DNA from: Armatimonas rosea
GTDB taxonomy: Bacteria > Armatimonadota > Armatimonadia > Armatimonadales > Armatimonadaceae
Assembly: GCF_014202505.1 (NCBI RefSeq)
Contig: NZ_JACHGW010000001.1
Location: 930,001 to 994,000, forward strand
Direction of reading: 5' to 3'
Length of the DNA: 64,000 nt
The position numbers were made by a program, and so were the translations under genes. Under the pieces are notes generated by a model that saw only the letters and a list, made by a program, of their open reading frames with translations, made no database searches and was not told where the DNA came from. Of the stretch, positions 1-64,000 are shown one piece after another. Every line of letters begins with the position of its first letter. Within the stretch, counting starts at the first letter, position 1.

Positions 1-960
1 GGAGAACTTAAAGCCATGCCCCGAGCACGCCGAGACGCGCGTGGTCTTGGGCCGAGGATGGTCAAAGACAAAGCTCTCATCGGGGGTGTTGGTGTACAGA
101 CACGATGCATGGTGCGTCACCTCCGGGCCGAGGCTCGGGAAGCGTGTGGCCGCATAGGCGCGCGCCGCGTCATCGTCGCTGGTGAGGGTGGGGCGATCGG
201 GCTGGTCGGGAGCGAAGGGGACCTGCGGGATATGGCGGGCAAGCTTCACGCCCGCGATGCGCCCATCGCTGGGGAAGCCGTACCAGTAGCTCTCGGCGTC
301 GATCCAGACGGGATAGCCAGTGAGCTCTCCCGACAGATAGGTCACCTGCTGGCGTGTCACGGTCAGCGGGAGCGGCGACTCAGGGAAGAGCGTGTTGGTC
401 CAGGCCCCCGCACAGACAATCACGTGGTCGAAGCTCTCTAGCTCCTCTAGGCTCTCGATAACGATGTTCTCGCGCAGCTCCGCTCCGGCGGCCCGTGCCA
501 GTCGTGCCTGCGCCCGCACGACCGCGCCCGCGCGCAGGAAGCCCGCATCGCTCTGCCAGATCGCCTGCTCGCCCTCGGCAAGCACCAGCGCCGGGTAGCG
601 CTCGGCGACCTCAGCGGCGCTGAGGAGCTGGTGCGCCACCCCATTGACCGCGAGTGCCTGCTGCATGCTAGTGAGCTCGGGGTGGTTTTTGGGCGCGAAG
701 AAGAGCCCCCCACAGCGCACAAAGAGCTCCTCGCCCGCCGCTTGCTCCAGCGCGTCCCAGAGCGGGTAGGCCTGTCCCATGAGCTGGGTGTAGTGCGCCT
801 CGGGGTAGGCGTAGCGGATGATCCGAGACTCCCCGTGCGACGAGCCCATGCCATGCCCTATCGTAAAGCGCTCGAACCCGACCACGGTGTGGCCCGCCTC
901 CGCAAGAAACCGGCACGCGGCGCTCCCCACGGCCCCGATACCAACGACAGCGACTTTCAT
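1..960 (-). CDS. FAD-dependent amine oxidase, sarcosine/N-methyltryptophan oxidase family (3' end cut by window edge)
   Basis: Likely oxidises a secondary amine (sarcosine- or N-methyl amino-acid-like) with a covalently bound FAD. The reading frame runs open from ATG 960 to the first base of the window: 320 codons, so the last 40-60 residues of a roughly 370-390-residue family are missing. The N-terminus has the Rossmann motif VGIGAVGSAAC, followed by the family stretch GSSHGESRIIRYAY. Cys287 in CLYTNTPD matches the family's FAD-linking cysteine, and SGHGFKFS near the edge is the typical C-terminal signature. The start overlaps the stop of the upstream SUMF1-domain gene as ATGA, so the two are probably translationally coupled. 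The exact substrate cannot be told from sequence. Confidence 0.9.
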   Translation of the reverse strand, partial: MKVAVVGIGAVGSAACRFLAEAGHTVVGFERFTIGHGMGSSHGESRIIRYAYPEAHYTQLMGQAYPLWDALEQAAGEELFVRCGGLFFAPKNHPELTSMQQALAVNGVAHQLLSAAEVAERYPALVLAEGEQAIWQSDAGFLRAGAVVRAQARLARAAGAELRENIVIESLEELESFDHVIVCAGAWTNTLFPESPLPLTVTRQQVTYLSGELTGYPVWIDAESYWYGFPSDGRIAGVKLARHIPQVPFAPDQPDRPTLTSDDDAARAYAATRFPSLGPEVTHHASCLYTNTPDESFVFDHPRPKTTRVSACSGHGFKFS

Positions 961-1979
961 TGCGCGAGCCGGAACCCATCGGAGTCGCCGCCCTTGCCGG
1001 GGTAGCTCCAGGCGCGTCCCGCGACACGGTGCGATGTGCTTGTGGTGTAGCTGTACCACGATGCGCCTCGGAGGATGCGGTCTTTGCCGGTAGCGGGGCC
1101 TTGCGGGTTCTCCTCGGGCGAGCTGGCGTAGTAGTCCGCGCCGTACCAGTCCGCGCACCACTGGAAGACATTGCCTGCCATGTCCGCGAGCCCGTAGGCA
1201 TTGACAAAGACATGCTCGGTGCGGCTGACGGGGGCAGTCTTATCGCGCTGCTCCCTCATGCTCGACCAGGCCAGGGAGTCGTCGTAGGTATCGCCCCAGG
1301 GAAAGATCGGGCTGGCCTGTCCGCCCTGCGCGGCGTACTCCCACTCGGCCTCGGTGGGGAGGCGCAGCTTCGCCCAGTCCGCCAGCGCCTTGGCCTCGTC
1401 CCAGCTCACGTTCACCATCGGGTGGTCGGGGATCCAGCCCCAGGCGGGAGGCTCGGGCATCTTGCGGTTGGTGGCGGTGCAGAACTCCTGAAACATCCCG
1501 ACGGTCACCGGTGTGCGCCCCAGCTTAAAGGCTGAGAGGGTCACCTTGTGCACAGGCTTGCGGTCGGGTGCGGTATCGGCGCTCCCCATCAGAAAGCTCC
1601 CGGCAGGAATACTGACCATCTGCGCCTTGTAGGCAGCTAAGGTGAGGGGAGCCGGCGGCGGTGCGGGCTTTGCTACTGCCCGCTTGGGCTCCGCGGGGAG
1701 CTTGCCCAGGAGCTCTTGAATCGTCTTTGCCAGTGCGGGGGTGGGCTGGAGCGTGCTGGCCTTGGTCAGGCTCGCCCGCGCTTCGTCGGTCTTGCCCTGC
1801 TTGAGTGCGAGACGCCCCAGCCAGTAGTGGCCCTCGGGCGCGCTGGGCTGGAGTGAAATCGCTTTTCTCGCCTCGCTCGCGGCGGCATCGAGCTTGCCTG
1901 CCACGGCAAGCTGCTCAATGCGCTTGAGAAGGGCGAGATAGCTCTCTGCGGGCTGAACGATGGCGATTAAGAACGGCAT
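957..1979 (-). CDS. TPR plus SUMF1/formylglycine-generating-enzyme-like domain protein, catalytic cysteines absent
   Basis: 340 residues. Residues about 10-95 form two TPR-like helical repeats, followed by a Pro/Ala-rich linker. From about residue 117 there is a SUMF1 (FGE-sulfatase) domain with MVSIPAGSFLMGS, LRLPTEAEWEYAA and DMAGNVFQWCADWYG. True FGEs carry two cysteines after the RG-G/A-S motif near the C-terminus. Here that stretch reads RGASWYSYTTSTSHR without any cysteine, so sulfatase-activating chemistry is unlikely and a binding or structural role is more plausible. It overlaps the downstream FAD oxidase gene by 4 nt. No signal peptide is evident; the N-terminus is weakly hydrophobic. 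Confidence 0.88.
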   Translation of the reverse strand: MPFLIAIVQPAESYLALLKRIEQLAVAGKLDAAASEARKAISLQPSAPEGHYWLGRLALKQGKTDEARASLTKASTLQPTPALAKTIQELLGKLPAEPKRAVAKPAPPPAPLTLAAYKAQMVSIPAGSFLMGSADTAPDRKPVHKVTLSAFKLGRTPVTVGMFQEFCTATNRKMPEPPAWGWIPDHPMVNVSWDEAKALADWAKLRLPTEAEWEYAAQGGQASPIFPWGDTYDDSLAWSSMREQRDKTAPVSRTEHVFVNAYGLADMAGNVFQWCADWYGADYYASSPEENPQGPATGKDRILRGASWYSYTTSTSHRVAGRAWSYPGKGGDSDGFRLAQ

Positions 1980-1994
1980 GAACGTAATTTTATC

Positions 1995-2125
1995 GCCCCC
2001 GTTGGAGGGGGGCGTCTAGCTGTCCTCGTGCCTCGGACACAAAGGGCTGCGCCCATAGGGGCGCGTAGCGCCCTTCGTGTCGGAGCCTGCGACGACAGCT
2101 AGACGCTCCCGTTCATGGGAGCGAT
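1995..2125. repeat. Large imperfect palindrome between clpC and the SUMF1 gene
   Basis: A long inverted repeat fills the gap between the clpC stop and the next start. The outer arms are GCGTCTAGCTGTC near 2009 and its complement near 2095-2107. Inner paired blocks are GGACACAAAGGGC and GCCCTTCGTGTC, around a small inner hairpin. It is flanked by two small hairpins, CCCCC..GGGGG at 1996-2012 and GCTCCCG..GGGAGC at 2107-2124. There is no U-tract, so it is not a classical intrinsic terminator. It resembles a dispersed intergenic palindrome or a processing site. Confidence 0.7.
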
Positions 2126-4699
2126 CTACTCCTCGGTGGGGGGCGGAGCGGGGAGCTCGCCCAGGGTTCCGGGGGCGGCGGCGATTGCGGCGGGGGTGGA
2201 CTCCTCGCCGATCTCGCGGAGCGTGTCCTCGAGCTCCTTCTTGCGGAAGATCACCACGGAGTCGTCGCCCTCGCCGTCCAGCTCGGCCAGGACAATATCG
2301 CCGGCGCTGAAGCGGCCTAGGAGCACCTCTTCGGCCAGCGGATCCTCGATCAGGCGCTGCACCGAGCGGCGGAGCGGACGGGCACCGTAGGTCGGGTCGA
2401 AGCCATCCGCGGCGAGCTTGTCCATCACGGGGTCGGAGACCTCTAGGACAAGATCGTGCTGCTCCAGCTGCTTGCGCACGCTGCCCAGCATCAGATCGAC
2501 AATCTGGCGGATGTTCTGCGCGGTCAGAGCATGGAAGACAATGGTCTCATCGATTCGGTTGACAAACTCCGGTCGGAACGCACGCTTGACCTCGTCCATG
2601 ACCTTGTTCTTCATGCCCGTGTAGTCGCGCTCGGTCTCGTCCTTGGGCTTGTTGCTGCCCCGGAGCCCGATCTGCGGCTCGCGGTGGATGATGTGCGCGC
2701 CGATGTTGCTCGTCATGATCAGCACGGTGTTCTTAAAGTCCACCACGCGGCCCTGCGAGTCGGTCAGGCGGCCGTCTTCCATCACTTGCAGCAGCAGGTT
2801 GAAGACCTCGGGGTGTGCCTTCTCGACCTCATCGAGGAGCACCACGGCGTAGGGGTTGCGCCGCACCGCCTCGGTGAGCTGCCCGCCTTCGTCGTAGCCG
2901 ACGTAGCCAGGAGGGGCCCCGACCAGGCGGCTGACCGCGAAGCGCTCCATGTACTCGGACATGTCGATTCGGATCAGGTTCTCTTCTTTCTGGAACAAGA
3001 ACGCTGCCAGGGCGCGTGCCAGCTCGGTCTTTCCCACCCCGGTGGGGCCGAGGAAGAGGAACGAGCCGATGGGGCGCTTGGGGTCTTTCAGGCCGGAGCG
3101 GGCGCGGCGGATCGCCTTGCTGACCGCGATAATGGCCTCTTTCTGGCTGATGACGCGCTTGCCCAGCGCCTCTTCCATCTGGAGGAGCTTCTGGGTCTCG
3201 GTCTCGACCAAGCGGTTGACGGGGATACCGGTCCAGGCAAAGACCACTTGGGCGATATCGTCGTCATCGACCACCAGCTCCAGCCCCTCGCGCTCGGCGT
3301 CCCAGCGGGCTTGCAGGTCGTTGATGCGCTGGGTGAGGTAGTTCTGCTGGTCCTCGAGGAAGTTCACCCGGTCGAAGTCGCCTTCGTCGGGGAGGCGTCC
3401 CAGCTCTTTCTCCACCTGGATCAGCTCGGCCTTGGCCTCGCGCAGGGGCTGCGGAGCCGTGGCGGCCTTCAGGCGGACCTTGGACGATGCCTCGTCGATC
3501 AGGTCGATTGCCTTGTCGGGGAGGTGCCGGTCGGTGATGTAGCGGTCCGCGAGGCGGCAGGCGGCCTCCAGTGCGGTGTCCTTGATCTCGACCTTGTGGT
3601 GCTCCTCGTAGCGGTGGCGCAGGCCCTTGAGGATCTCGACTGCCTCCTCCACACTAGGCTCGTCCACCTTCACCATCTGGAAGCGTCGCGCGAGGGCGGC
3701 GTCCTTCTCGATGTACTTGCGGTACTCATCCAGCGTGGTCGCGCCGATACACTGGAGCTCGCCGCGGGAGAGGGCGGGCTTCATGATATTGCTGGCATCG
3801 ATCGCGCCCTCGGCGGCACCCGCACCAACCACGGTGTGGAGCTCGTCGATAAAGAGAATGATCTCGCCATTGGCCTTGCGGACCTCGTCCATCACCCGCT
3901 TCATGCGCTCTTCAAACTCGCCGCGGTACTTGGTGCCCGCGACTAGGCCGGCAAGATCGAGCGAGATCAGGCGCTTGTCCTTGAGCATCTCGGGGATGTC
4001 CTGCATCACGATCCGGGTGGCGAGCCCCTCGGCGATCGCGGTCTTGCCGACGCCGGGCATTCCGACCAGCACGGGGTTGTTCTTGGTGCGACGGGAGAGG
4101 ATCTGAATGACCCGCTCGATCTCCTCGGCGCGCCCCACGACCGGGTCGAGCTTGTCGTTGCGGGCGTAGTCGGTCAGGTCGCGGCCAAACTCATCCAGGG
4201 TGGGGGTGCGGGAGCGCTGGTCCTTGCTGGGCGCGCCACGGCCGGCGGCCACGGGCTGACCGGGCTCCTGGTCCTGGAGCAGGCGCACCTCGCGGCGGGT
4301 GCGCTCCAGATCGACTCCCAGCTTCCCCAGGACACGACCCGCCAGACCCTCGCCCTCGCGGATCAGCCCGAGGAGCAGGTGCTCTGTGCCGATGTAGTTG
4401 TTGCCCAGCTGCCGGGCTTCGTCGTAGGCTAGGTCGATCACCCGCTTGGCTCTTGGGGTCAGCTGCATCTCCGGCCCCATACGCCCATCGCCGCGTGCCA
4501 CTTGACGCTCGATCTCGGCGCGAATCCGGCCTAGAGAGACCCCGATCCGATCGAGAATGCGAGCGGCGACGCTGTCATTCTCCTTGACCAGACCGAGCAG
4601 AAGATGCTCCGTCGAAACATAGTTCTCGCCCAGGCGCCCTGCTTCTTCCTGTGCGAAGAAAACCACGCGGCGCGCGCGCTCGGTGAATCGTTGCCACAT
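2126..4699 (-). CDS. clpC: ATP-dependent Clp protease ATP-binding subunit ClpC
   Basis: Hsp100 unfoldase that feeds substrates to ClpP. About 857 residues, usual for ClpC. Two N-terminal Clp repeats ([10 protein letters not shown] and [10 protein letters not shown]) are followed by NBD1 with Walker [10 protein letters not shown] near residue 215, a short middle domain, and NBD2 with [11 protein letters not shown]. The C-terminus has a low-complexity acidic/proline tail. I start at ATG 4699 ([11 protein letters not shown]), the family start. A TTG two codons upstream is an alternative. The hexamer TACAAT at 4712-4707 lies 7 nt before this ATG, suggesting a leaderless transcript. A second paralogue lies at 34505-36904 in the hspR operon. 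Compared with ClpB, the middle domain is too short for a disaggregase. Confidence 0.96.
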
Positions 4700-4842
4700 G
4701 GACAAGATTGTATCGCACTTGCCCCCCCCCTTGCTCCCTCACCGTTCGGCTAGCGGGGCTCGAACGTCCTGCACGGTAAACGTGCGGCTATAGGGCGTCG
4801 TACCTCCGCCGCCTCGCTTCGCTCGGTATATACCGTCGAGGG
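4700..4842 (-). promoter_or_regulatory. clpC upstream region with -10 element and perfect 12-bp palindrome
   Basis: On the minus strand TACAAT (4712-4707) is a good -10 hexamer 7 nt from the clpC ATG. No convincing -35 is visible. The region also holds a perfect palindrome CGGTATATACCG at 4824-4835 and an inverted pair CGTTCG..CGAACG at about 4744-4767. No HAIR-type operator was found here, in contrast to dnaK and dnaJ. Confidence 0.45.
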
Positions 4843-5307
4843 CTATCCCGTGGGAGCTTCGGGCGGGCTCTGGGCGGCGATAAACTTCTCCAGGCGCTTC
4901 TTGGCGTACTCCTCGGCCCAAGTCTCCAGAGTCTCAGTGACTGCGGCGCGTTTTTTCGAGGGCTTCTTGCGTGGGTTGAGGGTGAGTGTCAGGTGGTGCC
5001 CAACCTCGTGGAAGAGCGTGTGGGCGAGCTGGAGGATCGCGGCGCGAACAATCAGCTCCTCCGAGGCGCGGGCGTAGTGCGGGGAGTTGGCGATGAGGCG
5101 CAGGTGGGCCTGGAGATACAGCTCGATGCGAATCCCCCGGTGATCGCGGATGTAGACCCCCAGCCGCTCCCCGGCGGGGTCGTAGTCGTAGGCGTAGATA
5201 CCCGTGAGGCGTGCCAAGTGCTCCCGCGGCGTGTGCGCCAGCGCGGCGCGCAGACCAGTCTTGAGCGTGTCGTCGTAGTCCTCTTCGGCTTCCCAGTACA
5301 GATGCAT
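4843..5307 (-). CDS. HExxH-motif protein, possible zinc metallopeptidase
   Basis: 154 residues with no signal peptide. H100-E101-V-G-H104 (within LFHEVGHHLT) fits a zinc-binding HExxH helix, and a glutamate-rich segment ETWAEEYAKKRL lies about 25 residues later, where a third ligand is often found. The C-terminal third is Lys/Arg-rich. The family was not recognised, so a peptidase role is inferred from the motif only. It lies upstream of clpC on the same strand with a 143-nt gap and is divergent from the heme-binding gene at 5379. Confidence 0.7.
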   Translation of the reverse strand: MHLYWEAEEDYDDTLKTGLRAALAHTPREHLARLTGIYAYDYDPAGERLGVYIRDHRGIRIELYLQAHLRLIANSPHYARASEELIVRAAILQLAHTLFHEVGHHLTLTLNPRKKPSKKRAAVTETLETWAEEYAKKRLEKFIAAQSPPEAPTG

Positions 5308-5378
5308 TGCGCCTTGGTTGTACCCGGATTTGAAGCCAATACCGCACTTGGGTATCTTAGTGGCAGGAGGTTAGCAAG

Positions 5379-6017
5379 ATGCGAGTTTCTTGGATGGTGG
5401 CGGGGACACTGGCGCTGGTGCTGGGAGCGCTGGCGCTACAGGGGAGCCGCAGCCACGATGAGTCAAAGACCAACCCAGAGCGGGAGACCGCAGAGCTCCT
5501 GGACTCGCTGGTTCAGCCGCGCTTTCAGGTCACCAATGGCAAAGACTTTGGGATGAGCCGGCTCGCGCCTCGGATCAAGGGGCACGGCCACATGGGAAGG
5601 ATCGAGCCGGAGAGCGAGGCCGAGAAGCGCATCCTGGCACAAGTCGCGGCCCTGGGCTGTGAGTACCGTCTTGGGTTTGTTCACACGGGCTACCAGCTCA
5701 GTCGCTTCACCGCCAAGTCCGTTTCCGCAAAGACCCCGGACTACGAGCCGATCTGGCGCGACAACCAGGATTACATTGCCCACAAGGACGAGAGCCTGAC
5801 GCCCTACACGGAGCGCATCTTACCCACGGTCGGGCGGCTAGAGCGTGGCGCGAAGATCGACACGCAGCAGGGAGAGTGGCAGGTTTTTCTACGCCCGGTG
5901 AAGGCGGAGAAAGAGACCTGCGTTTCGTGCCATGCGGGTGTAAAGACCGGCCAAGTGATGGGCGCGATGGTCTACTTGGTCAAGCGCACTCCGTCCACGG
6001 CAGTAGGCGGGCATTGA
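5379..6017 (+). CDS. DUF3365 / Tll0287-like heme-binding sensor-type protein
   Basis: 212 residues. The N-terminal hydrophobic segment (residues about 5-20) is a signal peptide or membrane anchor, so the domain should be extracytoplasmic. Cys181-V-S-Cys184-His185 is a c-type heme attachment motif placed where DUF3365/Tll0287-like domains carry it, followed by the short strand QVMGAMVYLV. The family is a PAS-like heme domain thought to sense redox or gas ligands. The last codons and the TGA stop lie inside a palindromic repeat that starts at about 6007, so the C-terminal VGGH is repeat-encoded. A possible ribosome site AGGAGG lies a few bases before the ATG. Confidence 0.85.
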   Translation: MRVSWMVAGTLALVLGALALQGSRSHDESKTNPERETAELLDSLVQPRFQVTNGKDFGMSRLAPRIKGHGHMGRIEPESEAEKRILAQVAALGCEYRLGFVHTGYQLSRFTAKSVSAKTPDYEPIWRDNQDYIAHKDESLTPYTERILPTVGRLERGAKIDTQQGEWQVFLRPVKAEKETCVSCHAGVKTGQVMGAMVYLVKRTPSTAVGGH

Positions 6018-6132
6018 AAATACCCGTCTAGGCAGATGGGGAGCGTCCCGGGGACGCGCAGAGCACAAGCCATTTCCGCGCCCTCGGGGCGCTCTTTATC
6101 TCTTGCCGGGGATTGGAAATCCCCGGCACAAC
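6007..6132. repeat. Palindromic repeat cluster between convergent genes (CGGGCATTGAAAATACCCG type)
   Basis: Three hairpins in a row: one around CGGGCATTGAAAATACCCG (6008-6027), one around GAGCGTCCCGGGGACGCGC (6041-6059), and a nearly perfect one, GCCGGGGATT/AAATCCCCGGC (6104-6128). The first two blocks recur in the same order at 34408-34460. Both copies sit between convergent transcription units, suggesting a bidirectional terminator or barrier. The first palindrome contains the stop codon of the DUF3365 gene. Confidence 0.75.
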
Positions 6133-6139
6133 CCCCGGT

Positions 6140-7828
6140 CTAGCGCTTCGGAACCTTGATGTCGCCGTCCTTGAAGGGCTTGGCGGCTTTCTTGTCCTTG
6201 CCGTCTTTACCATCCTTGCCCCCGGAGGGCTTGGCGGCATCGGTGTAGTTGGCGGGGAAGGCATTGAACTGCCGCCAGAGCTCGTACCAGAGCGGGACGG
6301 TATCGAGCTGGACCCAGCCAATGGTGTCGATCCCGGGGCGTAGCCGCGCCGACGACGGCCAGGGGGATTCTTTGCCCGCTGCGATGGCCTCGGTGTCCGG
6401 CTGAATCCAGACCCGTACGCGTCCCGAGCCATCGTCGGTGGGGTCCATGTTGGTCACGACACCCGCAAAGGTTCCGACTGCTGCCTGGGGGAAGCCCTGA
6501 ATCTGCACGGCGGGGAAGCCATTGAACTGGAGCCGCGCCTTGCGCCCGACTGTCACCAGCGGCGCATCGAAGCCGGTGAGCACCAGCTCGACCGCTTGGT
6601 CTTGCGTCTCCGGCACAATCTCCAAGAGCTCATCGTCTTTCTTGACGGTCTGTCCCGGCCCGACGGTCTTACCGATGCGGGAGACGCGGCCGGTCATCGG
6701 GGCGTAGATCTTCTGCTGAGCGACACGCGCCTGCATGTTTTCCCGCTCCAGCTCCGCCTTGGCGATACTGTCGCTGATTGCGGCGAGGCTCTCCTTGACC
6801 TGCTGGAGGTTGGCACGCTCGCGGGAGAGGGTCGCCGACGTGTCCGCGTCCACGCGGGACTGCTCAAAGCCAAAGACCGTCACATCGCGCTGCGCCGAGG
6901 CGAGTGTCTCCCGGGCGGAGACAACCTGTGCGGTGGCGCGCTGCACGTCGATATCGGCCTGGATGCCGGTGGCCTTGGCAAACTTCAGGTCAGCCTCCGC
7001 ATTAAGAATCTCTTTCTGGGCGATCTCCACCGCGAGCTTGGACTGCTTGAGCTTCACCTCGGCCGCCACAAAGGCTTGGTCGGCGAGCTCGAACTCCCGC
7101 TGGGAGCGCAGGCCGTCTTTGAGCAGGTCCGCGAGGCGGTCGCGCTGGATGCGGTTGACATCGACGGAGACCTTATCGGCCTCGACCGTCTGCTCGGCCT
7201 GGCGCAGGCGGTCTTTGGCCTGCGCGACACGCTGGGTTGCCTGTGCGATCCGTTGCTCGGCTTGTTTTGTCGCGACCTGCTTGGTGGCATCCAGGGCTTT
7301 CTGGGCGACGATCACATTCTGCCGGGCGACCGCGAGGCGGTTTCTGGCCTGCCCTTGGCGCTCCGACGCCGCGGGGATCTGCGCCCCACGTGAGCTCTCC
7401 AGTGATCCGAGCTGCGCCTCGATCTCCGCGATCCGGCGCTCGCCCTCGGCCTTGCGCAGGCGCTGGGCCGCGAGCTGCTGGTCTAGGAGTGCCGTGCGCC
7501 GCTGGGAGAGAAACCGGGACTCCGTGTCCTCGATCTCGGCGAGGAGCTGGCCTTTCTGGACGGTCTGCCCCTCCTGCACCTTCCACAGCACCAGCCGCCC
7601 TCCGATCTGGGCATCGATGGTCTGGGGGCGGTCCATGACAGTGAAGACCCCCACTTTTCCATTGCCGATCACGGTCTGCTGGAAGGGCGTGAGCTTGAGT
7701 ACCGCCGCGAGCAGGGTGATGGTCACCAGCAGAGTGACAACAATGCGGCGCTTACCGGGCCGGGTGGGCACTAGGCGCTTGGTGCGCTGGGCAAGCTCCT
7801 GCTGCGAGTGAGAAGACGAAGCGGTCAT
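6140..7828 (-). CDS. HlyD-family periplasmic adaptor subunit
   Basis: 562 residues. A short cytoplasmic N-terminus and one transmembrane helix (about residues 28-46) are followed by a split lipoyl domain (IGGRLVLWKVQEGQTVQKGQ). Then comes a very long alanine/glutamine-rich coiled-coil hairpin (about 110-400), the returning lipoyl half (IYAPMTGRVSRIGKTVGPGQ) and beta-barrel domains. The C-terminus is a Lys/Asp-rich tail. It bridges the inner-membrane ABC exporter to the outer-membrane TolC-like protein. Its ATG overlaps the exporter stop (ATGA), and it is last in the tolC-ABC-hlyD operon. The substrate is unknown; no RTX-type gene is adjacent. Confidence 0.93.
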   Translation of the reverse strand: MTASSSHSQQELAQRTKRLVPTRPGKRRIVVTLLVTITLLAAVLKLTPFQQTVIGNGKVGVFTVMDRPQTIDAQIGGRLVLWKVQEGQTVQKGQLLAEIEDTESRFLSQRRTALLDQQLAAQRLRKAEGERRIAEIEAQLGSLESSRGAQIPAASERQGQARNRLAVARQNVIVAQKALDATKQVATKQAEQRIAQATQRVAQAKDRLRQAEQTVEADKVSVDVNRIQRDRLADLLKDGLRSQREFELADQAFVAAEVKLKQSKLAVEIAQKEILNAEADLKFAKATGIQADIDVQRATAQVVSARETLASAQRDVTVFGFEQSRVDADTSATLSRERANLQQVKESLAAISDSIAKAELERENMQARVAQQKIYAPMTGRVSRIGKTVGPGQTVKKDDELLEIVPETQDQAVELVLTGFDAPLVTVGRKARLQFNGFPAVQIQGFPQAAVGTFAGVVTNMDPTDDGSGRVRVWIQPDTEAIAAGKESPWPSSARLRPGIDTIGWVQLDTVPLWYELWRQFNAFPANYTDAAKPSGGKDGKDGKDKKAAKPFKDGDIKVPKR

Positions 7829-9591
7829 CGCGAGGCTCCTTGTAGCATGCGGCTGAGCAGAGGGAAGAGACGGGCGAACTCACTGCTGGGTGTCGCGGCG
7901 AGCGCCTGCGGGCTCCCGCTCTCCACAATCTTGCCCTCTGCAAGAACGTAGACCGTGCTAGCGCGAGTCACCACGGGCCCCTCGTGGGAGATGTCGATAA
8001 TGGTCCAGGGGTTCTCGGGGGCAAAGAGGCCATCGAGAATCGCGAGCGTGGTGTTCTCATCCAGTCCCGTGAAGGCCTCGTCGAAGATGAGCAGCTCGGG
8101 CCTGTCCACAATGGCACGGGCGATCAGCAGGCGCTGCGCCTGGCCGCGGGAGAGGTTGCCACCGCCGGGGACGAGCCGTGTCTGGAGGCCCTCAGGGAGC
8201 GCGGCGATCTCCGTGGTGCACTGCGCCAGCTCGATCGCCCAGCGCACCTGCTCCGCCGAGATGCCGGGCCGCCCCATCCGAATGTTCTCCTCGATCGTCC
8301 CCTCGAAGATCGCGTCTTCGTCGGACATCACGTTCACCAGCTCACGCAGTCGGCTCAGCGATGCCCCCCGAAGCTCGACCCCATTGATCTCCAGCAGGCC
8401 GAACGAGGGTTCCTCTAGCCCGCCGAGGAGCGCCGCGAGGGTGGACTTGCCCGCCCCGCTCGCCCCGACCAGGCTGATACGCTCACCGGGCTCCAGGCTC
8501 AGGTTGAGCCCGGATAGCACCTCACGGCCACCGGGGTAGGTAAAGTGCACATCACGCAGGACCACCTGTGCGCCGCCGGTTGCGGAGGAGGGAATCTCGT
8601 GCCCGCCCTCGCGCTCGGTCTCCAGGTCGGTGAGGTAGCCGGTCTTATCGAGGCCCGTGAGCAAGTCGTAGAGGGTCTCGGCCTGGCGCAGGAGCTTGTC
8701 GGTGGCCTTGACAATATTGGCGACAATGAGCTGTGCGGCGATCAGCTGCCCCAGGGTGAGCTCGCGCTGCACCACCAGGTAGCCCCCGATGGCCAGCACC
8801 CCCGCCGTGGCCAGCGCCGAGAAGAGCTGGCTTCCCGCCTCTTGCCGGAAGGTCACCGCAAAGTGCCGACGTCGCTCCCGAAGCCAGGCCGAGACATGGT
8901 TTTCAGCGTGAGAGAGCAGGAAATCGGGGTTGCTGTGGAGCTTGAAGCTTCGCTGGCAGCGCGCCAGCTCCTCCAGCCAGCCCGCCAGGTGGTACTTCTC
9001 CGCCGACTCTGCCAGGCTCGTGCGGAGCCCGTTGATCCCCAGCGGGAAGATCACAAACCCCACCGTCAGCAAGACCAAGACATCAAAGCCCAGCAGCAGG
9101 CCGCTCTTGTCGTAGAAGGCCAGGATGATCAGCCCCACCACGGCCTGAAGCGCCGCCGCGAGGCCGTCGAGGAGGATCTTCGCCAGCGATTTTTGGATCG
9201 TCAGGATATCGAAGAAGCGGTTGGCCAGCTCGGGGGCGTAGGTGCCGTAGAGGGCGCGCGATGTGCTGTGGATCAGGTTGCGTGCGATCTTCAGGGCCGA
9301 GCGGGCAAAGAGCCGCTGCTGGAGCGTCTCGACCAGCGAGAGCTGCAAGAGCGAGAGCCAGCCCGCCGCGAGCAGACCTAGTAGCACCAGGAGCGAGAGC
9401 ACGACCAGCGGCTGGACCGTACTGGCCGCCACGGAGTTGACCAGCGACTGGACCGCCAGGGGCATCGCCAGCCCGAGGAGGCCGGTGACAACGGTGTAGA
9501 CACAGAGGACGCCCAGGTCGCTCTTGTCCTCGCTGAGGAGGGTGAGCAGGCGTGCGGTGGGGGTGGGGTGGTGGTGGTGGGAGCTTGCCAT
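7825..9591 (-). CDS. ABC exporter, fused permease and ATPase (type I secretion-like, no peptidase domain)
   Basis: 588 residues. After a His-rich N-terminus (SSHHHHPTPTA), about six transmembrane helices span residues 25-310. The nucleotide-binding domain follows: Walker A GASGAGKST, signature NLSRGQAQR (R replaces the usual second G), Walker B ELLIFDEAFTGLD and switch histidine DISHEG. There is no C39 peptidase domain and no kinase-like insert. Four-nt overlap with hlyD and a 3-nt gap after tolC indicate one operon. It probably exports a peptide, protein or lipid across the envelope through the HlyD/TolC pair. Confidence 0.92.
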   Translation of the reverse strand: MASSHHHHPTPTARLLTLLSEDKSDLGVLCVYTVVTGLLGLAMPLAVQSLVNSVAASTVQPLVVLSLLVLLGLLAAGWLSLLQLSLVETLQQRLFARSALKIARNLIHSTSRALYGTYAPELANRFFDILTIQKSLAKILLDGLAAALQAVVGLIILAFYDKSGLLLGFDVLVLLTVGFVIFPLGINGLRTSLAESAEKYHLAGWLEELARCQRSFKLHSNPDFLLSHAENHVSAWLRERRRHFAVTFRQEAGSQLFSALATAGVLAIGGYLVVQRELTLGQLIAAQLIVANIVKATDKLLRQAETLYDLLTGLDKTGYLTDLETEREGGHEIPSSATGGAQVVLRDVHFTYPGGREVLSGLNLSLEPGERISLVGASGAGKSTLAALLGGLEEPSFGLLEINGVELRGASLSRLRELVNVMSDEDAIFEGTIEENIRMGRPGISAEQVRWAIELAQCTTEIAALPEGLQTRLVPGGGNLSRGQAQRLLIARAIVDRPELLIFDEAFTGLDENTTLAILDGLFAPENPWTIIDISHEGPVVTRASTVYVLAEGKIVESGSPQALAATPSSEFARLFPLLSRMLQGASR

Positions 9592-9594
9592 ATC

Positions 9595-10938
9595 TTAAAA
9601 TCCCATCTGCGCGGCGCGGAAAGCGGCTTGTGCCTGGGCGTACTCGACCTGGATATCGATCACGAGGCTCGCGGCCTCCGCGGTTGCTTGCTCACGCTGG
9701 TTGACCAGAAAGAGCGTCCCAAGGCCCGCCTGAAAGAGCTTGAGCTCGCCCTCTTCGACCTTCTTGGTTTTTTCGTACCGCTCCTGGGCCGCGACAAAGC
9801 GCTCATGGGCACGCTGGAGGGCGCTGGTGGCATCGCGGACCTCGAGCTCGATCGTCCGCTGGAGCAGCTCGGCCTCACGGGTGAGCTTTTGCTCTTTCTG
9901 CCGCGCCTCTTCCCGGCGGCCTTTCGCATCGTTTTGGTAGAGCGGGATCGAGGCGGTGACCCCGAACTTATACGTCCCGCCCACGCCCTTGTCGCCGAGG
10001 TCCGTGCCAGGGGAGAAGACAAGATCCACCGATGGTTTCAGGTCGTTCTGGGCCAGGCGGCCGTCGATACGGACGCTCTCGGTCTGTAGGGCGACCAGCT
10101 TGAGCTCGGGGCGCTGCTCCTGGGCACGGGCGAGCGCCTCGGGGAGGGCTTGGGGCGCAAGGGGCGTGGGGAGCTCAAGAGCCGTGGGAGCCAGGCTGCG
10201 GGGATCGGAGCCGTCCCAGGCGAACTTGCTCAGCTTGAGCGCCGCTTTCTCCACATCGCGCTGGGCCTTGATCTGGTTGGCGCGCCGCCGCTCGACCTCC
10301 GCCTCCGCCTCGGTGATCGTGATCGCGGCTTGGAGGCCCTTCTCCAGCTCCTTCTTGAGCCCGGTGGCGCGGAACACCCCAACATCGAGGAGCTTCTGGG
10401 CGACCTGGAGCTTCTGCACCGCGCCTGCCCAGTCGAAGTAGGCCTGGGCGGCCTCCAGGAGCGTGCTCTGGCGGAGTCCGGCGACACTCACGGTCGCGGC
10501 GGGCTCGGCGAGGCGTGCCTGGGAGAGGCCCGCCGCCTTCTCGTTGATCCCACCGCCCCGCGCCAGCGGGTAGCGCGCATAGAGAAAGTAGCTACCGTCG
10601 CTGCCGGTCGCCGAGCTGGGGGACTTCACGGAGCCCGCGTTCCAGGTTCGGCCCGCCGCCAGCTTCAGGCCGTAGGGAGTCGCCACCTCGACACCGAGCT
10701 CGTTGCTGGCACCCGCAGCGGCCTTCCCGCGCGACGACGCACTGTTGTAGCGCAGCGACTCCGTGCCAAGGCTGAGCTGGGGATCGAACGCCCCTTCCTT
10801 GGCCTGGCGCTTCGCCGAGACCGCGAGGCGCTCCGCCTCCGCGCCGATGAGCTTGGGAAAGCGCTGCTCCACCTGCGCGAGAAACTGATCGAGGGAGAGA
10901 GTTGGGGGCTGGGCAGCCGTCACAAGAGCAAGTAGCAT
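9595..10938 (-). CDS. TolC-family outer-membrane efflux protein
   Basis: 447 residues from ATG 10938 (MLLALVTAAQPPTLSLDQF). The short hydrophobic start is a minimal signal peptide. Two outer-membrane-efflux repeats (about residues 30-220 and 240-440) have the usual alternating coiled-coil and barrel segments, for example AAQAYFDWAGAVQKLQVAQ and EQERAT-like helices near the end. The frame stays open upstream to 11253, but that part overlaps the SARP gene and has no TolC features. It forms the outer-membrane exit for the downstream ABC and HlyD genes. A TCGTGATA motif upstream (10963-10970) resembles those at 47333-47383. Confidence 0.9.
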   Translation of the reverse strand: MLLALVTAAQPPTLSLDQFLAQVEQRFPKLIGAEAERLAVSAKRQAKEGAFDPQLSLGTESLRYNSASSRGKAAAGASNELGVEVATPYGLKLAAGRTWNAGSVKSPSSATGSDGSYFLYARYPLARGGGINEKAAGLSQARLAEPAATVSVAGLRQSTLLEAAQAYFDWAGAVQKLQVAQKLLDVGVFRATGLKKELEKGLQAAITITEAEAEVERRRANQIKAQRDVEKAALKLSKFAWDGSDPRSLAPTALELPTPLAPQALPEALARAQEQRPELKLVALQTESVRIDGRLAQNDLKPSVDLVFSPGTDLGDKGVGGTYKFGVTASIPLYQNDAKGRREEARQKEQKLTREAELLQRTIELEVRDATSALQRAHERFVAAQERYEKTKKVEEGELKLFQAGLGTLFLVNQREQATAEAASLVIDIQVEYAQAQAAFRAAQMGF

Positions 10939-10994
10939 CGGATTAAATATACGACAATTTTTTCGTGATAGTTCCCGACTTTTTTGGTCGGTGA

Positions 10995-13900
10995 TTATTT
11001 TTTGGGCTCCAGCCGCTCTTGTGCGGTGCGTGCCAGCTTCTCTCCCACACGGTCCTCCGCACGCCGGGCACGGGCGAGCACGGCCTCGTAGCCCCGCCGA
11101 GCGGTGCTGGCGTGGCCCTGTTCCTGTGCGAGCTGCGCAAGCCCAAGGGAGGCGTAGGCGAACCACTCGATAGAGACCGCTGTCTCGCCCAGGGTGCAGA
11201 TGGTCTGGAACTCTCGCTCTGCTAGGGAGAGCTGGCCCTGCGCGAGCCAACATAGCCCTCGGCTCAGGCGCGCCTCGGGGATGGTCACGAGGGGGGCGAG
11301 CACGGCAAAGGCGTCCTCCTGCCTACCGCGACGGCGCAGGCACTCGGCGAGAAAGACCCCGCGCTGCTCATTTTCCTCCTGATAGAGCGTGCTCTCCTTG
11401 CCCAAGAGCCGCCGTGCCTCTGCCTCCGCCCGCTCCAGATCGCCCTCGTCGATATAGGTCCAAGCGGCGAGCCGTCTTAGGACGGTCTCGGTCTGGGGGT
11501 CGCCCAGCCAGCGGAAGCGTGCTGCGGCATCGAGCAAGCAGGCACGCGCCTCCTCGGGGGTATCCTGGCGCATTAAAACACAGCCCTCGAAGAGCGTGGT
11601 GCGTGCTCGGTAGGTAGGGTCGAGGATCTCCAGCTCGGGAGCGAGGGCGGCACGGAGACGTAGAGCCTGCCCAAACCAGCGTGTAAACTTGGCAAAGCAG
11701 AGCCCATTGACAAGCACTTGCCGCGCCGCCTCTTCGTTGCCCAGGCTCCGGTGACCCTGCGCCGCCGCCAGAATCGCTGCCTCTGCCGCCTCCGGCTGGT
11801 CGGTTCGAAAGAGAATTCGCGCAAGCTGGAGCCGCGCATCCGCGACACTCTCGGGCTGGCTCTGGTCTTCGTAGAGGGCGATGGCACGCTCAAAGAGGAG
11901 CACGGCATTTTGAGGGTCCCCCTGGAGCTGATGGAGAAAAGCCAGGGCCTTGAGGGTGGTGGGGCGTGCGGGCTCTTTACTGCGTAGCTCTTCGATGCGC
12001 CGCTGAGCGCCCTCCAGCTCTTCCGGGAGAGCCGCTAGGAGAGCGGGGTCGGCGCTGCGGCGAACCCGGTTGACATAGCTCTGGAGAAGCTGTACCCCCC
12101 CGAGGGGATTTTCCTGAGAGAGGGCGAGCTCAAAGGCTGTCCAGAGCGGCGTGCGCGCCTCGGTGTTTCGTCCCTGAAAGAAGGCCAAGAGGCTGGTGAG
12201 ATGCAGAAGTGAGCTGGTGGGCGGGGCGAGAGTCGTCGCCTTCACGAGCCACTCCTGTGCGCGGTCGATCGCGCCCAGCTCCAGCTGAAGCCAGGCGACT
12301 GCCTCGCCAAGGTCTTGCTGGAGGGTGGGGTTTTGGGTGAGGGTGAGGCCGCGCTTGAGCAACCCCTCGGCTTCCCGGTGCCGGCGGGCATCGTGGAGGT
12401 AGGCAGCATGGCTCCAGGCGAGGTGGGCGGCGAGCTCGGTCTCCCCGGCGCTCTCGGCCCAGGCAAACGCGGCGGCACGGTCCTCGGCGCACTCCCAGAG
12501 GCGGCGCTCGGCGGCGGGAATCCCTTGGTGGATCTGTCGGAGGGCCTCCTCGGCGAGGCGGGCCTGGTACTGGGCATGACGAATCCGGGCTGCCCTCTCG
12601 CGGCTTGGCGCACTTGCCAGACCCTCGGAGGCAAAGTCACGCACGGGCTGAAGAAAGGTCCAGCCGGTCTGGCGGGCGACGAGCAGCGAGGCGTGGTGCA
12701 GCGCCTCGAGGATATCGAGGCACTCGTGGCCGGGCTCCAGCACCGCCTCGGCATCGTCGAGGCGAAAGGGCCCCACAAAGACGGAGAGAGCCTCCAGCCC
12801 GGCACGCTCCTGGGGCTCCAGCAGGGTACACGAGTCCTCAAGGACAGCCCGGAGGGAGCGCTGGCGCTCGGGGAGGTCTAGGTCCGCGCCAGAGAGAAGG
12901 CGCAGGGGGACGGCAAGGCGCTCGAGGAGCTGTGCGGGCGAGAGCAGCGCGACCCGTGCCGCAGCGAGCTCGATGGCGAGCGGGAGCCCGGCAAGCCGCT
13001 GGCAGATCGCCGCGATGGTCTCGGACTCGTCGGTGCGTAGCGTGACTCCGACTGCCTCGGCGCGCTCGTAAAAGAGGGCTTGCGCCTCCGTGCTATCCAG
13101 GGGCTCTAGGCGCAGCACCCGCTCCCCGCGCAGGCGCAGGGGCTCTCGGCTAGTGACCAAAAACCGGGCGCGCTGGCTGGGCTGGAGTAGCTGGGCCAGC
13201 GCATTGCGGAGGCTCGCCAAGACGGGCTCCCCGTTGTCGAGAACCAGCAAGAGCTCCGACTCCTGGACCCGCTCTTGGAGACGGGTCAGGGCATCTGCAC
13301 CCGCCACGCCCACCGCACGAAAGAGTGCCTCCAAGACCGCCTCGGGCGGTGCGGTGCGCGGCAGGGGAGTCAGGTCCACAAAGACAGCCGAGGGCCAGCC
13401 CTGTGTCGCGGCGACCGCGAGCCGGGTCTTGCCGATCCCCCCCATCCCCACGAGCGTGGTGAGCGGAGCGCTCTGCAGGAGCTCCTTGAGCCGCGCCTGC
13501 TCCGGGGCGCGGCCTCGGAGGGGGGTGAAGAAGTGGGGGAAGTGCCGCAGGCCCGCGGAGGTGGTCGGTGCGGTGCTCACCTCGCTGTGCGCCAGTGCGG
13601 GCTGTGGGAGGCGGCGAGGGGTGCTCGCCAGGGTCTGCAGGAGGCTCAGGGTCTGTGGGTCCGGGCCGAGATGGGTGGCCTCGTGCAGGCGGACACGGAA
13701 GTCACGGAAAGCCCGCAGAGCAGCCGGGTAGTCGCCCCCGTCGGTGAGGGCCTGGTAGAGGAGGCGCTGGACCGACTCCCGGAGCGGGTCGATCTTCTCT
13801 GCCCGCCGCCCCAGTGCCAGTGCCCGCGTGGTGTCGCCGCTCTCCAGCGCCCGGCGTGCTAGGAGCTCTAAGACGGCTTGTGCATTTTCTTCCCGAAGCT

Positions 13901-14345
13901 GGCGCTCACGCAGGACCCAGTCCTCGGGGGAGCCCTCCAAGAACGGCCCTCGGTAGAGACTCGCGGCCCACTCCGCCTGCACGAGGTCCCCCGACTTTTC
14001 CCAGCGGGTAATGGCAGCGTCAAAGGCGACCGTATCGCAGAAGACCTCTCCCGCGAGAGAGAGCTGGAGGGTGCCCCGGCGCGGGGTGCTCAGGCGCTCT
14101 GACTCGCTGCCCAAGGCGGTGCGGAGATCGCCCAGGGTCTTGCGGAGGCTCTCTTGGCCGGCGGGGCCATCGCTCTCAGGCCAGAGGGTGCCAATGAGAA
14201 AGTCACGCTCGACCGCGGCTCCATTGCGCAGTGCGAGGAGTGCGAGGAGCTGCAGTCCCTTTCGGGAGCGCAGGCGCGGAAGCGGCTCTCCTTGGACACT
14301 GACCTGCGGTGGCCCGAAAAAGCGAAGCGAGAGCGATTCTGGCAC
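10995..14345 (-). CDS. SARP/BTAD transcriptional activator with NB-ARC-type ATPase and TPR domains
   Basis: About 1116 residues. An N-terminal OmpR-like winged helix (LRFFGPPQVSVQGEPL, then LLALLALRNGAAVERDFL) is followed by a bacterial transcriptional activation domain (about 110-260), a STAND ATPase with P-loop GMGGIGKTRLA, and about 500 residues of TPR-like repeats. This is the AfsR/SARP layout, in which the ATPase/TPR part gates DNA binding. Start choice: GTG 14345 (VPESLSLRFFG). The frame stays open to an ATG at 14459, inside the divergent prenyltransferase gene, which I reject. It reads towards tolC (56-nt gap), so it may control that exporter. Confidence 0.85.
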   Translation of the reverse strand: MPESLSLRFFGPPQVSVQGEPLPRLRSRKGLQLLALLALRNGAAVERDFLIGTLWPESDGPAGQESLRKTLGDLRTALGSESERLSTPRRGTLQLSLAGEVFCDTVAFDAAITRWEKSGDLVQAEWAASLYRGPFLEGSPEDWVLRERQLREENAQAVLELLARRALESGDTTRALALGRRAEKIDPLRESVQRLLYQALTDGGDYPAALRAFRDFRVRLHEATHLGPDPQTLSLLQTLASTPRRLPQPALAHSEVSTAPTTSAGLRHFPHFFTPLRGRAPEQARLKELLQSAPLTTLVGMGGIGKTRLAVAATQGWPSAVFVDLTPLPRTAPPEAVLEALFRAVGVAGADALTRLQERVQESELLLVLDNGEPVLASLRNALAQLLQPSQRARFLVTSREPLRLRGERVLRLEPLDSTEAQALFYERAEAVGVTLRTDESETIAAICQRLAGLPLAIELAAARVALLSPAQLLERLAVPLRLLSGADLDLPERQRSLRAVLEDSCTLLEPQERAGLEALSVFVGPFRLDDAEAVLEPGHECLDILEALHHASLLVARQTGWTFLQPVRDFASEGLASAPSRERAARIRHAQYQARLAEEALRQIHQGIPAAERRLWECAEDRAAAFAWAESAGETELAAHLAWSHAAYLHDARRHREAEGLLKRGLTLTQNPTLQQDLGEAVAWLQLELGAIDRAQEWLVKATTLAPPTSSLLHLTSLLAFFQGRNTEARTPLWTAFELALSQENPLGGVQLLQSYVNRVRRSADPALLAALPEELEGAQRRIEELRSKEPARPTTLKALAFLHQLQGDPQNAVLLFERAIALYEDQSQPESVADARLQLARILFRTDQPEAAEAAILAAAQGHRSLGNEEAARQVLVNGLCFAKFTRWFGQALRLRAALAPELEILDPTYRARTTLFEGCVLMRQDTPEEARACLLDAAARFRWLGDPQTETVLRRLAAWTYIDEGDLERAEAEARRLLGKESTLYQEENEQRGVFLAECLRRRGRQEDAFAVLAPLVTIPEARLSRGLCWLAQGQLSLAEREFQTICTLGETAVSIEWFAYASLGLAQLAQEQGHASTARRGYEAVLARARRAEDRVGEKLARTAQERLEPKK

Positions 14346-14412
14346 AGCCCTAGATTCGCGTTTGTCCCTAAAACTCCTGCCCTGCTGATACTCTAGACGA
14401 TAGAATGAGGGT

Positions 14413-15270
14413 ATGGGAAAGCTGCGGATCGTCCTAGAGATGATCAAGATCGAGCACACACTCTTTGCCCTCCCCTTTGCCTTGATGGGGGCGCTCCTGG
14501 CGGCACGGGGCCTCCCCGACGGCCGGACGCTCTTCTGGATCCTGGTGGCGATGGTGGGCGCACGCTCTGCCGCGATGGCCTTTAATCGCCTGGTGGACCG
14601 GGACTACGATGCGAAGAACCCGCGCACGGCGAGCCGCGCTCTCCCCGCGGGACTGGTCTCGGTGGGGTTTGTGAAGGGCTTTACCGCGCTGACCTCGCTC
14701 TTGCTCGTGGTCGCGGCCTGGCAGCTCAACCCGCTGGCGCTGGCGCTCTCCCCGGTGGCGCTGGGGGTTGTCTTTCTCTACTCCTACACCAAGCGCTTCA
14801 CCCACTGGTGCCACGCATTTTTAGGGCTCGCGCTGGCAGTTGCGCCCGTGGGGGCGTGGGTGGCGGTGCGCGGCGACCTGACCCTGGTCCCTCTGGCGCT
14901 GGGGGCGGCGGTGGTCTGCTGGCTGGTGGGCTTTGACACGATCTACGCGCTTCAGGACGCTGAGTTTGACCGGGGAGCGGGGCTGCACTCGCTACCCGTG
15001 CGCTTCGGGGCACGCACCGCGCTGGCGATTGGGCGAGCCAGTCACGCCCTGATGATCGTCCTCCTGCTCGCGCTGGGGCGGCTGGCAGGGCTGCACGGCT
15101 GGTACTTCACCGGAGTGGCCCTCGCCGCCGCCCTGATCGCCGCCGAGCACGCGCTGATCTCGCCCACGGACCTGAAGCGGCTCAATATCGCCTTCTTCAA
15201 TGTCAATATCGCGGTCTCGTCGGGCTTGCTTCTCTTTACCGCCCTCGATCTCTGGCTTAGCGCGGGGTAA
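14413..15270 (+). CDS. UbiA-family prenyltransferase (4-hydroxybenzoate or futalosine-pathway type)
   Basis: 285 residues, integral membrane with about eight helices. Two Asp-rich motifs typical of UbiA enzymes are present: NRLVDRDYDAKNPRT in the first loop and DTIYALQDAEFDRGAG in the second, which bind the Mg-prenyl diphosphate. It attaches a polyprenyl chain to an aromatic quinone precursor. In organisms with the futalosine pathway this family member is MqnP, which is possible here, but no other menaquinone gene is in view. ATG 14413 follows a weak GAGGGT ribosome site. The 3' end overlaps the convergent lipoprotein gene by 14 nt. Confidence 0.9.
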   Translation: MGKLRIVLEMIKIEHTLFALPFALMGALLAARGLPDGRTLFWILVAMVGARSAAMAFNRLVDRDYDAKNPRTASRALPAGLVSVGFVKGFTALTSLLLVVAAWQLNPLALALSPVALGVVFLYSYTKRFTHWCHAFLGLALAVAPVGAWVAVRGDLTLVPLALGAAVVCWLVGFDTIYALQDAEFDRGAGLHSLPVRFGARTALAIGRASHALMIVLLLALGRLAGLHGWYFTGVALAAALIAAEHALISPTDLKRLNIAFFNVNIAVSSGLLLFTALDLWLSAG

Positions 15271-16138
15271 GGTTGAAGTTGACCGTCAGCGGGTTGTTGG
15301 GATTGGCCAGCACCGCGGGCTTGGTCTCGCTGACATAGCCACCGGGAACTGCCTGGACCGCGTAGGTGCCCGCGGGGACAATGAAGAAGTAGTTGCCCGC
15401 GGTATCGGTGTTGATGGTCTCTAGCTGGATGCTGTCGCGTAGCAGAAAGACCGGCGCGTTGGGGATGGCGCTACTGTCGAGCGCCGAGGTCACCTTCCCG
15501 GAGATGGTCTTGAGGGGCGCGGGAGGATTGGGGTTGGGATCGACCTGGAGTGTCAGATCGCCTGCTTCATTGATCCCAAAGGCAACCGTGAGGTTCTTGG
15601 TGGCGATCTTGCTCCCCGAGCCGGCGGAGAGCTCCGCAGGGCCATCGGGGACGAGATCAATTAAGAAGGTGCCATCGGTGTTGCTAAAGCCGCTGATGCT
15701 CCCTTGAGCGGTATTGACCACCACAAAGGCGTTCTTCACGGGCTTACCGGTTTCGTCGAGCACGCGCCCCCGCACCTGCCCGATATTGATGTAGAGGGCA
15801 AGATCGGGGTTGGTGCCCGCGGCAAGCGATGGCTGAAACGCGACGGTCTGCGCGGGTTTGCCGGGGACGGTGATCGTGGCTGTGCTGGCTCCGATCACCG
15901 CGCCGGTGATCCGGAACGAGCCCACGAGGTTGGTGGAGCTCGCCTGAGCGCGTGCGGTGGTCACGGCCGAGGCGGTGCCGATCGTGACCGTCACCCCCTC
16001 CAAGGGGAGATCGGACTGGAGGGAGTCGTAGACAATCCCCTTGACCTGCGCCGCGTTGTTATCGTTACCCCCGCCGCCGCCACAGCCTGCCGCGAGAGAT
16101 GCCAGGGCGCTGAGCGCCAGAAAATTTCGTCGTGTCAT
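15257..16138 (-). CDS. Lipoprotein with carboxypeptidase-regulatory-like (CarboxypepD_reg) repeats
   Basis: 293 residues. The N-terminus TRRNFLALSALASLAAGC has a twin-arginine pair and a lipobox (LAAGC), then a Gly/Asn spacer. Three transthyretin-like beta-sandwich repeats follow, visible as VKGIVYDSLQSDLPLEGVTV, VRGRVLDETGKPVKNAFV and ISGKVTSALDSSAIPNAPVF. Such repeats are extracellular spacer or adhesion folds. The stop of the 1036-residue exported protein gene is upstream with a 2-nt gap, so the two are probably co-transcribed. Function unknown. Confidence 0.82.
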   Translation of the reverse strand: MTRRNFLALSALASLAAGCGGGGGNDNNAAQVKGIVYDSLQSDLPLEGVTVTIGTASAVTTARAQASSTNLVGSFRITGAVIGASTATITVPGKPAQTVAFQPSLAAGTNPDLALYINIGQVRGRVLDETGKPVKNAFVVVNTAQGSISGFSNTDGTFLIDLVPDGPAELSAGSGSKIATKNLTVAFGINEAGDLTLQVDPNPNPPAPLKTISGKVTSALDSSAIPNAPVFLLRDSIQLETINTDTAGNYFFIVPAGTYAVQAVPGGYVSETKPAVLANPNNPLTVNFNLTPR

Positions 16139-16140
16139 AG

Positions 16141-19100
16141 TTATCGAAGTACCTGAACGGGGCGGGTCACGCGTGTGCTCTGGCCGTCGTCGGTGCGAGC
16201 GGTCAGGGTGAGGAGGTAGCTACCCGCAGGCAGCGACTGGCCACTGTCGGTGAGGCCGTTCCAGAGGATGCTCTGGCGCTCGGTGGCACGGCCCCGGCCC
16301 GTCGCGAGCCGTCGCACGCTCTTGCCGGTGAGCGTGGTCACCTCGGCCAGCACATCGGCATCGGCGGTGAGGTTGTACTCCACGCGGACGCCGCCGCCAC
16401 TGGCACGGCCCGTGGGACGAGTGACCAGACCGGTGATGCTCAGGGGCTGGCTCCGGCCCGCGTCGGCGATGAGCTGGAGCTTGCGGGTCTGCCCGGCCTG
16501 GACACTCACGCTCCAGCCAGAGCGGCTGGCGAGGGGGATGCGCTGCCCGGTGGTCTCATCGCGCAGGGTGAGCTGGGTGGTCTTGGGAAGCGACTCCAGT
16601 CCGCTCCAGGTCAGGGTCACGGGGCCGGACTGCGCCGCGGTTAGGGCGAGGCTCCAGGTGCCGCGCTGGGTATCGGTGCCGCTGCGGAAGTCCGCCGCGA
16701 CTCGTCCCCCGGCCGTGGCATTCGTCTCGCTCACCACCCCGAGGGTGACACCGGGGACAATATCGGGTGGTGCCTCGACATCCCAGCCAGGATCGAAGCT
16801 GCGGCTCGTGCCGGGCGCGGAGCCCAGGGTCACGGTGGAGGTGCGGGCTCCCTGGCTCGCCCGTAGCGCGACCGCCCAGTCGGGCTTCCGGCCTGCGAGC
16901 GGCACGAGCGCACGGGTCTTGACCGCACGGGTGGGGGTATCGGGGCCGGGGATCAGGAGGCTCACCCCCTGCGGCGCGTAGACCCGGAGCCAGTAGCCAC
17001 GCCAGTCCGACGAGAGCGCGTTGGTCGCGCTGTAGGCCCCCGTGTCGGGGTTGAGCGCCCAGACCTGATCGGCGACCAGTGCCCCAAAAGGCGCGGTGTT
17101 CACATCGGTGCCCGTGGCCGCGGAGAAGGCGATCGCATCGTTCTCCAGGTACTTGACCAGGGTCTTGCTCAGGTCGAGGTCCTGGGAGAAGGGCGTCCCA
17201 ATCAGGTTCCAGCCGTAGGCGAGGTGGACGGTGTAGTCCACATCGGTGGCGGGCGCGACCCCCGTCAGGCTGACACTGGTGTTGGTCGGCCCGCCCGGCG
17301 TCCCCACAAACTTCACAAAGTACCCCCGTCCCGGATCGAGCAGGCCCGTGCTGGGAGTGCCCGGCGCGACCGCGGCGTAGGTGCGGGTGATCGGGTCCCA
17401 GTTTGCCAGGAGAAAGTCGGTCGCCGGGCGTCCCAACGCGCCCTCGACCGTGGGCTCCAGCGGGCGGAGCGGGAAGCTCACCAGGTTCAGAGCCCCGAAG
17501 GCAAAGGTATGGCTGAGGGTGGTCACCCCGCCGCCCGAGCCAGCGGGTCGCAGGATAACGTAGTTGATCCCATCGCCCGTGTTGCGGCGGAAGCTCTGGA
17601 TGGTCGGGCCGCTGGTGATGGTCACCTGGGTCCGGGCTAGCTCACCGAGCTGCGCCCCGAGAGTCACCCCAAAGCCGCGCCGGACCACGTTGTTGCCGCT
17701 CTGGTTACGTGTCGCAATCGGTGCCAGGACCGTGGTCTGGTTCACCGCGACACTGCCATCGAGGCCGCCGGTCAGGGTGGAGATCAGATCCCCGTTGATT
17801 CCCTGGGCGAGGTAGGTGCGTGCGGTCAGCCCGCCCACCGAGAAGTCCGCCACCAGCCGGCCATCGTCGAAGCCCTGGTTGGGGAAGGCCAGGGTGGTCA
17901 AAAAACCCTCGCCCTGCTCGATCTGCGCCTGCTCCGAGCCACTGCCCAGCCCGATACGCGTGTTATCAGAGTTGAGGTAGGTGGCGTAGGCGCGCCCGGT
18001 GAGGAGCTCTTCGTCGCCGTCGGTCTTGGTGCGGTAGTAGACCAGGGCGATCAGGGCCGACTGCTCGTTGTTGGCGGCGCTGGGCTGCGACGGCAGCACA
18101 AAGGCGTAGAGCTTGGGGCCGGTGGTGACACTGGTATCCAGGACATACTGCTGGCGGAACCAGTCCGCAAAGGGTAGCCCCTCGACCGTGGGGAGCGCCC
18201 CGGCGACGATGTTCTTGAGCGCGGGGACATTGCCCGCCAGCGCGGTGCCCTGGGTGTCGGCAGCGGCGTAGTAGGCGGCATTGACATTCTTAAAAAAGCT
18301 CGTGTCCTCGATATAGCACTTGAGCCAGGCCGCTCCGCTCATGCCCATGCGCACCTGGAGCATCTTGGCGATCGTGATCTCGCCGTCGATCAGCAGGTTC
18401 GCCTGCGACGGTGGGAAGAAGGTGCTATTTCCCAGTGCGGGCTGGTTGAGAATATCGTAGTAGGGTAGGAGGGTGTAGAGGCTATTGGCCGTGGGATCGG
18501 CGAAGCCCAGCGCGGGGTCGCGGGCGATCACGGTCGCGGCGGCGCGGGCAAAGCCCTGCTCCCAGGCATCGTACTGGAAGGCAAGGGGGCCATGGAAGGC
18601 ATGGACCAGGTTCAGCAGGAGGGCGTGCGCGATGGAGTCGACACTCTGGTAGAGCGGCAGGTAGATGCGGTTCTCCGATGGTGAGTAAGCGCCAAAGGCG
18701 AGGCGCTGGACATCGGTGGCGGTGCCGGTGTTGAAGAACCCCACGGAGCGAATCTTGACCTCGCCGCTAAAGGCGGGCTTGCCGTAGAGCGCGACCAGGC
18801 GGGGGTAGACATTGTTGATAAAGTCCTTGAGGAAGTCCTCCACCACAATCGCGCTGCCGCTGGCGCTGGCGATACTGGCCCCGTTGAAGTTCTCAAAGGT
18901 AAAGGTGAGCTGCCCATCGCCAAAGGCACGGGTCACGGGCAGCTTGACAATGCGGCCGCTCTGGCGCACGGTGACCAGGGTCGAGACCGGAAACACGGCG
19001 CGGCCCTTTTGCTTTGCCAGCCCCGCCGAGAGCGAGCGGCTTCGGGCTGTCCACTCCTTGCGCAGGCGGGTCTCCACCGCGGTGGGAATGTCTTTCCCGA

Positions 19101-19251
19101 CAGGGACATCCAGCACCACCGACGATTGCGGGCCGTTGGAGATCGTGGCAAAGGGCTGGTTGACCAGGTTTTTATAGGGCGAGCGCTGGGCAAGAGCCGG
19201 GGCGGCGACAGTGGCGAGGGCGAGTCCCAGGACGAGGTTAGAGCGAGTCAT
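16141..19251 (-). CDS. Large exported protein with C-terminal FlgD-like Ig domain
   Basis: 1036 residues with signal peptide LVLGLALATVAAPALA. The N-terminal half (about 100-450) looks like a compact enzyme-like domain; LVHAFHGPLAFQYDAWEQGF recalls a degenerate peptidase helix but lacks a full HExxH. Middle parts are beta-rich. The C-terminal 90 residues (VLAEVTTLTGKSVRRLATG, then WNGLTDSGQSLPAGSYLL) are a FlgD-type Ig domain, a common last domain in secreted proteins of Armatimonadota, Gemmatimonadota and Fibrobacter relatives. Its partner downstream is the lipoprotein at 15257. The catalytic role, if any, is not recognisable. Confidence 0.75.
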   Translation of the reverse strand: MTRSNLVLGLALATVAAPALAQRSPYKNLVNQPFATISNGPQSSVVLDVPVGKDIPTAVETRLRKEWTARSRSLSAGLAKQKGRAVFPVSTLVTVRQSGRIVKLPVTRAFGDGQLTFTFENFNGASIASASGSAIVVEDFLKDFINNVYPRLVALYGKPAFSGEVKIRSVGFFNTGTATDVQRLAFGAYSPSENRIYLPLYQSVDSIAHALLLNLVHAFHGPLAFQYDAWEQGFARAAATVIARDPALGFADPTANSLYTLLPYYDILNQPALGNSTFFPPSQANLLIDGEITIAKMLQVRMGMSGAAWLKCYIEDTSFFKNVNAAYYAAADTQGTALAGNVPALKNIVAGALPTVEGLPFADWFRQQYVLDTSVTTGPKLYAFVLPSQPSAANNEQSALIALVYYRTKTDGDEELLTGRAYATYLNSDNTRIGLGSGSEQAQIEQGEGFLTTLAFPNQGFDDGRLVADFSVGGLTARTYLAQGINGDLISTLTGGLDGSVAVNQTTVLAPIATRNQSGNNVVRRGFGVTLGAQLGELARTQVTITSGPTIQSFRRNTGDGINYVILRPAGSGGGVTTLSHTFAFGALNLVSFPLRPLEPTVEGALGRPATDFLLANWDPITRTYAAVAPGTPSTGLLDPGRGYFVKFVGTPGGPTNTSVSLTGVAPATDVDYTVHLAYGWNLIGTPFSQDLDLSKTLVKYLENDAIAFSAATGTDVNTAPFGALVADQVWALNPDTGAYSATNALSSDWRGYWLRVYAPQGVSLLIPGPDTPTRAVKTRALVPLAGRKPDWAVALRASQGARTSTVTLGSAPGTSRSFDPGWDVEAPPDIVPGVTLGVVSETNATAGGRVAADFRSGTDTQRGTWSLALTAAQSGPVTLTWSGLESLPKTTQLTLRDETTGQRIPLASRSGWSVSVQAGQTRKLQLIADAGRSQPLSITGLVTRPTGRASGGGVRVEYNLTADADVLAEVTTLTGKSVRRLATGRGRATERQSILWNGLTDSGQSLPAGSYLLTLTARTDDGQSTRVTRPVQVLR

Positions 19252-19295
19252 TATCTGTTTAGACGCCTTCTAGAGTGGTTTTGCTTCATGTGATT

Positions 19296-19901
19296 TTAGA
19301 ACCGAAATGCCTGCTGGGCGACCGGGCCAAACGTGCGGCGGTGGATCGGGCAGGGGCCGTGTTTGTCGAGGGCGGCGAGATGGCTCGCGGCGCCGTAGCC
19401 CTTGTGTCCGGCAAAGCCGTACTCCGGCCAGCGTGTATCATACTCGATCAGGAGCCGATCACGAGTCACTTTTGCCAGAATTGAGGCCGCGCCAATGGAG
19501 ACGCAGCGGGAGTCGCCGCCGATCAGGTTGAGGCAGTCGGGGTGGAGGTTGGGGACGGGCAGGCCATCGACAAAGACCCGGTCGGGGGAGACCGAGAGCG
19601 CGGCGAGGGCGCGGCGCATGGCCTCATGCGTGGCGCGCAGGATATTGATCCTGTCGATCTCCTCCGCGTCGCACTGCCCGATCCCCCAGCTCAGTGCCTC
19701 GGCGACAATGCGCTCGTAGGCACGCTCGCGCTGCTTGGCGGTCAGCTTCTTGGAGTCGCCGATCCCGGTTGGGTCGAATCCCTCAGGGAGGACCACGGCG
19801 GCTGCGAGCACCGGCCCGGCAAGGCAGCCCCGCCCAACCTCGTCGATCCCACAGAGAATGCGCTTGCCCTCACTACGAGCGCTGGCCTCAAAGTTCTCCA
19901 T
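19296..19901 (-). CDS. rnhB: Ribonuclease HII
   Basis: 201 residues from ATG 19901 (MENFEASARSEG); an upstream in-frame extension would overlap lepB and lacks family similarity. Removes RNA from RNA-DNA hybrids and single misincorporated ribonucleotides. Catalytic acidic residues are visible in GIDEVGRGCLAGPV (Asp and Glu), VFVDGLP and the KVTRDRL segment; GDSKKLTAKQRE is also a family signature. It is the last gene of the ffh-to-rnhB operon, 8 nt after lepB. Confidence 0.96.
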   Translation of the reverse strand: MENFEASARSEGKRILCGIDEVGRGCLAGPVLAAAVVLPEGFDPTGIGDSKKLTAKQRERAYERIVAEALSWGIGQCDAEEIDRINILRATHEAMRRALAALSVSPDRVFVDGLPVPNLHPDCLNLIGGDSRCVSIGAASILAKVTRDRLLIEYDTRWPEYGFAGHKGYGAASHLAALDKHGPCPIHRRTFGPVAQQAFRF

Positions 19902-19909
19902 AGACAAGC

Positions 19910-20746
19910 CTAGCGTGTCCGCCGGATGCGGGGGAGGGGCCAGAAGATTCCCTCGGCGCGCCCGATAATCCGGTCCTGCTTGAGCTCGTACCACTCGTGG
20001 GAGTCGTGGGACTGGTTGCGGTTGTCTCCCAGGACAAAGTAGCTTCCCGGAGGAACCGTGTAGGGGGGGAACTCGTACTCCGGGTCCTCGGCGATATAGT
20101 CCTCCAGCAAGGTCTCGCCGTTGCGGAGGAGCTTGCCGGGCTGGATCTCGACCGGCGCGCCACGACGGTCCACCCGGATCGCGAACTCCTCCGGGCTGAT
20201 GGTCTGCGCTCCCACGGAGATTCCCTTGCGGGTCAGGTGGAGCGAGGGAGCCGGCGGAGCACCCGGCTCGTCGGTGTCGGGTAGGCCCAGGATGCCGCGG
20301 ATCTCGGCGTGGCTGTAGTGGATCCCGCCCACCTCGACATAGCCGCCCTGGACCTCAATCGTATCGCCGGGCAGGCCGATCAGGCGCTTGATGTACTCGG
20401 GCTCGCTACGGTCGGCATCGGGGGGGGCCTTAAAGACCACGATCTCACCGCGGCGGGGGGCACGCAGGCGGTAGAGGAGCTTGTTGACCACGAGGTGGTC
20501 GCCCTCGATCAGGGTCGGGTGCATCGACGGGCTGGGGATGTGGTAGGTCTGGAGCACAAAGGGACGCAGAAGCAGGAAGACCAGCGCCACCGCCAGCATC
20601 GCCGACTCGGTGAGCTCGGCAAAGAAGAGAAAGAAGCTATGCTTGAGCGCGCGAAGCACCAGCCGCGCGACAGTTAACCCCGCCAGAAACAAGACGATGG
20701 TGGGCAAGGAAAGATTCGCGATGCGCTCCGTCCAAGTCTCCACCAT
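19910..20746 (-). CDS. lepB: Signal peptidase I
   Basis: 278 residues. Two or three N-terminal hydrophobic segments anchor it in the membrane. The catalytic serine is in IPSPSMHPTL and the general-base lysine in EYIKRLIGLPGDTIEV; the box GDNRNQSHDS is also present. It cleaves signal peptides of exported preproteins, fitting its position with ffh in one operon. There is an insertion of about 30 residues after HYSHAEIRG. A short palindrome of the CCCCCTAGCCCC type lies between its start and the rplS stop. Confidence 0.96.
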   Translation of the reverse strand: MVETWTERIANLSLPTIVLFLAGLTVARLVLRALKHSFFLFFAELTESAMLAVALVFLLLRPFVLQTYHIPSPSMHPTLIEGDHLVVNKLLYRLRAPRRGEIVVFKAPPDADRSEPEYIKRLIGLPGDTIEVQGGYVEVGGIHYSHAEIRGILGLPDTDEPGAPPAPSLHLTRKGISVGAQTISPEEFAIRVDRRGAPVEIQPGKLLRNGETLLEDYIAEDPEYEFPPYTVPPGSYFVLGDNRNQSHDSHEWYELKQDRIIGRAEGIFWPLPRIRRTR

Positions 20747-20750
20747 CGTT

Positions 20751-20782
20751 TAGCCCCCTAGCCCCCACAAGTGGGGGAATCC
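20751..20782. repeat. Short CCCCCTAGCCCC-type palindrome between rplS and lepB
   Basis: CCCCCTAGCCCCCAC followed by GTGGGGGAATCC forms a 7-bp stem with a two-base loop. The first half and GGGGGAA match the longer elements at 38853-38930 and 42624-42727. In this operon it may weaken read-through from rplS into lepB. Confidence 0.6.
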
Positions 20783-20789
20783 ATGATGT

Positions 20790-21173
20790 TTAGTTGCTGC
20801 GGCTGAAGCGACCGTTGCGGTCTTCCTTCAGGCGGGTTGCCTTACCGACCAGGCCACGCAGGTAGTACAGCTTGGCGCGGCGGACAGCAGCCCGGCGAGT
20901 GACTTCGATCTTCTCGATACGCGGCGAGTGCACCAGGAAGGTACGCTCCACCCCGACACCATTGCTAGCAACCTTGCGCACCAGGACGGTATCGCGGATG
21001 CCGGCACCATGGCGGCTGAGGGCAACACCCTCGAAGATCTGAATACGCTCTTTGCCACCCTCGATAACCTTCACGTGGACACGGACACTGTCGCCGCCAC
21101 GGAATGCAGGCACATCGGCTTTCTTCTGTGCCTCTTCGATATCGCGAATCGCGGTTGCGTTCACTTTACTCAT
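20790..21173 (-). CDS. rplS: 50S ribosomal protein L19
   Basis: 127 residues, usual length 115-130. Typical L19 features are [32 protein letters not shown] and [20 protein letters not shown]. It sits at the 30S-50S interface. Gene order trmD-rplS is conserved across bacteria, with a 74-nt gap here. Confidence 0.98.
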
Positions 21174-21247
21174 CTTTTACGTCTCCCAAACAAATTTAGT
21201 TTCTTTGGAGGCGTCCCCTGGCGGTCTCTTCGCGGTTGTGAGAAGGC

Positions 21248-22078
21248 TCACACCGGATTGGACACAGGTTCGTCCACCCGGACAGACTGCTCTGCCCGTG
21301 CTGAGGCCGTAGCCTCGTTGTTCGAGGCCGTGGCCTCGTCTTGTGCCTGCTGGGCATCGTGGGCGGCCAGAAGCTTCTGGTCCGCCTTGCTCAGAGGCAG
21401 CAGCTTTTCCCAGAGGTCGGGGCGGCGTGCACGGGTGCGCACCAGCGCTTGCGTGCGACGCCACTTCGCGACATTGGCGTGGTGTCCCGAGGTCAAGACC
21501 TCCGGGATGCCTCGCTCGCGAAAGACCGCCGGTCGGGTGTAGTGCGGATACTCCAGCACGCCCCCCTCAAAACTCTCTTCGTGCGCCGACGACTCATTCC
21601 CAAGCACTCCGGGCAAGAGCCGCACGGTCGCATCCAGCATCACCAGAGCGGCTAGCTCGCCGCCGGTGAGCACGTAGTCCCCGATCGAGACCGCCCGGGT
21701 GATCCAGCCATCGCGCACCCGCTCGTCGATCCCCTCGTAGTGCCCACAGACAAACACCAGGCGCGGCAGGGAGGCAAGCTCCTGGGCCAGTGCCTGGGTG
21801 AAGGGCTCGCCGTCGGGCGCGGTCAGCAGCACGGGGATGGTGGGGTCTCCTCCCGTGGCCGCCTCAATCGCCGCCACAACGGGCTCGGGCTTCATCACCA
21901 TGCCCGCACCCCCTCCGAAGGGGTAGTCATCGACCGTTCGGTGGCGATCCGAGGTGAAGTCGCGTGGGTTGATGCAGTGGAGCTCGAGGGAGCCGCTTGC
22001 CTGTGCCCGCCCGACAATCGAGTGGCTTGTCGCCTGCTCGATCAGCTCGGGAAAGAGCGTCACTACCTCGACCCGCAT
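21248..22078 (-). CDS. trmD: tRNA (guanine-N1)-methyltransferase TrmD
   Basis: 276 residues. Methylates G37 of tRNAs reading CUN, CCN and CGG codons. The SAM-binding trefoil-knot region reads VFVCGHYEGIDERVRDGW and SIGDYVLTGGELAALV. After the normal end (about residue 240) there is a 35-residue Ala/Glu/Asn-rich tail of low complexity, which is unusual but harmless-looking. It starts 3 nt after the rimM stop. Confidence 0.97.
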   Translation of the reverse strand: MRVEVVTLFPELIEQATSHSIVGRAQASGSLELHCINPRDFTSDRHRTVDDYPFGGGAGMVMKPEPVVAAIEAATGGDPTIPVLLTAPDGEPFTQALAQELASLPRLVFVCGHYEGIDERVRDGWITRAVSIGDYVLTGGELAALVMLDATVRLLPGVLGNESSAHEESFEGGVLEYPHYTRPAVFRERGIPEVLTSGHHANVAKWRRTQALVRTRARRPDLWEKLLPLSKADQKLLAAHDAQQAQDEATASNNEATASARAEQSVRVDEPVSNPV

Positions 22079-22081
22079 GCG

Positions 22082-22567
22082 CTACTTCAGGAGGCCAGGG
22101 TCATCCGAGACAACCATCCGGCCTGCTTCCAGGTCTACAGAGAGCACGAACTGCGCGTGGGCAGGAATCAGCGCAAGGCTCGTCTCATACACATCGTTTG
22201 CCGCGGGGTTGTACAGGATCGTCTCCAGTACCCCCAGGTCCTTCCCGGACTCCGTCACGACCGCAAGGCCCTTGAGCTGCCAGTCGTAGTAGGCCCCTTC
22301 CGGGAGGGAGGGAAGCTCGGATTTCGGAAGAAAGAGCTGGATGCCGCGCAGAGACTCTGCGGCGGTGCGGTCTTTCCCCTCAAAGTGAACCAGGACGGTT
22401 CCCTGGTGCAGTCGAATACTCTCAATACGGCTTGGCTGACCGTGGAGCAAGAAGGTCTTGCCCACCAGCGAAGTCGGTTCATCCAGATACGGGAGAAGCT
22501 TAACCTCCCCCTTCATACCGAAGGGGGCAGTGATTTCTCCGACTAAAACGAGTTTGTCGCTTTCCAT
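22082..22567 (-). CDS. rimM: Ribosome maturation factor RimM
   Basis: 161 residues. N-terminal RimM domain (LVGEITAPFGMKGEVKLLP) and C-terminal PRC-barrel domain (DWQLKGLAVVTESGKDLGV). Assists 30S head assembly by binding S19. I prefer ATG 22567 because GAGGGG lies 5 nt ahead of it; a GTG one codon upstream is also possible. It is followed directly by trmD. Confidence 0.95.
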   Translation of the reverse strand: MESDKLVLVGEITAPFGMKGEVKLLPYLDEPTSLVGKTFLLHGQPSRIESIRLHQGTVLVHFEGKDRTAAESLRGIQLFLPKSELPSLPEGAYYDWQLKGLAVVTESGKDLGVLETILYNPAANDVYETSLALIPAHAQFVLSVDLEAGRMVVSDDPGLLK

Positions 22568-22614
22568 CACAGCCCCTCGCGTGTTCGGTGCGCTTCAATC
22601 TAGCGTCAATTTCG

Positions 22615-22845
22615 TCAAGCGACGATTTCGACGTAGACCTTGCGCTTATCTTTCATTGCGACTGCTTTGACGATAGTACGCAGGGCATTGGCAATTCGCC
22701 CCTGCTTTCCGATCACCTTACCCAGGTCATCTGCGGCAACGCGCACTTCGTAGGTCGTGGCTTCCTCGCCCGGAATCTCGTCCACTTGAACGTCGTCCGG
22801 GGAATCCACCAGCGCCTTAACCAGATATTCGACTGTCTGCTTCAC
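22615..22845 (-). CDS. khpA: KH-domain RNA-binding protein KhpA
   Basis: 76 residues: a single KH domain with the signature loop LGKVIGKQGRIANALRT, i.e. GxxG as GKQG. This small protein is normally encoded between rpsP and rimM, as here, and in several bacteria acts with KhpB in RNA binding and cell-size control. Confidence 0.95.
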   Translation of the reverse strand: MKQTVEYLVKALVDSPDDVQVDEIPGEEATTYEVRVAADDLGKVIGKQGRIANALRTIVKAVAMKDKRKVYVEIVA

Positions 22846-22892
22846 TGATTGTACTTTTATCCTGCTTTCCGGCGGTTTTGGGTCGTCCCTCT

Positions 22893-23150
22893 CTAAGCGG
22901 AGGGTAGGATCCCCTGTTTGCGGAGGATTGCTGCCACTTTGTCGGTCGGCAGTGCGCCCACGCTAAGCCAATAGCGTAGCCGCTCCTCCTTTAGTTCCAT
23001 GATGGGCTCCTTATCCGCAGCAACCATGGGGTTGTAGTACCCCAGTTCCTCGATAAAGCGTCCATCACGGGCGCGCCGCACATCGGCGGCGACGACGTGA
23101 TAAAACGGTTTCTTCTTGGCGCCATCCCGGCGCAGACGAATCTTGACCAT
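22893..23150 (-). CDS. rpsP: 30S ribosomal protein S16
   Basis: 85 residues; MVKIRLRRDGAKKKPFYHVV and DGRFIEELGYYNPM are the S16 signatures. Early-binding 30S assembly protein. Second gene of the ffh operon, 25 nt after ffh. Confidence 0.98.
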   Translation of the reverse strand: MVKIRLRRDGAKKKPFYHVVAADVRRARDGRFIEELGYYNPMVAADKEPIMELKEERLRYWLSVGALPTDKVAAILRKQGILPSA

Positions 23151-23175
23151 TGTTGATTATAGTTCCTTTGATATT

Positions 23176-24624
23176 TTACCGAAAAGGTAGCTTGAAACGG
23201 CCACCGCCGCTCGAACCACCGTCTTTTTTCTTTTTCGAGGGCGCGCCCGGCTGCTGGCCCATCCCCCGCATCCCCGGCATGGGTGGCATCCCGGGCATTC
23301 CTTTTCCGCTGGACATGGCGCGCATCATACGCCGCATCTGCTCGAACTGATTGAGGAGCTGGTTGATCTCCTGAACACTCACTCCTGCTCCTGTCGCGAT
23401 TCGCTTTCGCCGCGAGCCATTGATGAGCTCGGGACTGCGACGCTCCTTGGCGGTCATGGAGCGAATGATCGCCTCCACCTTCGCCATCTCTTTCTCCGGC
23501 ACCGACCAGTCGACATCCTTGAGCTGCGTCCCCACGCCCGGCAGGAGCTTGAAGAGCTGCTCCAGCGGCCCCAAGCGCTTCATCTGCTGCTGCATGGAGA
23601 GGAAGTCCTCGAAGTCAAACTTGCCGCCCCGGAGCTTTTTCTCCATCTCGGCGGCCTGCTTCTCATCGACTGCCGCCTCGGCCTTTTCGATCAGGGTGAG
23701 GACATCGCCCATCCCTAGGATGCGGCTTGCCATGCGCTCGGGGTGGAAGACCTCCAGCGCGTCCATCTTCTCCCCGATCCCCACGAGCTTGATCGGCTTG
23801 CCCACCACGGCCCGCACCGAGATCGCCGCGCCACCCCGCGCATCGCCGTCCACTTTGGTCAGAACAAACCCGCCGACACTTAAAGCGTCGTTAAACTGAG
23901 TCGCCACATTGACCGCATCTTGGCCCGTCATGGCATCGAGGACCAGCAGAATCTCATCGGGCTGGGTCTGGGCCTGGATCGCCTGGAGCTCCTCCATGAG
24001 CGCCTCATCCACATGCAGGCGGCCGGCCGTATCGAGAATCACCACATCCAAGCGGTTTTGTTTGGCAAACTCCACGGCCTCGGTCGCCACTTGAACCGGA
24101 GTCTTGCCCGTGGTCTGGGAGAAGACCGGAACCTTCACCTGCCCACCGACCACCTCGAGCTGCTTGACCGCCGCGGGGCGCTGCAGGTCACACGCGGCCA
24201 GGAGTGGCTGTCGCCCCAGCTTCTTCAGGTGCGCCGCCAGCTTCCCCGCTAGCGTGGTTTTTCCCGCGCCCTGGAGCCCACAGAGCATGAGAACCGTGGG
24301 GGGCTTGCTCGCCATCGCGAGGGGAATCGCCTCGGTGAGCGGCTTGCCCTCGGCATCGGTGCCGGAGAGGGTGGCGATCATCTCCTCATGGACAAACTTG
24401 ATGACCATGTGCGCCGGCTGCAGACCCTCAAGGATATTCTCACCCATCGCGCGCTCTTTGACCCGCGCGATAAAGTTCTTGACCACCTTGAAGTTGACAT
24501 CGGCCTCAAGTAGGGCCATGCGCACCTCACGGAGTGCGGCATCGACATCCGCTTCCGTGAGCTTTTGGTTGCCCCGTAGCTTGGCAAAGGCGTTCTGTAG
24601 TTTTTCTGCGAGAGCCTCGAACAT
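23176..24624 (-). CDS. ffh: Signal recognition particle protein Ffh
   Basis: 482 residues. NG GTPase domain: G1 GLQGAGKTTLAGKLA, G3 DTAGRL, G4 TKVDGDARGG. The C-terminal M domain has the RNA-binding segment INGSRRKRIATGAGVSVQEIN and a long methionine-rich tail (MRRMMRAMSSGKGMPGMP). Binds the SRP RNA and signal peptides for co-translational targeting. No SRP RNA gene was recognised next to it. It is the first gene of an eight-gene operon and is driven by the promoter at 24695-24723. Confidence 0.98.
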   Translation of the reverse strand: MFEALAEKLQNAFAKLRGNQKLTEADVDAALREVRMALLEADVNFKVVKNFIARVKERAMGENILEGLQPAHMVIKFVHEEMIATLSGTDAEGKPLTEAIPLAMASKPPTVLMLCGLQGAGKTTLAGKLAAHLKKLGRQPLLAACDLQRPAAVKQLEVVGGQVKVPVFSQTTGKTPVQVATEAVEFAKQNRLDVVILDTAGRLHVDEALMEELQAIQAQTQPDEILLVLDAMTGQDAVNVATQFNDALSVGGFVLTKVDGDARGGAAISVRAVVGKPIKLVGIGEKMDALEVFHPERMASRILGMGDVLTLIEKAEAAVDEKQAAEMEKKLRGGKFDFEDFLSMQQQMKRLGPLEQLFKLLPGVGTQLKDVDWSVPEKEMAKVEAIIRSMTAKERRSPELINGSRRKRIATGAGVSVQEINQLLNQFEQMRRMMRAMSSGKGMPGMPPMPGMRGMGQQPGAPSKKKKDGGSSGGGRFKLPFR

Positions 24625-24694
24625 AGTCGTTTTTTATGAAACAGCACAAAGCCCAGCCGCCGAAGAACGGGGCCGGGCCACGGGCGCAAGGGAT

Positions 24695-24723
24695 ATTTTA
24701 TCTCATGATGGGAGCACTGTCAA
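24695..24723 (-). promoter_or_regulatory. Near-consensus promoter of the ffh operon
   Basis: On the minus strand TTGACA (24723-24718), a 17-nt spacer and TAAAAT (24700-24695). The predicted transcript starts at about 24688 and has a roughly 64-nt leader before ffh. Confidence 0.85.
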
Positions 24724-24765
24724 CCTAGGTAAGGGGTGGTCCTCATGCGGGCCACGACTCCATGA

Positions 24766-25020
24766 AAAAAATAATAACTTTGCAGAAGATCTATTTGTAT
24801 TGAGTGATAAAATTTAATTATTTAATAGAATGATATGTGTTTTGATATTTTCTGTGTGATTAGTTTATTTATTGATTAATAATATTGATTTAAGTTTTGA
24901 TATTTTGTTTATGTGTGTATATTTTGTGATTTATATTAGGTGTAACTTTTTGAATGAAGTTTGACACTAAAAAGTACTGGTGTGGTTTATGCTACTCAGT
25001 ATTTAAAATGGGGATTCTTG
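24766..25020. other. AT-rich non-coding island
   Basis: About 255 bp with strikingly low G+C (long runs of A/T), in sharp contrast to flanks at over 60% G+C. No ORF with a plausible start and no inverted termini were found. TTGACA at 24961 and TAAAAT at 25004 could contribute promoters for the gene at 25025, but spacing is poor. The first 200 bp of that gene are also AT-rich. The rest of 24625-24765 holds the ffh promoter and a small hairpin (GTGGTCC..GGGCCAC at about 24734-24752). Confidence 0.7.
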
Positions 25021-25024
25021 AACG

Positions 25025-25594
25025 ATGAGAAGATATAGTTTGTTTTTGTGTATTTCGTTGATGTTTGCTATTTCCGTTAGTGCCAATGAGAGAGGGCGTA
25101 CTGATTCTGTAGTTTTGGTGTCTTTCAAAGACGTTGAATGTAAGTTTTCTACCTGTACGGAGAAAAAAGAGCATGGAAATGTGACAATTAAGTACCAGAG
25201 TGGAAAGACGGTTACCGTGATCGCGGATGGTACCTGTAAGGGTAACGACTCGATTGGGACAGAGCCAAAGATCAGCCCGGATAAGAAACTCGTGGGGCTA
25301 CTCACAGGGGTGCACTTTAATGACTCGGCGAATAACTACTACTTTGCGGGGTCACGGCTCTGCTCGTTTAAAGAGGGAAAGTGTGTACTCAAGCTCAGCG
25401 GAGAGAAGTACTTTATCGAGGAGTGGCATTTCTGGGAGAAGGGGACGCAGCTCATCCTGCGCTCGCGTGCAAAGCACGGTGTTGGGACCGTAGAGCGCTA
25501 CGATGCGACCACCGGCAAGCTACTGGAGAAGTTCTTGGAGTATAAAGTGGACGCTACCTATCCCGAGTGGGCGCGACGAATCGCCCTGCTCTAG
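25025..25594 (+). CDS. Exported protein of unknown function in AT-rich context
   Basis: 189 residues; signal peptide LFLCISLMFAISVSA. Five cysteines in the mature part (ECKFSTC, GTCKGND, RLCSFKEGKC) could form disulfides. The 5' half of the gene is AT-rich like the island upstream, while the 3' half has local GC-rich codon use, suggesting recent acquisition or a fusion junction near 25220. No family recognised. It is followed by a strong intrinsic terminator at 25609. The ribosome site is weak. Confidence 0.7.
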   Translation: MRRYSLFLCISLMFAISVSANERGRTDSVVLVSFKDVECKFSTCTEKKEHGNVTIKYQSGKTVTVIADGTCKGNDSIGTEPKISPDKKLVGLLTGVHFNDSANNYYFAGSRLCSFKEGKCVLKLSGEKYFIEEWHFWEKGTQLILRSRAKHGVGTVERYDATTGKLLEKFLEYKVDATYPEWARRIALL

Positions 25595-25608
25595 CCTGTC
25601 TCTCAAGG

Positions 25609-25655
25609 AGCCCTCCTGTAAGCACTCTGTCTACAGGAGGGCTTTGCTTTTCTTT
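25609..25655 (+). terminator. Intrinsic terminator after the exported-protein gene
   Basis: Perfect 12-bp stem AGCCCTCCTGTA/TACAGGAGGGCT with an 11-nt loop, followed by the T-rich tract TTGCTTTTCTTT. Confidence 0.9.
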
Positions 25656-25753
25656 CGTCCACGCAACACCCCCAGCACTGTCCACGATTCCGTCTTGGGT
25701 CGAGGCGTAGGATGGTGCTGTCTACAAACAAAGACGAAAGAAAGAAAATCACC

Positions 25754-26599
25754 ATGAAAACAACTCTACTTCGTTCGCTTCTGGGAGCCGCCGCGCTCCT
25801 CTCCTGCACCGCTTTTGCACACGCTGCCAACCCCTTTGTCGCGGGGTCGCAGTGGACCGGGATTCGGGTCAGTACCGTCGGAGGGGGCAGCAGCAATATC
25901 GCCCTCTTTGTCAATAGCCCCAATCCCAGCACCGGTAAGCTCGTGATCCTAGGGCAGAGTGTCCCGGTAAGCATCGCCTGTACTCCCACCGGTGTGGTGG
26001 ACTTGCAAGGGCTAGGAATCCCCTACGCGGGTTTTCGCATCCATGGCACGGTCGGGGCGCAGGGCGGAACCTACTCGCTGACCGGCAACTACTACATCAC
26101 CAATGTCCCCGGCATGCACAACGACACCGGCCGCGTCAGCCTGCTGCGCTCCTACAAGACAGTCACGGGAGGCCCCATCCTGATTGGGAGCACTGCGGGC
26201 ACCGGGCTCCTTCCCCCCGGCCCGTGCTTTGGTGCCTTTGTCAGCGCCAGTAACTTCACCGGCCGCCTGGTCTTCGAGCACGATGTTCCCGCTGCCGATC
26301 CTCCCAGCGAGCTCAACCCACCCAGCGAGTTCACCGGCAATGTCTCGTTTGTGACCGGCGATGGCTCGGTGAAGTACGCGGTGGTGGGGACGATCAACCC
26401 GGAGGCCAACGCCGACGGAAGCCACACGATCGAGCTGCTCGGGGAGAACCTGGCTGGCAATAGCGTCTTCACCAGCCTCAAGACCACAGGCCTGCTCCTG
26501 CCCGCGGTTCGCACCAACCCGACCAGTATCTTGGGCAACTACGAGCTGATCGGCCTGCTGCGCACCGGTGATGTGGGGCGCTTCAAGGTGAGCCAGTAA
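25754..26599 (+). CDS. Secreted protein of unknown function
   Basis: 281 residues from ATG 25754 ([18 protein letters not shown]), with signal peptide cleavage likely after AFAHA. The mature part is Gly/Ser/Thr/Pro-rich and probably all-beta. It has two similar-looking halves, each containing a Y-S/E-L-x-G-N/L stretch ([24 protein letters not shown]). A frame extension to 25712 lacks similarity and a ribosome site. No known domain recognised. Free-standing, with about 100 bp to the next gene. Confidence 0.75.
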
Positions 26600-26698
26600 G
26601 CAATGCCGACGAAGGATAACCCCCTTCTTCTGACCATCCAAGGAACCCTGGTCATCCTCGTTTGAGGGGGCCAGGGGACCTTCCCCAGGAACACTCGC

Positions 26699-27757
26699 AT
26701 GAACCAGACATCTGTACCCACACCCAAAACCCGCCTGAGCCGAGGTGGCTTCTTAACGGCTCTAGCGCTCTCGCTCACGACCGCGCTGGGAGTCTTGGAG
26801 GGCTGTGGGGGCGGGGGGGCTTCGACCGAGGCAACCCCCACTCCTAGCCCCAGCCCAACCCCGCTCCCCGGTGCAACGCCCACGCCAAGCCCCACACCGA
26901 CACCCAGCCCGACACCAACACCAACACCGACTCCCACTCCCGCCTCACCCGTACTGATCAAAAATAACTTTGGCTACACGGGGAGCCTACAGGAGTTTGT
27001 GGTGCCTGCCGGTGTCGTCAATCTCTATGTCAAGCTGTGGGGAGCCGGCGGGGGGCACAACGGCGGCGCGGGATCGTATGTCGCCGGGCGCCTTGCCGTG
27101 ACTCCCGGTGAGACCCTCAAGATTCTCGTGGGACAGGGAGGGCAGGTGGCTACAGCAGGCTCGACAACCTCAGCTGCCTTTGGATTGGGAGGGAGTAGCC
27201 AGGGCTCTCCGGGCGTGTCGGGCGGTGGTGGGGGACGGACGGCACTGCTTCGTGCTCCCTTTGGCTCTGCGGAGGAGATCGTGGTGGCAGGAGCAGGCGG
27301 CGGTGGAGCCCTGTCTTGGGGCGGCGGTGGTGGCGGTGCGATCGATGGGCTCCCCGGTCATGGGAGTAGTGGTGCTGGGGGAGCGGGAGGAACCCGAACC
27401 GCCGGAGGAGGCGCGGGTGGTGGAGCGCTGGGAGGAAGTGCCGGTAGCTTTCTCCAGGGAGGCAATGCCATTGGAAACGGAACGGTCTCTAGCGGCGGTG
27501 GGGGCGCGGGCTACTACGGAGGGGCTGCTGGCGGGAAAGATAACAACCCCGGCGGCGGTGGGGGCGGCTCCACGATTGCCTACCCACTCGCGACGGCCTC
27601 CACAATCGATGGCAAGAGTGGCAATGATGGCACAACGACAGTAGGAGTCCTACCCGGGGGCACCTCCGACCCCGAGTACCTTGCGGGAGTGGGAGTGGGC
27701 GGCGCCAGCAACCAGCCCGGTGGCAATGGCTACGTCCAGATTGCCTACTTTAGCTAG
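26699..27757 (+). CDS. Glycine-rich lipoprotein with proline-threonine stalk
   Basis: 352 residues. Hydrophobic N-terminal segment ends in a lipobox (LEGC), followed by poly-Gly and a stalk of Pro-Thr/Pro-Ser dipeptide repeats (about residues 45-85). A globular strand region ([20 protein letters not shown]) then leads into about 200 residues of Gly/Ala/Ser-rich sequence with many GGGGG runs. This layout matches glycine-rich surface proteins anchored to lipid through a rod-like stalk; a surface or matrix role is inferred. The encoded repeats are simple-sequence DNA likely to vary between strains. The ribosome site AGGAAC lies 5 nt before ATG. Confidence 0.78.
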
Positions 27758-27767
27758 GAGAACCACA

Positions 27768-27805
27768 CCCCCTGCACACGGCGCTCTCGTCGTGCGCAGG
27801 GGGCG
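27768..27805. terminator. Hairpin after the glycine-rich lipoprotein gene
   Basis: CCCCCTGC..CACG pairs with CGTG..GCAGGGGG around a 10-nt loop. It is followed by CGTAAAAAG rather than a T-run, so termination is possible but not canonical. Confidence 0.45.
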
Positions 27806-27848
27806 TAAAAAGTAGCATGTTACAATGCAGGGAGATAGAGGAAATCCT

Positions 27849-28241
27849 ATGAAATACCTGGCGGCCACACTCACGCGCGTCCTTGCGAGCTGGTGGGGGC
27901 TTCTGTGTGGGTTTGGGGCGACTGTCGCCGCCTTCCTGACCAGCATCCCCGATCCCGGGAGCATCATCCACCTACAGACAACCTGGTGGATGGTCGCGGT
28001 GATCGTCCTTGTGGGCGTGCTGGGGGTCTGGCTTCTCCTGGCGGCGCTTCGCTCCTTCACCGCGACCGTGGTGCTCACGGTCGTGGCGCTTCTTGTGTTT
28101 GTGCTGAGCTTCCAGGACGCGTTCCTACGGCTCGTGGGCCTGCTGATGTCCCCAACACTGCTGCTGATCCTGCTCCTCTGGCAAAAGCACCGAGGGAGCT
28201 CCTCATTCCTCGTTGTCAACGGCTCGAAGAAAGCGCCCTGA
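27849..28241 (+). CDS. Small membrane protein, four predicted helices
   Basis: 130 residues from ATG 27849 (MKYLAATLTRVLASWW), with AGAGGAAA 4-5 nt ahead. Hydrophobic segments at about 12-33, 47-70, 72-92 and 98-115. No recognised family. Its 3' end overlaps the convergent membrane-protein gene at 28203 by 39 nt. Confidence 0.65.
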   Translation: MKYLAATLTRVLASWWGLLCGFGATVAAFLTSIPDPGSIIHLQTTWWMVAVIVLVGVLGVWLLLAALRSFTATVVLTVVALLVFVLSFQDAFLRLVGLLMSPTLLLILLLWQKHRGSSSFLVVNGSKKAP

Positions 28242-28640
28242 GAAGACAAACAAGAGCAGTACCAGAAGAAGAGCTCCAAGGTCCACAAGGTTCCCAAGCA
28301 TATTCTGTTTACTCCACTGGGGCCAAGTCACCACCGCGAGAGCGAAAACCCCGAGACAGACTAGCCACTGAAACCACGCCGCGGGCCGTGTCTGGCGTAG
28401 CAGGAGCAGAAGAGCCGTCACGCCGGCCGCCAGCGCAACCAGAAAGAGAGAGCCTGCGATCAGATAAACCCCCGTGCTCGTGTGCCGCATGGGGTCTACC
28501 AAGGAGCCCCATAAAAGAGTGAACAGACCTAGGGAGGCACTGGTACCTGCGGCCAGGGTATTCAGAAGCAGGATCACCCACTCCCCAGCACTCATTCGCC
28601 AGCGGCGGCGGTATTGTTTGGGCACTTGTTGGGTTTGCAT
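28203..28640 (-). CDS. Four-helix membrane protein, paralogue 1 of a local family
   Basis: 145 residues with a basic N-terminus (YRRRWRMSAGEWVILLLN) and four hydrophobic segments. Shares LLLLRQTRPAAWFQWLV with two neighbours (28644-29087 and 30351-30767), so the three arose by local duplication. No known domain. Probably co-transcribed with the upstream paralogue (3-nt gap). Confidence 0.7.
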   Translation of the reverse strand: MQTQQVPKQYRRRWRMSAGEWVILLLNTLAAGTSASLGLFTLLWGSLVDPMRHTSTGVYLIAGSLFLVALAAGVTALLLLLRQTRPAAWFQWLVCLGVFALAVVTWPQWSKQNMLGNLVDLGALLLVLLLFVFSGRFLRAVDNEE

Positions 28641-28643
28641 AGT

Positions 28644-29087
28644 TTAGTTGTCGTCGCGTCGTTTTTGCAGAAACCGTCCAGAGAGAGCAAAGAGGGTGGT
28701 GAGTAAGAGTAGGGCACCTAGACTAGGCAATAGATACAAGAGTGGTTGGTGGCGGCTTGCAAAAAACACGTATGCTCCTGCAACGACGGCAAATCCTGCC
28801 GCAACAAACCACTGAAACCAAGCCGCGAGGCGTTTCTGACGCAGCAGCAGAAGAAGGCAGGTCAGCCCCGCTCCCAGCGCAATCAGCCAGAGCGAGCCTA
28901 TTGCAAGAGAGTTTCCTAGCCGCTGACGAGGTTCTAGGGGGAGGTCAGGACTAAGGGTAATGGCCCTACTAAGCCAGCCCGCGAAGCCTGCCAAGAGGGC
29001 ATTGAGGAGCAGGATCACCCACTCCCCGGCATGGAGCCGCCAGCGCGGGCGGCTCTGTTGCGGTTCCCGGTGCTGCTGTTGTTGCAT
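28644..29087 (-). CDS. Four-helix membrane protein, paralogue 2
   Basis: 147 residues from ATG 29087 with a Gln-rich start (MQQQQHREPQQSRPRW), then AGEWVILLLNALLAG and the shared motif LLLLRQKRLAAWFQWFV. An upstream in-frame extension would run into the Gfo/Idh gene and is rejected. It starts 4 nt after the Gfo/Idh stop, so it is in the same operon. Confidence 0.7.
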   Translation of the reverse strand: MQQQQHREPQQSRPRWRLHAGEWVILLLNALLAGFAGWLSRAITLSPDLPLEPRQRLGNSLAIGSLWLIALGAGLTCLLLLLRQKRLAAWFQWFVAAGFAVVAGAYVFFASRHQPLLYLLPSLGALLLLTTLFALSGRFLQKRRDDN

Positions 29088-29091
29088 TGGG

Positions 29092-30324
29092 CTACTTGTA
29101 GGTGGGGAGCTTCCAGGGCTTGCGGTACTCGCGCCAGTACGATGTGGTATTGCGCCCGGTGTTGCCCACGAGATCCATCTTGGTTTTGTCAAAGTGGACG
29201 GTCTCGCCGCACAGATACGCGATATTGGCGAGGTGGCAGACCGCGGTGGTCTGGGCCATCGACGCGAGGCTGGAGCGGGTCTGGGTGCGGGTGCGGACGC
29301 CATCGAGCCAGTTCTGCCAGTGGTCGTTGACCGCGGGGGAGCCCTCTTTGGGGATCAGCTCGCCGTTGGGGGCGTGCACCGACCAGCCGCCGCGCCAGAC
29401 CCGGACAAACTTACCATCGGCGGCCACAAACTCGACCCCGCAGTCGGGCTTGTCGGGGTAGTCGCGGCCGGTGGACCAGGTCATGATAAAGTCCGGGTTC
29501 TTGAAGTGGAAGATCGCCTCGACCGTATCGGGGGCGGTGCGGCCATCGGTGGGGAAGGCGAGCTTGCCGCCGTAGGCGCTCACGGAGTGGGGCATCACCA
29601 GGTCCTGGTTGGTGGCGCTCATCCCCAGCAGCGCGATATCCAGCATGTGGACCCCCCAGTCGCCGGTCATGCCCGTGCCGGTGTTGAGGAACCAGCGCCA
29701 GTTGCCGTGGACATGGTTAGGGGCGTAAGGGGTCATCGCAGCGGGGCCGATCCACATGTCGTAGTCTAGGGTCGCCGGGGGCGCCGACGGTTTATCATTG
29801 CCCACTTGGGAGCCATCGGTGCGCCACGCCCGCACCAGGACGATCTTGCTCCCTAGCTTGTTGTTGCGCACGAAAGAAATCGCATCGGTGAACTCTTTCC
29901 CGCTGCGCTGCCAGGTCCCGACCTGCACGATCTTCTTGTGGTGGGCGACCGCCTTGGCCATGGTCCGCGCCTCGACCAAGTTGTGGGAGATCGGCTTCTC
30001 GCAGTAGGCGTCCTTGCCCGCCTCGACCGTATGGATCAGGTTCAGCGCGTGCCAGTGGTCGGGCGTCCCGACGATAATCGCGTCGATATCCTTGCGCTCC
30101 AGCATCTTGCGGTAGTCCCGAAAAATCTCTGGCTTGCGCCCGTACTTCTTCTCCACATCCGCGATATCGCCGCCCATGCGCGACGTGTCCACATCGCAGA
30201 GCGCCGCCACCTCCACGCCGTCTTTGCCCATCAGGTTGCGCATATTGGCCGCGCCCATGCCGCCACAGCCGATCAGCCCCAGCACGATCCGGTTGTTAGC
30301 CCCTTGAATACGATTAAATTCCAT
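29092..30324 (-). CDS. Gfo/Idh/MocA-family NAD(P)-dependent oxidoreductase
   Basis: 410 residues. N-terminal Rossmann fold with GLIGCGGMGAANM; AYCEKPISHNL carries the catalytic lysine of the EKP motif; the C-terminal domain GNWRWFLNTGTGMTGDWGVH is typical of the large Bacteroidota/Planctomycetes/Armatimonadota subgroup acting on sugars or inositols. No Tat signal. ATG 30324 is preferred because AAGGGG lies 5 nt upstream; a GTG at 30348 is the alternative. It lies between members of the small membrane-protein family. Confidence 0.92.
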   Translation of the reverse strand: MEFNRIQGANNRIVLGLIGCGGMGAANMRNLMGKDGVEVAALCDVDTSRMGGDIADVEKKYGRKPEIFRDYRKMLERKDIDAIIVGTPDHWHALNLIHTVEAGKDAYCEKPISHNLVEARTMAKAVAHHKKIVQVGTWQRSGKEFTDAISFVRNNKLGSKIVLVRAWRTDGSQVGNDKPSAPPATLDYDMWIGPAAMTPYAPNHVHGNWRWFLNTGTGMTGDWGVHMLDIALLGMSATNQDLVMPHSVSAYGGKLAFPTDGRTAPDTVEAIFHFKNPDFIMTWSTGRDYPDKPDCGVEFVAADGKFVRVWRGGWSVHAPNGELIPKEGSPAVNDHWQNWLDGVRTRTQTRSSLASMAQTTAVCHLANIAYLCGETVHFDKTKMDLVGNTGRNTTSYWREYRKPWKLPTYK

Positions 30325-30350
30325 GCCCTCCCCTTCGACAGCACGCACTG

Positions 30351-30767
30351 CTAATCCTCCCCGAACCGCTGGAGAAGCACCGCGAGCGACACCAGAAGCG
30401 CTGTGGCGAACGCTGCTCCCAAGAGAATTGGAAGAGGAACTGAGCCAGACGGGTTACTAAGGCTCATGAGTACCACCAGGGCAACGTAAGCGAGCGTGAG
30501 GAGAGCAACCAGCCACTGGAGCGTCCGCGCCAGCCGACGTTGCCGCAAGAGCACACAGAGGCCCGCCCCGTTGAGCGCCAGCACGAAAACTCCGGCAAGC
30601 ACCCCGAAAAGCAGTCCATTCAGATCTCGGGGAGCGGGTTCCTGAGCCAGTCCGGCCAGAGCCCAGATCGCCAGCGGCACGCCCAGGAGAAAGTCCAGCG
30701 CCGCGACGATCCGAAGCCCGATGTCGAGCGTGCCTTGACGCGGACGCTGTTTTTGTCTCTGTGCCAT
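30351..30767 (-). CDS. Four-helix membrane protein, paralogue 3
   Basis: 138 residues, Gln/Arg-rich N-terminus, four hydrophobic segments, and the shared motif VLLRQRRLARTLQWLVAL. It is the first gene of a minus-strand operon of paralogue 3, Gfo/Idh, paralogue 2 and paralogue 1. Function unknown. Confidence 0.7.
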   Translation of the reverse strand: MAQRQKQRPRQGTLDIGLRIVAALDFLLGVPLAIWALAGLAQEPAPRDLNGLLFGVLAGVFVLALNGAGLCVLLRQRRLARTLQWLVALLTLAYVALVVLMSLSNPSGSVPLPILLGAAFATALLVSLAVLLQRFGED

Positions 30768-30831
30768 TCTCCCTGAAGATAAAAGTTCGTCGCATAGGGT
30801 TACAGCTTAATAAAGAAATCTAGAGACGATA

Positions 30832-30868
30832 TTGACATACCTCTAATTTCGATGTATATTCGAAACAT
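30832..30868 (+). promoter_or_regulatory. padR promoter with PadR-type operator, leaderless start
   Basis: TTGACA (30832-30837), 17-nt spacer, TATATT (30855-30860), with the start codon only 6 nt after the -10 element, so the mRNA should begin at or next to the ATG. ATGT-N9-ACAT (30852-30868) and TTTCGA-N7-TCGAAA (30847-30865) overlap the -10 element and fit a PadR autorepression site. Confidence 0.8.
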
Positions 30869-31208
30869 GAGCCGAGAGCTACCAAAAAACGACCTGCCGA
30901 CCCTGATCCTCGCGGTGCTGGCGGATGGTCCCCGTCATGGGTACGCCATCGCGCGGTCTATCGAGGCCCGCAGCGAGGGGATGCTGACAGCGCGGGAGGG
31001 CACTCTCTACCCCGCGCTACGTCAGCTAGAGAGCGACACGTTTATCGAGAGTCTGTGGGAGCACCCGGTCTCGGGGCCGGCGCGTAAGGTCTACCGCCTC
31101 ACGGAGACAGGACGTGCGGAGTGTGCACAGCGAGTCGCGGCCTGGCAGAAGTACGCCGCCGCGTTTGGTGCGATTGTAGGAGGGAAAACCAATGAACAGC
31201 CCGCTTGA
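30867..31208 (+). CDS. PadR-family transcriptional regulator
   Basis: 113 residues from ATG 30867 (MSRELPKNDLPTLILAVL). Winged helix with the PadR signature DGPRHGYAIARSIE and the wing REGTLYPALRQLESD, then a short C-terminal helix. Such repressors are often co-transcribed with a membrane protein that has an N-terminal HAAS-like domain, as found here. The upstream ATG at 30852 lies inside the promoter and is rejected. Overlaps the next gene by 17 nt. Confidence 0.93.
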   Translation: MSRELPKNDLPTLILAVLADGPRHGYAIARSIEARSEGMLTAREGTLYPALRQLESDTFIESLWEHPVSGPARKVYRLTETGRAECAQRVAAWQKYAAAFGAIVGGKTNEQPA

Positions 31209-31800
31209 GATCTACCTAGACGAGCTCGGAAAGGGCCTGAAGCCCCTGCCGATTCACGAGCGCTTGGAGCAAATCGACGAAGCCCGCGCCCACCTGGAAG
31301 GCCTCACCGAGTCCTACCGAGAGCTCGGCCATGAGGAGCTAGAGTCCCAGGTGCGTGCGGTCGCGCAGTTTGGCGATGTCAAGACCGTGGCACGGGAGCT
31401 TAGTCGTGCTGTGAGAAAACAGAACCTCTGGCACGCTGCCGGGGTGGCGGCGATCTTCTCCGCAGTCCAGAACGTGATCTGGACGCCCTTTGGGATGCTG
31501 CTGACCTTTACGAACTTACACCAGTACATGGCCGAGATTATCTTAGGATCGGGCATCGTTGCCAACCTCATTGCGGGTGTGGTCTTACGGCGCTTGGTAC
31601 CAGGAAACACGCTACGTCCCTTGTTGCTGCTGAGTGCTGTCTACCTCCTTCTCTTTCTCATAAACCTGCTTCGGTTCTGGCTGCAACTAGGAGCTGTGGG
31701 GAACGCAATTGCCCCACAGGGGATTGTCTTTGCCTTTCTAACCTCAGGGGCTCTCCAGGAGCTCCGCTATGCACTACGACGACGGAGGATACTTGCATGA
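31192..31800 (+). CDS. HAAS-like signalling-domain membrane protein 1
   Basis: 202 residues. The N-terminal helical domain (YLDELGKGLKPLPIHERLEQ, then AVAQFGDVKTVARELSRAV) resembles the HAAS/DUF1700 domain seen behind PadR regulators. Four hydrophobic segments follow (about 78-195). Ribosome site GGAGGG inside padR. Probably a small sensor or regulatory partner of PadR; substrate unknown. Confidence 0.75.
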   Translation: MNSPLEIYLDELGKGLKPLPIHERLEQIDEARAHLEGLTESYRELGHEELESQVRAVAQFGDVKTVARELSRAVRKQNLWHAAGVAAIFSAVQNVIWTPFGMLLTFTNLHQYMAEIILGSGIVANLIAGVVLRRLVPGNTLRPLLLLSAVYLLLFLINLLRFWLQLGAVGNAIAPQGIVFAFLTSGALQELRYALRRRRILA

Positions 31801-32435
31801 GCACCTTAACCCAGCGTTTCTTAACCGAGCTTGACTCCGAGTGGAGCCACCTGCCCATGCCCGAGCGCCAGAGCCTTCGGGAGCGTATCGCGTCACGGCT
31901 GGAGGCCCTTACCCTCGCCGAGCGTGAGCTGGGAGCCAGCGAGGCCGAGGCGCAGCAGCGCGCGGTCCGTGCCGTGGGCCAAGAGTGCACGCTCCAGCCT
32001 CAAACTCCGATTCGTCTAGCCCCGGTCTGGCAGGTGACCCTGATCTGGATCGCCCTAGTCAGCTTCGTCCCCACCCTACTGCGTGTCTTTCTCCCCATGA
32101 AGAGTATCAGCTTCCAAGGTAGTATGGCGCTCCAGTCGAACTGGCTGGTGCCCGCTCTGGTGGGGGTGGTGGGAGCAACCCTCTGTGCGGCGCTCTGGCA
32201 CCCTCGTGCCGCGCGACGCGGCATCCTGAATGCCCTGGTAATCTCGACGGGGCTTACCCTTCTGGGGACACTCTTCATGCTCGTGGCACCGACACCCAAC
32301 GGGATTTCTGAAGCGATAAAGTACGCCGTGGTGCAAAGCAATGTCACTTTCCTGGTCGCCGAGATTGGGCTGTCTTTGGGGACACTTGCTCTTGTCCAGA
32401 AACTTCGCGGAAAAAAACTTTCCAAGGCTCTTTAG
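31797..32435 (+). CDS. HAAS-like signalling-domain membrane protein 2
   Basis: 212 residues. The N-terminal helical domain (FLTELDSEWSHLPMPERQSL, then RAVRAVGQE) is a weaker copy of the preceding protein's, followed by four hydrophobic segments. The ATG overlaps the preceding stop (ATGA). The three-gene padR operon ends here, with no clear terminator before 32645. Confidence 0.72.
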   Translation: MSTLTQRFLTELDSEWSHLPMPERQSLRERIASRLEALTLAERELGASEAEAQQRAVRAVGQECTLQPQTPIRLAPVWQVTLIWIALVSFVPTLLRVFLPMKSISFQGSMALQSNWLVPALVGVVGATLCAALWHPRAARRGILNALVISTGLTLLGTLFMLVAPTPNGISEAIKYAVVQSNVTFLVAEIGLSLGTLALVQKLRGKKLSKAL

Positions 32436-32469
32436 CAAGTGGCTTTGACCCGGCTATAAGGAAGGCACC

Positions 32470-32616
32470 ATGATCTTACAGAATCGACAACTGCATCTGA
32501 GTCTCTCCTGTGATTGCCAGCGCAACTTGAATTGCCTGCGCAATCAGAGTGAGGATTCGCGCCTCTGCGCCCTGCGGGAGTCGGTTTGGACCAGCGAGGG
32601 AGAACGAGCAAGCTAG
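32470..32616 (+). CDS. Possible 48-residue cysteine-containing small protein or leader peptide
   Basis: The short ORF MILQNRQLHLSLSCDCQRNL continues with two more cysteines (C22, C33) and ends in a Glu/Arg-rich tail. It has a good ribosome site (AAGGAAGG, 4-6 nt before ATG) and is followed after 29 nt by a strong terminator. An antisense ORF covers the same stretch, so coding is uncertain. Its position before the terminator and the tRNA array could make it a leader peptide, but no codon run suggests classic attenuation. Confidence 0.35.
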   Translation: MILQNRQLHLSLSCDCQRNLNCLRNQSEDSRLCALRESVWTSEGERAS

Positions 32617-32644
32617 CTCAAGTCTCTCAAGCCCAGACGAAACG

Positions 32645-32682
32645 GCCCCCGGCGCAAGCAAGCGCAGGGGGCTTTTTCTTTT
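32645..32682 (+). terminator. Strong intrinsic terminator directly before the tRNA array
   Basis: Stem GCCCCC/GGGGGC plus GCGC/GCGC with single-base bulges, a 6-nt loop, then TTTTTCTTTT. The first tRNA begins at 32685, so any promoter for the array must lie upstream of this hairpin or inside it. Confidence 0.85.
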
Positions 32683-32684
32683 GT

Positions 32685-32757
32685 GGCCCCGTGGTCTAAA
32701 GGTCAGGATAGCGGTCTTTCACGCCGTTGGTGACGGGTTCAAGTCCCGCCGGGGCTA
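32685..32757 (+). tRNA. tRNA-Glu(TTC)
   Basis: Acceptor GGCCCCG/CGGGGCT, anticodon loop CTTTCAC, T-arm GACGGGTTCAAGTCCCGCC. No encoded CCA. First gene of the array, 2 nt after a terminator T-tract. Confidence 0.95.
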
Positions 32758-32774
32758 TGTGTGTTTTGTGTTTT

Positions 32775-32846
32775 GCGCCTGTGGTGTAGCGGTCAACATC
32801 TCAGACTGTCGCTCTGAAGAGGCGGGTTCGATTCCCGTCAGGCGCG
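32775..32846 (+). tRNA. tRNA-Asp(GTC)
   Basis: Acceptor GCGCCTG/CAGGCGC, anticodon stem TCAGA/TCTGA around CTGTCGC, discriminator G. No encoded CCA. Confidence 0.96.
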
Positions 32847-32851
32847 GTTAA

Positions 32852-32875
32852 TCTCTTGTAGCTCAGCTGGTAGAG
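32852..32875 (+). pseudogene. 5' fragment of tRNA-Asn (24 nt), left repeat of the inserted unit
   Basis: TCTCTTG plus TAGCTCAGCTGGTAGAG reproduces the acceptor 5' strand and D-arm of tRNA-Asn at 33307, with only the order of two bases changed in the acceptor; 19 nt are identical (32857-32875 and 33312-33330). It breaks off before the anticodon stem, exactly where the AT-rich unit begins. Joined to the 3' part of tRNA-Asn it would make a foldable tRNA, so it is the displaced original 5' end. Confidence 0.85.
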
Positions 32876-32910
32876 TTGGTTTGAAAACGAATGTTTGCTA
32901 TAATGCTAGC
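32876..32910 (+). promoter_or_regulatory. Leaderless promoter of the endonuclease gene
   Basis: TTGGTT (32876-32881), spacer of 17 nt, TATAAT (32899-32904), then 6 nt to the ATG at 32911. It starts at the very first base of the insert. There is no ribosome-binding site, so transcription probably starts at the start codon. Confidence 0.8.
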
Positions 32911-33306
32911 ATGGATACAAAGGCTAAAGGTGATCGTTCGGTAGCTATGATAATGGCAGCATTTATTAAGAAAGGTATGAACGTGCTAATACCTTTTGGA
33001 GACAACTGTCGTTATGATCTCGTGACAGAAAGAGATGGCATATTTTCAAAAATACAATGTAAAAGTGGAAGGCTCAAAAATGGAGTAGTTAAATTTAAGA
33101 CATGTAGCACATATTCACACAGAAATGGTGGGAGCCGAGATTATAAAGGAGAAGTAGATTTTTTTGGTGTTTATTGTTTTGAGAATGAGAAAATATATCT
33201 TGTTCCTGTTAATGATGTCGGAATTCGTATGGGAGTTCTGCGTATTGATGAAACGAAGAATTGCCAGACTAAGTTCGTTCGTATGGCGAATATATATGAG
33301 ATGTAA
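32911..33306 (+). CDS. PD-(D/E)XK endonuclease, I-Ssp6803I / PDDEXK_5-like
   Basis: 131 residues from ATG 32911 (MDTKAKGDRSVAMIM). The core fits the PDDEXK_5 family related to the homing endonuclease I-Ssp6803I, which cuts a tRNA-fMet gene: GD near the N-terminus (D8), PFGDNCRYDLV with Asp36, and IQCKSGR with Gln49-x-Lys51, the Q-x-K variant of the E-x-K motif. GEVDFFGVYCFENEKIYLVP is the usual C-terminal half. Codon use is AT-rich and foreign to the genome. The TAA stop ends at 33306, one base before tRNA-Asn. It likely cleaves tRNA-Asn-like DNA; activity is inferred. Confidence 0.85.
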   Translation: MDTKAKGDRSVAMIMAAFIKKGMNVLIPFGDNCRYDLVTERDGIFSKIQCKSGRLKNGVVKFKTCSTYSHRNGGSRDYKGEVDFFGVYCFENEKIYLVPVNDVGIRMGVLRIDETKNCQTKFVRMANIYEM

Positions 33307-33379
33307 TCTTCTGTAGCTCAGCTGGTAGAGCGCCGGTCTGTTAAACCGGATGTCGGGGGTTCGAGTCCCTCCGGGAGAG
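33307..33379 (+). tRNA. tRNA-Asn(GTT)
   Basis: Acceptor TCTTCTG/CGGGAGA (two G-T pairs), anticodon arm CCGGTCTGTTAAACCGG, T-arm with GGGTTCGAGTCCC, discriminator G. Complete and probably functional. Its first base directly follows the endonuclease stop codon. Confidence 0.95.
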
Positions 33380-33389
33380 TTTTGGGTTT

Positions 33390-33463
33390 GCCTTTGTAGC
33401 TCAATTGGATAGAGCAGTGGCCTACGAAGCCAACGGTTGCGGGTTCAACTCCTGCCAAAGGTG
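33390..33463 (+). tRNA. tRNA-Arg(ACG)
   Basis: Acceptor GCCTTTG/CAAAGGT, anticodon loop CTACGAA, T-arm GCGGGTTCAACTCCTGC. A34 would need TadA editing to inosine. Confidence 0.94.
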
Positions 33464-33488
33464 TTTAATTGCAAGTTTTGCAAGCTAA

Positions 33489-33569
33489 GGAAGGTGAATG
33501 TGCAAGGTGCACAGGCTGTCTTGAAAACAGCTCAGGCGAAAGCTGGGGGTTCGACTCCTCCGCCTTCCG
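33489..33569 (+). tRNA. tRNA-Ser(TGA)
   Basis: Acceptor GGAAGGT/GCCTTCC, anticodon stem GCTGT/ACAGC around CTTGAAA, class II variable arm, discriminator G as usual for serine. Confidence 0.93.
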
Positions 33570-33575
33570 TGTGAA

Positions 33576-33618
33576 CCCCGGCTCGCTGGGGCTCGCCACC
33601 CCTCGCAAGCGAAGGGTT
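33576..33618. repeat. 27-bp dispersed repeat with hairpins between two tRNA-Ser genes
   Basis: 33576-33602 (starting CCCCGGCTCGCTGGGG, ending CGCCACCCC) is identical, in reverse complement, to 58687-58713 inside the GH20 gene. It contains a hairpin CCCC..GGGG and is followed by a second hairpin CCCTCGC..GCGAAGGG (33600-33616). Confidence 0.85.
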
Positions 33619-33621
33619 TTG

Positions 33622-33713
33622 GGAGAGTAAACCTAGCAGGGGCTGGGACCTCGGTGCTAACGAGTGGGCGCAGGGCGAAAACTCTGCGTGCGGTTCGAGT
33701 CCGCTGCTCTCCG
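33622..33713 (+). tRNA. tRNA-Ser(GCT)
   Basis: Acceptor GGAGAGT/GCTCTCC, anticodon loop GTGCTAA, long variable arm (about 22 nt), discriminator G. Confidence 0.93.
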
Positions 33714-33736
33714 TTCCCCCCGGGAGGGGAGAATAT

Positions 33737-33809
33737 TCGTGGATGGTGTAATCGGCAACACGTCTGTTTCTGGAACAGAAAAGTCCTGGTTCGACTCCAG
33801 GTCCACGAG
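33737..33809 (+). tRNA. tRNA-Gln(CTG)
   Basis: Acceptor TCGTGGA/TCCACGA, anticodon stem TCTGT/ACAGA around TTCTGGA, T-arm CCTGGTTCGACTCCAGG. Confidence 0.95.
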
Positions 33810-33828
33810 CTTGGAAAACGGAAAATAG

Positions 33829-33902
33829 GCCCCTTTAGCCCAATTGGTAGAGGCGCATGGCTTAGGACCATGTCAGTGTGGGTTCGAATCCCATGGGGGG
33901 CA
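33829..33902 (+). tRNA. tRNA with Leu anticodon TAG but short variable loop
   Basis: Acceptor GCCCCTT/GGGGGGC, D-arm GCCC/GGC with loop AATTGGTAGA, anticodon stem CATGG/CCATG around CTTAGGA, G37, A73. The variable loop is only 5 nt (TCAGT), whereas bacterial tRNA-Leu normally has a class II arm. Length 74 nt. Anticodon and A73 point to leucine, but the amino acid is uncertain. Confidence 0.75.
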
Positions 33903-33972
33903 TCTACGCCCAATGAAATTAGGCGTTTGCAGTGCCACTGCAGACGCCGGGTTCAACCGGCGGTCTGGGATG
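33903..33972 (+). pseudogene. Degenerate tRNA-like sequence (Gly GCC-type anticodon arm)
   Basis: D-stem CGCC/GGCG, a perfect anticodon stem TTGCA/TGCAG around GTGCCAC (anticodon GCC), and a T-like arm GCCGG/CCGGC with a shortened loop. No acceptor stem can be paired. Likely a decayed tRNA or a structured tRNA remnant. Confidence 0.4.
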
Positions 33973-33973
33973 G

Positions 33974-34047
33974 TTGCAGGTGGTGTAATGGGCAACATGC
34001 CTGCCTTTGAAGCAGGAGATTTCCCGGTTCGAGGCCGGGCCTGCAAG
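33974..34047 (+). tRNA. tRNA-Gln(TTG)
   Basis: Acceptor TTGCAGG/CCTGCAA, anticodon stem CCTGC/GCAGG around CTTTGAA, T-arm CCCGGTTCGAGGCCGGG. Second glutamine isoacceptor in the array. Confidence 0.94.
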
Positions 34048-34073
34048 TCAAAAAAGAGAGAACGAAAGAGTTT

Positions 34074-34159
34074 GCCGGAGTGGTCGAGTGGTTCAAGACG
34101 GCAGCCTGCAAAGCTGCTGCGCCTTGTGCGTATCGCGGGTTCGAATCCCGCCTCCGGCT
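34074..34159 (+). tRNA. tRNA-Cys(GCA) with long variable arm
   Basis: Acceptor GCCGGAG/CTCCGGC, anticodon stem GCAGC/GCTGC around CTGCAAA, discriminator U73, which together with the GCA anticodon is the Cys identity set. The variable region is about 17 nt and can pair as TGCGC/GTGCG around CTT, giving an 86-nt class II shape instead of the usual class I form for tRNA-Cys. Confidence 0.85.
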
Positions 34160-34169
34160 TTTGGTTCGT

Positions 34170-34246
34170 GCCCCGGTTGCGTCCAATGGGTAGAGACACG
34201 CTGCTTAAGACAGTGAACGGTGTCGGTTCGAATCCGACTCGGGGCA
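34170..34246 (+). tRNA. tRNA with Leu anticodon TAA, short variable loop and irregular D-arm
   Basis: Acceptor GCCCCGG/TCGGGGC, anticodon stem CGCTG/CAGTG around CTTAAGA, T-arm GTCGG/CCGAC, A73. Variable loop about 6 nt. Four bases (TTGC) instead of two separate the acceptor from the D-stem. Leucine by anticodon, but the fold is unusual. Confidence 0.65.
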
Positions 34247-34251
34247 TTTTT

Positions 34252-34327
34252 CTCCCTGTACCCCAATTTGGTAGAGGGCGCACGTCGAGAGCGTGTGAAT
34301 GTGTCGGTTCGAGTCCGACCAGGGAGA
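34252..34327 (+). tRNA. tRNA with Leu anticodon GAG and short variable loop
   Basis: Acceptor CTCCCTG/CAGGGAG, TA at positions 8-9, D-arm CCC/GGG, anticodon stem GCACG/CGTGT around TCGAGAG, A73. Variable loop about 6 nt. With anticodon GAG, base 33 is C instead of U. Read as CGA (Ser) it would have U33 but a stem mismatch, so identity is uncertain. Confidence 0.65.
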
Positions 34328-34332
34328 CTTGT

Positions 34333-34406
34333 GGAGGGTGTGGCGAAGGGGTAAACGCGCCTGACTGTGGCTCAGGTAATCGCGGGTTCAAATCCCGTCA
34401 CTCTCC
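34333..34406 (+). tRNA. tRNA-His(GTG)
   Basis: Anticodon stem CCTGA/TCAGG around CTGTGGC. The acceptor has an extra G-1 pairing with C73, the histidine hallmark. T-arm GCGGGTTCAAATCCCGT. Last gene of the array. Confidence 0.94.
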
Positions 34407-34407
34407 C

Positions 34408-34497
34408 TGACGGGCATTGAAATACCCGTCTCCCCAAAAGAGCGTCCCGAGGACGCGCGAAGGCCCTATAGCTCTACGTGCGTCCTCGGGATGTTCC
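34408..34497. repeat. Palindromic repeat / likely bidirectional terminator after the tRNA array
   Basis: GACGGGCATTGAAATACCCG (34409-34428) and GAGCGTCCCGAGGACGCGC match the element at 6007-6060. The second block pairs with GCGTCCTCGGGATG (34480-34493) to make a large hairpin ending in TTCCTTGTTCTTT, a plausible terminator for the tRNA transcript before the convergent clpC-like gene. Confidence 0.75.
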
Positions 34498-34504
34498 TTG
34501 TTCT

Positions 34505-36904
<2,400 letters not shown>

Positions 36905-36928
36905 CTCATTGCCCCCATGCCGGGCAGT

Positions 36929-37252
36929 TTAGGACCCGGAGGTTGTGGCGGCCTTTTGTAGCCGCTCGACTTCTGCTTGCAGCTCCTCGATTTGCTCTAG
37001 AAGTCCGAGGATGACTTCGACTCCCGCTAAGTTGACCCCCATCTCCTGGGTGAGGCGCTGGATCTGGCGAACGCGGTCGATATCTTTCTCCGAGTAGAGG
37101 CGGTTCTTGCCGACGCGCTCGGGGGTGACCAGCCCCAAGCGCTCGTACATGCGGAGGGTCTGTGGGTGGATGGCGGGCTCTTCCGGCTTCTCGATCCGCA
37201 CGAGGCGCGCCGCGATCGAGATCGTGTAGAGCGGCTCGTCGGAGCGTCTCAC
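36929..37252 (-). CDS. hspR: Heat-shock repressor HspR (MerR family)
   Basis: 107 residues. MerR-type helix-turn-helix: [12 protein letters not shown], then [20 protein letters not shown] and [14 protein letters not shown], followed by a coiled coil ([16 protein letters not shown]). HspR represses dnaK-type operons by binding HAIR sites and uses DnaK as co-repressor. HAIR-like sites are present upstream of dnaK and dnaJ here. ATG overlaps the dnaJ stop (ATGA). Confidence 0.94.
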
Positions 37253-38244
37253 GAGGCACCCCCCGCCAGCTCTGTCAGGAGTGTCCGCTCCCGCTCCGAC
37301 AGCACCTTGGGAACCGTGATCTTGATGCGGGCGTAGAGATCGCCGTGGCCGCCTTCTTTCAGCTTGGGCATGCCCTTGCCGGTGAGGCGGAGCTGCTGGC
37401 CGCTCTGGGTGCCGGCGGGGAGCTTGACCGTGAGGGTCTTGCCCTCGATCGTGGGGACCTTCATCTCGCCGCCCAGTGCCGCGGTGGTGTAGGGAACCGG
37501 GACATCGACAATCAGATCATCGCCCTTGCGCTCAAAGGTGCTGTGAGCCAGCAGGCGCACCGTGAGCAGGACATCGCCGCCGTTGACCCCTTGGCCCGCA
37601 AGACGAATCTTCTGCCCCTCGTTGACCCCGGCGGGAACCTTGACATCCACCCGGCGTAGCTCGGTGCTCCGCCCCCCACGGTCGAGGTCGTAGCGCCCCG
37701 TAGGCACCTGGATCGAGACTCCCTTGGTGCCGCCGTGGTAGATCTCCTCAAGGGTGAGACGAAGCTCGGACTCGAGGTCGCGGCTGGCAGGTTGCTGGGA
37801 GGCAAAGGGATCGCCTCCGCCAAAGTTGACGGTGCGGCCCCGCTGTCCCCCTGCACCCGGAGCGCCGCCCTGGCGGAACTGCTCCGCAAAGAGGGTGGAG
37901 AAGAGGTCGGAGAGGTCGCCGGGGAAGGCTCCGCCGAAGTCGACACGCTGCCCGCCGGGGAAGCCCCCTGCGCCAGGGCCGGGGCCACCACTGGGGAAGC
38001 CCCCTTGGGAGTAGGCCTTCCACTGCTCGCCGTACTGGTCGTACTTCTTGCGCTTCTCAGCATCGCCCAAGACCTCGTGGGCCTCGCTGATCTCCTTGAA
38101 CTTATCCTCTGCGCCTTTGTTGCCGGGGTTGACATCGGGGTGGTGCTTGCGGGCGAGCTTGCGGTAAGCGGCCTTGATCTCTTTCTCGGTCGCGGTCTTG
38201 GGGACGCCCAGTGTGGCGTAGTAGTCTTTATAGCTCGGTCCCAT
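37249..38244 (-). CDS. DnaJ-family co-chaperone lacking the zinc finger (CbpA type)
   Basis: 331 residues from ATG 38244 ([14 protein letters not shown]); TTG 38250 is an alternative. J domain with KHHPDVNPG (HPD motif), then a Gly/Phe-rich linker ([18 protein letters not shown]) and the two DnaJ C-terminal domains. No CxxCxGxG zinc-finger repeats, so it is class B / CbpA-like. Stimulates the ATPase of DnaK. First gene of the dnaJ-hspR-clpC operon. Confidence 0.94.
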
Positions 38245-38254
38245 ACTCAATCCA

Positions 38255-38275
38255 CCTTAGTGCACTACTGTCAAG
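38255..38275 (-). promoter_or_regulatory. HAIR-like HspR operator upstream of dnaJ
   Basis: On the minus strand CTTGACA-N7-ACTAAGG, against the published HAIR consensus CTTGAGT-N7-ACTCAAG (5 of 7 in each half). TTGACA inside the left half is a possible -35 box, but a fitting -10 box would overlap the start codon region. Confidence 0.6.
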
Positions 38276-38324
38276 TGCGAGGCATTTTTTTGCCCCCCGC
38301 GCACCGCACGGGGGGCGTTGTCGG

Positions 38325-38777
38325 CTACGCCTCCGCCGTGACGGCGATCTTGCGCGGCTTGGTCTCCTCCGACTTGGGGAGCGTGATCTCTAAGATGCCG
38401 TCCCGGTAGGCGGCACTAACCTTGTCGTGCTGGATCGGGGTGGCGAGCGTGAAGCTGCGCTGGAAGCGGCCGTAGCTGCGCTCGACCCGCACGAAGTTGT
38501 CTTTCTGCTCTTCCTTCACCCGCTGGCGCTCGCCCCGGAGCGTGAGCGTGTCGCCGGTGAGCTCGATATCGAGCTCCTCAAGCTTCATACCAGGCAGCTC
38601 AACATGGAGCGTGATGGCGTCCTCGGTCTCCGCCACATCGACCGCGGGGCTCCACGGGCTGGGAGCGGGGGTGCTGGTCGCGGGCTGCCCAAAGGCGCGG
38701 GCGAACTCGGTGAAGGGGTCGAAGTAGAACAGCTTGTCCAGCGTGCGCGCTGGGTTGTCGTAGCGAACGATACTCAT
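38325..38777 (-). CDS. Small heat-shock protein Hsp20 / alpha-crystallin family
   Basis: 150 residues. Alpha-crystallin domain about 40-140 with ITLHVELPGMKLEELDIEL, FQRSFTLATPI and DGILEITLPKSEE (the closing strand before the IxI-like tail). ATP-independent holdase. Between the dnaJ operon and dnaK on the same strand; a half-HAIR ACTCAAA lies upstream at about 38796. Confidence 0.95.
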   Translation of the reverse strand: MSIVRYDNPARTLDKLFYFDPFTEFARAFGQPATSTPAPSPWSPAVDVAETEDAITLHVELPGMKLEELDIELTGDTLTLRGERQRVKEEQKDNFVRVERSYGRFQRSFTLATPIQHDKVSAAYRDGILEITLPKSEETKPRKIAVTAEA

Positions 38778-38852
38778 TTTATTTTTCTCCTTAACTCAAA
38801 CCAAACTGTGTTTTTTTGTGTGTGTGAGGTGATCTCTTTTTCTCTCCGCCTG

Positions 38853-40759
<1,907 letters not shown>

Positions 40760-40792
40760 TCAGTTCCTCTGAGAAGAATTATTGCCGTCGTG

Positions 40793-40822
40793 GTTATATC
40801 ACTTGAGTGTGTTGCTGTCAAG
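40793..40822 (-). promoter_or_regulatory. dnaK promoter overlapped by HAIR operator
   Basis: Minus strand: TTGACA (40821-40816), 17-nt spacer, TATAAC (40798-40793). CTTGACA-N7-ACTCAAG (40822-40802) matches HAIR with a perfect right half and covers the -35 box and spacer, so HspR binding should block RNA polymerase. Confidence 0.85.
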
Positions 40823-40904
40823 TATCTTCTGAGAACAAAGACGTAAATTCAAAAAGGAAAGTTCCCAAGGCCACGCGATATAATTTTGGCAAGGAGTGCC
40901 GACG

Positions 40905-41549
40905 ATGAGTGGACCTGTGCAACCAAAGGAAAAAGAGCTGGCCCCGCCGATCTTTCTCTTCGGCGAGTACGAGCTGCGTCTGCCCGCCGGCTTCGATCCC
41001 ACCGACCGTGACCAGTTTTTCAGAGTCTGCCAGGAGAACCGGCCGCTCGGCCTGGAGCGAAACCCTGAAGGGAGACTCTGTGTCACCATGCCCACCGGAG
41101 GCAGAACCGGAAATCGTAACTCGGAGCTGAACTATCAGCTCATGGCCTGGAACCGCCAGAGCCGCCTGGGCTATGTCTTTGACTCCAACACAGGCTTTGA
41201 GCTTCCCAACGGCGCAATGCGAGCGCCCGATGCGGCCTGGGTGAGCAAAGCCCGACTCGACGCTATCCCCGAGACGCAGCGCGAGAGGTTTCTCCCCGTC
41301 GCGCCTGAGTTTGTGATCGAGCTCCGCTCCGACAGCGACCGCCTCCCACCCCTAAAAACCAAGATGCAGGAGTACCTCACCGCAGGTGTCGCCCTCGCGC
41401 TTCTCCTCGACCCAAGCACGAAGAAAGTCTACGTCTACCGCCCCAACACCGACGTGAGCGAGCTAGACGACCCCGCAACCCTAGATTGCTCCCCCGAGCT
41501 TCCTGGTCTTGTCTTGGAGCTCGCCCCTATCTTCAACCCGGAGGTCTGA
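40905..41549 (+). CDS. Uma2-family (DUF820) putative endonuclease
   Basis: 214 residues from ATG 40905 (AAGGAG 8 nt upstream; a GTG at 40896 is less likely). PD-(D/E)XK-type core: NTGFELPNGAMRAPDAAWVS, APEFVIELRSDSD with E-x-R, then LKTKMQEYLTAGVALAL. Such genes are abundant in cyanobacteria, Chloroflexi and Armatimonadota; their role is poorly known. Divergent from dnaK, with TATAAT at 40879. Confidence 0.88.
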   Translation: MSGPVQPKEKELAPPIFLFGEYELRLPAGFDPTDRDQFFRVCQENRPLGLERNPEGRLCVTMPTGGRTGNRNSELNYQLMAWNRQSRLGYVFDSNTGFELPNGAMRAPDAAWVSKARLDAIPETQRERFLPVAPEFVIELRSDSDRLPPLKTKMQEYLTAGVALALLLDPSTKKVYVYRPNTDVSELDDPATLDCSPELPGLVLELAPIFNPEV

Positions 41550-41552
41550 GCC

Positions 41553-41753
41553 ATGTTTCACTACCGTAGCCAGGAGGAGTGGGAAGAGGTCGCCACGGTC
41601 TGCGGGGTGCTTGCGGTGCTCTTTGTGATCGGCTCACAGGTGGACGGCGCAAAGATGAGCGCCAAAGGAACCCCGTTTCTCTACACGTTCCCAACGGCTT
41701 TCTTTGGGCTCTGCGCCTTGGGGAGCTGGCTCTACTCCCGCCGCTTGCCCTAG
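41553..41753 (+). CDS. Small membrane protein, 66 residues
   Basis: Two hydrophobic segments (about 15-32 and 43-60) around a short polar loop. Good ribosome site GGAGG 8 nt before ATG, and only 3 nt after the Uma2 stop, so co-transcribed. Overlaps the convergent importer gene by 4 nt. Family unknown. Confidence 0.6.
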   Translation: MFHYRSQEEWEEVATVCGVLAVLFVIGSQVDGAKMSAKGTPFLYTFPTAFFGLCALGSWLYSRRLP

Positions 41754-42619
41754 CCTTGCTCGAAGGGCTCGCCGAGGTGGGCGGGGGGCTTGACCTTGGC
41801 ACCCCGAATGGCGAGGGCCAGAAGCGTCAGGACATACGGGAGGGCCAAGAAGATCGGGTAGGGGATATGAAGCTTGCCGTCGGCTTGGAGCCGCGTCTGC
41901 CAGACATCGGCGGCGGCGAAGAGCAGCGCGGCCGTGAGGACACCCAAGGGATTCCAGCGCCCAAAGACCACGACCGCCAGCGCGATAAAGCCGCGCCCAC
42001 TGGTCATCTCCTCGGTAAACGTGTTGCCGATCCCAATCGAGAGCGCCGCCCCGCCAATACCGCAGAGTGCGCCGGTCGCCAAGATCGTGACGGTGCGTAG
42101 GCGGTTGACAAAGACTCCCGCCGCCGCCACTGCCTGGGGCTTCTCGCCCGCCGAGCGCACCATCACTCCGAGCCGAGTGCGGTAGAGGAGCCACTGCGCG
42201 AGAGGAATCAGGAGAAGGCCAAGCAGGGTGACCCCGTGTATCGCGGTAGAGCCATCGCCAAAGAGCACAGGGAGCGTCTTGACCTCGCCGGTGCTCTTGA
42301 TCGCCCGGTAGAAGACTCCCGTCCCGCCCAGCGCCAGGAAGTTGATGGTCGTGCCCACGATCACCTGGTCGCGCTTCATCCCAATGGCAAAGACCGCAAA
42401 GACTCCCGCCAGCGCCGCCGCGACCAGCGCTGCCACCAAGACCCCGAGGTAGGGCTGGCCCGTCGCTGCCGAGACCAGCACCGCCACGAGCGCCCCCACG
42501 AGGAGCAGGCCCTCTAGCCCGATATTGACCACACCCGCCCGCTCAGCGAAGACGGCACCCAGTGCCGCGAGAAGAACCGGTGTCGCGAAGGTGAGGGTCT
42601 GGAGGAGAAAGGGGATCAT
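41750..42619 (-). CDS. BMP-type nucleoside/purine ABC importer, permease 2
   Basis: 289 residues, about eight to ten helices. ERAGVVNIGLEGLLLVGALV is the permease signature of the branched-chain/simple-sugar family (NupQ/YufQ type). Last gene of the importer operon. A 118-bp gap carrying a palindromic repeat separates it from the upstream permease gene, unlike the tightly overlapped other genes. Confidence 0.9.
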   Translation of the reverse strand: MIPFLLQTLTFATPVLLAALGAVFAERAGVVNIGLEGLLLVGALVAVLVSAATGQPYLGVLVAALVAAALAGVFAVFAIGMKRDQVIVGTTINFLALGGTGVFYRAIKSTGEVKTLPVLFGDGSTAIHGVTLLGLLLIPLAQWLLYRTRLGVMVRSAGEKPQAVAAAGVFVNRLRTVTILATGALCGIGGAALSIGIGNTFTEEMTSGRGFIALAVVVFGRWNPLGVLTAALLFAAADVWQTRLQADGKLHIPYPIFLALPYVLTLLALAIRGAKVKPPAHLGEPFEQG

Positions 42620-42623
42620 GTTC

Positions 42624-42727
42624 GCCCCCTAACCCCACCACCCTCGCTTCGCGGGGTACCCGGGCGGGGGGACAAAGCCGAATCGGATTCCTTGTTTTCC
42701 CCCCGCCGGGCGGGGGGTAGGGGGTGG
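42624..42727. repeat. CCCCCTAACCCC-type palindromic element inside the importer operon
   Basis: Outer arms GCCCCCTAACCCCACC and GGGGGTAGGGGGTGGG. Inner blocks GGGGGGACAAAG..TTCCTTGTTTTCCCCCC parallel the element at 38853-38930 (GGGGGGAATACAAGG..TTCCTTATTGTCCCCCC). Sits between the two permease genes. Confidence 0.8.
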
Positions 42728-42737
42728 GTGGTTCGGC

Positions 42738-43721
42738 TCACTTCCCACGCTCCTTTAGCCAGCTATAGGCCAGCACGGTAAAGAGGGTGACCGCTTGGAG
42801 CACCTGGATCACGACTGATGAGACCCCGGCGCTTTGGACCTCGGTGGCACCGGCGGTGAGGGCACCGAAGAACAGCGCAGTGACGATGGTCCAGAGTGGG
42901 GATAAGTTGGCCAGCAGGGCAACCGCGATGGCGGTGTAGCCGTAGCCCTTGGAGTACGGGTCGGCGAGGAAGTAGGTGACCCCGCAGATCTGGATCGCGC
43001 CCGCCAGGCCCGAGAGCGCGCCCGAGAGCAGAAAAGTGAGCCAGGTGGTCTTGGCCACGGAGATTCCCGCTGCCGCTGCCGCCTCCGCCCCCGCCCCGAC
43101 CGCACGCAGCGCAAACCCCGAGGCGGTCTTGGCAAGGTAGGCCCAGGCCACGACTGCGAGCACGAGCGCTAAGAGAAAACCCTGGTGGAGCTGTGTCCCC
43201 GGCCAAAGAAAGGCGAGCCGCCCCGGGATCGCGAGCTTGTCGGACTGGGGGTACTGCTTGACCGCCTCTTGCAAGGGGCCACGCACCATCCAGGCGACCA
43301 GCTGGATGGCGACAAAGTTGAGCAGGAGGGTCGAGAGCACCTCTTGGACCCCACGCCAGAGCTTGAGCGCCGCCGCCAGCCCCGCCCAGAGCGCCCCGCC
43401 CAGAGCGCCGGCTGCAAGCGCGACAGGCAGGAGGAGGGGCGCAGGGAGCTTCTGTGTCCCCGCCCAGATCGCAAAGACCGCCCCGAGCAGGAACTGCCCC
43501 TCGGCCCCGATATTAAACAGCTTGCCCTTAAACGCCAGCCCGACCCCAAGCCCGGTGAGCAGGAGCGGCGTGGTCTGGAGGAGCGTGTTGGCGAGGCTAT
43601 CTTTGGAGCCAAACGCCCCGCGTGCCAGCGCCGCCGCCACGGCAAGGGGGGAGGCTTTGGCGGCTAAGATGACAGCGGCTAAGAGTAGCAAGCCCCCGAA
43701 GATACATGCAATGAGCTTCAC
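42738..43721 (-). CDS. BMP-type nucleoside/purine ABC importer, permease 1
   Basis: 327 residues, multiple helices, GLGVGLAFKGKLFNIGAEGQ is the family signature (NupP/YufP type). Its ATG overlaps the ATPase stop by 4 nt. Forms a heterodimeric channel with the other permease. Confidence 0.92.
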   Translation of the reverse strand: MKLIACIFGGLLLLAAVILAAKASPLAVAAALARGAFGSKDSLANTLLQTTPLLLTGLGVGLAFKGKLFNIGAEGQFLLGAVFAIWAGTQKLPAPLLLPVALAAGALGGALWAGLAAALKLWRGVQEVLSTLLLNFVAIQLVAWMVRGPLQEAVKQYPQSDKLAIPGRLAFLWPGTQLHQGFLLALVLAVVAWAYLAKTASGFALRAVGAGAEAAAAAGISVAKTTWLTFLLSGALSGLAGAIQICGVTYFLADPYSKGYGYTAIAVALLANLSPLWTIVTALFFGALTAGATEVQSAGVSSVVIQVLQAVTLFTVLAYSWLKERGK

Positions 43722-45445
43722 CGTGCGCCTCCCATCAGCCGGCCTAGGTCCTCGCGCGGAGTCTCGGGGGAGACAATGCCCATCAGCTTGCCGTCGAAGA
43801 GGACCGCGACTCGGTCCGAGAGGGTAAGGACTTCGTCGAGCTCCGTGGAGATCAAGACAATGGCCGCGCCGCTTGCCTGTGCCTCGCGCAGGGCCTTGTG
43901 GACATAAGAGATCGCGCCCACATCGAGGCCACGGGTGGGGTTGACCGCGACAACGATCTTCGGCTCGCCCGCCAGCGCACGCGCGATCACAACCTTCTGC
44001 TGGTTGCCCCCCGAGAGGCTGCTCGCCTTTGCGTCGGGGCCCTCGGCACGGATATCAAAGCGCTGGATGAGCTGCTCGGCGCGGGCACGGAGCGCCTTGG
44101 CTTTGAGAAAGACGCTTTTTCTAAACTCTGGGCTATCTTGGACACCCAGCGTCAGGTTCTCGGTGATGGTCAGCTCCAGCGCGAGGCCACGCTTCTGGCG
44201 ATCTGCGGGAATCACCCCGATCCGGGCATCGCGCACGGCGGTGGGAGTGGGTACCAGCGGCTGACCACCGACCCGAATCTCGCCCTGGGGGGGCCTTGCC
44301 ATCCCGGAGAGGCAGTCGGCAAGCTCGGTCTGGCCGTTGCCATCGACGCCCGCAAAGCCCAGAATCTCGCCCGGCGCGACCGTAAATGAGATCGCGTTGA
44401 GCTTGCCGAGGGTGAGGTTGTGGACGGTGAGGGGGATCTCTTTGACTTCCAGCTCCCTGCCGCCGCTTCGCGCCATCTCCCTGCCGCTGAGACGGCTTCC
44501 CTCTTCCCCTATTGCTCCTTCGTCGCGGGAAGAGGGACTGTCTGGAATGCCCCTCTTCCTAGCGAGGGACGAGCGATCTAGGGAAGAGGGGAGGCGAGGA
44601 ACGAGCCGGGGAGATGGCCCGGGGGAGATGGCCTGCGGAGATGGCACCGGCTGACTCCCCACCATCGCCTCGGCCAGCATTCCTGCATCGCACTCGGCGG
44701 TGACGAGGCGCTCCACGACTTTTCCGCGCCGCAGGACTGTCACGCGCTCCGAGAGGGCGAGAACTTCATCGAGCTTGTGGGAGATAAAGACAATCCCTTT
44801 CCCCTCGGCGGCGAGCTGGCGCAGGGTGGCGAAGAGCTCGGGGGTCTCGGTGGGGGTGAGGACGGCGGTGGGCTCGTCGAAGATCAGGACACGGGTCTGG
44901 CCACGCAGGGCCTTGAGGATCTCGATCCGCTGCTGGGTCCCGACGGGCAAGCTCCCCGCAGGCGCGTCCCAGGGAATTGTCCAGCCGAGCCGCTGCGCCA
45001 GCTCTTGTGCCTCGGCGAGGACGCTCTTCATCGGCCAGGAGAGGGGGCCGCCCTTGCCCTTATCGGCGGAGAGCAGGAGGTTCTCCGCGACCGAGAGCGG
45101 GGGGACGAGCAAGAAGTGCTGGTGGACCATGCCGATCCCCTGCGCGGTGGCATCGGCGGGGGAGGCGAAGCGGGTGGGAGTGCCCTCTAGGAGTAGCTCC
45201 CCTGCACTCGGGCGCAGGAGGCCCGAGAGGATATTCATCAGGGTGGACTTGCCCGCGCCATTCTCCCCCAGCACGGCATGGATCTCTCCCGCACGCAGGT
45301 CGAAGTCGACCGAGTCGAGCGCGGTGAAGCTGCCAAAGCGGCGGGTGAGGGCGCGGGCCTCTAAGAGATTGTCCCCCCCTAGCCCCCGTTCGACAGAGGA
45401 AAAGGCTCCCCCGTCGGACGGGGGCGGGGGGGGCGGGTTTTCCAC
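43718..45445 (-). CDS. BMP-type nucleoside/purine ABC importer, double ATPase, with in-frame repeat insertions
   Basis: 575 residues; relatives are about 510. First NBD: Walker A GENGAGKSTLMNIL, signature-like LPVGTQQRIEIL. Second NBD: degenerate Walker A GVDGNGQTE, signature SLSGGNQQK, as usual for RbsA/YufO proteins. Residues about 270-327, in the linker between the NBDs, are encoded by a palindromic repeat also found in the GH20 gene. Residues about 4-26 (NPPPPPPSDGGAF and on) are encoded by another repeat. The GTG start overlaps the TAG stop of the binding-protein gene. Both insertions keep the frame, so the protein may still work. Confidence 0.92.
   Translation of the reverse strand: MENPPPPPPSDGGAFSSVERGLGGDNLLEARALTRRFGSFTALDSVDFDLRAGEIHAVLGENGAGKSTLMNILSGLLRPSAGELLLEGTPTRFASPADATAQGIGMVHQHFLLVPPLSVAENLLLSADKGKGGPLSWPMKSVLAEAQELAQRLGWTIPWDAPAGSLPVGTQQRIEILKALRGQTRVLIFDEPTAVLTPTETPELFATLRQLAAEGKGIVFISHKLDEVLALSERVTVLRRGKVVERLVTAECDAGMLAEAMVGSQPVPSPQAISPGPSPRLVPRLPSSLDRSSLARKRGIPDSPSSRDEGAIGEEGSRLSGREMARSGGRELEVKEIPLTVHNLTLGKLNAISFTVAPGEILGFAGVDGNGQTELADCLSGMARPPQGEIRVGGQPLVPTPTAVRDARIGVIPADRQKRGLALELTITENLTLGVQDSPEFRKSVFLKAKALRARAEQLIQRFDIRAEGPDAKASSLSGGNQQKVVIARALAGEPKIVVAVNPTRGLDVGAISYVHKALREAQASGAAIVLISTELDEVLTLSDRVAVLFDGKLMGIVSPETPREDLGRLMGGAR
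44464..44635. repeat. In-frame composite palindromic repeat inside the importer ATPase gene
   Basis: Two adjacent palindromes: CCCTCTTCCCC..GGGAAGAGGG (about 44489-44536) and CCCCTCTTCCTAG..CTAGGGAAGAGGGG (44550-44592). 44583-44618 is identical over 36 nt, in reverse complement, to 58895-58930 in the GH20 gene, and CCGCTTCGCG plus CTCCTTCGTCGC also recur there. The total length is compatible with the reading frame. Confidence 0.85.
45368..45435. repeat. CCCCCTAGCCCC-type palindrome forming the 5' end of the importer ATPase gene
   Basis: CCCCCCCTAGCCCCCGTTCG and CGGACGGGGGCGGGGG are the arms. Translated on the minus strand as Pro- and Gly-rich residues before the conserved first strand LEARALTRRFG. 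Confidence 0.75.
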
Positions 45446-46470
45446 TACGGCGTGACCTTACCGGCGACAATATCCGCCTCGGCGGCGGCGATCTTGGCCT
45501 TTAGCTCATCGGGGACCTTGCCAGCGAACTTGTCGTTGTAGTGCAGGCCGACCACTTTATCCTTCAGACCGTAGCTAAACGCGCCGGTCGCCTTGCCCTC
45601 TTTGACGGCTTTGGCGGCGAGCAAGTAGGCCGCCTGTGCATCGACGAGAAACGAGCCCAGGTTTTTAGGCGTGGCAAGGTCGTCTTGGGGAGCGTTGGCC
45701 CCGATAAACATCGCATCGGCCTTGTCGGTGACCGCCTGCGCGACTCCCTGACCGGCCGCGTTGGCGTTGTGGTGCACGACATCGACCCCGCCATCGAGGA
45801 GGGCCTGGGTCTGCTGCTTGGCCTTGGCGATATCGTCGCCGCTGCCCGTGAAGACAATCTTGACCTCGGCGTCGGCCTTGGCGGCCTTCACGCCCTTCTC
45901 AAACGATGCAAACGCCTCTTTGACAATCGGAATCTCGCTTCCGCCCACACAGGCCACTTTTCCGGTCTTGGTCATCCCACCCGCCAGCATCCCGGCCAGG
46001 TAGGTTGCCTCGCCCGCCTTGAACTGAATGGGGGTGAGGTTGGGAGCGGTCGTGCGGCCCCCGACTACCACGAAGTAGGTCTTGGGGAACTCCTTGGCCA
46101 CGGTTGCGGCGGCATCGTCGTACTCCGAGGCGTGGAAGAAGATCAGGTTGCAGCCCTTCTTTGCCAGATCGCGCGCGGCGCCGGCGACATTGGCTTGGCC
46201 TGGGTCCTCGATGGCAGGGACTGTCTCCGTGCCGGCGATCTCGCCCTTGATCTTCTCGACACTATCATTGGCGAGCTGGCTCCAGCCCTTGTCGTTGATC
46301 TTACCGGGGGTGATGAGCCCGATCGTCAGCTTGTCCAGAGTTGCCCCGCCCCCGGTTGTGGCAGCGGGAGTGTTGGTGGCCGCCTCTTTAGGGGCCTCTT
46401 GCTGCGAGCAGCCCGCAAAGACAAGGCTAAGAGAGAGAAGCGCACAAAAGCGCCGTCGGGAAGCGATCAT
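45445..46470 (-). CDS. BMP-family substrate-binding lipoprotein
   Basis: 341 residues from ATG 46470, chosen because GGAG lies 8 nt upstream. Lipobox in LSLVFAGCSQQ. The BMP family (PnrA/TmpC/NupN type) binds purine nucleosides; KLTIGLITPGKINDKGWSQ is the family start and YFVVVGGRTT follows. Delivers substrate to the permeases and ATPase encoded downstream. Confidence 0.93.
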   Translation of the reverse strand: MIASRRRFCALLSLSLVFAGCSQQEAPKEAATNTPAATTGGGATLDKLTIGLITPGKINDKGWSQLANDSVEKIKGEIAGTETVPAIEDPGQANVAGAARDLAKKGCNLIFFHASEYDDAAATVAKEFPKTYFVVVGGRTTAPNLTPIQFKAGEATYLAGMLAGGMTKTGKVACVGGSEIPIVKEAFASFEKGVKAAKADAEVKIVFTGSGDDIAKAKQQTQALLDGGVDVVHHNANAAGQGVAQAVTDKADAMFIGANAPQDDLATPKNLGSFLVDAQAAYLLAAKAVKEGKATGAFSYGLKDKVVGLHYNDKFAGKVPDELKAKIAAAEADIVAGKVTP

Positions 46471-46500
46471 AGGAAAACTCCAATGCAAGTGTGTTGGCTC

Positions 46501-46529
46501 AGGATACCTTAACCACCCTCCGTGGACAA
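46501..46529 (-). promoter_or_regulatory. Promoter of the importer operon
   Basis: TTGTCC (46529-46524), 17-nt spacer, TATCCT (46506-46501). Predicted leader about 24 nt with ribosome site GGAG. Confidence 0.7.
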
Positions 46530-46616
46530 GAGTTCCCGCGCGGCTTCTTTTACCGCTTCACTGGTAGAGACGGTAGACTAAAGCTCTTGTCGTCGGTTGC
46601 GGTCTGAGAAGGTGAG

Positions 46617-47021
46617 ATGGGAAAACGAACGATTTTACTCGTGTTGCTGGTGCTGGCGGGGTGTGGCGGCGGAACGGCGGTGTCTGACCTTGACCAGGCG
46701 CGGGCGAGCTGGCGTGCGCAGGGGCTGCGCTCCTACAGCGTTACGGTGCAGAAGATCTGCTTCTGCCCGGAGGAGTACACGCGCCCGGTGACCATCACGG
46801 TCCGCGACGGTGTCGCGACCAATGCTCCTGAGTACCTGGCCGCCTACGGCACGGTAGAGAAAGCGCTCGATGCGGTGGAGTCTGCGCAAAAAGGCAAGCC
46901 CGATACGCTCACCGTGAGCTTCGCCCCTCAGGGCTGGCCCACGAGCCTCTATGTCGATCCAAGCAAGGCCCTGGCCGATGACGAGTACCGTGTTCTCCTG
47001 AGCGCGGTGACCCCGCTCTAG
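46617..47021 (+). CDS. DUF6174-like lipoprotein
   Basis: 134 residues. Lipobox LVLAGC after a hydrophobic start. The mature part contains LRSYSVTVQKICFCPEEYTR with a CFCP motif and VTITVRDGVAT, which fit the DUF6174 family of small extracytoplasmic proteins. Function unknown. Divergent from the importer operon and convergent with the HTH gene at 47027. Confidence 0.8.
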   Translation: MGKRTILLVLLVLAGCGGGTAVSDLDQARASWRAQGLRSYSVTVQKICFCPEEYTRPVTITVRDGVATNAPEYLAAYGTVEKALDAVESAQKGKPDTLTVSFAPQGWPTSLYVDPSKALADDEYRVLLSAVTPL

Positions 47022-47026
47022 GCGCG

Positions 47027-47311
47027 CTAGCTCTTCTCGGCGAGGGCGATCAGCTCACGGATCGTGCGGTGCGCCTCGATGGGGTGGCGCAGGTGGGCAT
47101 CGCTGTGCACCTCGTAGTGGTTGCGCCGCCCGTCGCGCACACGGGTGAGCGCGCCGGCTTCCTCAAGTTCCGCGACGATACGTTGCACCGCCCGCTCGGT
47201 AATGCCCACTTTTTCGGCGACATCACGCAGGCGCATCTCACTGTCTTGAGCAAGGCAGATCAAGACATGGGTGTGGTTGGTTAGGTAGGTCCAGCCCGTT
47301 TCAACAGCCAT
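47027..47311 (-). CDS. Winged-helix transcriptional regulator (MarR/ArsR-like)
   Basis: 94 residues from ATG 47311 ([17 protein letters not shown]). Helix-turn-helix [20 protein letters not shown], then wing [20 protein letters not shown]. The longer frame to 47392 runs through the AT-rich promoter and is rejected. TATAAT lies 9 nt before the start. Divergent from icd across a region with three TCGTG repeats that could be its operator. Confidence 0.85.
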
Positions 47312-47404
47312 TTGAGTTCTATTATAACGTAGTCGTGAAAAAATATTTATGAAAATATTGTCGTGTAAATAATTTCGTGATAATGTAGTCACCGGAGGTT
47401 TATC
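47312..47404. promoter_or_regulatory. Divergent regulatory region with three TCGTG repeats (HTH gene / icd)
   Basis: TCGTGAAA (47333), TCGTGTAAA (47361) and TCGTGATAA (47375) are spaced 28 and 14 bp apart in an AT-rich stretch. TATAAT on the minus strand serves the HTH gene; TTGTCG with GATAAT could serve icd. ATTGTCGT and TCGTGATA are also found upstream of tolC (10951-10970). Confidence 0.6.
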
Positions 47405-48859
47405 ATGGAACAGTACGCAGTGGCTTGTGCGAGTGGCGATGGGATTGGGCCGGAGATCATGGGAGCGGTGCAGCGCATTCTTGCCGCCGCCAAGGCACCC
47501 CTGACGTGGCGACCCGTGGAGCTGGGCAAGGCGGTCTACGAGGCGGGGCAGAGCTCAGGGATCGCACCCGAGGCGTGGGCGACCCTTCGCGAGACCAAGG
47601 TGCTCCTGAAGGCACCGCTGACCACTCCCCAAGGCGGGGGCTATAAAAGCGTCAATGTGACCCTGCGCAAGTCTCTGGGGCTCTATGCCAATGTGCGGCC
47701 CTGTGTCGCCTATGCCCCGTTTGTGGCCACCAAGCACCCGAACCTGGACCTGGTGATCATCCGCGAGAACGAAGAGGACCTCTACGCGGGGATCGAGCAC
47801 CGGCAGACCGACGATGTGGTGCAGTGCCTCAAGCTCATCAGCCGCCCGGGCTGCGAGAAGATTGTCCGCTACGCCTTTGAGTACGCTCGCAAGAACAACC
47901 GCTCCAAGGTGACCTGCATGACCAAAGACAACATCATGAAGCTCACCGATGGGCTCTTCCGTCAGGTCTTTGAGGAGGTCTCTCTGGAGTACCTCGATAT
48001 CCAGACCGAGCACATGATTATCGATATCGGTGCAGCCCGGATCGCCGATACTCCCGAGCGCTTCGATGTGATCGTCACCAGTAACCTCTACGGCGACATT
48101 ATCTCCGATATCGCGGCCCAGGTGGCAGGGTCGGTGGGGCTGGCGGGCTCGGCCAATATCGGGGAGCACGGGGCGCTCTTTGAGGCGATCCACGGCAGCG
48201 CCCCCGATATCGCCGGCCAAGACCTCGCCAACCCTTCGGGACTGCTCCAAGCCGCGGTCCAGATGCTCGTGCACCTCAACCTGCCCGATACGGCGACACT
48301 GGTTCACAATGCGTGGCTAAAAACACTGGAAGAGGGGATCCACACCGCCGATATCTTCCGCCCCGAGACCAGCAAGGCGTGCGTCGGGACGCAGGCCTTC
48401 GCCGATGCGGTGATTGCCCGGCTGGGTCAGGTGCCGACTCTCTTGCCCTCGGCCTGCTACACCGAGGCACTTGTCTCCGACGAGCCCACAGCAGTCGCTC
48501 CTACCCTGCCTCGTCCTAGAGCCCACAAGGACCTGGTCGGAGTGGATGTCTTTCTGCACTGGCGCGGCACCTGTCCGGAGGAGCTGGCACTGCGGCTCCA
48601 GAAGCTCGGTGCGCCCCGGCTGAAGCTCGCGCTGATCACCAACCGGGGCGTGAAGGTCTGGCCCGGCGGCCTCCCCGAGACCTTCTGCACCGACCACTGG
48701 CGCTGCCGGTTTGTGGCAAAGGGAACCAAGCTGATCTGCCACGGCGATGTCCTGGCGCTCCTGGCAGGAATCGACATGGCCAGCCTGGACTTCATCAAGA
48801 CCGAGAACCTCTACGAGTTCGACGGAATCCCCGGCTTCGCGCTTGCCCAGGGGCAGTAG
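47405..48859 (+). CDS. icd: NADP-dependent isocitrate dehydrogenase, Thermus type with C-terminal extension
   Basis: 484 residues. Converts isocitrate to 2-oxoglutarate. N-terminal GDGIGPEIM, substrate loop [15 protein letters not shown], metal-binding [14 protein letters not shown] and HGSAPDIAG. The dehydrogenase fold ends at about residue 340; the extra 140-residue C-terminal domain ([11 protein letters not shown], then [14 protein letters not shown]) matches the extension of Thermus IDH. Ribosome site CCGGAGG 5-6 nt before ATG. Isopropylmalate dehydrogenase is excluded by this extension. Confidence 0.93.
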
Positions 48860-48865
48860 GGAACC

Positions 48866-49603
48866 CTAGCCGAGGTAGGCCTGGAGCTCAGCGACGAGCT
48901 CCGGGGCCTCGTGGCTGGTGGCGACTGTCTGAAGGGCCTCGGTGAGGCGCTCGGGGTAGCGCTTGCCAATCACCCGCAGTGCCTCCGCGAGGTAGTCCCG
49001 CTGCGCTTGGTCGTCGGCGATGAGGTAGCCCGCCAGTGTGGCAAGCGTGGTCTCGCCTTCGTCGGTGGCCTGCGCCACGAGGGCTTCGAGTCTCTCTAGC
49101 TGGTGCAGCTCGTAGAGCAGGGCATCCACACAGACGCAGGTTGCTTCGTCGCACGGGGGCTCCCACCGGTAGCGGGCGAGCAGGTCGTCGGCAGCGGTAG
49201 CGAGTGCCTCCTCGCTCCAGCCGCCCTTGCGGGTGAGCCACTCTTGCAGCGCGACCAGGTGCTTGCTCTCCTCGTAGCTCCAGTGGGTCCAGAACCAAGC
49301 GCGGCCCCGGCTGGCACGGAGCAGGTTCTGGTTGAGGGCGGCGTAGTCGGGGAGCAGGGTCGCATCCCGCCAGAGCGCCAGCACGGCATCCACGAGAGCG
49401 GCGCTGGGTGCCGGCGTCTCCACTGTCCAGTCCAGCGAGCCCCAGGGGTTCCACAGCCGCTCCGCGTCGGCGCGGGCGAAGTGGTCTTTGTAGAGCGTGT
49501 AGAGCGTCCGCTCGGTCTCTTTATCGAGCATCGCGGCGGCAGAGCGCTCCGTGGTGGCGTTCTGGCGTGCGTTGAGTTCGTCGTCTTCGTGGCTGCGTAG
49601 CAT
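48866..49603 (-). CDS. Ferritin-like protein related to acyl-ACP desaturases
   Basis: 245 residues from ATG 49603; GTG 49621 is possible. WFWTHWSYEESKHLVALQEW gives the first E-E-x-x-H metal motif of fatty-acid desaturase type 2, and ERLWNPWGSLDW resembles the N-terminal WxPW region. The second motif position reads ADDQAQRDYL and lacks the ExxH histidine, so a normal di-iron centre is doubtful. Convergent with icd with a 6-nt gap. Confidence 0.65.
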   Translation of the reverse strand: MLRSHEDDELNARQNATTERSAAAMLDKETERTLYTLYKDHFARADAERLWNPWGSLDWTVETPAPSAALVDAVLALWRDATLLPDYAALNQNLLRASRGRAWFWTHWSYEESKHLVALQEWLTRKGGWSEEALATAADDLLARYRWEPPCDEATCVCVDALLYELHQLERLEALVAQATDEGETTLATLAGYLIADDQAQRDYLAEALRVIGKRYPERLTEALQTVATSHEAPELVAELQAYLG

Positions 49604-49696
49604 GGTGTTTTGTGGTACCACGCTCCCTAGGGCCAGTCATGGGCCAAATGGCCTATTTCACGGAACCTGCGCGGCCCTGAGGGCGTTAGGGAGAGC

Positions 49697-50389
49697 ATGG
49701 ATATCCCCCCGCAAGTAACTACCGTCCACCTGGAGCTTGGCAGTGTCCGCCAGCCCTACAACACCGCCCGGATCTTTGGCGACACGGGCACGACCTTCTC
49801 CCTGCGCGACCTCCAGGGCAAGGGAAGCTTCGGCTACGGCCGTGTGACCGTGCTCCACCCGCTCAATGCCAACCATGGCCTGCGCCTGATGCTCGCGCCG
49901 CTGGGCTACTCAGGGACGGGGCAGTTTGCCGCGCCGGTGCGCTTTCAGGAGACAACCTTCTCGGCCAATACGCCCACCACAGGGAGCTATATGTTCAACT
50001 CCTACCGCGTGAGCTACTGGTCCACGGTGCGCCAGAGCGAGCGCGAGACCTGGCGTGTGGGCGGGACCCTCAAGGTGCGCGATGCAAAGATCGCCCTGCG
50101 CCAGGGGAGCACCTACGCCTCGTCGTACAACCTAGGGATTGTCCCACTGGTCTATCTCAGCGGCGAGCGGCGGCTCAGCGAGCGCTGGAAGCTACTGCTG
50201 GACGCCGACGGGCTGGCCGCACCACAGGGCCGCGCCTTCGATGTCGGGCTTTTCTTGGCGCACACGCTCTCGCCCAAGACCGATCTCACCGTAGGCGTGC
50301 GAACCCTCGAAGGCGGCGCCGATAACGAGCGGGTCTACAACTTCGCCCGGCTAGACTATCTGAGTGCAGGGCTCATCCAGCGATTTTAA
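49697..50389 (+). CDS. Outer-membrane beta-barrel-like protein, possibly 5'-truncated
   Basis: 230 residues. Alternating strand pattern with aromatic-polar repeats (RVTVLHPLNANHGLRLMLAP, YRVSYWSTVRQSERETWRVG, FLAHTLSPKTDLTVGVRTL) and a terminal Phe, all usual for outer-membrane barrels. No signal peptide is encoded at ATG 49697, and the frame upstream stays open without a clear signal, so the gene may be a remnant or use a non-standard start. Ribosome site TAGGGAGAG. Confidence 0.55.
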   Translation: MDIPPQVTTVHLELGSVRQPYNTARIFGDTGTTFSLRDLQGKGSFGYGRVTVLHPLNANHGLRLMLAPLGYSGTGQFAAPVRFQETTFSANTPTTGSYMFNSYRVSYWSTVRQSERETWRVGGTLKVRDAKIALRQGSTYASSYNLGIVPLVYLSGERRLSERWKLLLDADGLAAPQGRAFDVGLFLAHTLSPKTDLTVGVRTLEGGADNERVYNFARLDYLSAGLIQRF

Positions 50390-50445
50390 GAAAAATAATT
50401 CAGGAAACAGGGAACGTGCAATTGCGTTTCTTGGTATTGATTACT

Positions 50446-50530
50446 AACGAAGGGGAGTAGCGACCGGCTCGGCTAGCCGGGGAGAGTTTCGTCAGGACGC
50501 TCGCAGTGCGAGCCGGAGCCCTCCTTTCTC
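50446..50530 (+). ncRNA. Putative yybP-ykoY (manganese) riboswitch
   Basis: AAGGGGAGTAGC (50450-50461) matches the conserved first loop of the class. A hairpin GGCTCGGCTAGCC, then CGTCAG, then a hairpin GCTCGC/GCGAGC and CGGAGCCC follow in the expected order. It lies upstream of an intrinsic terminator and the HPF gene, i.e. the layout of a transcriptional ON switch. Class assignment is by eye. Confidence 0.6.
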
Positions 50531-50541
50531 ACCAGATTTGC

Positions 50542-50582
50542 AAGACCTTCACCAGAGCACCCTCTGGCGAGGGTCTTTTGCT
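50542..50582 (+). terminator. Terminator/attenuator between the riboswitch and hpf
   Basis: AGACCTTC/GAGGGTCT plus CCAGAG/CTCTGG with a CACC loop, followed by TTTTGCTT. It lies upstream of the hpf ribosome site, so it should gate transcription into hpf. Confidence 0.8.
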
Positions 50583-50598
50583 TAGAGAAAGGATACTG

Positions 50599-50961
50599 AT
50601 GAACATTCAAGTACAAGGTCGTCACCTGGTCGTCTCCGATGTCCTTCGGCAGCACGCCGAGCTTGTCCTCCAGCGCCTAGGCAGGCAGTTTCCCGCGATC
50701 CGCCACGGCCATATCACCCTCACGCTGGGCCGCCAGGAGCACCAGGTCGATATCCGGGTCTGGGCGGAGGGGCTGGACCTGCGGAGCGAGGCCCACGGGG
50801 AGGATCTCTACGCTGCTCTCTCCCGCGCGGCGGGGAAGCTGGAGCGCCGCCTCCAGAAAGGCAACGACCGCAACTACCGCTTCGGCAACCACCACGGGCA
50901 GCACGCAACCCTCCGTTGCCCGGACCAGCGTCCGCTCGCACGGCTACGCCCGGAAACGTAG
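50599..50961 (+). CDS. hpf: Ribosome hibernation promoting factor, short form (HPF/RaiA family)
   Basis: 120 residues from ATG 50599 (AAAGGA 6 nt upstream). S30AE domain: MNIQVQGRHLVVSDVLRQHA, then HQVDIRVWAEGLDLRSEAHG and DLYAALSRAAGKLERRL. The C-terminus lacks the dimerisation domain of long HPF, so it is a short type with a His/Arg-rich tail. Binds the 30S decoding region in stationary phase. Preceded by a putative Mn riboswitch and attenuator. Confidence 0.9.
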   Translation: MNIQVQGRHLVVSDVLRQHAELVLQRLGRQFPAIRHGHITLTLGRQEHQVDIRVWAEGLDLRSEAHGEDLYAALSRAAGKLERRLQKGNDRNYRFGNHHGQHATLRCPDQRPLARLRPET

Positions 50962-50983
50962 CCTCCCTCCCAGCGGCGGACGG

Positions 50984-51023
50984 CCTCCCGCGTCACCGAC
51001 GATGCGGGAGGTTTTTTGTTTTT
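50984..51023 (+). terminator. Intrinsic terminator after hpf
   Basis: CCTCCCGC/GCGGGAGG stem with a 12-nt loop, then TTTTTTGTTTTT. It overlaps the last codons of the convergent TPR gene. Confidence 0.9.
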
Positions 51024-51502
51024 AGCCTTGCTTCTGCTTCCTTGTGAACCATATAGCCTGCTGCCATCAAGGGCATGCCTACAGGTGTGAGTCGGGCAGC
51101 CTCTTGCCAGTGTGGCAGGGCAGTAGCAACTGAGTCCTGTGTGTTTAATAGATCACCAAGTTGCAAGTGTGCATCGGCGCACTGCTCACGTCCAAGGTCG
51201 TAGGAGAGTGCTTTTTGGTAGTGATCTATCGCGCTCTGGTTCTGCTTTTGTTTTTGATAAATTTTGGCAAGCTCCAGGTATATATGTCCTTGTCTTTGAG
51301 GCTTCTCATAGCGAAGTGCCATTTTCCATGCCTGTTCTGCTTCAACCCAATGTCGCTTCTGTTGGAGTTTCCAGGCTTTCCAGTGCCAGTCCCAGGCTAC
51401 TTGGCTTTGCTGAATTTCCTGAACATACTGGTAGGTAGCCGTACTTCCGATTGCTAAGAAAATTCCCAGTGAGATCACACCAATGCGACGAATCGTTTTC
51501 AT
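50993..51502 (-). CDS. TPR-repeat protein with N-terminal membrane anchor
   Basis: 169 residues from ATG 51502 (MKTIRRIGVISLGIFLAIGS). One hydrophobic anchor (residues about 6-26), then about three TPRs (WVEAEQAWKMALRYEKPQ, HIYLELAKIYQKQKQNQSAI, HLQLGDLLNTQDSVATALPH). A/T content is higher than its neighbours. A longer open frame upstream overlaps the NlpC/P60 gene and is rejected. Starts 5 nt after the NlpC/P60 stop. Confidence 0.8.
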   Translation of the reverse strand: MKTIRRIGVISLGIFLAIGSTATYQYVQEIQQSQVAWDWHWKAWKLQQKRHWVEAEQAWKMALRYEKPQRQGHIYLELAKIYQKQKQNQSAIDHYQKALSYDLGREQCADAHLQLGDLLNTQDSVATALPHWQEAARLTPVGMPLMAAGYMVHKEAEARLKTKNLPHRR

Positions 51503-51507
51503 ACTTT

Positions 51508-52218
51508 TTAAGTGCCCAGAAACCGCCGAGCAGTTGCACTGGCCCGGTGCCAGATCGTGGTTTTCTTGACGACATCGCCCATCTGCGGGGCCTCGGCTTG
51601 CCAGCCACTGCCCAGGTAGAGCGCGACATGGCCCGGCGTGCATACCACATCGCCAAAGCGTAGCTCTCCGAGCACCGGCTTGCCCGCCTGCGCGATCGCC
51701 CCCGATGTCCGTGGGACACTCTTGCCCGCCACGCGCAGCATCGCCCCCACAAACCCCGAGCAGTCGCAGCCGCTCTTGGTATCGCCGCCGTAGAGATAGG
51801 GAACCCCCAGCCACTCCTCGACCGTGCGCGCGAGCTTTTGGCAGACTCCCGGCGGCGGGATAAGCTGGTCGTCGCCGAGCCGCAGGCGGACGTAGCCATC
51901 GAACGTGGTACTCTCCGGGCGAATCTTCGCCGCGCGGGAGTCGGTGCGCACTTGGACCGCATCCCCCGTCTGCTCCAGCGCCTGCACGATGCCCTTGCCC
52001 CCGGCCCAGGGAAGATACACCTCGCGCTTGCCCGTGGCCAGGTCGGCGCGAAAGACCATGTCCCGCGTCCCCCACCACACACTCCGCGCGGTAAGCAAGA
52101 CTGGCCCCTCACCGCCAGGGAAGTCGTCTTTGTAGAGCGTCGAGACACGGCGACCGTCGGGCAGTACAATCTCCCGCGCGGTGCGCTGGATGTCTTGCGG
52201 GCGTTTCATGGGATGCAT
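51508..52218 (-). CDS. NlpC/P60-family (C40) peptidase
   Basis: 236 residues. N-terminal part is SH3-like; the catalytic domain begins at about residue 125: VPYLYGGDTKSGCDCSGFVG contains the nucleophile cysteine, and TPGHVALYLGSG the histidine. Cleaves D-Glu-diaminopimelate-type bonds in peptidoglycan stem peptides. No signal peptide is visible; ATG 52209 is an alternative start. Confidence 0.9.
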   Translation of the reverse strand: MHPMKRPQDIQRTAREIVLPDGRRVSTLYKDDFPGGEGPVLLTARSVWWGTRDMVFRADLATGKREVYLPWAGGKGIVQALEQTGDAVQVRTDSRAAKIRPESTTFDGYVRLRLGDDQLIPPPGVCQKLARTVEEWLGVPYLYGGDTKSGCDCSGFVGAMLRVAGKSVPRTSGAIAQAGKPVLGELRFGDVVCTPGHVALYLGSGWQAEAPQMGDVVKKTTIWHRASATARRFLGT

Positions 52219-52224
52219 TTTACG

Positions 52225-52296
52225 GCGTTTTGAAACGGGCGGCTAAAGCGGCCCGCTGGTGCGGCAAGCAGGCTGAAGCCCGCTCTACTGTGCTAA
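52225..52296. repeat. Intergenic GGCTAAAGC / GGCTGAAGC repeat unit
   Basis: AAACGGGCGGCTAAAGCGGC followed by CAGGCTGAAGCCCGCTCTAC forms paired hairpins (GGGC..GCCC). Similar units are common between genes in several GC-rich phyla. Single copy in this window. Confidence 0.5.
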
Positions 52297-52307
52297 ACTT
52301 GAGCATA

Positions 52308-52916
52308 ATGATACGCTGGCCTGAGGTTTTTGATGAGGCGTACCCTATGCCGGGCGCGACCGACGACGTGTGTGAGGCATTTCTCGAAGAGATCGGGCAG
52401 CCCCTTACCGCTCAAGAGCTCGCGGAGATACGTGCGAGCCAGAGCAATCCATTTTTTGAAACAGATCCGCTCTATGCCTCGTGGGAGCCTCTTGATCCCG
52501 TGCTTTGGCCTCTTCCTCAGCGACCTCTGCCGCCTGCCTATCTCTCCTTGCTTCAGTGGTCTAATGGCGGCGAGTTCCGCACGGGGGAGCGCTGGTTCCA
52601 GTTCTTCCCCACCCATGACCTGCGGCCTATCTTGCTCTCCTACTGTTTGCCGGAGTACATGCCCTATGCCTTACCTTTTGCCTTCAATGGCAGCGGGACG
52701 TTCTATCTCTTTGACCTGCGAAGCCCTGCGGTAGACGGTGAGTATCCGATTGTCTGTGCGCATGCCGGCAACCTTGGCTGGGAGCCTGAGGCTTGCTTTG
52801 CGCTTGCAGGCTCGTTTATCACTCTCTGTCAGGGAACCCTAGAGATTGACAAACTACGCCACGGGAGTGGTGGCGAAAGAGGTTTTCCCCGTTCTTCTGC
52901 CGAATCTCAGGCTTGA
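52308..52916 (+). CDS. SMI1/KNR4 (SUKH) domain protein
   Basis: 202 residues from ATG 52308. Core features: PLPPAYLSLLQWSNGGEFRT, then RWFQFFPTHDLRPI, GTFYLFDLRSPAV, and a C-terminal helix (FALAGSFITLCQ). SUKH proteins are often immunity proteins of polymorphic toxins but also have housekeeping roles; no toxin gene is adjacent. Overlaps the ABC ATPase start by one base (TGATG). Confidence 0.82.
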   Translation: MIRWPEVFDEAYPMPGATDDVCEAFLEEIGQPLTAQELAEIRASQSNPFFETDPLYASWEPLDPVLWPLPQRPLPPAYLSLLQWSNGGEFRTGERWFQFFPTHDLRPILLSYCLPEYMPYALPFAFNGSGTFYLFDLRSPAVDGEYPIVCAHAGNLGWEPEACFALAGSFITLCQGTLEIDKLRHGSGGERGFPRSSAESQA

Positions 52917-54421
52917 TGTCATCTAACAAGGCAATGTCAGCGGGTGAGCCGATCTTGACGATGCGTGGGATCGAGAAGTCCTTTGGGACGGAGGTCAAAG
53001 CGCTCAAGGGAGTGGACTTTGAGGTCCGCCCCGGCGAGATTGTCGCGCTGCTCGGGGAGAATGGGGCGGGCAAGTCCACCCTGCTCAAGGCCATCACGGG
53101 GGTGCACACCCCCACGGCGGGCGAGGTGCGCTGGTTTGGCGAGCCGGTGGTGCTGGACTCTCCGGCGAAGGCGCGTGCCCTGGGAATCCGGACGGTCTAC
53201 CAGGAGCTCAACCTGGCACCGCACCTGAGTGTGGCGGCGAATATCTATCTGGGCGCGGAGCCGATGAAGAGTGGCCTGCTGGACCACAAGGCGATGCGCG
53301 AGAAGGCGCAGGCACTCCTTACCCACCATGGCTTTGACCTCAACCCGGATGCGCTGGTCGGGACACTCGGTCCGGCGCAGCGGCAGGCAGTCGAGATCTG
53401 CAAGGCGCTCTCCGAGGAAGCAAAGCTGCTTCTTCTCGATGAGCCGACCTCGTCGCTGGGCGAGAAAGAGATCGAGGAGCTCTTCACCACCCTGAAGGCA
53501 CTACGAGAGCGCGGGATCGGGATGGTCTTTGTCAGCCACCGCCTGCCCGAGTGCTTTGAGCTCTGTGACCGGGTGGTGGTCTTGCGCGATGGCCTGAAGG
53601 TCTACGAGGCCGCGATCTCGGAGACGGACACGTCCACGGTGGTGCGCGCGATGGTCGGGCGGGAGCTCTCGGACTTCTACCCGCGCGTGGCCGGCGAGCC
53701 CGGCGCGGAGCGGCTGAAGGTCAACTTAGATGGTGTGGAGTTCGCGACACGTGCCGGTGAGGTGGTCGGGATCGCGGGGCTGATGGGCGCGGGCCGCACG
53801 GAGCTCCTCGAGGCGATCTTTGGCCTGCGCCACATGAGCGGGAGTGTCTTGGTCGATGGCAAGCCACTTCCCCTCAACAAAGGCCCACGTGCCGCGATCA
53901 AAGCCGGAGTCGGGATGCTCACCGAGGACCGCAAGCGCACGGGGCTGGCGCTGGGGCTGCCCGTGCGCCACAACGTCACCCTGGCGGGGCTAGAGAAGAT
54001 CGCGCCGGGGCCGTGGCTCTCGCACGGGCCGGACAAGGCCGCCACCAAGACCGAGATCGAGCGCCTGCGGATCAAGACCTCCAGCACCGAGACCCTGATT
54101 GGGACCCTCTCCGGGGGCAATCAGCAAAAAGGTGTCCTCGGGCGCTGGCTCCACGCGGGGTCGTCGGTCTTGCTCTTTGACGAGCCGACGCGCGGGGTCG
54201 ATGTGGGCAGCAAGGTCGAGATCTACGAGCAGATGAACCTCCTCACCCAGGGTGGTGCGACCATTGTGCTAGTCTCCTCCGAGCTCCCCGAGCTTCTGGG
54301 GATGAGCGACCGCGTCCTGGTGCTCTTCCAAGGCCGCCTTGTCGCCAATCTCGCCCGCCCCGATGCCACCCCTGACCGCGTTCTGCACTACATGATGACC
54401 GGAAAAGATATCGCCCTATGA
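52916..54421 (+). CDS. Sugar ABC importer ATPase, RbsA/MglA type
   Basis: About 501 residues with two NBDs: Walker A GENGAGKSTLLKAI, signature-like LGPAQRQAVEIC, Walker B LLLLDEPTSSL; second half VGIAGLMGAGRTELLEAI and TLSGGNQQKGVLGRW. Energises uptake of pentoses, galactose or related sugars. The permease follows with a 4-nt overlap. No binding-protein gene is adjacent. Confidence 0.94.
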   Translation: MSSNKAMSAGEPILTMRGIEKSFGTEVKALKGVDFEVRPGEIVALLGENGAGKSTLLKAITGVHTPTAGEVRWFGEPVVLDSPAKARALGIRTVYQELNLAPHLSVAANIYLGAEPMKSGLLDHKAMREKAQALLTHHGFDLNPDALVGTLGPAQRQAVEICKALSEEAKLLLLDEPTSSLGEKEIEELFTTLKALRERGIGMVFVSHRLPECFELCDRVVVLRDGLKVYEAAISETDTSTVVRAMVGRELSDFYPRVAGEPGAERLKVNLDGVEFATRAGEVVGIAGLMGAGRTELLEAIFGLRHMSGSVLVDGKPLPLNKGPRAAIKAGVGMLTEDRKRTGLALGLPVRHNVTLAGLEKIAPGPWLSHGPDKAATKTEIERLRIKTSSTETLIGTLSGGNQQKGVLGRWLHAGSSVLLFDEPTRGVDVGSKVEIYEQMNLLTQGGATIVLVSSELPELLGMSDRVLVLFQGRLVANLARPDATPDRVLHYMMTGKDIAL

Positions 54422-55362
54422 CACTTGCCAAGCGCCTCCTGCCCGCCGTTTCCCTACTCTTGCTCTGTATCTTCTTCACCTTTCGTGTCCCCGCCGTGAC
54501 TGGCCACCAGTCGTTCTTGACGGTCGATAACCTCTACGGGATCACGGGGCAGTACGCCTACTTGCTCCTGATTGGCATGGGGGCGACCCTGGTGATCATT
54601 ATCGGGGGGATCGATCTCTCTGTGGGAAGCGTGGTCGCGCTCTCGGGCGTGATCGCATCGTACTTGATGGTGAAGTCCGGCCAGTCGGTGGCTGTCGGGG
54701 TTCTCTCGGGGATCGCGACCGGGGCACTCTCGGGGGGCCTGGTCGGGCTGATCGTCACCAAGCTCAAGGTCCCCGCCTTTATTGCGAGCCTCGGGATGCT
54801 GCTCGTCGTGCGCGGCGTGGCGCTCCGTGCGGCCAATGGCGTGACTGTCGACGGCACCCCGGAGCAGTTCAACCAGTTGGCCTCGGGGACCGTGCAGCAC
54901 ATTCCCATGCCGCTGATCCTGGTGCTTCTCGTGGCGGGGCTGGTGGCCTTTATCCTGCACTACACCAAGCTGGGACGCTATGTCTACGCTATCGGCTCCA
55001 ACCCGGAGGCCGCGCGTGTCTCGGGGGTCCCCGTCGAGAAAGTCCAGCTCGCAGTCTATGCGATCGGCGGTGCCCTTGCCGGACTTGCTGGTCTGGTCGA
55101 GTCTGCGCGCCTGAGCTCGGGCAACCCCACTGGCGGCGATGGCTACGAGCTCGATGTGGTCACCGCGGTCGTGGTCGGGGGCGCGAGCCTGGCGGGCGGC
55201 GAGGGCCGGGTCTCAGGAACCCTGCTCGGAGCGCTCCTGATCGCGGTCCTACGCAATGGCTTCAACCTGCTCGGGGTCCCCGCCTTCGACCAGAAGATCT
55301 ACATCGGCCTGCTGATTATCGGCGCAGTCGCCTTCGATCAGAGCCGCCGTAAGAGTAACTGA
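54418..55362 (+). CDS. Sugar ABC importer permease, RbsC type
   Basis: 314 residues, about eight to ten helices. IIGGIDLSVGSVVALSGVIA is the RbsC signature, with GRYVYAIGSNPEAARVSGVP the cytoplasmic EAA-like loop. Ends the two-gene operon. No periplasmic binding protein within the window; it may be encoded elsewhere. Confidence 0.94.
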   Translation: MTLAKRLLPAVSLLLLCIFFTFRVPAVTGHQSFLTVDNLYGITGQYAYLLLIGMGATLVIIIGGIDLSVGSVVALSGVIASYLMVKSGQSVAVGVLSGIATGALSGGLVGLIVTKLKVPAFIASLGMLLVVRGVALRAANGVTVDGTPEQFNQLASGTVQHIPMPLILVLLVAGLVAFILHYTKLGRYVYAIGSNPEAARVSGVPVEKVQLAVYAIGGALAGLAGLVESARLSSGNPTGGDGYELDVVTAVVVGGASLAGGEGRVSGTLLGALLIAVLRNGFNLLGVPAFDQKIYIGLLIIGAVAFDQSRRKSN

Positions 55363-55398
55363 GTGAAGCATGGTGCAGATTGAGGGGTCTTCTTGGAT

Positions 55399-56241
55399 AT
55401 GGATACACGACAGGCGCAAAAAATAGCGGAGAGCTATCTTCAGAAACTTGAGCTGGACAGAAGAAGTCTTCTTTCCGCAAAAAACGTGGGGAGTAGACTC
55501 TGCAATAAAAAATACGAGGAGTTCTGGCATCTGCGTTTCAGCGATCCTGAGGGTAGTCTCCGGATGGAGCTTCGGGAAGACCTGCTTCTGAGCCTCATTC
55601 GAATCGGGCCAAATGACAGAGAGCTTGTCAAGCATGAGCCTTTTCTGCCAGAAGCGATGGCTCGCAAGCGCATCGGGGAGCTTGTCCAAAAACTGGGCTG
55701 GTCAGCGGAGTATCCCGACATCTCTGACTTGAGTGCCAGACACGATGAGGAGCGGCCTGGATGGGGCGCTGACTTGCCTCGTGTGGCACAGGGAGTGCGT
55801 TTTTCTTCCCAAGGGGCATGGCTTCGGATCAGTGGGCAGGGGCAGGTGCTACGCATTGAGCGTCCGAATTATACTCCCGCCCCAAAAAGTTTCGTGGAGC
55901 GTATCTCTGCCGCGCAGGCAGTTGCCATCGCCGATGCGTGCATTCGCAGGTGCTCCCTCCAGCTTTCCCCGACGTCACTGCAGGAGGTGACCAAAAATAA
56001 GCGTGTGGTGCAGCCGAGCGCTTTCTGGGACGAAGCGAACTGGAAGGGAGACAAGACCAGACACATCAGTACCGATCCCAGTGAGGAGTTTTCCCGTGTT
56101 GCCTGGATTGTGGTGTATCCTGTCCCGTACGACGAGAGCCGGTTGTTCTACGGAGCAAAACATTCCATCTATTCTGTCTACGTGGATATTGAGACGGGGG
56201 CGGTGATCGGTGGCTGGCATGGGCCTCACTTGTCGCCGTAG
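55399..56241 (+). CDS. Uncharacterised protein with PepSY/YPEB-like ending
   Basis: 280 residues; no signal peptide. The C-terminal stretch VYVDIETGAVIGGW resembles the last strand of PepSY-like domains, and an N-terminal half may be another copy (RQAQKIAESYLQKLEL). Otherwise unrecognised. ATG 55399, or TTG 55393 placed 5 nt after GAGGGG. Codon use is somewhat less GC-rich than its neighbours. Convergent with the PPK2 gene. Confidence 0.65.
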   Translation: MDTRQAQKIAESYLQKLELDRRSLLSAKNVGSRLCNKKYEEFWHLRFSDPEGSLRMELREDLLLSLIRIGPNDRELVKHEPFLPEAMARKRIGELVQKLGWSAEYPDISDLSARHDEERPGWGADLPRVAQGVRFSSQGAWLRISGQGQVLRIERPNYTPAPKSFVERISAAQAVAIADACIRRCSLQLSPTSLQEVTKNKRVVQPSAFWDEANWKGDKTRHISTDPSEEFSRVAWIVVYPVPYDESRLFYGAKHSIYSVYVDIETGAVIGGWHGPHLSP

Positions 56242-56242
56242 C

Positions 56243-57070
56243 TCACCCTGCCGTAGCGCGGGCCTTGTCGAGCGCCACTTTTTGCTCCGCCCCGAGCTTT
56301 GCCAGCGCGGCCTTCCACTCGGCTTTGTAGGGCTTGAGGGTCTCGATCAGCACCTCGGCCATGGCGACATTGCGGAACCACTTGTTGTCGGCGGGGATGA
56401 CGTACCAAGGGGCGTCTTTGGTCGAGCAGCGCTCTAGGACATCGTCGTAGGCCGCGCTGTAGTTGTCCCAGAAGTTGCGCTCGGTCCAGTCACTGGGATT
56501 GAGCTTCCAGGCCTTGTCCGGGTTGGCCTCGCGCTCCAAAAGCCGCCGCTCTTGCTCGTCTTTGCTCACGTGGAGGAAGAACTTCACCACAATCACATTG
56601 TTATCTACGAGTAGATTTTCAAAGCTATTGATATCGTCGTAGCGCTTCTCCCAGACCGCTTTGGGGGCCAGCTCGTGCACCCGGACGACCAGGATGTCCT
56701 CGTAGTGGCTGCGGTTGAAGAAGACCACCTCGCCCTTTCCGGGGGTCTGCTTGTGGATGCGCCAGAGGAAGTCGTGGGCGCGCTCCTCGGGGGTGGGGAC
56801 TTTAAACGACGCAACCCGAGTCCCGCCGGGGTTCATCGCGCCGGCCACGCTCTTGATCGCACCGTCTTTCCCCGACGCGTCCCGGCCCTGGAGCACGACC
56901 AGGAGCGCATGTGTCCCCGCCGCTGAGAGCAGCTCCTGGAGCTTTCCTAGCTCAACCGCCTGCTTGGCAAAGCGCTCCAGGGCCTGCGCCTCGGTCATGC
57001 CACCGTCGCTCTTGGTGGGGATCGTGGTAAAGCTCACCTTACCGGGGTTATCGAATTTCTCGCAAAGCAT
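56243..57070 (-). CDS. ppk2: Polyphosphate kinase 2 family protein
   Basis: 275 residues. Transfers phosphate between polyphosphate and nucleotides. Walker A VLQGRDASGKDGAIKSV, then the lid/Walker B region VVFFNRSHYEDILVVRVHEL, and basic SDWTERNFWDNY. Its single-domain length fits class I or III PPK2, so it may phosphorylate AMP and/or ADP. Last of a four-gene operon (7-nt gap after GH20). Confidence 0.93.
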   Translation of the reverse strand: MLCEKFDNPGKVSFTTIPTKSDGGMTEAQALERFAKQAVELGKLQELLSAAGTHALLVVLQGRDASGKDGAIKSVAGAMNPGGTRVASFKVPTPEERAHDFLWRIHKQTPGKGEVVFFNRSHYEDILVVRVHELAPKAVWEKRYDDINSFENLLVDNNVIVVKFFLHVSKDEQERRLLEREANPDKAWKLNPSDWTERNFWDNYSAAYDDVLERCSTKDAPWYVIPADNKWFRNVAMAEVLIETLKPYKAEWKAALAKLGAEQKVALDKARATAG

Positions 57071-57077
57071 GGGGCGA

Positions 57078-59621
57078 TTATACCAACCCTGTCGCGGCGT
57101 GGACGAGCAGCCCAGACTCTCCGTTGGCGCTAGTGATCGTTATCGTGCCGCCGCTGGGGATCGTCAGGCTCCGCAGCCCCGGCGCGACCGTGCGTGCGCT
57201 CGGGTCCGAGAGCGCACTGGGATCGTCGCTGGTGGAGAGATTCACCCCGTAGACCAGCGCCGTCTCTTTTCCCTTGACGGTCACGGTTCCGACGACTGTC
57301 CCCCGCTCGGTTTTATGGGTCGCTGCGATAATCAGCCGCAGCTCGGTCGTGCCGTGAAGCTCCAGTGTGAGGGAGAGCGGTGCGGGCTCGGTGAGCTTTC
57401 CGGCGAGCAGGGTGGGGGCGAGACGGTAGAGGACCCCATCGCTCAGGCGCGCCTCGCGTGCCTTGCCGGGGAGCTGCGCCACCGCGCCGGGGCGTGGCTT
57501 GGTGGGCTGGGTTTGCTTCTCGCCCCAGAGGCGCGTGAAGACCTCGCCGGCATCCCAACGGGGCTTGGTTGCGCCGCCGTTCCAGAAGTGCTCTGCGGCC
57601 AGTACCATCGCCACAAACTGCCGCCGCTCCGGGCCATCGAGTACCTCGGCCTTGGACTCGTAGCCGCACCAGGTGGTCTGCAGGCCGCCCCACGCGCCGA
57701 CCTCTGCGGCCGCCTTGGCGAACCCCGAGACATTGCCCGGATTGAACCAGGTGCAGGCCACGAGCCGCGAGAACCCGGCGTCGCGGAGCTTCTTCAGCGA
57801 CGGAAACGTCTGATGCGCTCCGTACTGCCAGTCAAACAAGACAATGTCTTTGGGGAGGCCGTCGCGAACCGCCTTGGCATCGGCGGCACTGGGAGCGGTG
57901 CCAAAGCACGGGGCCACCTCCGACGGGTGCAGCGCCATGTCGGCCCACATCCACATTTCCTTGCCGCGTTTTTTATGGAAGGCCTGCCAGTGCTTGGCAT
58001 TGCTCACAAAGAGCTCGGAGAAGGTGCGGGGGGCGGAGCGGTACGGAAAGCGCCCGCGCATGGTCACTTCATCGAGGCCCGCATGAAACGCCGGGGCCCC
58101 GAACAAATCATCTGCCTCCGCGACCAGCCGCTCCAGGTAGCCTACCGCGGCGGGGTTGGAGATATTGACCGCGTAGGGCAGCTCCGGGTCCTCGGCGAAG
58201 GCCCGGTTCTGCGGCTTGTTGAAGAGCCACTCCATGTGGCCGTAGCTCTGCACCAGCGGGGTCAGCGTGATCCCGTGCGCCTTGGCAAAGGCAATCTCCT
58301 CCTTGACCGCCGCCTTCGTGCCGCCCCAGCTCGGGGCCACCGACGGGTCGCTCTCCCACTTGAGCTGCTCGCACTGGATCACCAGGTGGTTGAGCTTAAA
58401 GGGCGAGTAGAGACGCTCAATGAGCTTTTTCTGAAACGGGAGCGCGTTCTGCCCGTGGAACAAGTGCACGCCGCGAAAGCCCAGGGTCGGCCAGTCCTCG
58501 ATCTCGACCGAGTGAATGACTTGCCCGCGCTCATCGCTATCGAGGAGCTGGAGCAAGGTCTGCGCCGCCCAGAGTGTCCCGGCCGTATCGCTGCCTACGA
58601 GCTGGATGCGATCTTTGCGCACCGAGACCGTGTACGACTCCGGCCTACTCCCCCCCTTCGCAGCGCCCCCCTTCGCGGAGCTGGAGGGGGTGGCGAGCCC
58701 CAGCGAGCCGGGGGAGGAAGATAACAATGCAATCGCGCGCTCCGCACCGGGGCCGAGGACTTCGATCTTGGTCTTGTCTGTCAGGCGCACGGGCGGGCCG
58801 GTGACCGTGAGCTTCTTGGGGGTGGGGATCACCAGCGGGGTCTTGGCGGCTTGCGGGACGAAGGCATCTTTTTGGCCCCTAGCCCCGCTTCGCGGCCATC
58901 TCCCCGGCTCGTTCCTCGCCTCCCCTCTTCCCCTAATAGCTCCTTCGTCGCTGGGAAGAGGGGCAAATGTGATGGTGAAGGTCGCGGCCTGTTCGCCGTC
59001 GGCGAAACGCACCGGGCGGGGAGGGGAGCCCAGGCCGAGCCAGAAGATCGGGGCGGCTTGGGCCCACTCGAAGGGCTCCTTGCGTGCATCGAAGCAGACC
59101 GGTAGCTCGGATTTTTGGGTGCTGTGCCAGCCAAAGGCCACCTGTCCGAGCTTGGTCTCGAAGGCGAGCTTGCGAAACGGCGGCCCGAGGCGGCGCTCGT
59201 CCTGGGAGCCGGTGAGCGGCGTGAGGGGGACGGTTGCCAGGCGGGTGTCGCCGCTGAGGGGAGCGCCCTCCAGCAGGTTCGCATTGACATAGCCCGCCGC
59301 CCATTCTAGCTCCGCGGGGATATCGGACTTCAGGCGGTAGCGCAGAGTGGTCGTAACAGCGTTTTCCGTGACTAGCCACTCTAGGGCGACCGCAGCGCTC
59401 TCGTTCTCGGCACTCACCTCGGCCTGCCAGCTCTCACCGGTCTTGTGCCAGCCCGTCTCGCTCCAGCGGACCGTGGTGGGGTTGAAGAGCACCCCGCTCC
59501 AGCCGGCCTTGACCAGGTAGAGCGTGGAGCGCCGGATCACGGGGACACCGTCTAGGGTGACACGGAGGCCATTTGCCGGTGTCCAGGCAACCGAGAGACG
59601 ACCCAGGGAGAGGGGGCTCAT
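57078..59621 (-). CDS. GH20-type beta-N-acetylhexosaminidase-like protein with in-frame repeat insertions
   Basis: 847 residues. N-terminal beta domain (1-215), then a GH20b-type domain (VIPTPKKLTVTGPPVRLTDK) and the TIM barrel with FRGVHLFHGQNALP and HAGLDEVTMRGR (Asp-Glu catalytic pair), then C-terminal beta domains. No signal peptide. Residues about 219-249 (DEGAIRGRGEARNEPGRW region) and about 300-325 (SSPGSLGLATPSSSAKGG region) are encoded by palindromic repeats found elsewhere in the window; both lie in linker or loop positions. ATG overlaps the DUF2141 stop. Confidence 0.85.
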   Translation of the reverse strand: MSPLSLGRLSVAWTPANGLRVTLDGVPVIRRSTLYLVKAGWSGVLFNPTTVRWSETGWHKTGESWQAEVSAENESAAVALEWLVTENAVTTTLRYRLKSDIPAELEWAAGYVNANLLEGAPLSGDTRLATVPLTPLTGSQDERRLGPPFRKLAFETKLGQVAFGWHSTQKSELPVCFDARKEPFEWAQAAPIFWLGLGSPPRPVRFADGEQAATFTITFAPLPSDEGAIRGRGEARNEPGRWPRSGARGQKDAFVPQAAKTPLVIPTPKKLTVTGPPVRLTDKTKIEVLGPGAERAIALLSSSPGSLGLATPSSSAKGGAAKGGSRPESYTVSVRKDRIQLVGSDTAGTLWAAQTLLQLLDSDERGQVIHSVEIEDWPTLGFRGVHLFHGQNALPFQKKLIERLYSPFKLNHLVIQCEQLKWESDPSVAPSWGGTKAAVKEEIAFAKAHGITLTPLVQSYGHMEWLFNKPQNRAFAEDPELPYAVNISNPAAVGYLERLVAEADDLFGAPAFHAGLDEVTMRGRFPYRSAPRTFSELFVSNAKHWQAFHKKRGKEMWMWADMALHPSEVAPCFGTAPSAADAKAVRDGLPKDIVLFDWQYGAHQTFPSLKKLRDAGFSRLVACTWFNPGNVSGFAKAAAEVGAWGGLQTTWCGYESKAEVLDGPERRQFVAMVLAAEHFWNGGATKPRWDAGEVFTRLWGEKQTQPTKPRPGAVAQLPGKAREARLSDGVLYRLAPTLLAGKLTEPAPLSLTLELHGTTELRLIIAATHKTERGTVVGTVTVKGKETALVYGVNLSTSDDPSALSDPSARTVAPGLRSLTIPSGGTITITSANGESGLLVHAATGLV
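58645..58720. repeat. In-frame palindromic repeat 2 in the GH20 gene
   Basis: 58687-58713 is an exact reverse complement of 33576-33602 in the tRNA array. Flanking arms CCCCCCCTTCGCAGCGCCCC and GGAGCTGGAGGGGGT extend the palindrome. Translated as a Ser/Gly/Ala/Lys-rich loop. Confidence 0.85.
58866..58967. repeat. In-frame palindromic repeat 1 in the GH20 gene
   Basis: CCCCTAGCCCCGCTTCGCGG followed by 58895-58930, which matches 44583-44618 over 36 nt in reverse complement, and by the palindrome CCCCTCTTCCCC..GGGAAGAGGGG enclosing CTCCTTCGTCGC. The same blocks occur in the importer ATPase gene. Confidence 0.85.
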
Positions 59622-60220
59622 AGGTGTACCACCTTGATAAAAAGTAGCCGCTCGGGGCCGGCACCGGTGATCGCGAACGCAGTGTCTTTAAACCGCGGCG
59701 GCCCCATGCGGATCTTGGGATCGTTGGAGAAGCCAAAGCCCTCCTTGGGAATCCCAAAGGTCTTGGTATCGAGCTTACCGTTGCTGTTCTCATCGTGGAA
59801 GAGTGTCACGGCATAGACTCCTGGAGCCAGCTTGGGCACCACAAACCGCGCCGATTTATCGTCGGTTAGGGCGCACGTACCGCTGGTGAGCGCTTTCTCC
59901 CCCTTGTCGGGGAAGCCGTCGGGGCCGGCGAAGACCGAGTAGATCAGCTGGCCCTTGGCACTGCGCAGCCCCTCGACCTCCACCGTGAGTGCTGTCTCTT
60001 GCGGCTTCTCACCGTCGGCCAGCGCGACCGGGTAGCGTGCCTTGGTCCAAGCGAGGGCCTTCTCCAGAAACTTGGGTGCGGCGCTCAGCACGAGCGCCTG
60101 TGTGCTCCGGCCCTCGGTCTGGAGGGGCCAGGCGCGGGCAGGGTCGTATTTCTCGGGGAGTGTCAGCGCAAGCTCCAGGTCCGGGCTGGTTACCTCGATA
60201 ATGCTCATTCCCTTTTGCAT
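59618..60220 (-). CDS. DUF2141-domain protein
   Basis: 200 residues from ATG 60220, one base after the ankyrin stop. The C-terminal half matches DUF2141: VEVEGLRSAKGQLIYSVFAG, then VPKLAPGVYAVTLFHDENSN with the GxYAVxxxHDxNxNGxLD pattern and FGIPKEGFGFSNDP. The N-terminal 70 residues are unrecognised. DUF2141 proteins are usually exported, but no signal is visible here. Second gene of the ankyrin-DUF2141-GH20-PPK2 operon. Confidence 0.85.
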   Translation of the reverse strand: MQKGMSIIEVTSPDLELALTLPEKYDPARAWPLQTEGRSTQALVLSAAPKFLEKALAWTKARYPVALADGEKPQETALTVEVEGLRSAKGQLIYSVFAGPDGFPDKGEKALTSGTCALTDDKSARFVVPKLAPGVYAVTLFHDENSNGKLDTKTFGIPKEGFGFSNDPKIRMGPPRFKDTAFAITGAGPERLLFIKVVHL

Positions 60221-60221
60221 C

Positions 60222-60800
60222 TCACAGGGCACCCTTGGCACGGAGCAGTCTCTCCACCCGCGCGTAGCCGTTTTGCTGGGCGGCTTGGAGCGGCGTGAAG
60301 CCCCCTGCTTGGATCGCATTGGGATCAGCCTTGGCATTGAGGAGCGCCGCCACCACCGCCTCGACCGCGGCTTCGTCTTTACCGGCCACAGCGGAGTGGA
60401 GCGGGGTGACCTGCATCGCGTTCTGGCTGACAGCATTGGGATTGGCGTGCTCGTCGAGTAAGAGGCGGACACAGTAGTGGTGCCCAAAGAAGGCCGCCAG
60501 GTGCAGGGCGGTGTAGCCATCCGATGATACCTCCAGGGCGCGGTCCCGGTGGAGCTGGAGGAGCACGGCGACATCGCGGATACGCCCCAGTGCTGCGGCC
60601 TCAAAGATCGAGAGGGTCTCATGGCGCAGCTCCCCGAGTGTCTCTGCGAGTGCCTTTCGCCCGTGGTAGAGCGCCAGCAGCGCGGCCGGCGTGCCATCGG
60701 GGCCGTGGGTATTGGCGAGGGCGGGATTGGCCGCGAGGGCTGCCAGCGCGACTGCCTCATCGCCTGTGGTCGCCGCCGTGAGAAACTCTTGCTCTGTCAT
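60222..60800 (-). CDS. Ankyrin-repeat protein
   Basis: 192 residues with about four ankyrin repeats: GDEAVALAALAANPALANTH, GYTALHLAAFFGHHYCVRLL, QVTPLHSAVAGKDEAAVEAV and GFTPLQAAQQNGYARVERLL. Cytoplasmic; protein-protein interaction role inferred. First gene of the operon. Confidence 0.9.
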   Translation of the reverse strand: MTEQEFLTAATTGDEAVALAALAANPALANTHGPDGTPAALLALYHGRKALAETLGELRHETLSIFEAAALGRIRDVAVLLQLHRDRALEVSSDGYTALHLAAFFGHHYCVRLLLDEHANPNAVSQNAMQVTPLHSAVAGKDEAAVEAVVAALLNAKADPNAIQAGGFTPLQAAQQNGYARVERLLRAKGAL

Positions 60801-60843
60801 GCCTCTAGCTTACCCGATAGGGCAGGGCTTAAGCGGCCCAGAG

Positions 60844-61473
60844 CTAGAGAAGGCTCATAAAGACAAAGTGGCAAGCGCTTGCGGCGAGTACCAGGACATG
60901 CCAGAGGTCGTGGTAGTGGAAGACGCGGCCTGGTTTAGGGAGAGGGTACTTCACGCAGATCGCGGCCCCGACCGAGTAGATCAGCCCCCCTGCGAGGAGC
61001 CACCCGAGCTGCGCGACCGTCATGAGCTTGACCATGGGGACGATCGCGATGAGAAAGACCCAGCCCATCAGCAGAAAGAGCATGCCCTGGACCCAGTGGG
61101 GGGCCTTGCGCTTGGTGACCCAGTCCACGATGATTCCGGTGATCGCCAGGCCCCAGATAATCCCAAAGAGAGTCCAGCCCCAGCCACCCCGTAGAGGGAG
61201 CAGGCACAGTGGGGTGTAGGTCCCCGCGATCAGCAGGTAGATTCCCGTGCGGTCGAGCCCGTAGAGGACGTCTTCCGCCTTCTCCGAGACCGGCAGGCTG
61301 TGGTAGAGGGCACTGCCGGTGAAGAGCAGGATGAGGGTCGCGCCGTAGATCGAGAACGCGGTCGCGCGCCAGGGCTCACCCTTGGACCAGACCAGTAGAA
61401 GCACCAGAGCAGCCACTCCTAGCAGGGCCCCGATGCCGTGCGAGAGCGCCGAGAACGGGTGCTTGAGCTTCAT
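60844..61473 (-). CDS. trhA: Hemolysin III / TrhA-family membrane protein (PAQR superfamily)
   Basis: 209 residues, seven helices. Conserved motifs: HPFSALSHGIGALL, FTGSALYHSLPV (S-x3-H), GLDRTGIYLLIAGTYTPL and HDLWHVLVLAASACHF. The zinc-binding histidines of the superfamily are present. In E. coli TrhA affects membrane energetics. Monocistronic, 43 nt from the ankyrin gene. Confidence 0.93.
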   Translation of the reverse strand: MKLKHPFSALSHGIGALLGVAALVLLLVWSKGEPWRATAFSIYGATLILLFTGSALYHSLPVSEKAEDVLYGLDRTGIYLLIAGTYTPLCLLPLRGGWGWTLFGIIWGLAITGIIVDWVTKRKAPHWVQGMLFLLMGWVFLIAIVPMVKLMTVAQLGWLLAGGLIYSVGAAICVKYPLPKPGRVFHYHDLWHVLVLAASACHFVFMSLL

Positions 61474-61502
61474 GTTCCCATTCTATCCGACTTCGTCCGC
61501 GC

Positions 61503-62972
61503 TTAGAGGTGGAGGAGGTCCTTGAACCACCCAAAGAGAGAGAAGTGGCTGGCGTGCGCGGTCTGGATCGGCTTGGGAGTGGGCGGTGCGGGGGGCTGGC
61601 TCAGGCTGGGCTCCTCCAAGAAGCTGCGGCGGTAGGTGAGCTCCGCGACAATGGGCTTCTCGTACTTGGCAGCCTCCGCGAGGGTCTTGAGCTTGTTCTC
61701 GGTCATGACCTTGGCAACCACATCGACAAAGGGGCGGATATTGCCCGTGTTGATCTTGCGGTCGAGGAGAGTCGCCAGGCCCGCCTCGCTCTGCACCACA
61801 TCGCCCACGGTCCCGGTGAGCTTTGTGCCGTCGGTGAGGGTGACCGTGATCGGGTCGTTCTCGGGCCAGTACGACGCCTTTGCCTGCTTGATCTGTGCTA
61901 CACGGAAGGCCGCGCTCCGGCGCCCTGCCCGCTGCCAGATCGCGGTGAGGCGCTTGTCCTCGATGATCTTATTGACCGCGTCTTTTCCTTGCAGCTCCAC
62001 CCCCGTGACGGGGTCGACCACGGTGAGGGTCTTGTCGGTCTGGATATCGAGGCCAAACTGGCGGAAGTCTTGCTGGAAGGCGGCCGGGTTCTCTTTCTTC
62101 TCCAGCGCCAGCGCCTTGCAGATATCCTGCTCGCCGCTTCCGTCGGCCATGGTCACAAACTGGATAAAGCCCACCGAGACATAGCCGGTGTCGTAGGTCT
62201 GGGTGGTCTCGAAGCCGCCCTCCAGAGCGCTCACCTGCGCGAAGCACTTGCGCTCGCTGGGGGAGAAGCCCGCCTCTTTGAAGAGAATCGAAAGCTCGGC
62301 CTCGGGGATATCCTTGACCCGCTTGCCGTAGGAGACCACGCCCTTGGCGAAGCGGTAGTAGGCGAAGCGGTCTTTGTCAAAGCGGACATTGTCGCGGTAG
62401 ACATAGGGCTCGTCGTTTTCATCGAAGCGCACCGTGTACTGCAGCGGGACAGTCGCATTGTGGAACGCGGCGGGCGGGTTCCCCGCAGCCGCGATCAGCC
62501 CGGCGGGCGCGAGGCCCGGATACGGTGGAGGAGTGGGCTGCTGGCGGACGGGCGTGGTGCCGCTGGAGGCAACCGTGGTCTGGTTGGCACCATTGGCGGC
62601 ATCGGCGAGGCGCTGTGCCTGAAACTTATCCCAGGCGATCTTGGAGTCGATCCAGCTCTCCCACTCGGTGACTCCGCCCTTGGCGGTCTGGCTGGGGGGG
62701 ATCTTCTTGCCACCGGTGACCGCGCGCTGGTAGGCCAGGAACCAGGTCGAGCCCTCGGGGGTGAGGCGCACGGCCCACGGCCCCGGCTTGCCCGGTGTGG
62801 GGGAGCTTACCTCGACACTATAGCGCCCTGGCGCGTTCCAGAAAGAGACCAGGGCCTTGCGCTCCGCCTCGGTGAAGAGGGGTTGCTGCTGGGCCGCTTG
62901 GGTCTTGTGCACGAGGATGCCGCCGGCAGTTGCGGCGGTCAAGACAAGAGAGATCGGAATTACAGGTCGCAT
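61503..62972 (-). CDS. Exported protein with chitosanase/lysozyme-like domain
   Basis: 489 residues with an N-terminal signal or anchor (IPISLVLTAATAGGILVH). The central region SALEGGFETTQTYDTGYVSV, followed by GFIQFVTMADGSG, resembles the catalytic segment of chitosanase-like glycosidases (Glu in xEGG, Asp about nine residues on, then the GFxQF motif). The C-terminus is proline-rich. Substrate could be peptidoglycan or a glucosamine polymer; the class is inferred. Confidence 0.65.
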   Translation of the reverse strand: MRPVIPISLVLTAATAGGILVHKTQAAQQQPLFTEAERKALVSFWNAPGRYSVEVSSPTPGKPGPWAVRLTPEGSTWFLAYQRAVTGGKKIPPSQTAKGGVTEWESWIDSKIAWDKFQAQRLADAANGANQTTVASSGTTPVRQQPTPPPYPGLAPAGLIAAAGNPPAAFHNATVPLQYTVRFDENDEPYVYRDNVRFDKDRFAYYRFAKGVVSYGKRVKDIPEAELSILFKEAGFSPSERKCFAQVSALEGGFETTQTYDTGYVSVGFIQFVTMADGSGEQDICKALALEKKENPAAFQQDFRQFGLDIQTDKTLTVVDPVTGVELQGKDAVNKIIEDKRLTAIWQRAGRRSAAFRVAQIKQAKASYWPENDPITVTLTDGTKLTGTVGDVVQSEAGLATLLDRKINTGNIRPFVDVVAKVMTENKLKTLAEAAKYEKPIVAELTYRRSFLEEPSLSQPPAPPTPKPIQTAHASHFSLFGWFKDLLHL

Positions 62973-63081
62973 AACAATATCCTCGGAAGTATACCGTAAT
63001 TATGCGCGGCCAAGTTCCAAAAAAATACCCATATGCAACCCTTTTCCCCGTTTTGTGTCCGATCTTGCGGAGGTTTCTGCA

Positions 63082-63687
63082 ATGCGTGTCTTACTTTTTC
63101 CTACAGTTGCTCTGATGTGCTCGCTTACCTGTGGCTGTGCCAGCGACTCGTCGCGTGCCCGAGAGGCCGCACGAACCTTTCTCTCTGCGATGAACCGAGG
63201 CGATGCCAGCGCGGCGCAGGCCGTGGCCACCGTGGCTGCCCGCCCCAATATCGCGACCCTGCTCAAGGACAAGAAATCCGAGAGCGGCGGCTTCACCCTG
63301 GGCGAGGCGACCGTAAAAGACGATACCGCGGAGGTGCCGGTCACGCTGACCAGTCGCGACTCCAAGCCCACGACGGGGAGCCTGCTGCTACGACGAGAAG
63401 AGAAAGAGTGGCGTGTCTGGGCGCTACGGCTCCACACCGACGGTGGCCCGGAGCTGACCCTGGACTTTGAGCACCCCGAGCGCATCGTGGGCGAGGCACT
63501 CGGCGCGGCGTTTGGGGAGCTGGCCAAGGGGCTGGAAGGGCTGAGCAAGGGCGCAGAGAAGACCGGGCGCGCTCTGGGGGAGGCGCTCGGGGGCTTTGTG
63601 AAGGGCTTCAGCGACGGTATCGAGAAGAGCGCGCCGAGGCCCGAGGCACCCCGTGGGGGGGAGCTGGATCCCCCCGTGCTTAAGTAG
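63082..63687 (+). CDS. Lipoprotein of unknown function
   Basis: 201 residues from ATG 63082 (GGAGG 8 nt upstream). Lipobox CSLTCGC. An NTF2-like or cystatin-like domain is suggested by REAARTFLSAMNRGDASAAQ and the following strands. The C-terminal helix is amphipathic with repeating GEALG/AKGLEG units. Overlaps the convergent capA end by 8 nt. Confidence 0.72.
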   Translation: MRVLLFPTVALMCSLTCGCASDSSRAREAARTFLSAMNRGDASAAQAVATVAARPNIATLLKDKKSESGGFTLGEATVKDDTAEVPVTLTSRDSKPTTGSLLLRREEKEWRVWALRLHTDGGPELTLDFEHPERIVGEALGAAFGELAKGLEGLSKGAEKTGRALGEALGGFVKGFSDGIEKSAPRPEAPRGGELDPPVLK

Positions 63688-64000
63688 TCAGCTGGCCGTC
63701 GGGGCCAAGCTTAGGGGCGCTCTTGCCAAAATCCGCCTGGGAGAGCGCCCTTACGAGGGTGAGGGCCTGCTTCTTGGGGTCGGGGAGTGGGCCGCCAGGG
63801 GAGCGCTGGAGCAGGGGATGGAGCTGGCCGCGCACAAACCTCCCCTCCTCATCCAGGGTGACCTGAAGGACGGCGGAGACCCCGCAGGGACCGCGTAGGT
63901 TCATCCGCCCGTAGGTGGCAAAGTTCCCCAGCGAGTAGGCGATCAGGTGCCCCTTGTAGAGCTCCATTCCCCGCAGGACATGCGGCCCGTGCCCGATCAC
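63680..64000 (-). CDS. CapA-family protein (poly-gamma-glutamate synthesis type), 5' part beyond the window
   Basis: The C-terminal 106 residues are visible. GHGPHVLRGMELYKGHLIAY and YSLGNFATYG are the hallmark histidine/asparagine motifs of the CapA metallophosphatase-like fold. The start lies beyond the right edge. The full protein is usually 300-400 residues. Confidence 0.88.
   Translation of the reverse strand: MIGHGPHVLRGMELYKGHLIAYSLGNFATYGRMNLRGPCGVSAVLQVTLDEEGRFVRGQLHPLLQRSPGGPLPDPKKQALTLVRALSQADFGKSAPKLGPDGQLTT

What the first reader, a model, noticed from the sequence alone, without database searches (positions are those of the whole stretch)
32852..33330. Minimal endonuclease element that splits and restores tRNA-Asn
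Seen: a 431-bp AT-rich insert begins exactly after a 24-nt 5' tRNA fragment and ends at the base before a complete tRNA-Asn whose first 24 nt repeat that fragment (19 nt identical). It holds only a leaderless promoter and one PD-(D/E)XK gene with D36 and Q49-x-K51. Known: I-Ssp6803I, a Q-x-K PD-(D/E)XK homing enzyme, targets tRNA-fMet from within a group I intron. Inferred: this is an intron-less, integrase-less element that inserts into the tRNA D-arm region and carries a replacement 5' tRNA segment, so the host tRNA survives. I know of no described element this small with that strategy.
Basis: partly seen in the sequence, partly recalled or inferred. Interest (0 to 1): 0.88.

Follow-up and report, generated by a model that had tools for sequence, protein, structure and literature searches.

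The report
Intronless endonuclease element in tRNA gene
A 431-base selfish-looking DNA insert carrying only a homing-endonuclease gene has split a bacterial tRNA-Asn gene, and the host keeps an intact tRNA because a replacement 5' tRNA piece sits at the far end of the insert; relatives of the gene sit against tRNA genes in several bacterial phyla and in phages, which points to an overlooked group of tRNA-targeting mobile elements.

Summary
In an Armatimonadota genome a native 5' tRNA-Asn piece (32849-32875) is followed by a low-GC insert whose only gene encodes a PDDEXK_5 nuclease (Pfam E=5e-39; best solved relative I-Ssp6803I), then a complete tRNA-Asn whose 5' end repeats the piece (25/27 nt). 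A same-genus genome has the same tRNA array with an uninterrupted tRNA-Asn. No group I intron or integrase was found.

It is not a one-off. Of 56 intronless PDDEXK_5 genes collected (Armatimonadota, Chloroflexota, Patescibacteria, phages), 36 lie within 80 nt of a tRNA gene. Some relatives are clearer: a diverged tRNA-Ser 5' half upstream with an intact tRNA-Ser downstream, or phage pairs in which one tRNA half (or all of it) changed together with gain of the nuclease gene. The intron-lodged I-Ssp6803I lineage forms one branch.

Best explanation: intronless homing. The enzyme cuts a tRNA gene, and the repaired allele gains the nuclease gene plus a replacement tRNA segment. Cleavage was not tested, and in the window itself carriage cannot be told from local duplication. 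The break point and self-immunity are unresolved. Precedent: mORFs of fungal mitochondria. New variant of a known kind.

The parts
32849..32875 (+). Left repeat: native 5' end of the split tRNA-Asn (24 nt) with 3 nt of its leader
   Evidence: 25/27 identical to 33304-33330; acceptor half TCTCTTG equals the empty site in congener G001
32876..32893 (+). Possible decayed anticodon arm of the native half (TTGGTTTGAAAACGAATG); may instead be -35 promoter region
   Evidence: Alignment to tRNA positions 25-48, p 0.004-0.04 by different nulls; suggestive only
32899..32904 (+). -10 hexamer TATAAT, 6 nt before the ATG (leaderless expression likely)
   Evidence: Sequence; the same spacing recurs in L187, L191, L193, L194 and, within one base or one spacing step, in L185, L188, L189, L192
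32911..33306 (+). PD-(D/E)XK (PDDEXK_5) endonuclease gene, 131 aa, stop TAA inside the right repeat
   Evidence: Pfam E=5.4e-39; phmmer to 2ost I-Ssp6803I E=6.7e-10; Foldseek best 2ost E=6e-9 on a medium-confidence model
33304..33330 (+). Right repeat: replacement 5' tRNA segment (tRNA positions 1-24 plus the 3 nt before it)
   Evidence: 25/27 match to left repeat; two changes in the acceptor stem, pairing kept by G-U
33307..33379 (+). Complete, apparently functional tRNA-Asn(GTT)
   Evidence: ARAGORN; Rfam RF00005 67.5 bits, the highest of the tRNAs in the window

Best explanation
This is an intronless homing element for tRNA genes. Its one protein is a PD-(D/E)XK homing endonuclease of the I-Ssp6803I family that recognises and cuts a tRNA gene (here tRNA-Asn). 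Repair of the break by recombination with an occupied allele brings in the nuclease gene together with one flanking tRNA segment, so that the broken tRNA is completed again: here the 5' segment, in other members the 3' segment or the whole tRNA. The displaced native half is left as a non-functional stub that decays. Shown: the sequence anatomy, the empty site in a congener, the family and catalytic residues, the recurrent placement against tRNAs, and exchanged tRNA parts with gene gain in phages. Inferred: DNA cleavage, its position, mobility today, and why the restored tRNA is not cut.
For: Nuclease family and residues. Uninterrupted tRNA-Asn in the syntenic tRNA array of congener G001. 36 of 56 intronless PDDEXK_5 genes within 80 nt of a tRNA, 31 within 25 nt, many isotypes; rough chance expectation about 1% for a bacterial genome (my estimate). 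Second PDDEXK_5 in the same genome directly follows a complete tRNA-Lys and is followed by a repeat of that tRNA's last 28 nt, mirror image of the window; the congener has that tRNA without the gene. L189: diverged tRNA-Ser(UGA) 5' half upstream, intact tRNA-Ser(UGA) downstream (covariance model 23.1 bits, E=0.0055). Phage phi-pp2 versus KVP40: gene present plus divergent tRNA-Met, flanks otherwise 99.8% identical. Jada versus MeganTheeKilla: tRNA-Ser identical through GGCGC, 3' part different and followed by the gene. My1 versus falkor: tRNA-Ile 5' part differs more than 3' part. Intron-lodged tRNA-fMet nucleases form one clade, 98/91.
Against: No cleavage or mobility was tested. In the window the two repeats differ by 2 nt only, so local duplication is possible. 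The restored tRNA has the same anticodon arm as the empty allele, so it should be cut unless the site includes acceptor positions 4-5 or the enzyme is silent. The N-terminal helix residue that is E11 in intron-type relatives is V here (also V, L, I or T in several free members). Recognisable stubs were found in few loci; most flanks show none. The genome has a second tRNA-Asn, so this tRNA need not be essential.
Confidence: 0.7

Rival explanations
1. A remnant or satellite of a tRNA-integrated element: the 27-nt repeat is an att duplication made by a tyrosine integrase acting in trans, and the nuclease is cargo.
For: Direct repeat of a tRNA end at both edges; in L007 (28/28 nt) and L005 (35/35 nt, within the anticodon-to-3'-end part) the repeats look like classical att sites.
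Against: No integrase among the large ORFs nearby or in the 431-nt insert; integrase insertion keeps all target sequence, but in phages tRNA halves or the whole tRNA are exchanged; the one constant gene is a homing-endonuclease relative across many tRNA isotypes.
Confidence: 0.1
2. A free-standing homing gene that merely settled beside a tRNA. The tRNA repeat is a local duplication made during break repair, and there is no carried segment or present-day mobility in this genome.
For: Repeats nearly identical and share the D-loop C that G001 lacks; most relatives lie beside tRNAs with no visible stub.
Against: Divergent paired halves in L189 and exchanged tRNA parts in phages show that tRNA segments travel with the gene.
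Confidence: 0.16
3. A host-useful nuclease (defence or tRNA-cluster maintenance) that happens to be expressed from the tRNA array.
For: PADLOC, a defence-system library, holds a HEase model that matches (E=6.9e-12).
Against: Patchy: 7 of 291 genomes in the phylum; foreign base composition; no partner genes in the insert.
Confidence: 0.04

Closest known systems
I-Ssp6803I (group I intron in cyanobacterial tRNA-fMet; PDB 2ost; Bonocora and Shub 2001 as cited in PMC3984707)
   Same: Same protein family, fold and D/Q-x-K residues; tRNA gene as target
   Different: Sits in a self-splicing intron in tRNA-fMet; here no intron, and the tRNA is rebuilt at DNA level by a repeated segment
Mobile ORFs (mORFs) of fungal mitochondria (Allomyces atp6; Glomus atp6, atp9, cox2, nad3; PMC3630166)
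   Same: Endonuclease gene splits a host gene, brings a replacement terminal segment, native segment is left as a dead copy or replaced
   Different: LAGLIDADG or GIY-YIG enzymes, protein genes, mitochondria; here PD-(D/E)XK, tRNA genes, bacteria and phages; the 5' end can be the restored part
Free-standing homing endonucleases with intronless homing, such as SegB of T-even phages beside tRNAs (PMC13096335, PMC3984707)
   Same: Free-standing nuclease genes enriched beside phage tRNAs; co-conversion of flanks
   Different: GIY-YIG; not described there as inserted into a tRNA with a restoring segment
[quoted passage not shown]
   Same: The 465-nt insert and the altered tRNA-Met were noted there
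   Different: In the passages read, not recognised as a PDDEXK_5 gene or as homing

Membership tests
PDDEXK_5 / I-Ssp6803I-like endonucleases | Family profile and fold | tested here: met
   Pfam above cut-off, phmmer, Foldseek best hits 2ost (model pLDDT 70.7)
PDDEXK_5 / I-Ssp6803I-like endonucleases | Catalytic D and Q-x-K | tested here: met
   D36, Q49, K51
PDDEXK_5 / I-Ssp6803I-like endonucleases | Site-specific cleavage of a tRNA gene | not testable with these tools
   Needs purified protein
Mobile group I intron | Group I intron core around the ORF | tested here: not met
   No Rfam intron hit in the window; the same library does find introns in L003 and L004
Free-standing homing endonuclease gene | Presence/absence at one site between close relatives | tested here: met
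   G001 empty site; also phi-pp2/KVP40 and Jada/MeganTheeKilla
Free-standing homing endonuclease gene | Co-conversion of flanking target sequence | tested here: inconclusive
   Seen in phage relatives; window repeats too similar to tell
Gene-restoring mORF (fungal mitochondria) | Replacement terminal segment of the host gene plus dead native segment on the other side of the endonuclease gene | tested here: met
   Repeats at 32849-32875 and 33304-33330
Gene-restoring mORF (fungal mitochondria) | Replacement segment diverged from the native one (foreign origin) | tested here: inconclusive
   2 differences in 27 nt here; clearly diverged in L189
tRNA-integrated island | Integrase gene | tested here: not met
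   Insert holds one gene; nearby large ORFs look like housekeeping genes

The most novel reading that the evidence does not exclude
Intronless PD-(D/E)XK elements that home into tRNA genes of many isotypes and rebuild the tRNA with their own 5' or 3' segment are a widespread, unrecognised class of minimal mobile elements in bacteria and phages. They escape self-cutting by bringing a tRNA part with different stem sequence but the same pairing, and the tRNA-fMet group I intron enzymes are one branch of them.
Probability: 0.5. Interest if true: 0.82.

Novelty: new variant of a known kind. Interest (0 to 1): 0.72.

Why it matters
It shows how an endonuclease gene may live inside an RNA gene without a self-splicing intron, by repairing the gene at DNA level. 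It offers a source for the nucleases found in tRNA introns, a reason why tRNA genes of bacteria and phages become chimeric, and a set of compact candidate tRNA-targeting nucleases whose sites can be inferred from occupied and empty alleles.

Tried and rejected
A group I intron spanning the insert: no Rfam hit. Close relatives of the window protein by pattern scan of genome contigs: none; plasmids: none. A pattern scan with the diverse alignment A1 was not possible. The automatic search for stubs by similarity to the adjacent tRNA gave a clear stub only in the window; other significant matches were neighbouring tRNAs, so a tRNA 5'-half covariance model was built; it added L189. The idea that anticodon-stem changes always mark occupied tRNA-Met genes in Chloroflexota was not upheld: some empty relatives share the same stems. 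The extension of the left stub through the anticodon arm in the window is only weakly supported and overlaps a possible -35 region. Reading the papers on I-Ssp6803I structure and SegB (PMC2040299, PMC2330249) was not possible.

Full report
Observation. The tRNA array at 32684-34407 holds tRNA-Asn at 33307-33379. Upstream, a 24-nt copy of its 5' end stands alone at 32852-32875; the repeat in fact runs from 32849 (and 33304) and is 25/27 identical. Between the two lies a 431-nt stretch of low GC (36% against 64% for the window) with a single gene, 32911-33306, whose stop codon lies in the right repeat. The similarity is beyond chance (no shuffle of 200 reached it). Same-genus genome G001 has the corresponding array Glu-Asp-Asn-Arg with an uninterrupted tRNA-Asn, and its 5' end (TCTCTTG) is that of the left fragment, not of the restored tRNA (TCTTCTG). 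So the left piece is native and the insertion is derived here (or was lost in G001).

The organism.

The protein. Pfam PDDEXK_5 matches the whole protein (E=5.4e-39); the best solved relative by sequence is I-Ssp6803I (2ost, E=6.7e-10), and a medium-confidence AlphaFold2 model (mean pLDDT 70.7) matches 2ost best (E=6e-9). In 40 aligned relatives D36 and Q49 are invariant and K51 nearly so. The position that is E11 in intron-type relatives is V here, as in several other free members; this is a caution on activity. PADLOC's HEase model also matches.

Relatives. PF11645 occurs in 7 of 291 genomes of the phylum, 20 of 400 Chloroflexota-centred genomes, 20 of 380 Patescibacteria-centred genomes, and in phages. 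A search with the intron-type pair found many more in Cyanobacteria, Bacteroidota, Nitrospirota and others; these I class as tRNA-fMet-intron type by close similarity to L003 and L004, which lie in Rfam-detected group I introns; I did not test each for an intron. Of 56 intronless genes, 36 are within 80 nt of a tRNA and 31 within 25 nt; many isotypes; tRNA at the gene's 3' end on the same strand (as in the window) in 17, at the 3' end on the opposite strand in 11, upstream in 8. Of the 20 others, several are first copies of tandem pairs (L160, L163, L164), lie at contig ends, or are distant family members. The tree puts all sampled intron-type enzymes in one clade (98/91) and all free ones outside it; it is unrooted and has few columns.

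Mechanism from comparisons. (a) Same genome, L007: complete tRNA-Lys, then PDDEXK_5 gene, then the last 28 nt of that tRNA repeated; the congener has the tRNA alone. (b) L189 in Patescibacteria: a diverged tRNA-Ser(UGA) 5' half that runs through the anticodon arm stands upstream, an intact and different tRNA-Ser(UGA) abuts the gene's stop (model hit E=0.0055). (c) phi-pp2 and KVP40 agree to 99.8% around the locus, but phi-pp2 has the gene and a divergent tRNA-Met; the genome paper saw the insert and the altered tRNA-Met (PMC3468402). (d) Jada and MeganTheeKilla share the tRNA-Ser 5' part exactly to GGCGC, then differ to the 3' end, with the gene starting directly after the tRNA in Jada; the anticodon loop is the same, the stem sequence different. 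(e) My1 and falkor: tRNA-Ile 3' parts alike, 5' parts less so. These are what break repair with co-conversion from an occupied donor would leave, and they speak against a purely integrative mechanism, which keeps all target sequence. Fungal mitochondrial mORFs do the same with the ends of protein genes (PMC3630166), and intronless homing by free-standing enzymes is established (PMC3984707).

What remains open for the window. The insertion point: after the 24-nt fragment, TTGGTTTGAAAACGAATG aligns weakly with the anticodon arm (p 0.004-0.04 depending on the null), so the native stub may reach position about 44; it could equally be promoter sequence. The origin of the right repeat: only two differences, both in the acceptor stem and both pairing-neutral, and a D-loop base shared with the left copy but not with G001, so local duplication is not excluded. 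Self-immunity: the restored tRNA is intact across the insertion point, so a site that spans the junction must also include acceptor positions 4-5, which would be about 21-26 bp, near the 23-bp site that I recall for I-Ssp6803I (memory, not checked here); or the enzyme is silent. A second tRNA-Asn exists in the genome.

Expression. TATAAT ends 6 nt before the ATG; the same spacing recurs in several Patescibacteria members (L187 and L191 exactly; L185, L188, L189, L192 nearly). Leaderless genes are common in some of these phyla (my knowledge), so this is supporting, not diagnostic.

Verdict. I rate it a new variant of a known kind: intronless homing with host-gene restoration, here with a PD-(D/E)XK enzyme in bacterial and phage tRNA genes. 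I found no description of it in the papers searched, a library that lacks most subscription journals.

Noticed in passing
L007 1938-2067 (minus strand), G000:C4:624771-624900; L202 about 1735-1863: tRNA-Lys(UUU) with a 58-nt (57 in the congener) insert in the anticodon loop, absent in other genera of the family. The insert is predicted to fold as a small nested cloverleaf with a T-arm-like hairpin in both species, despite base changes between them. Too short for a group I intron; how it would be removed is unknown.
   Followed up: partly
L260 81-202 (minus strand), G000:C4:212680-212801: Apparent tRNA-Met with a roughly 49-nt anticodon-loop insert that again holds a long stem (GGAGAAG/CTTCTCC) and a possible T-arm-like hairpin.
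   Followed up: partly
L160, L163, L164 (Chloroflexota): Two PDDEXK_5 genes in tandem, the second against a tRNA-Met in L160 and L163.
   Followed up: no
L005 1246-1911; L040 1225-1923: PDDEXK_5 domain fused behind a helix-turn-helix-like N-terminal part, located between a complete tRNA (Val, Asp) and a tRNA 3'-end-like fragment; in L005 the fragment repeats 35 nt of the tRNA-Val exactly.
   Followed up: partly
L273, L275, L276, L281, L284 versus L278-L298: In Chloroflexota, tRNA-Met genes next to a PDDEXK_5 gene lack the encoded CCA end, which most relatives without the gene have in full or in part.
   Followed up: no
Streptomyces phage Forrest MZ820093.1 82501-83984: An HNH endonuclease is annotated at the tRNA-Ser locus where phage Jada has the PDDEXK_5 gene.
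   Followed up: no

Follow-up and report, generated by a model that had tools for sequence, protein, structure and literature searches.

How does a palindromic repeat come to lie inside the coding sequence of a GH20-like glycoside hydrolase gene without closing its reading frame? The gene is located in a 64,000-nucleotide stretch of the Armatimonas rosea genome (hereafter 'the window'), and a first-pass annotation had proposed that the repeat, shared with an ABC transporter ATPase gene in the same window, might be selected for frame-compatible, soluble peptides. The gene carries the GH20 label because of domain 2 alone (residues 262-377 of the ORF), which was its sole Pfam match at E ≤ 0.001, with no match to the GH20 catalytic domain at that threshold. 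The interval 58866-58967, corresponding to residues 219 to ~252 of the protein, includes a single arm of a repeat family that we call F1, comprising a hairpin (CCCCTCTTCCC..GGGGAAGAGGGG), a small tail hairpin (GGCGAGGAACGAGCC) and an end (GGGGAGATGGC). The arm lies upstream of GH20 domain 2 in the protein, at a domain boundary as the annotation had placed it, and the ORF stays open through the arm, with DEGAIRGRGEAR as a predicted peptide spanning the insert. The segment adjoining the F1 end resembles the GCGAAGCGG tails that also trail some other F1 copies.

A second palindrome in the same ORF, which the annotation does not mention, belongs to a separate family, F2. With 40 candidates scored in each genome, F2 has at least 46 matches in this genome, at least 20 in the congener genome G001 and at least 45 in G017, which represents a different family of the same order. 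The G001 ortholog of the GH20-like gene is 80% identical and unbroken, with no stop. At the position of the F1 arm it carries another hairpin, of family X (CCTCCTCCC-AATCCT-GGGAGGAGG), for which scoring of 40 among 145 candidates gave at least 96 matches in G001; the A. rosea genome has 13, most of them weak. At the position of the F2 palindrome G001 has other DNA, which resembles a decayed F1 tail.

Table 1. Host genes and palindromic elements in the window (positions are those of the window).
Feature	Position	Strand	Details
ABC transporter ATPase gene, F1 host	43718-45445	(-)	575 aa
Two-arm F1 element, ABC ATPase linker	44472-44632	.	in frame, between both ABC domains
First arm of that element	44472-44536	(-)	
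Second arm of that element	44550-44618	(+)	
GH20-like glycoside hydrolase gene, F1 host	57078-59621	(-)	847 aa ORF
Second palindrome, family F2, in GH20-like ORF	58645-58735	(-)	residues ~296-326
Segment adjoining F1 end, CGCGAAGCGGGGCTAGGGG + flank	58866-58894	(-)	coding in GH20-like ORF
Solo F1 arm in GH20-like ORF	58895-58963	(-)	69 nt, profile E 1e-15

The presence of a common repeat in the two genes was borne out: a block of 72 nt in the GH20-like gene (58894-58965), in frame in its ORF, is 89% complementary to 44548-44619 in the ATPase gene. Both proteins do contain the peptide DEGAI, as had been noticed, but the common frame does not extend beyond that block; directly after it the frames diverge, the ATPase continuing with GEEGSRLSGREMA and the GH20-like protein with RGRGEARNEPGRWP. 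The two copies also differ in type: the GH20-like gene holds a single arm, and the ATPase gene a pair of arms that are inverted around a 13-nt spacer, with the second terminal repeat running to 44632.

We searched the entire genome (6,325,924 bases in 19 contigs) for further copies. With 40 of its 72 candidates scored, the interval 58866-58967 yielded at least 54 matches (E ≤ 10), and a bare hairpin pattern produced 51 + 45 hits genome-wide, as compared to 1 + 0 with a reversed control pattern; F1 is repeated far beyond chance. A profile built from 42 arms (MAFFT alignment A1) and run on stretches fetched around the hits recovered 69 arms, a few of the weakest of which may not be F1, in 46 clusters (hereafter 'sites'). 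They include 21 two-arm inverted copies, 20 of them spanning 147-186 nt and one truncated to 86 nt, with terminal inverted repeats GCCATCTC...GAGATGGC; the remaining 27 arms are solo, split or weak. Each arm (65-84 nt) is made up of a long CCYCTCTTCCC/GGGAAGAGRGG-type stem that encloses an inner loop module, followed by a tail hairpin and then by GRGAGATGGC. In strict counts of the pyrimidine/purine hairpin, the opposite orientation was rare. A scan of 84,980 species with the strict F1 pattern, from which the A. rosea genome itself may be absent, returned 15 stretches, ten of them in JAPLCP01 (a Lake Pavin MAG, which is G001) and the other five as single hits in unrelated MAGs that are probably due to chance.

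Using a simple codon-score gene caller (coding fraction 0.905), we found 16 of the 46 F1 sites within called ORFs (p ~5e-20). Since some 90% of the DNA is coding, we conclude that selection acts strongly against F1 in genes. Among 796,732 blind-sampled bases of G001, 8 of 25 F1 or X sites were in genes, against a coding fraction of 0.918. Invasion of coding sequence in frame is well founded in both genomes, although two of the 16 cases are doubtful: L064 lies close to where an aminotransferase ORF starts, and L081 is in a 214-aa ORF without a Pfam match. Had copies been almost always intergenic and free of frame bias, the annotation's view would have been refuted. This is so by half: most are indeed intergenic (30 of 46) and the bias described below is weak, but a third lie in genes. 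The 16 sites are spread over 14 genes, one PKS/NRPS gene holding three, and most fall between or outside Pfam domains: between the ABC domains, before GH20b, after FtsX, before PSD1, between Trans_reg_C and AAA, between Wzy_C and TPR, and between PP-binding and thioesterase domains. The clear exception is NRPS site 2, inside an AMP-binding match, and sites in a Mur ligase and a GH2 protein are probably also inside domains. Of the 38 gene 3' ends that flank the 30 intergenic sites, 28 are ≤22 nt away, and divergent gene pairs flank just two of these sites, the remainder being convergent or tandem. Several intergenic copies (L055, L079, L080 and L083) start ≤1 base from a gene end, and some of these supply the G of a TAG stop codon. 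GTAG REPs are likewise reported to supply the stop-codon G at gene ends, in the excerpted text of PMC3733652.

Orthologous intervals of G001 were available for 13 of the 46 F1 sites (12 two-sided, plus FtsX through a protein search). Seven have a different hairpin in G001 (ABC, GH20, C2:478128, a phosphoesterase gene, NRPS site 2, C5:271142 and FtsX), three have F1 in both genomes (C2:754155, C4:802095 and NRPS site 3), two have no hairpin (a DEAD helicase and C2:124392) and one has an offset element (C2:937731, with X ~300 nt away), a count that is biased in that many G001 stretches were fetched through repeat hits. The six sites reached without repeat hits (ABC, GH20, phosphoesterase and FtsX, protein search; helicase and C2:478128, blind contigs) gave a different hairpin in five cases and none in one, the DEAD helicase, which is a blind-sampled in-gene F1 site. 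At the ABC, GH20, phosphoesterase and FtsX sites, the orthologs align on both sides of the insert. The G001 ortholog of the ABC ATPase lacks F1 and has its other hairpin in the linker; this hairpin and that at C5:271142 are counted here as hairpins, not as members of a repeat family, and the A. rosea arm at C5:271142 is itself a weak F1 match (E 0.05). Recognised X or F1 sites number 25 in 797 kb of G001, or ~1 per 32 kb, so that the chance of finding one in a given 200-bp interval is ~0.6% and that of finding at least four in six is ~1e-8 if sites are uniform, a figure that is overstated because permissive sites are fewer than uniformity assumes.

Two further cases stand outside this count: the F2 site in the GH20-like gene, and L064/L181 (X in G001, F1 in A. 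rosea), which the script left unpaired because A. rosea carries ~800 nt extra. In the reverse direction, two X sites (window 19858-19919 and L091:7167-7205), away from F1 sites, have no F1 in the A. rosea orthologs, and therefore not all sites are common. On the 3' side of one gene, an A. rosea F2 element and a G001 two-arm F1 element occupy the same place (L063:443-687 and L209:1584-1908). In another G001 gene (L178:2789-3143), which by eye we take to resemble uroporphyrinogen-III synthase, family X lies in frame, and A. rosea has F1 ahead of that gene. There is a precedent for orthologs with different palindrome families at the same site in the RPE, palindromic repeats of several families that occur in frame in Rickettsia protein genes (PMC2229807, PMC10969869, PMC3767692, each as excerpted). 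For R. japonica, where the RPE family at a given site differs between orthologs, the excerpted account leaves open whether such sites are hot spots or the products of divergence (PMC3767692).

The same choice arises here. The phosphoesterase insert is absent from sister genera (G007, twice, G008, G006 and G014), as is the FtsX insert (G008, G007, G005 and G012), and both therefore look like insertions within the genus. One explanation is that inserts of 100-150 bp are tolerated in few protein loops and at few gene ends, and that families insert at these hot spots separately in each species, as was raised for RPE-4/6/7 in the excerpted part of PMC3767692. The clustering of F1 sites in linkers and at 3' ends would agree with this, as would the occupation of different places by F1 and F2 in the one GH20-like gene. 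The breakpoints of the A. rosea and G001 inserts differ by ~6-18 nt at FtsX; this difference, with NRPS site 2 the sole coincidence, leaves room for independent insertion. Against it, both boundaries at NRPS site 2 agree within ~1 base, and a different hairpin occupies five of the six less biased sites although X and F1 are as sparse in G001 as stated above. Taken together, we regard separate insertion at hot spots as unlikely, though it is the alternative that we take most seriously. The congener, the empty sites in sister genera and the intermediate copies make the choice between an RPE hot spot and a single, diverged insertion testable.

One pair of copies bears on how such sequences change. 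The ABC element (C1:974472) and an element in the gene of a TPR regulator (C2:1344920) differ at one base over ~120 nt, spacer included; their tail hairpins then differ, one being GGCGAGGAACGAGCC and the other GCGCTCTAAGGCGC, after which they are again nearly identical through the second terminal repeat, with matches at 136 of 147 positions. Such near-identical copies in unrelated genes show that a whole unit was copied and that one module was replaced. Across 53 arms, stem and tail are associated (p 0.0002), stem and loop weakly so (p 0.009), and loop and tail are nearly independent (p 0.15), which argues that modules have been reshuffled. In copies of F1, F2 and X, mini-palindromes are also nested within loops, and together with the module swap they favour exchange between palindromes.

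We believe that F1 is probably a selfish, non-autonomous mosaic palindrome of the RPE/REP kind, which linkers tolerate and which is overwritten in place. Its full unit consists of two inverted arms, and whole units have copied to new places, as the near-identical pair shows. Selection would remove most insertions in genes, as their depletion there suggests, and the survivors would be those just past stop codons and those in linkers, the latter mostly interdomain, which may tolerate the stop-free Pro/Ser/Arg/Glu/Gly peptide that F1 encodes; frame compatibility would stem from composition, not from frame selection. A lodged palindrome would then change in sequence as hairpin modules are exchanged (as seen inside one genome), either when similar palindromes undergo ectopic conversion or template switching, or when a new element enters the old palindrome and the old one is then lost, both of which are putative routes. 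As a bolder extension, offered tentatively, palindromes that entered genes a single time in a common ancestor could be permanent slots whose modules are repeatedly overwritten by the dominant family of the genome, such that concerted evolution of selfish DNA, and not protein selection, would determine linker sequence.

Mobilisation of the kind described for REPINs, in which the arms would be REP units and the inverted pair a mobile doublet moved by a RAYT (Y1) transposase, seems to us improbable. The 21 inverted two-arm copies, the many solo arms and the intergenic copies at gene 3' ends fit it, and the genome has seven Y1 transposase (Y1_Tnp) genes, but neither F1 (0 of 7 loci) nor a pyrimidine/purine hairpin was found within 1.5 kb on either side of them, and GTAG and CGTC (the end tag of RPE-4/6) are each present near the 5' end in just 3 of 58 arms. 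No transposase tied to F1 was found, nor any obvious target-site duplication in the listed flanks or reciprocal sites (judged without statistics), nor an autonomous parent (GRGAGATGGC was mapped genome-wide, and some of the pairs were examined for a gene between them).

A role in RNA, as a terminator or mRNA-stabilising hairpin with accidental in-gene copies, has a similarly small chance of being correct. Intergenic F1 lies directly past stop codons, in convergent or tandem settings, and its paired bases are conserved: the loop module was recognised in 57 of 58 full arms, every one of which has, by script count, two complementary closing pairs (GC..GC 43, AC..GT 7, GT..AC 5, and one each of CC..GG and the wobble form GC..GT), with RNAalifold reporting a single compensatory pair on alignment A1 because loop lengths shift the columns. 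Yet the solo arm folds just moderately better than shuffled sequences (z -2.47).

The proposed selection for frame and solubility fared worst. F1-encoded peptides are indeed of a soluble type, the used frames having a mean GRAVY of -1.07 as compared to -0.10 for host proteins, but other open frames of the same in-gene arms come close to that value (-0.87; p 0.09 against used frames). Open frames are not enriched, with means of 3.80 of six for in-gene arms and 4.37 for intergenic arms, against 3.78 and 4.01 in dinucleotide shuffles. Nor is length constrained modulo 3: among two-arm copies, 4 of the 7 in genes and 8 of the 14 between genes have a length divisible by 3. Frame bias across copies is slight: the 20 full in-gene arms, 12 sense (phases 8, 3, 1) and 8 antisense (6, 2, 0), use five of the six frames. 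The commonest sense frame holds 8 of 12 arms, with a p of 0.02 that is uncorrected, treats arms as independent and counts two elements that are recent copies of each other; antisense arms show no excess (p 0.31). Frame tolerance most plausibly follows from a base composition that is GC-rich and poor in stops. Stop codons consist of T followed by purines, and the pyrimidine/purine stem strands of F1 could therefore hardly hold one; stops would arise mainly in loops and tails. Stop-poor composition can thus give frame compatibility without selection. That F1 is kept in genes as a useful, selected soluble linker is very unlikely: its peptides are linker-like and inserts persist, with differing sequences, in conserved genes of two species, but these frame and length results, the use of both strands and the strong depletion from genes all speak against it.

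Small, dispersed, hairpin-forming repeats that are mobile and sometimes intragenic are known from Nostoc. Among better described systems, as far as the excerpted sources go, RPE and the Wolbachia palindromic elements resemble F1 in being palindromic repeats of similar length (100-150 bp), in forming several families and in entering unrelated genes without breaking them (PMC3767692, PMC2229807, PMC10969869). F1 differs from RPE in its host (an Armatimonadota genus with a 6.3-Mb genome), in being GC-rich and mosaic, with two arms and exchangeable loop and tail modules, and in its strong depletion from genes; the likeness considered here is one of architecture and placement. REPs and REPINs share with F1 the inverted doublets and singlets, the mostly extragenic location and the preference for gene 3' ends, and in several species some REPs are also found within genes, where they may occupy linkers (excerpts of PMC3116915 and PMC3733652); F1 arms are longer (REPs are 20-40 nt) and have neither the GTAG tag nor a neighbouring RAYT. 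MITEs such as ERIC, Correia and RUP are likewise short with terminal inverted repeats, and some form in-frame fusions, but the excerpted text of PMC2229807 describes them as mostly A+T-rich, in contrast to F1. In-frame palindromes in genes and the sharing of sites are already known; within the open-access literature, part of it in excerpt, we found no paper on such repeats in Armatimonadota and none with evidence of a module swap. The RPE-like way of life, best known from Rickettsia and Wolbachia, is thereby extended to a genus of another phylum. For annotation, F1-type elements explain odd Pro/Ser/Arg-rich inserts in this group.

Several additional features were observed. A replicative helicase gene (DnaB-like; L084, from ~4301; C2:1315333) contains a block running from CLTART... 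to VHNT, which we presume to be intein-like. In the window itself, nine tRNA genes are clustered on the + strand at 32685-34406, and a short hairpin (CCCCCTTC ATACC GAAGGGGG) at 22507-22527, near the start of the ORF at 22082-22570(-), may be another small palindrome. Two large paralogous ORFs, at 2126-4705 and 34505-36904, share several blocks that are 75-79% identical; our impression is that they probably encode Clp-type ATPases.
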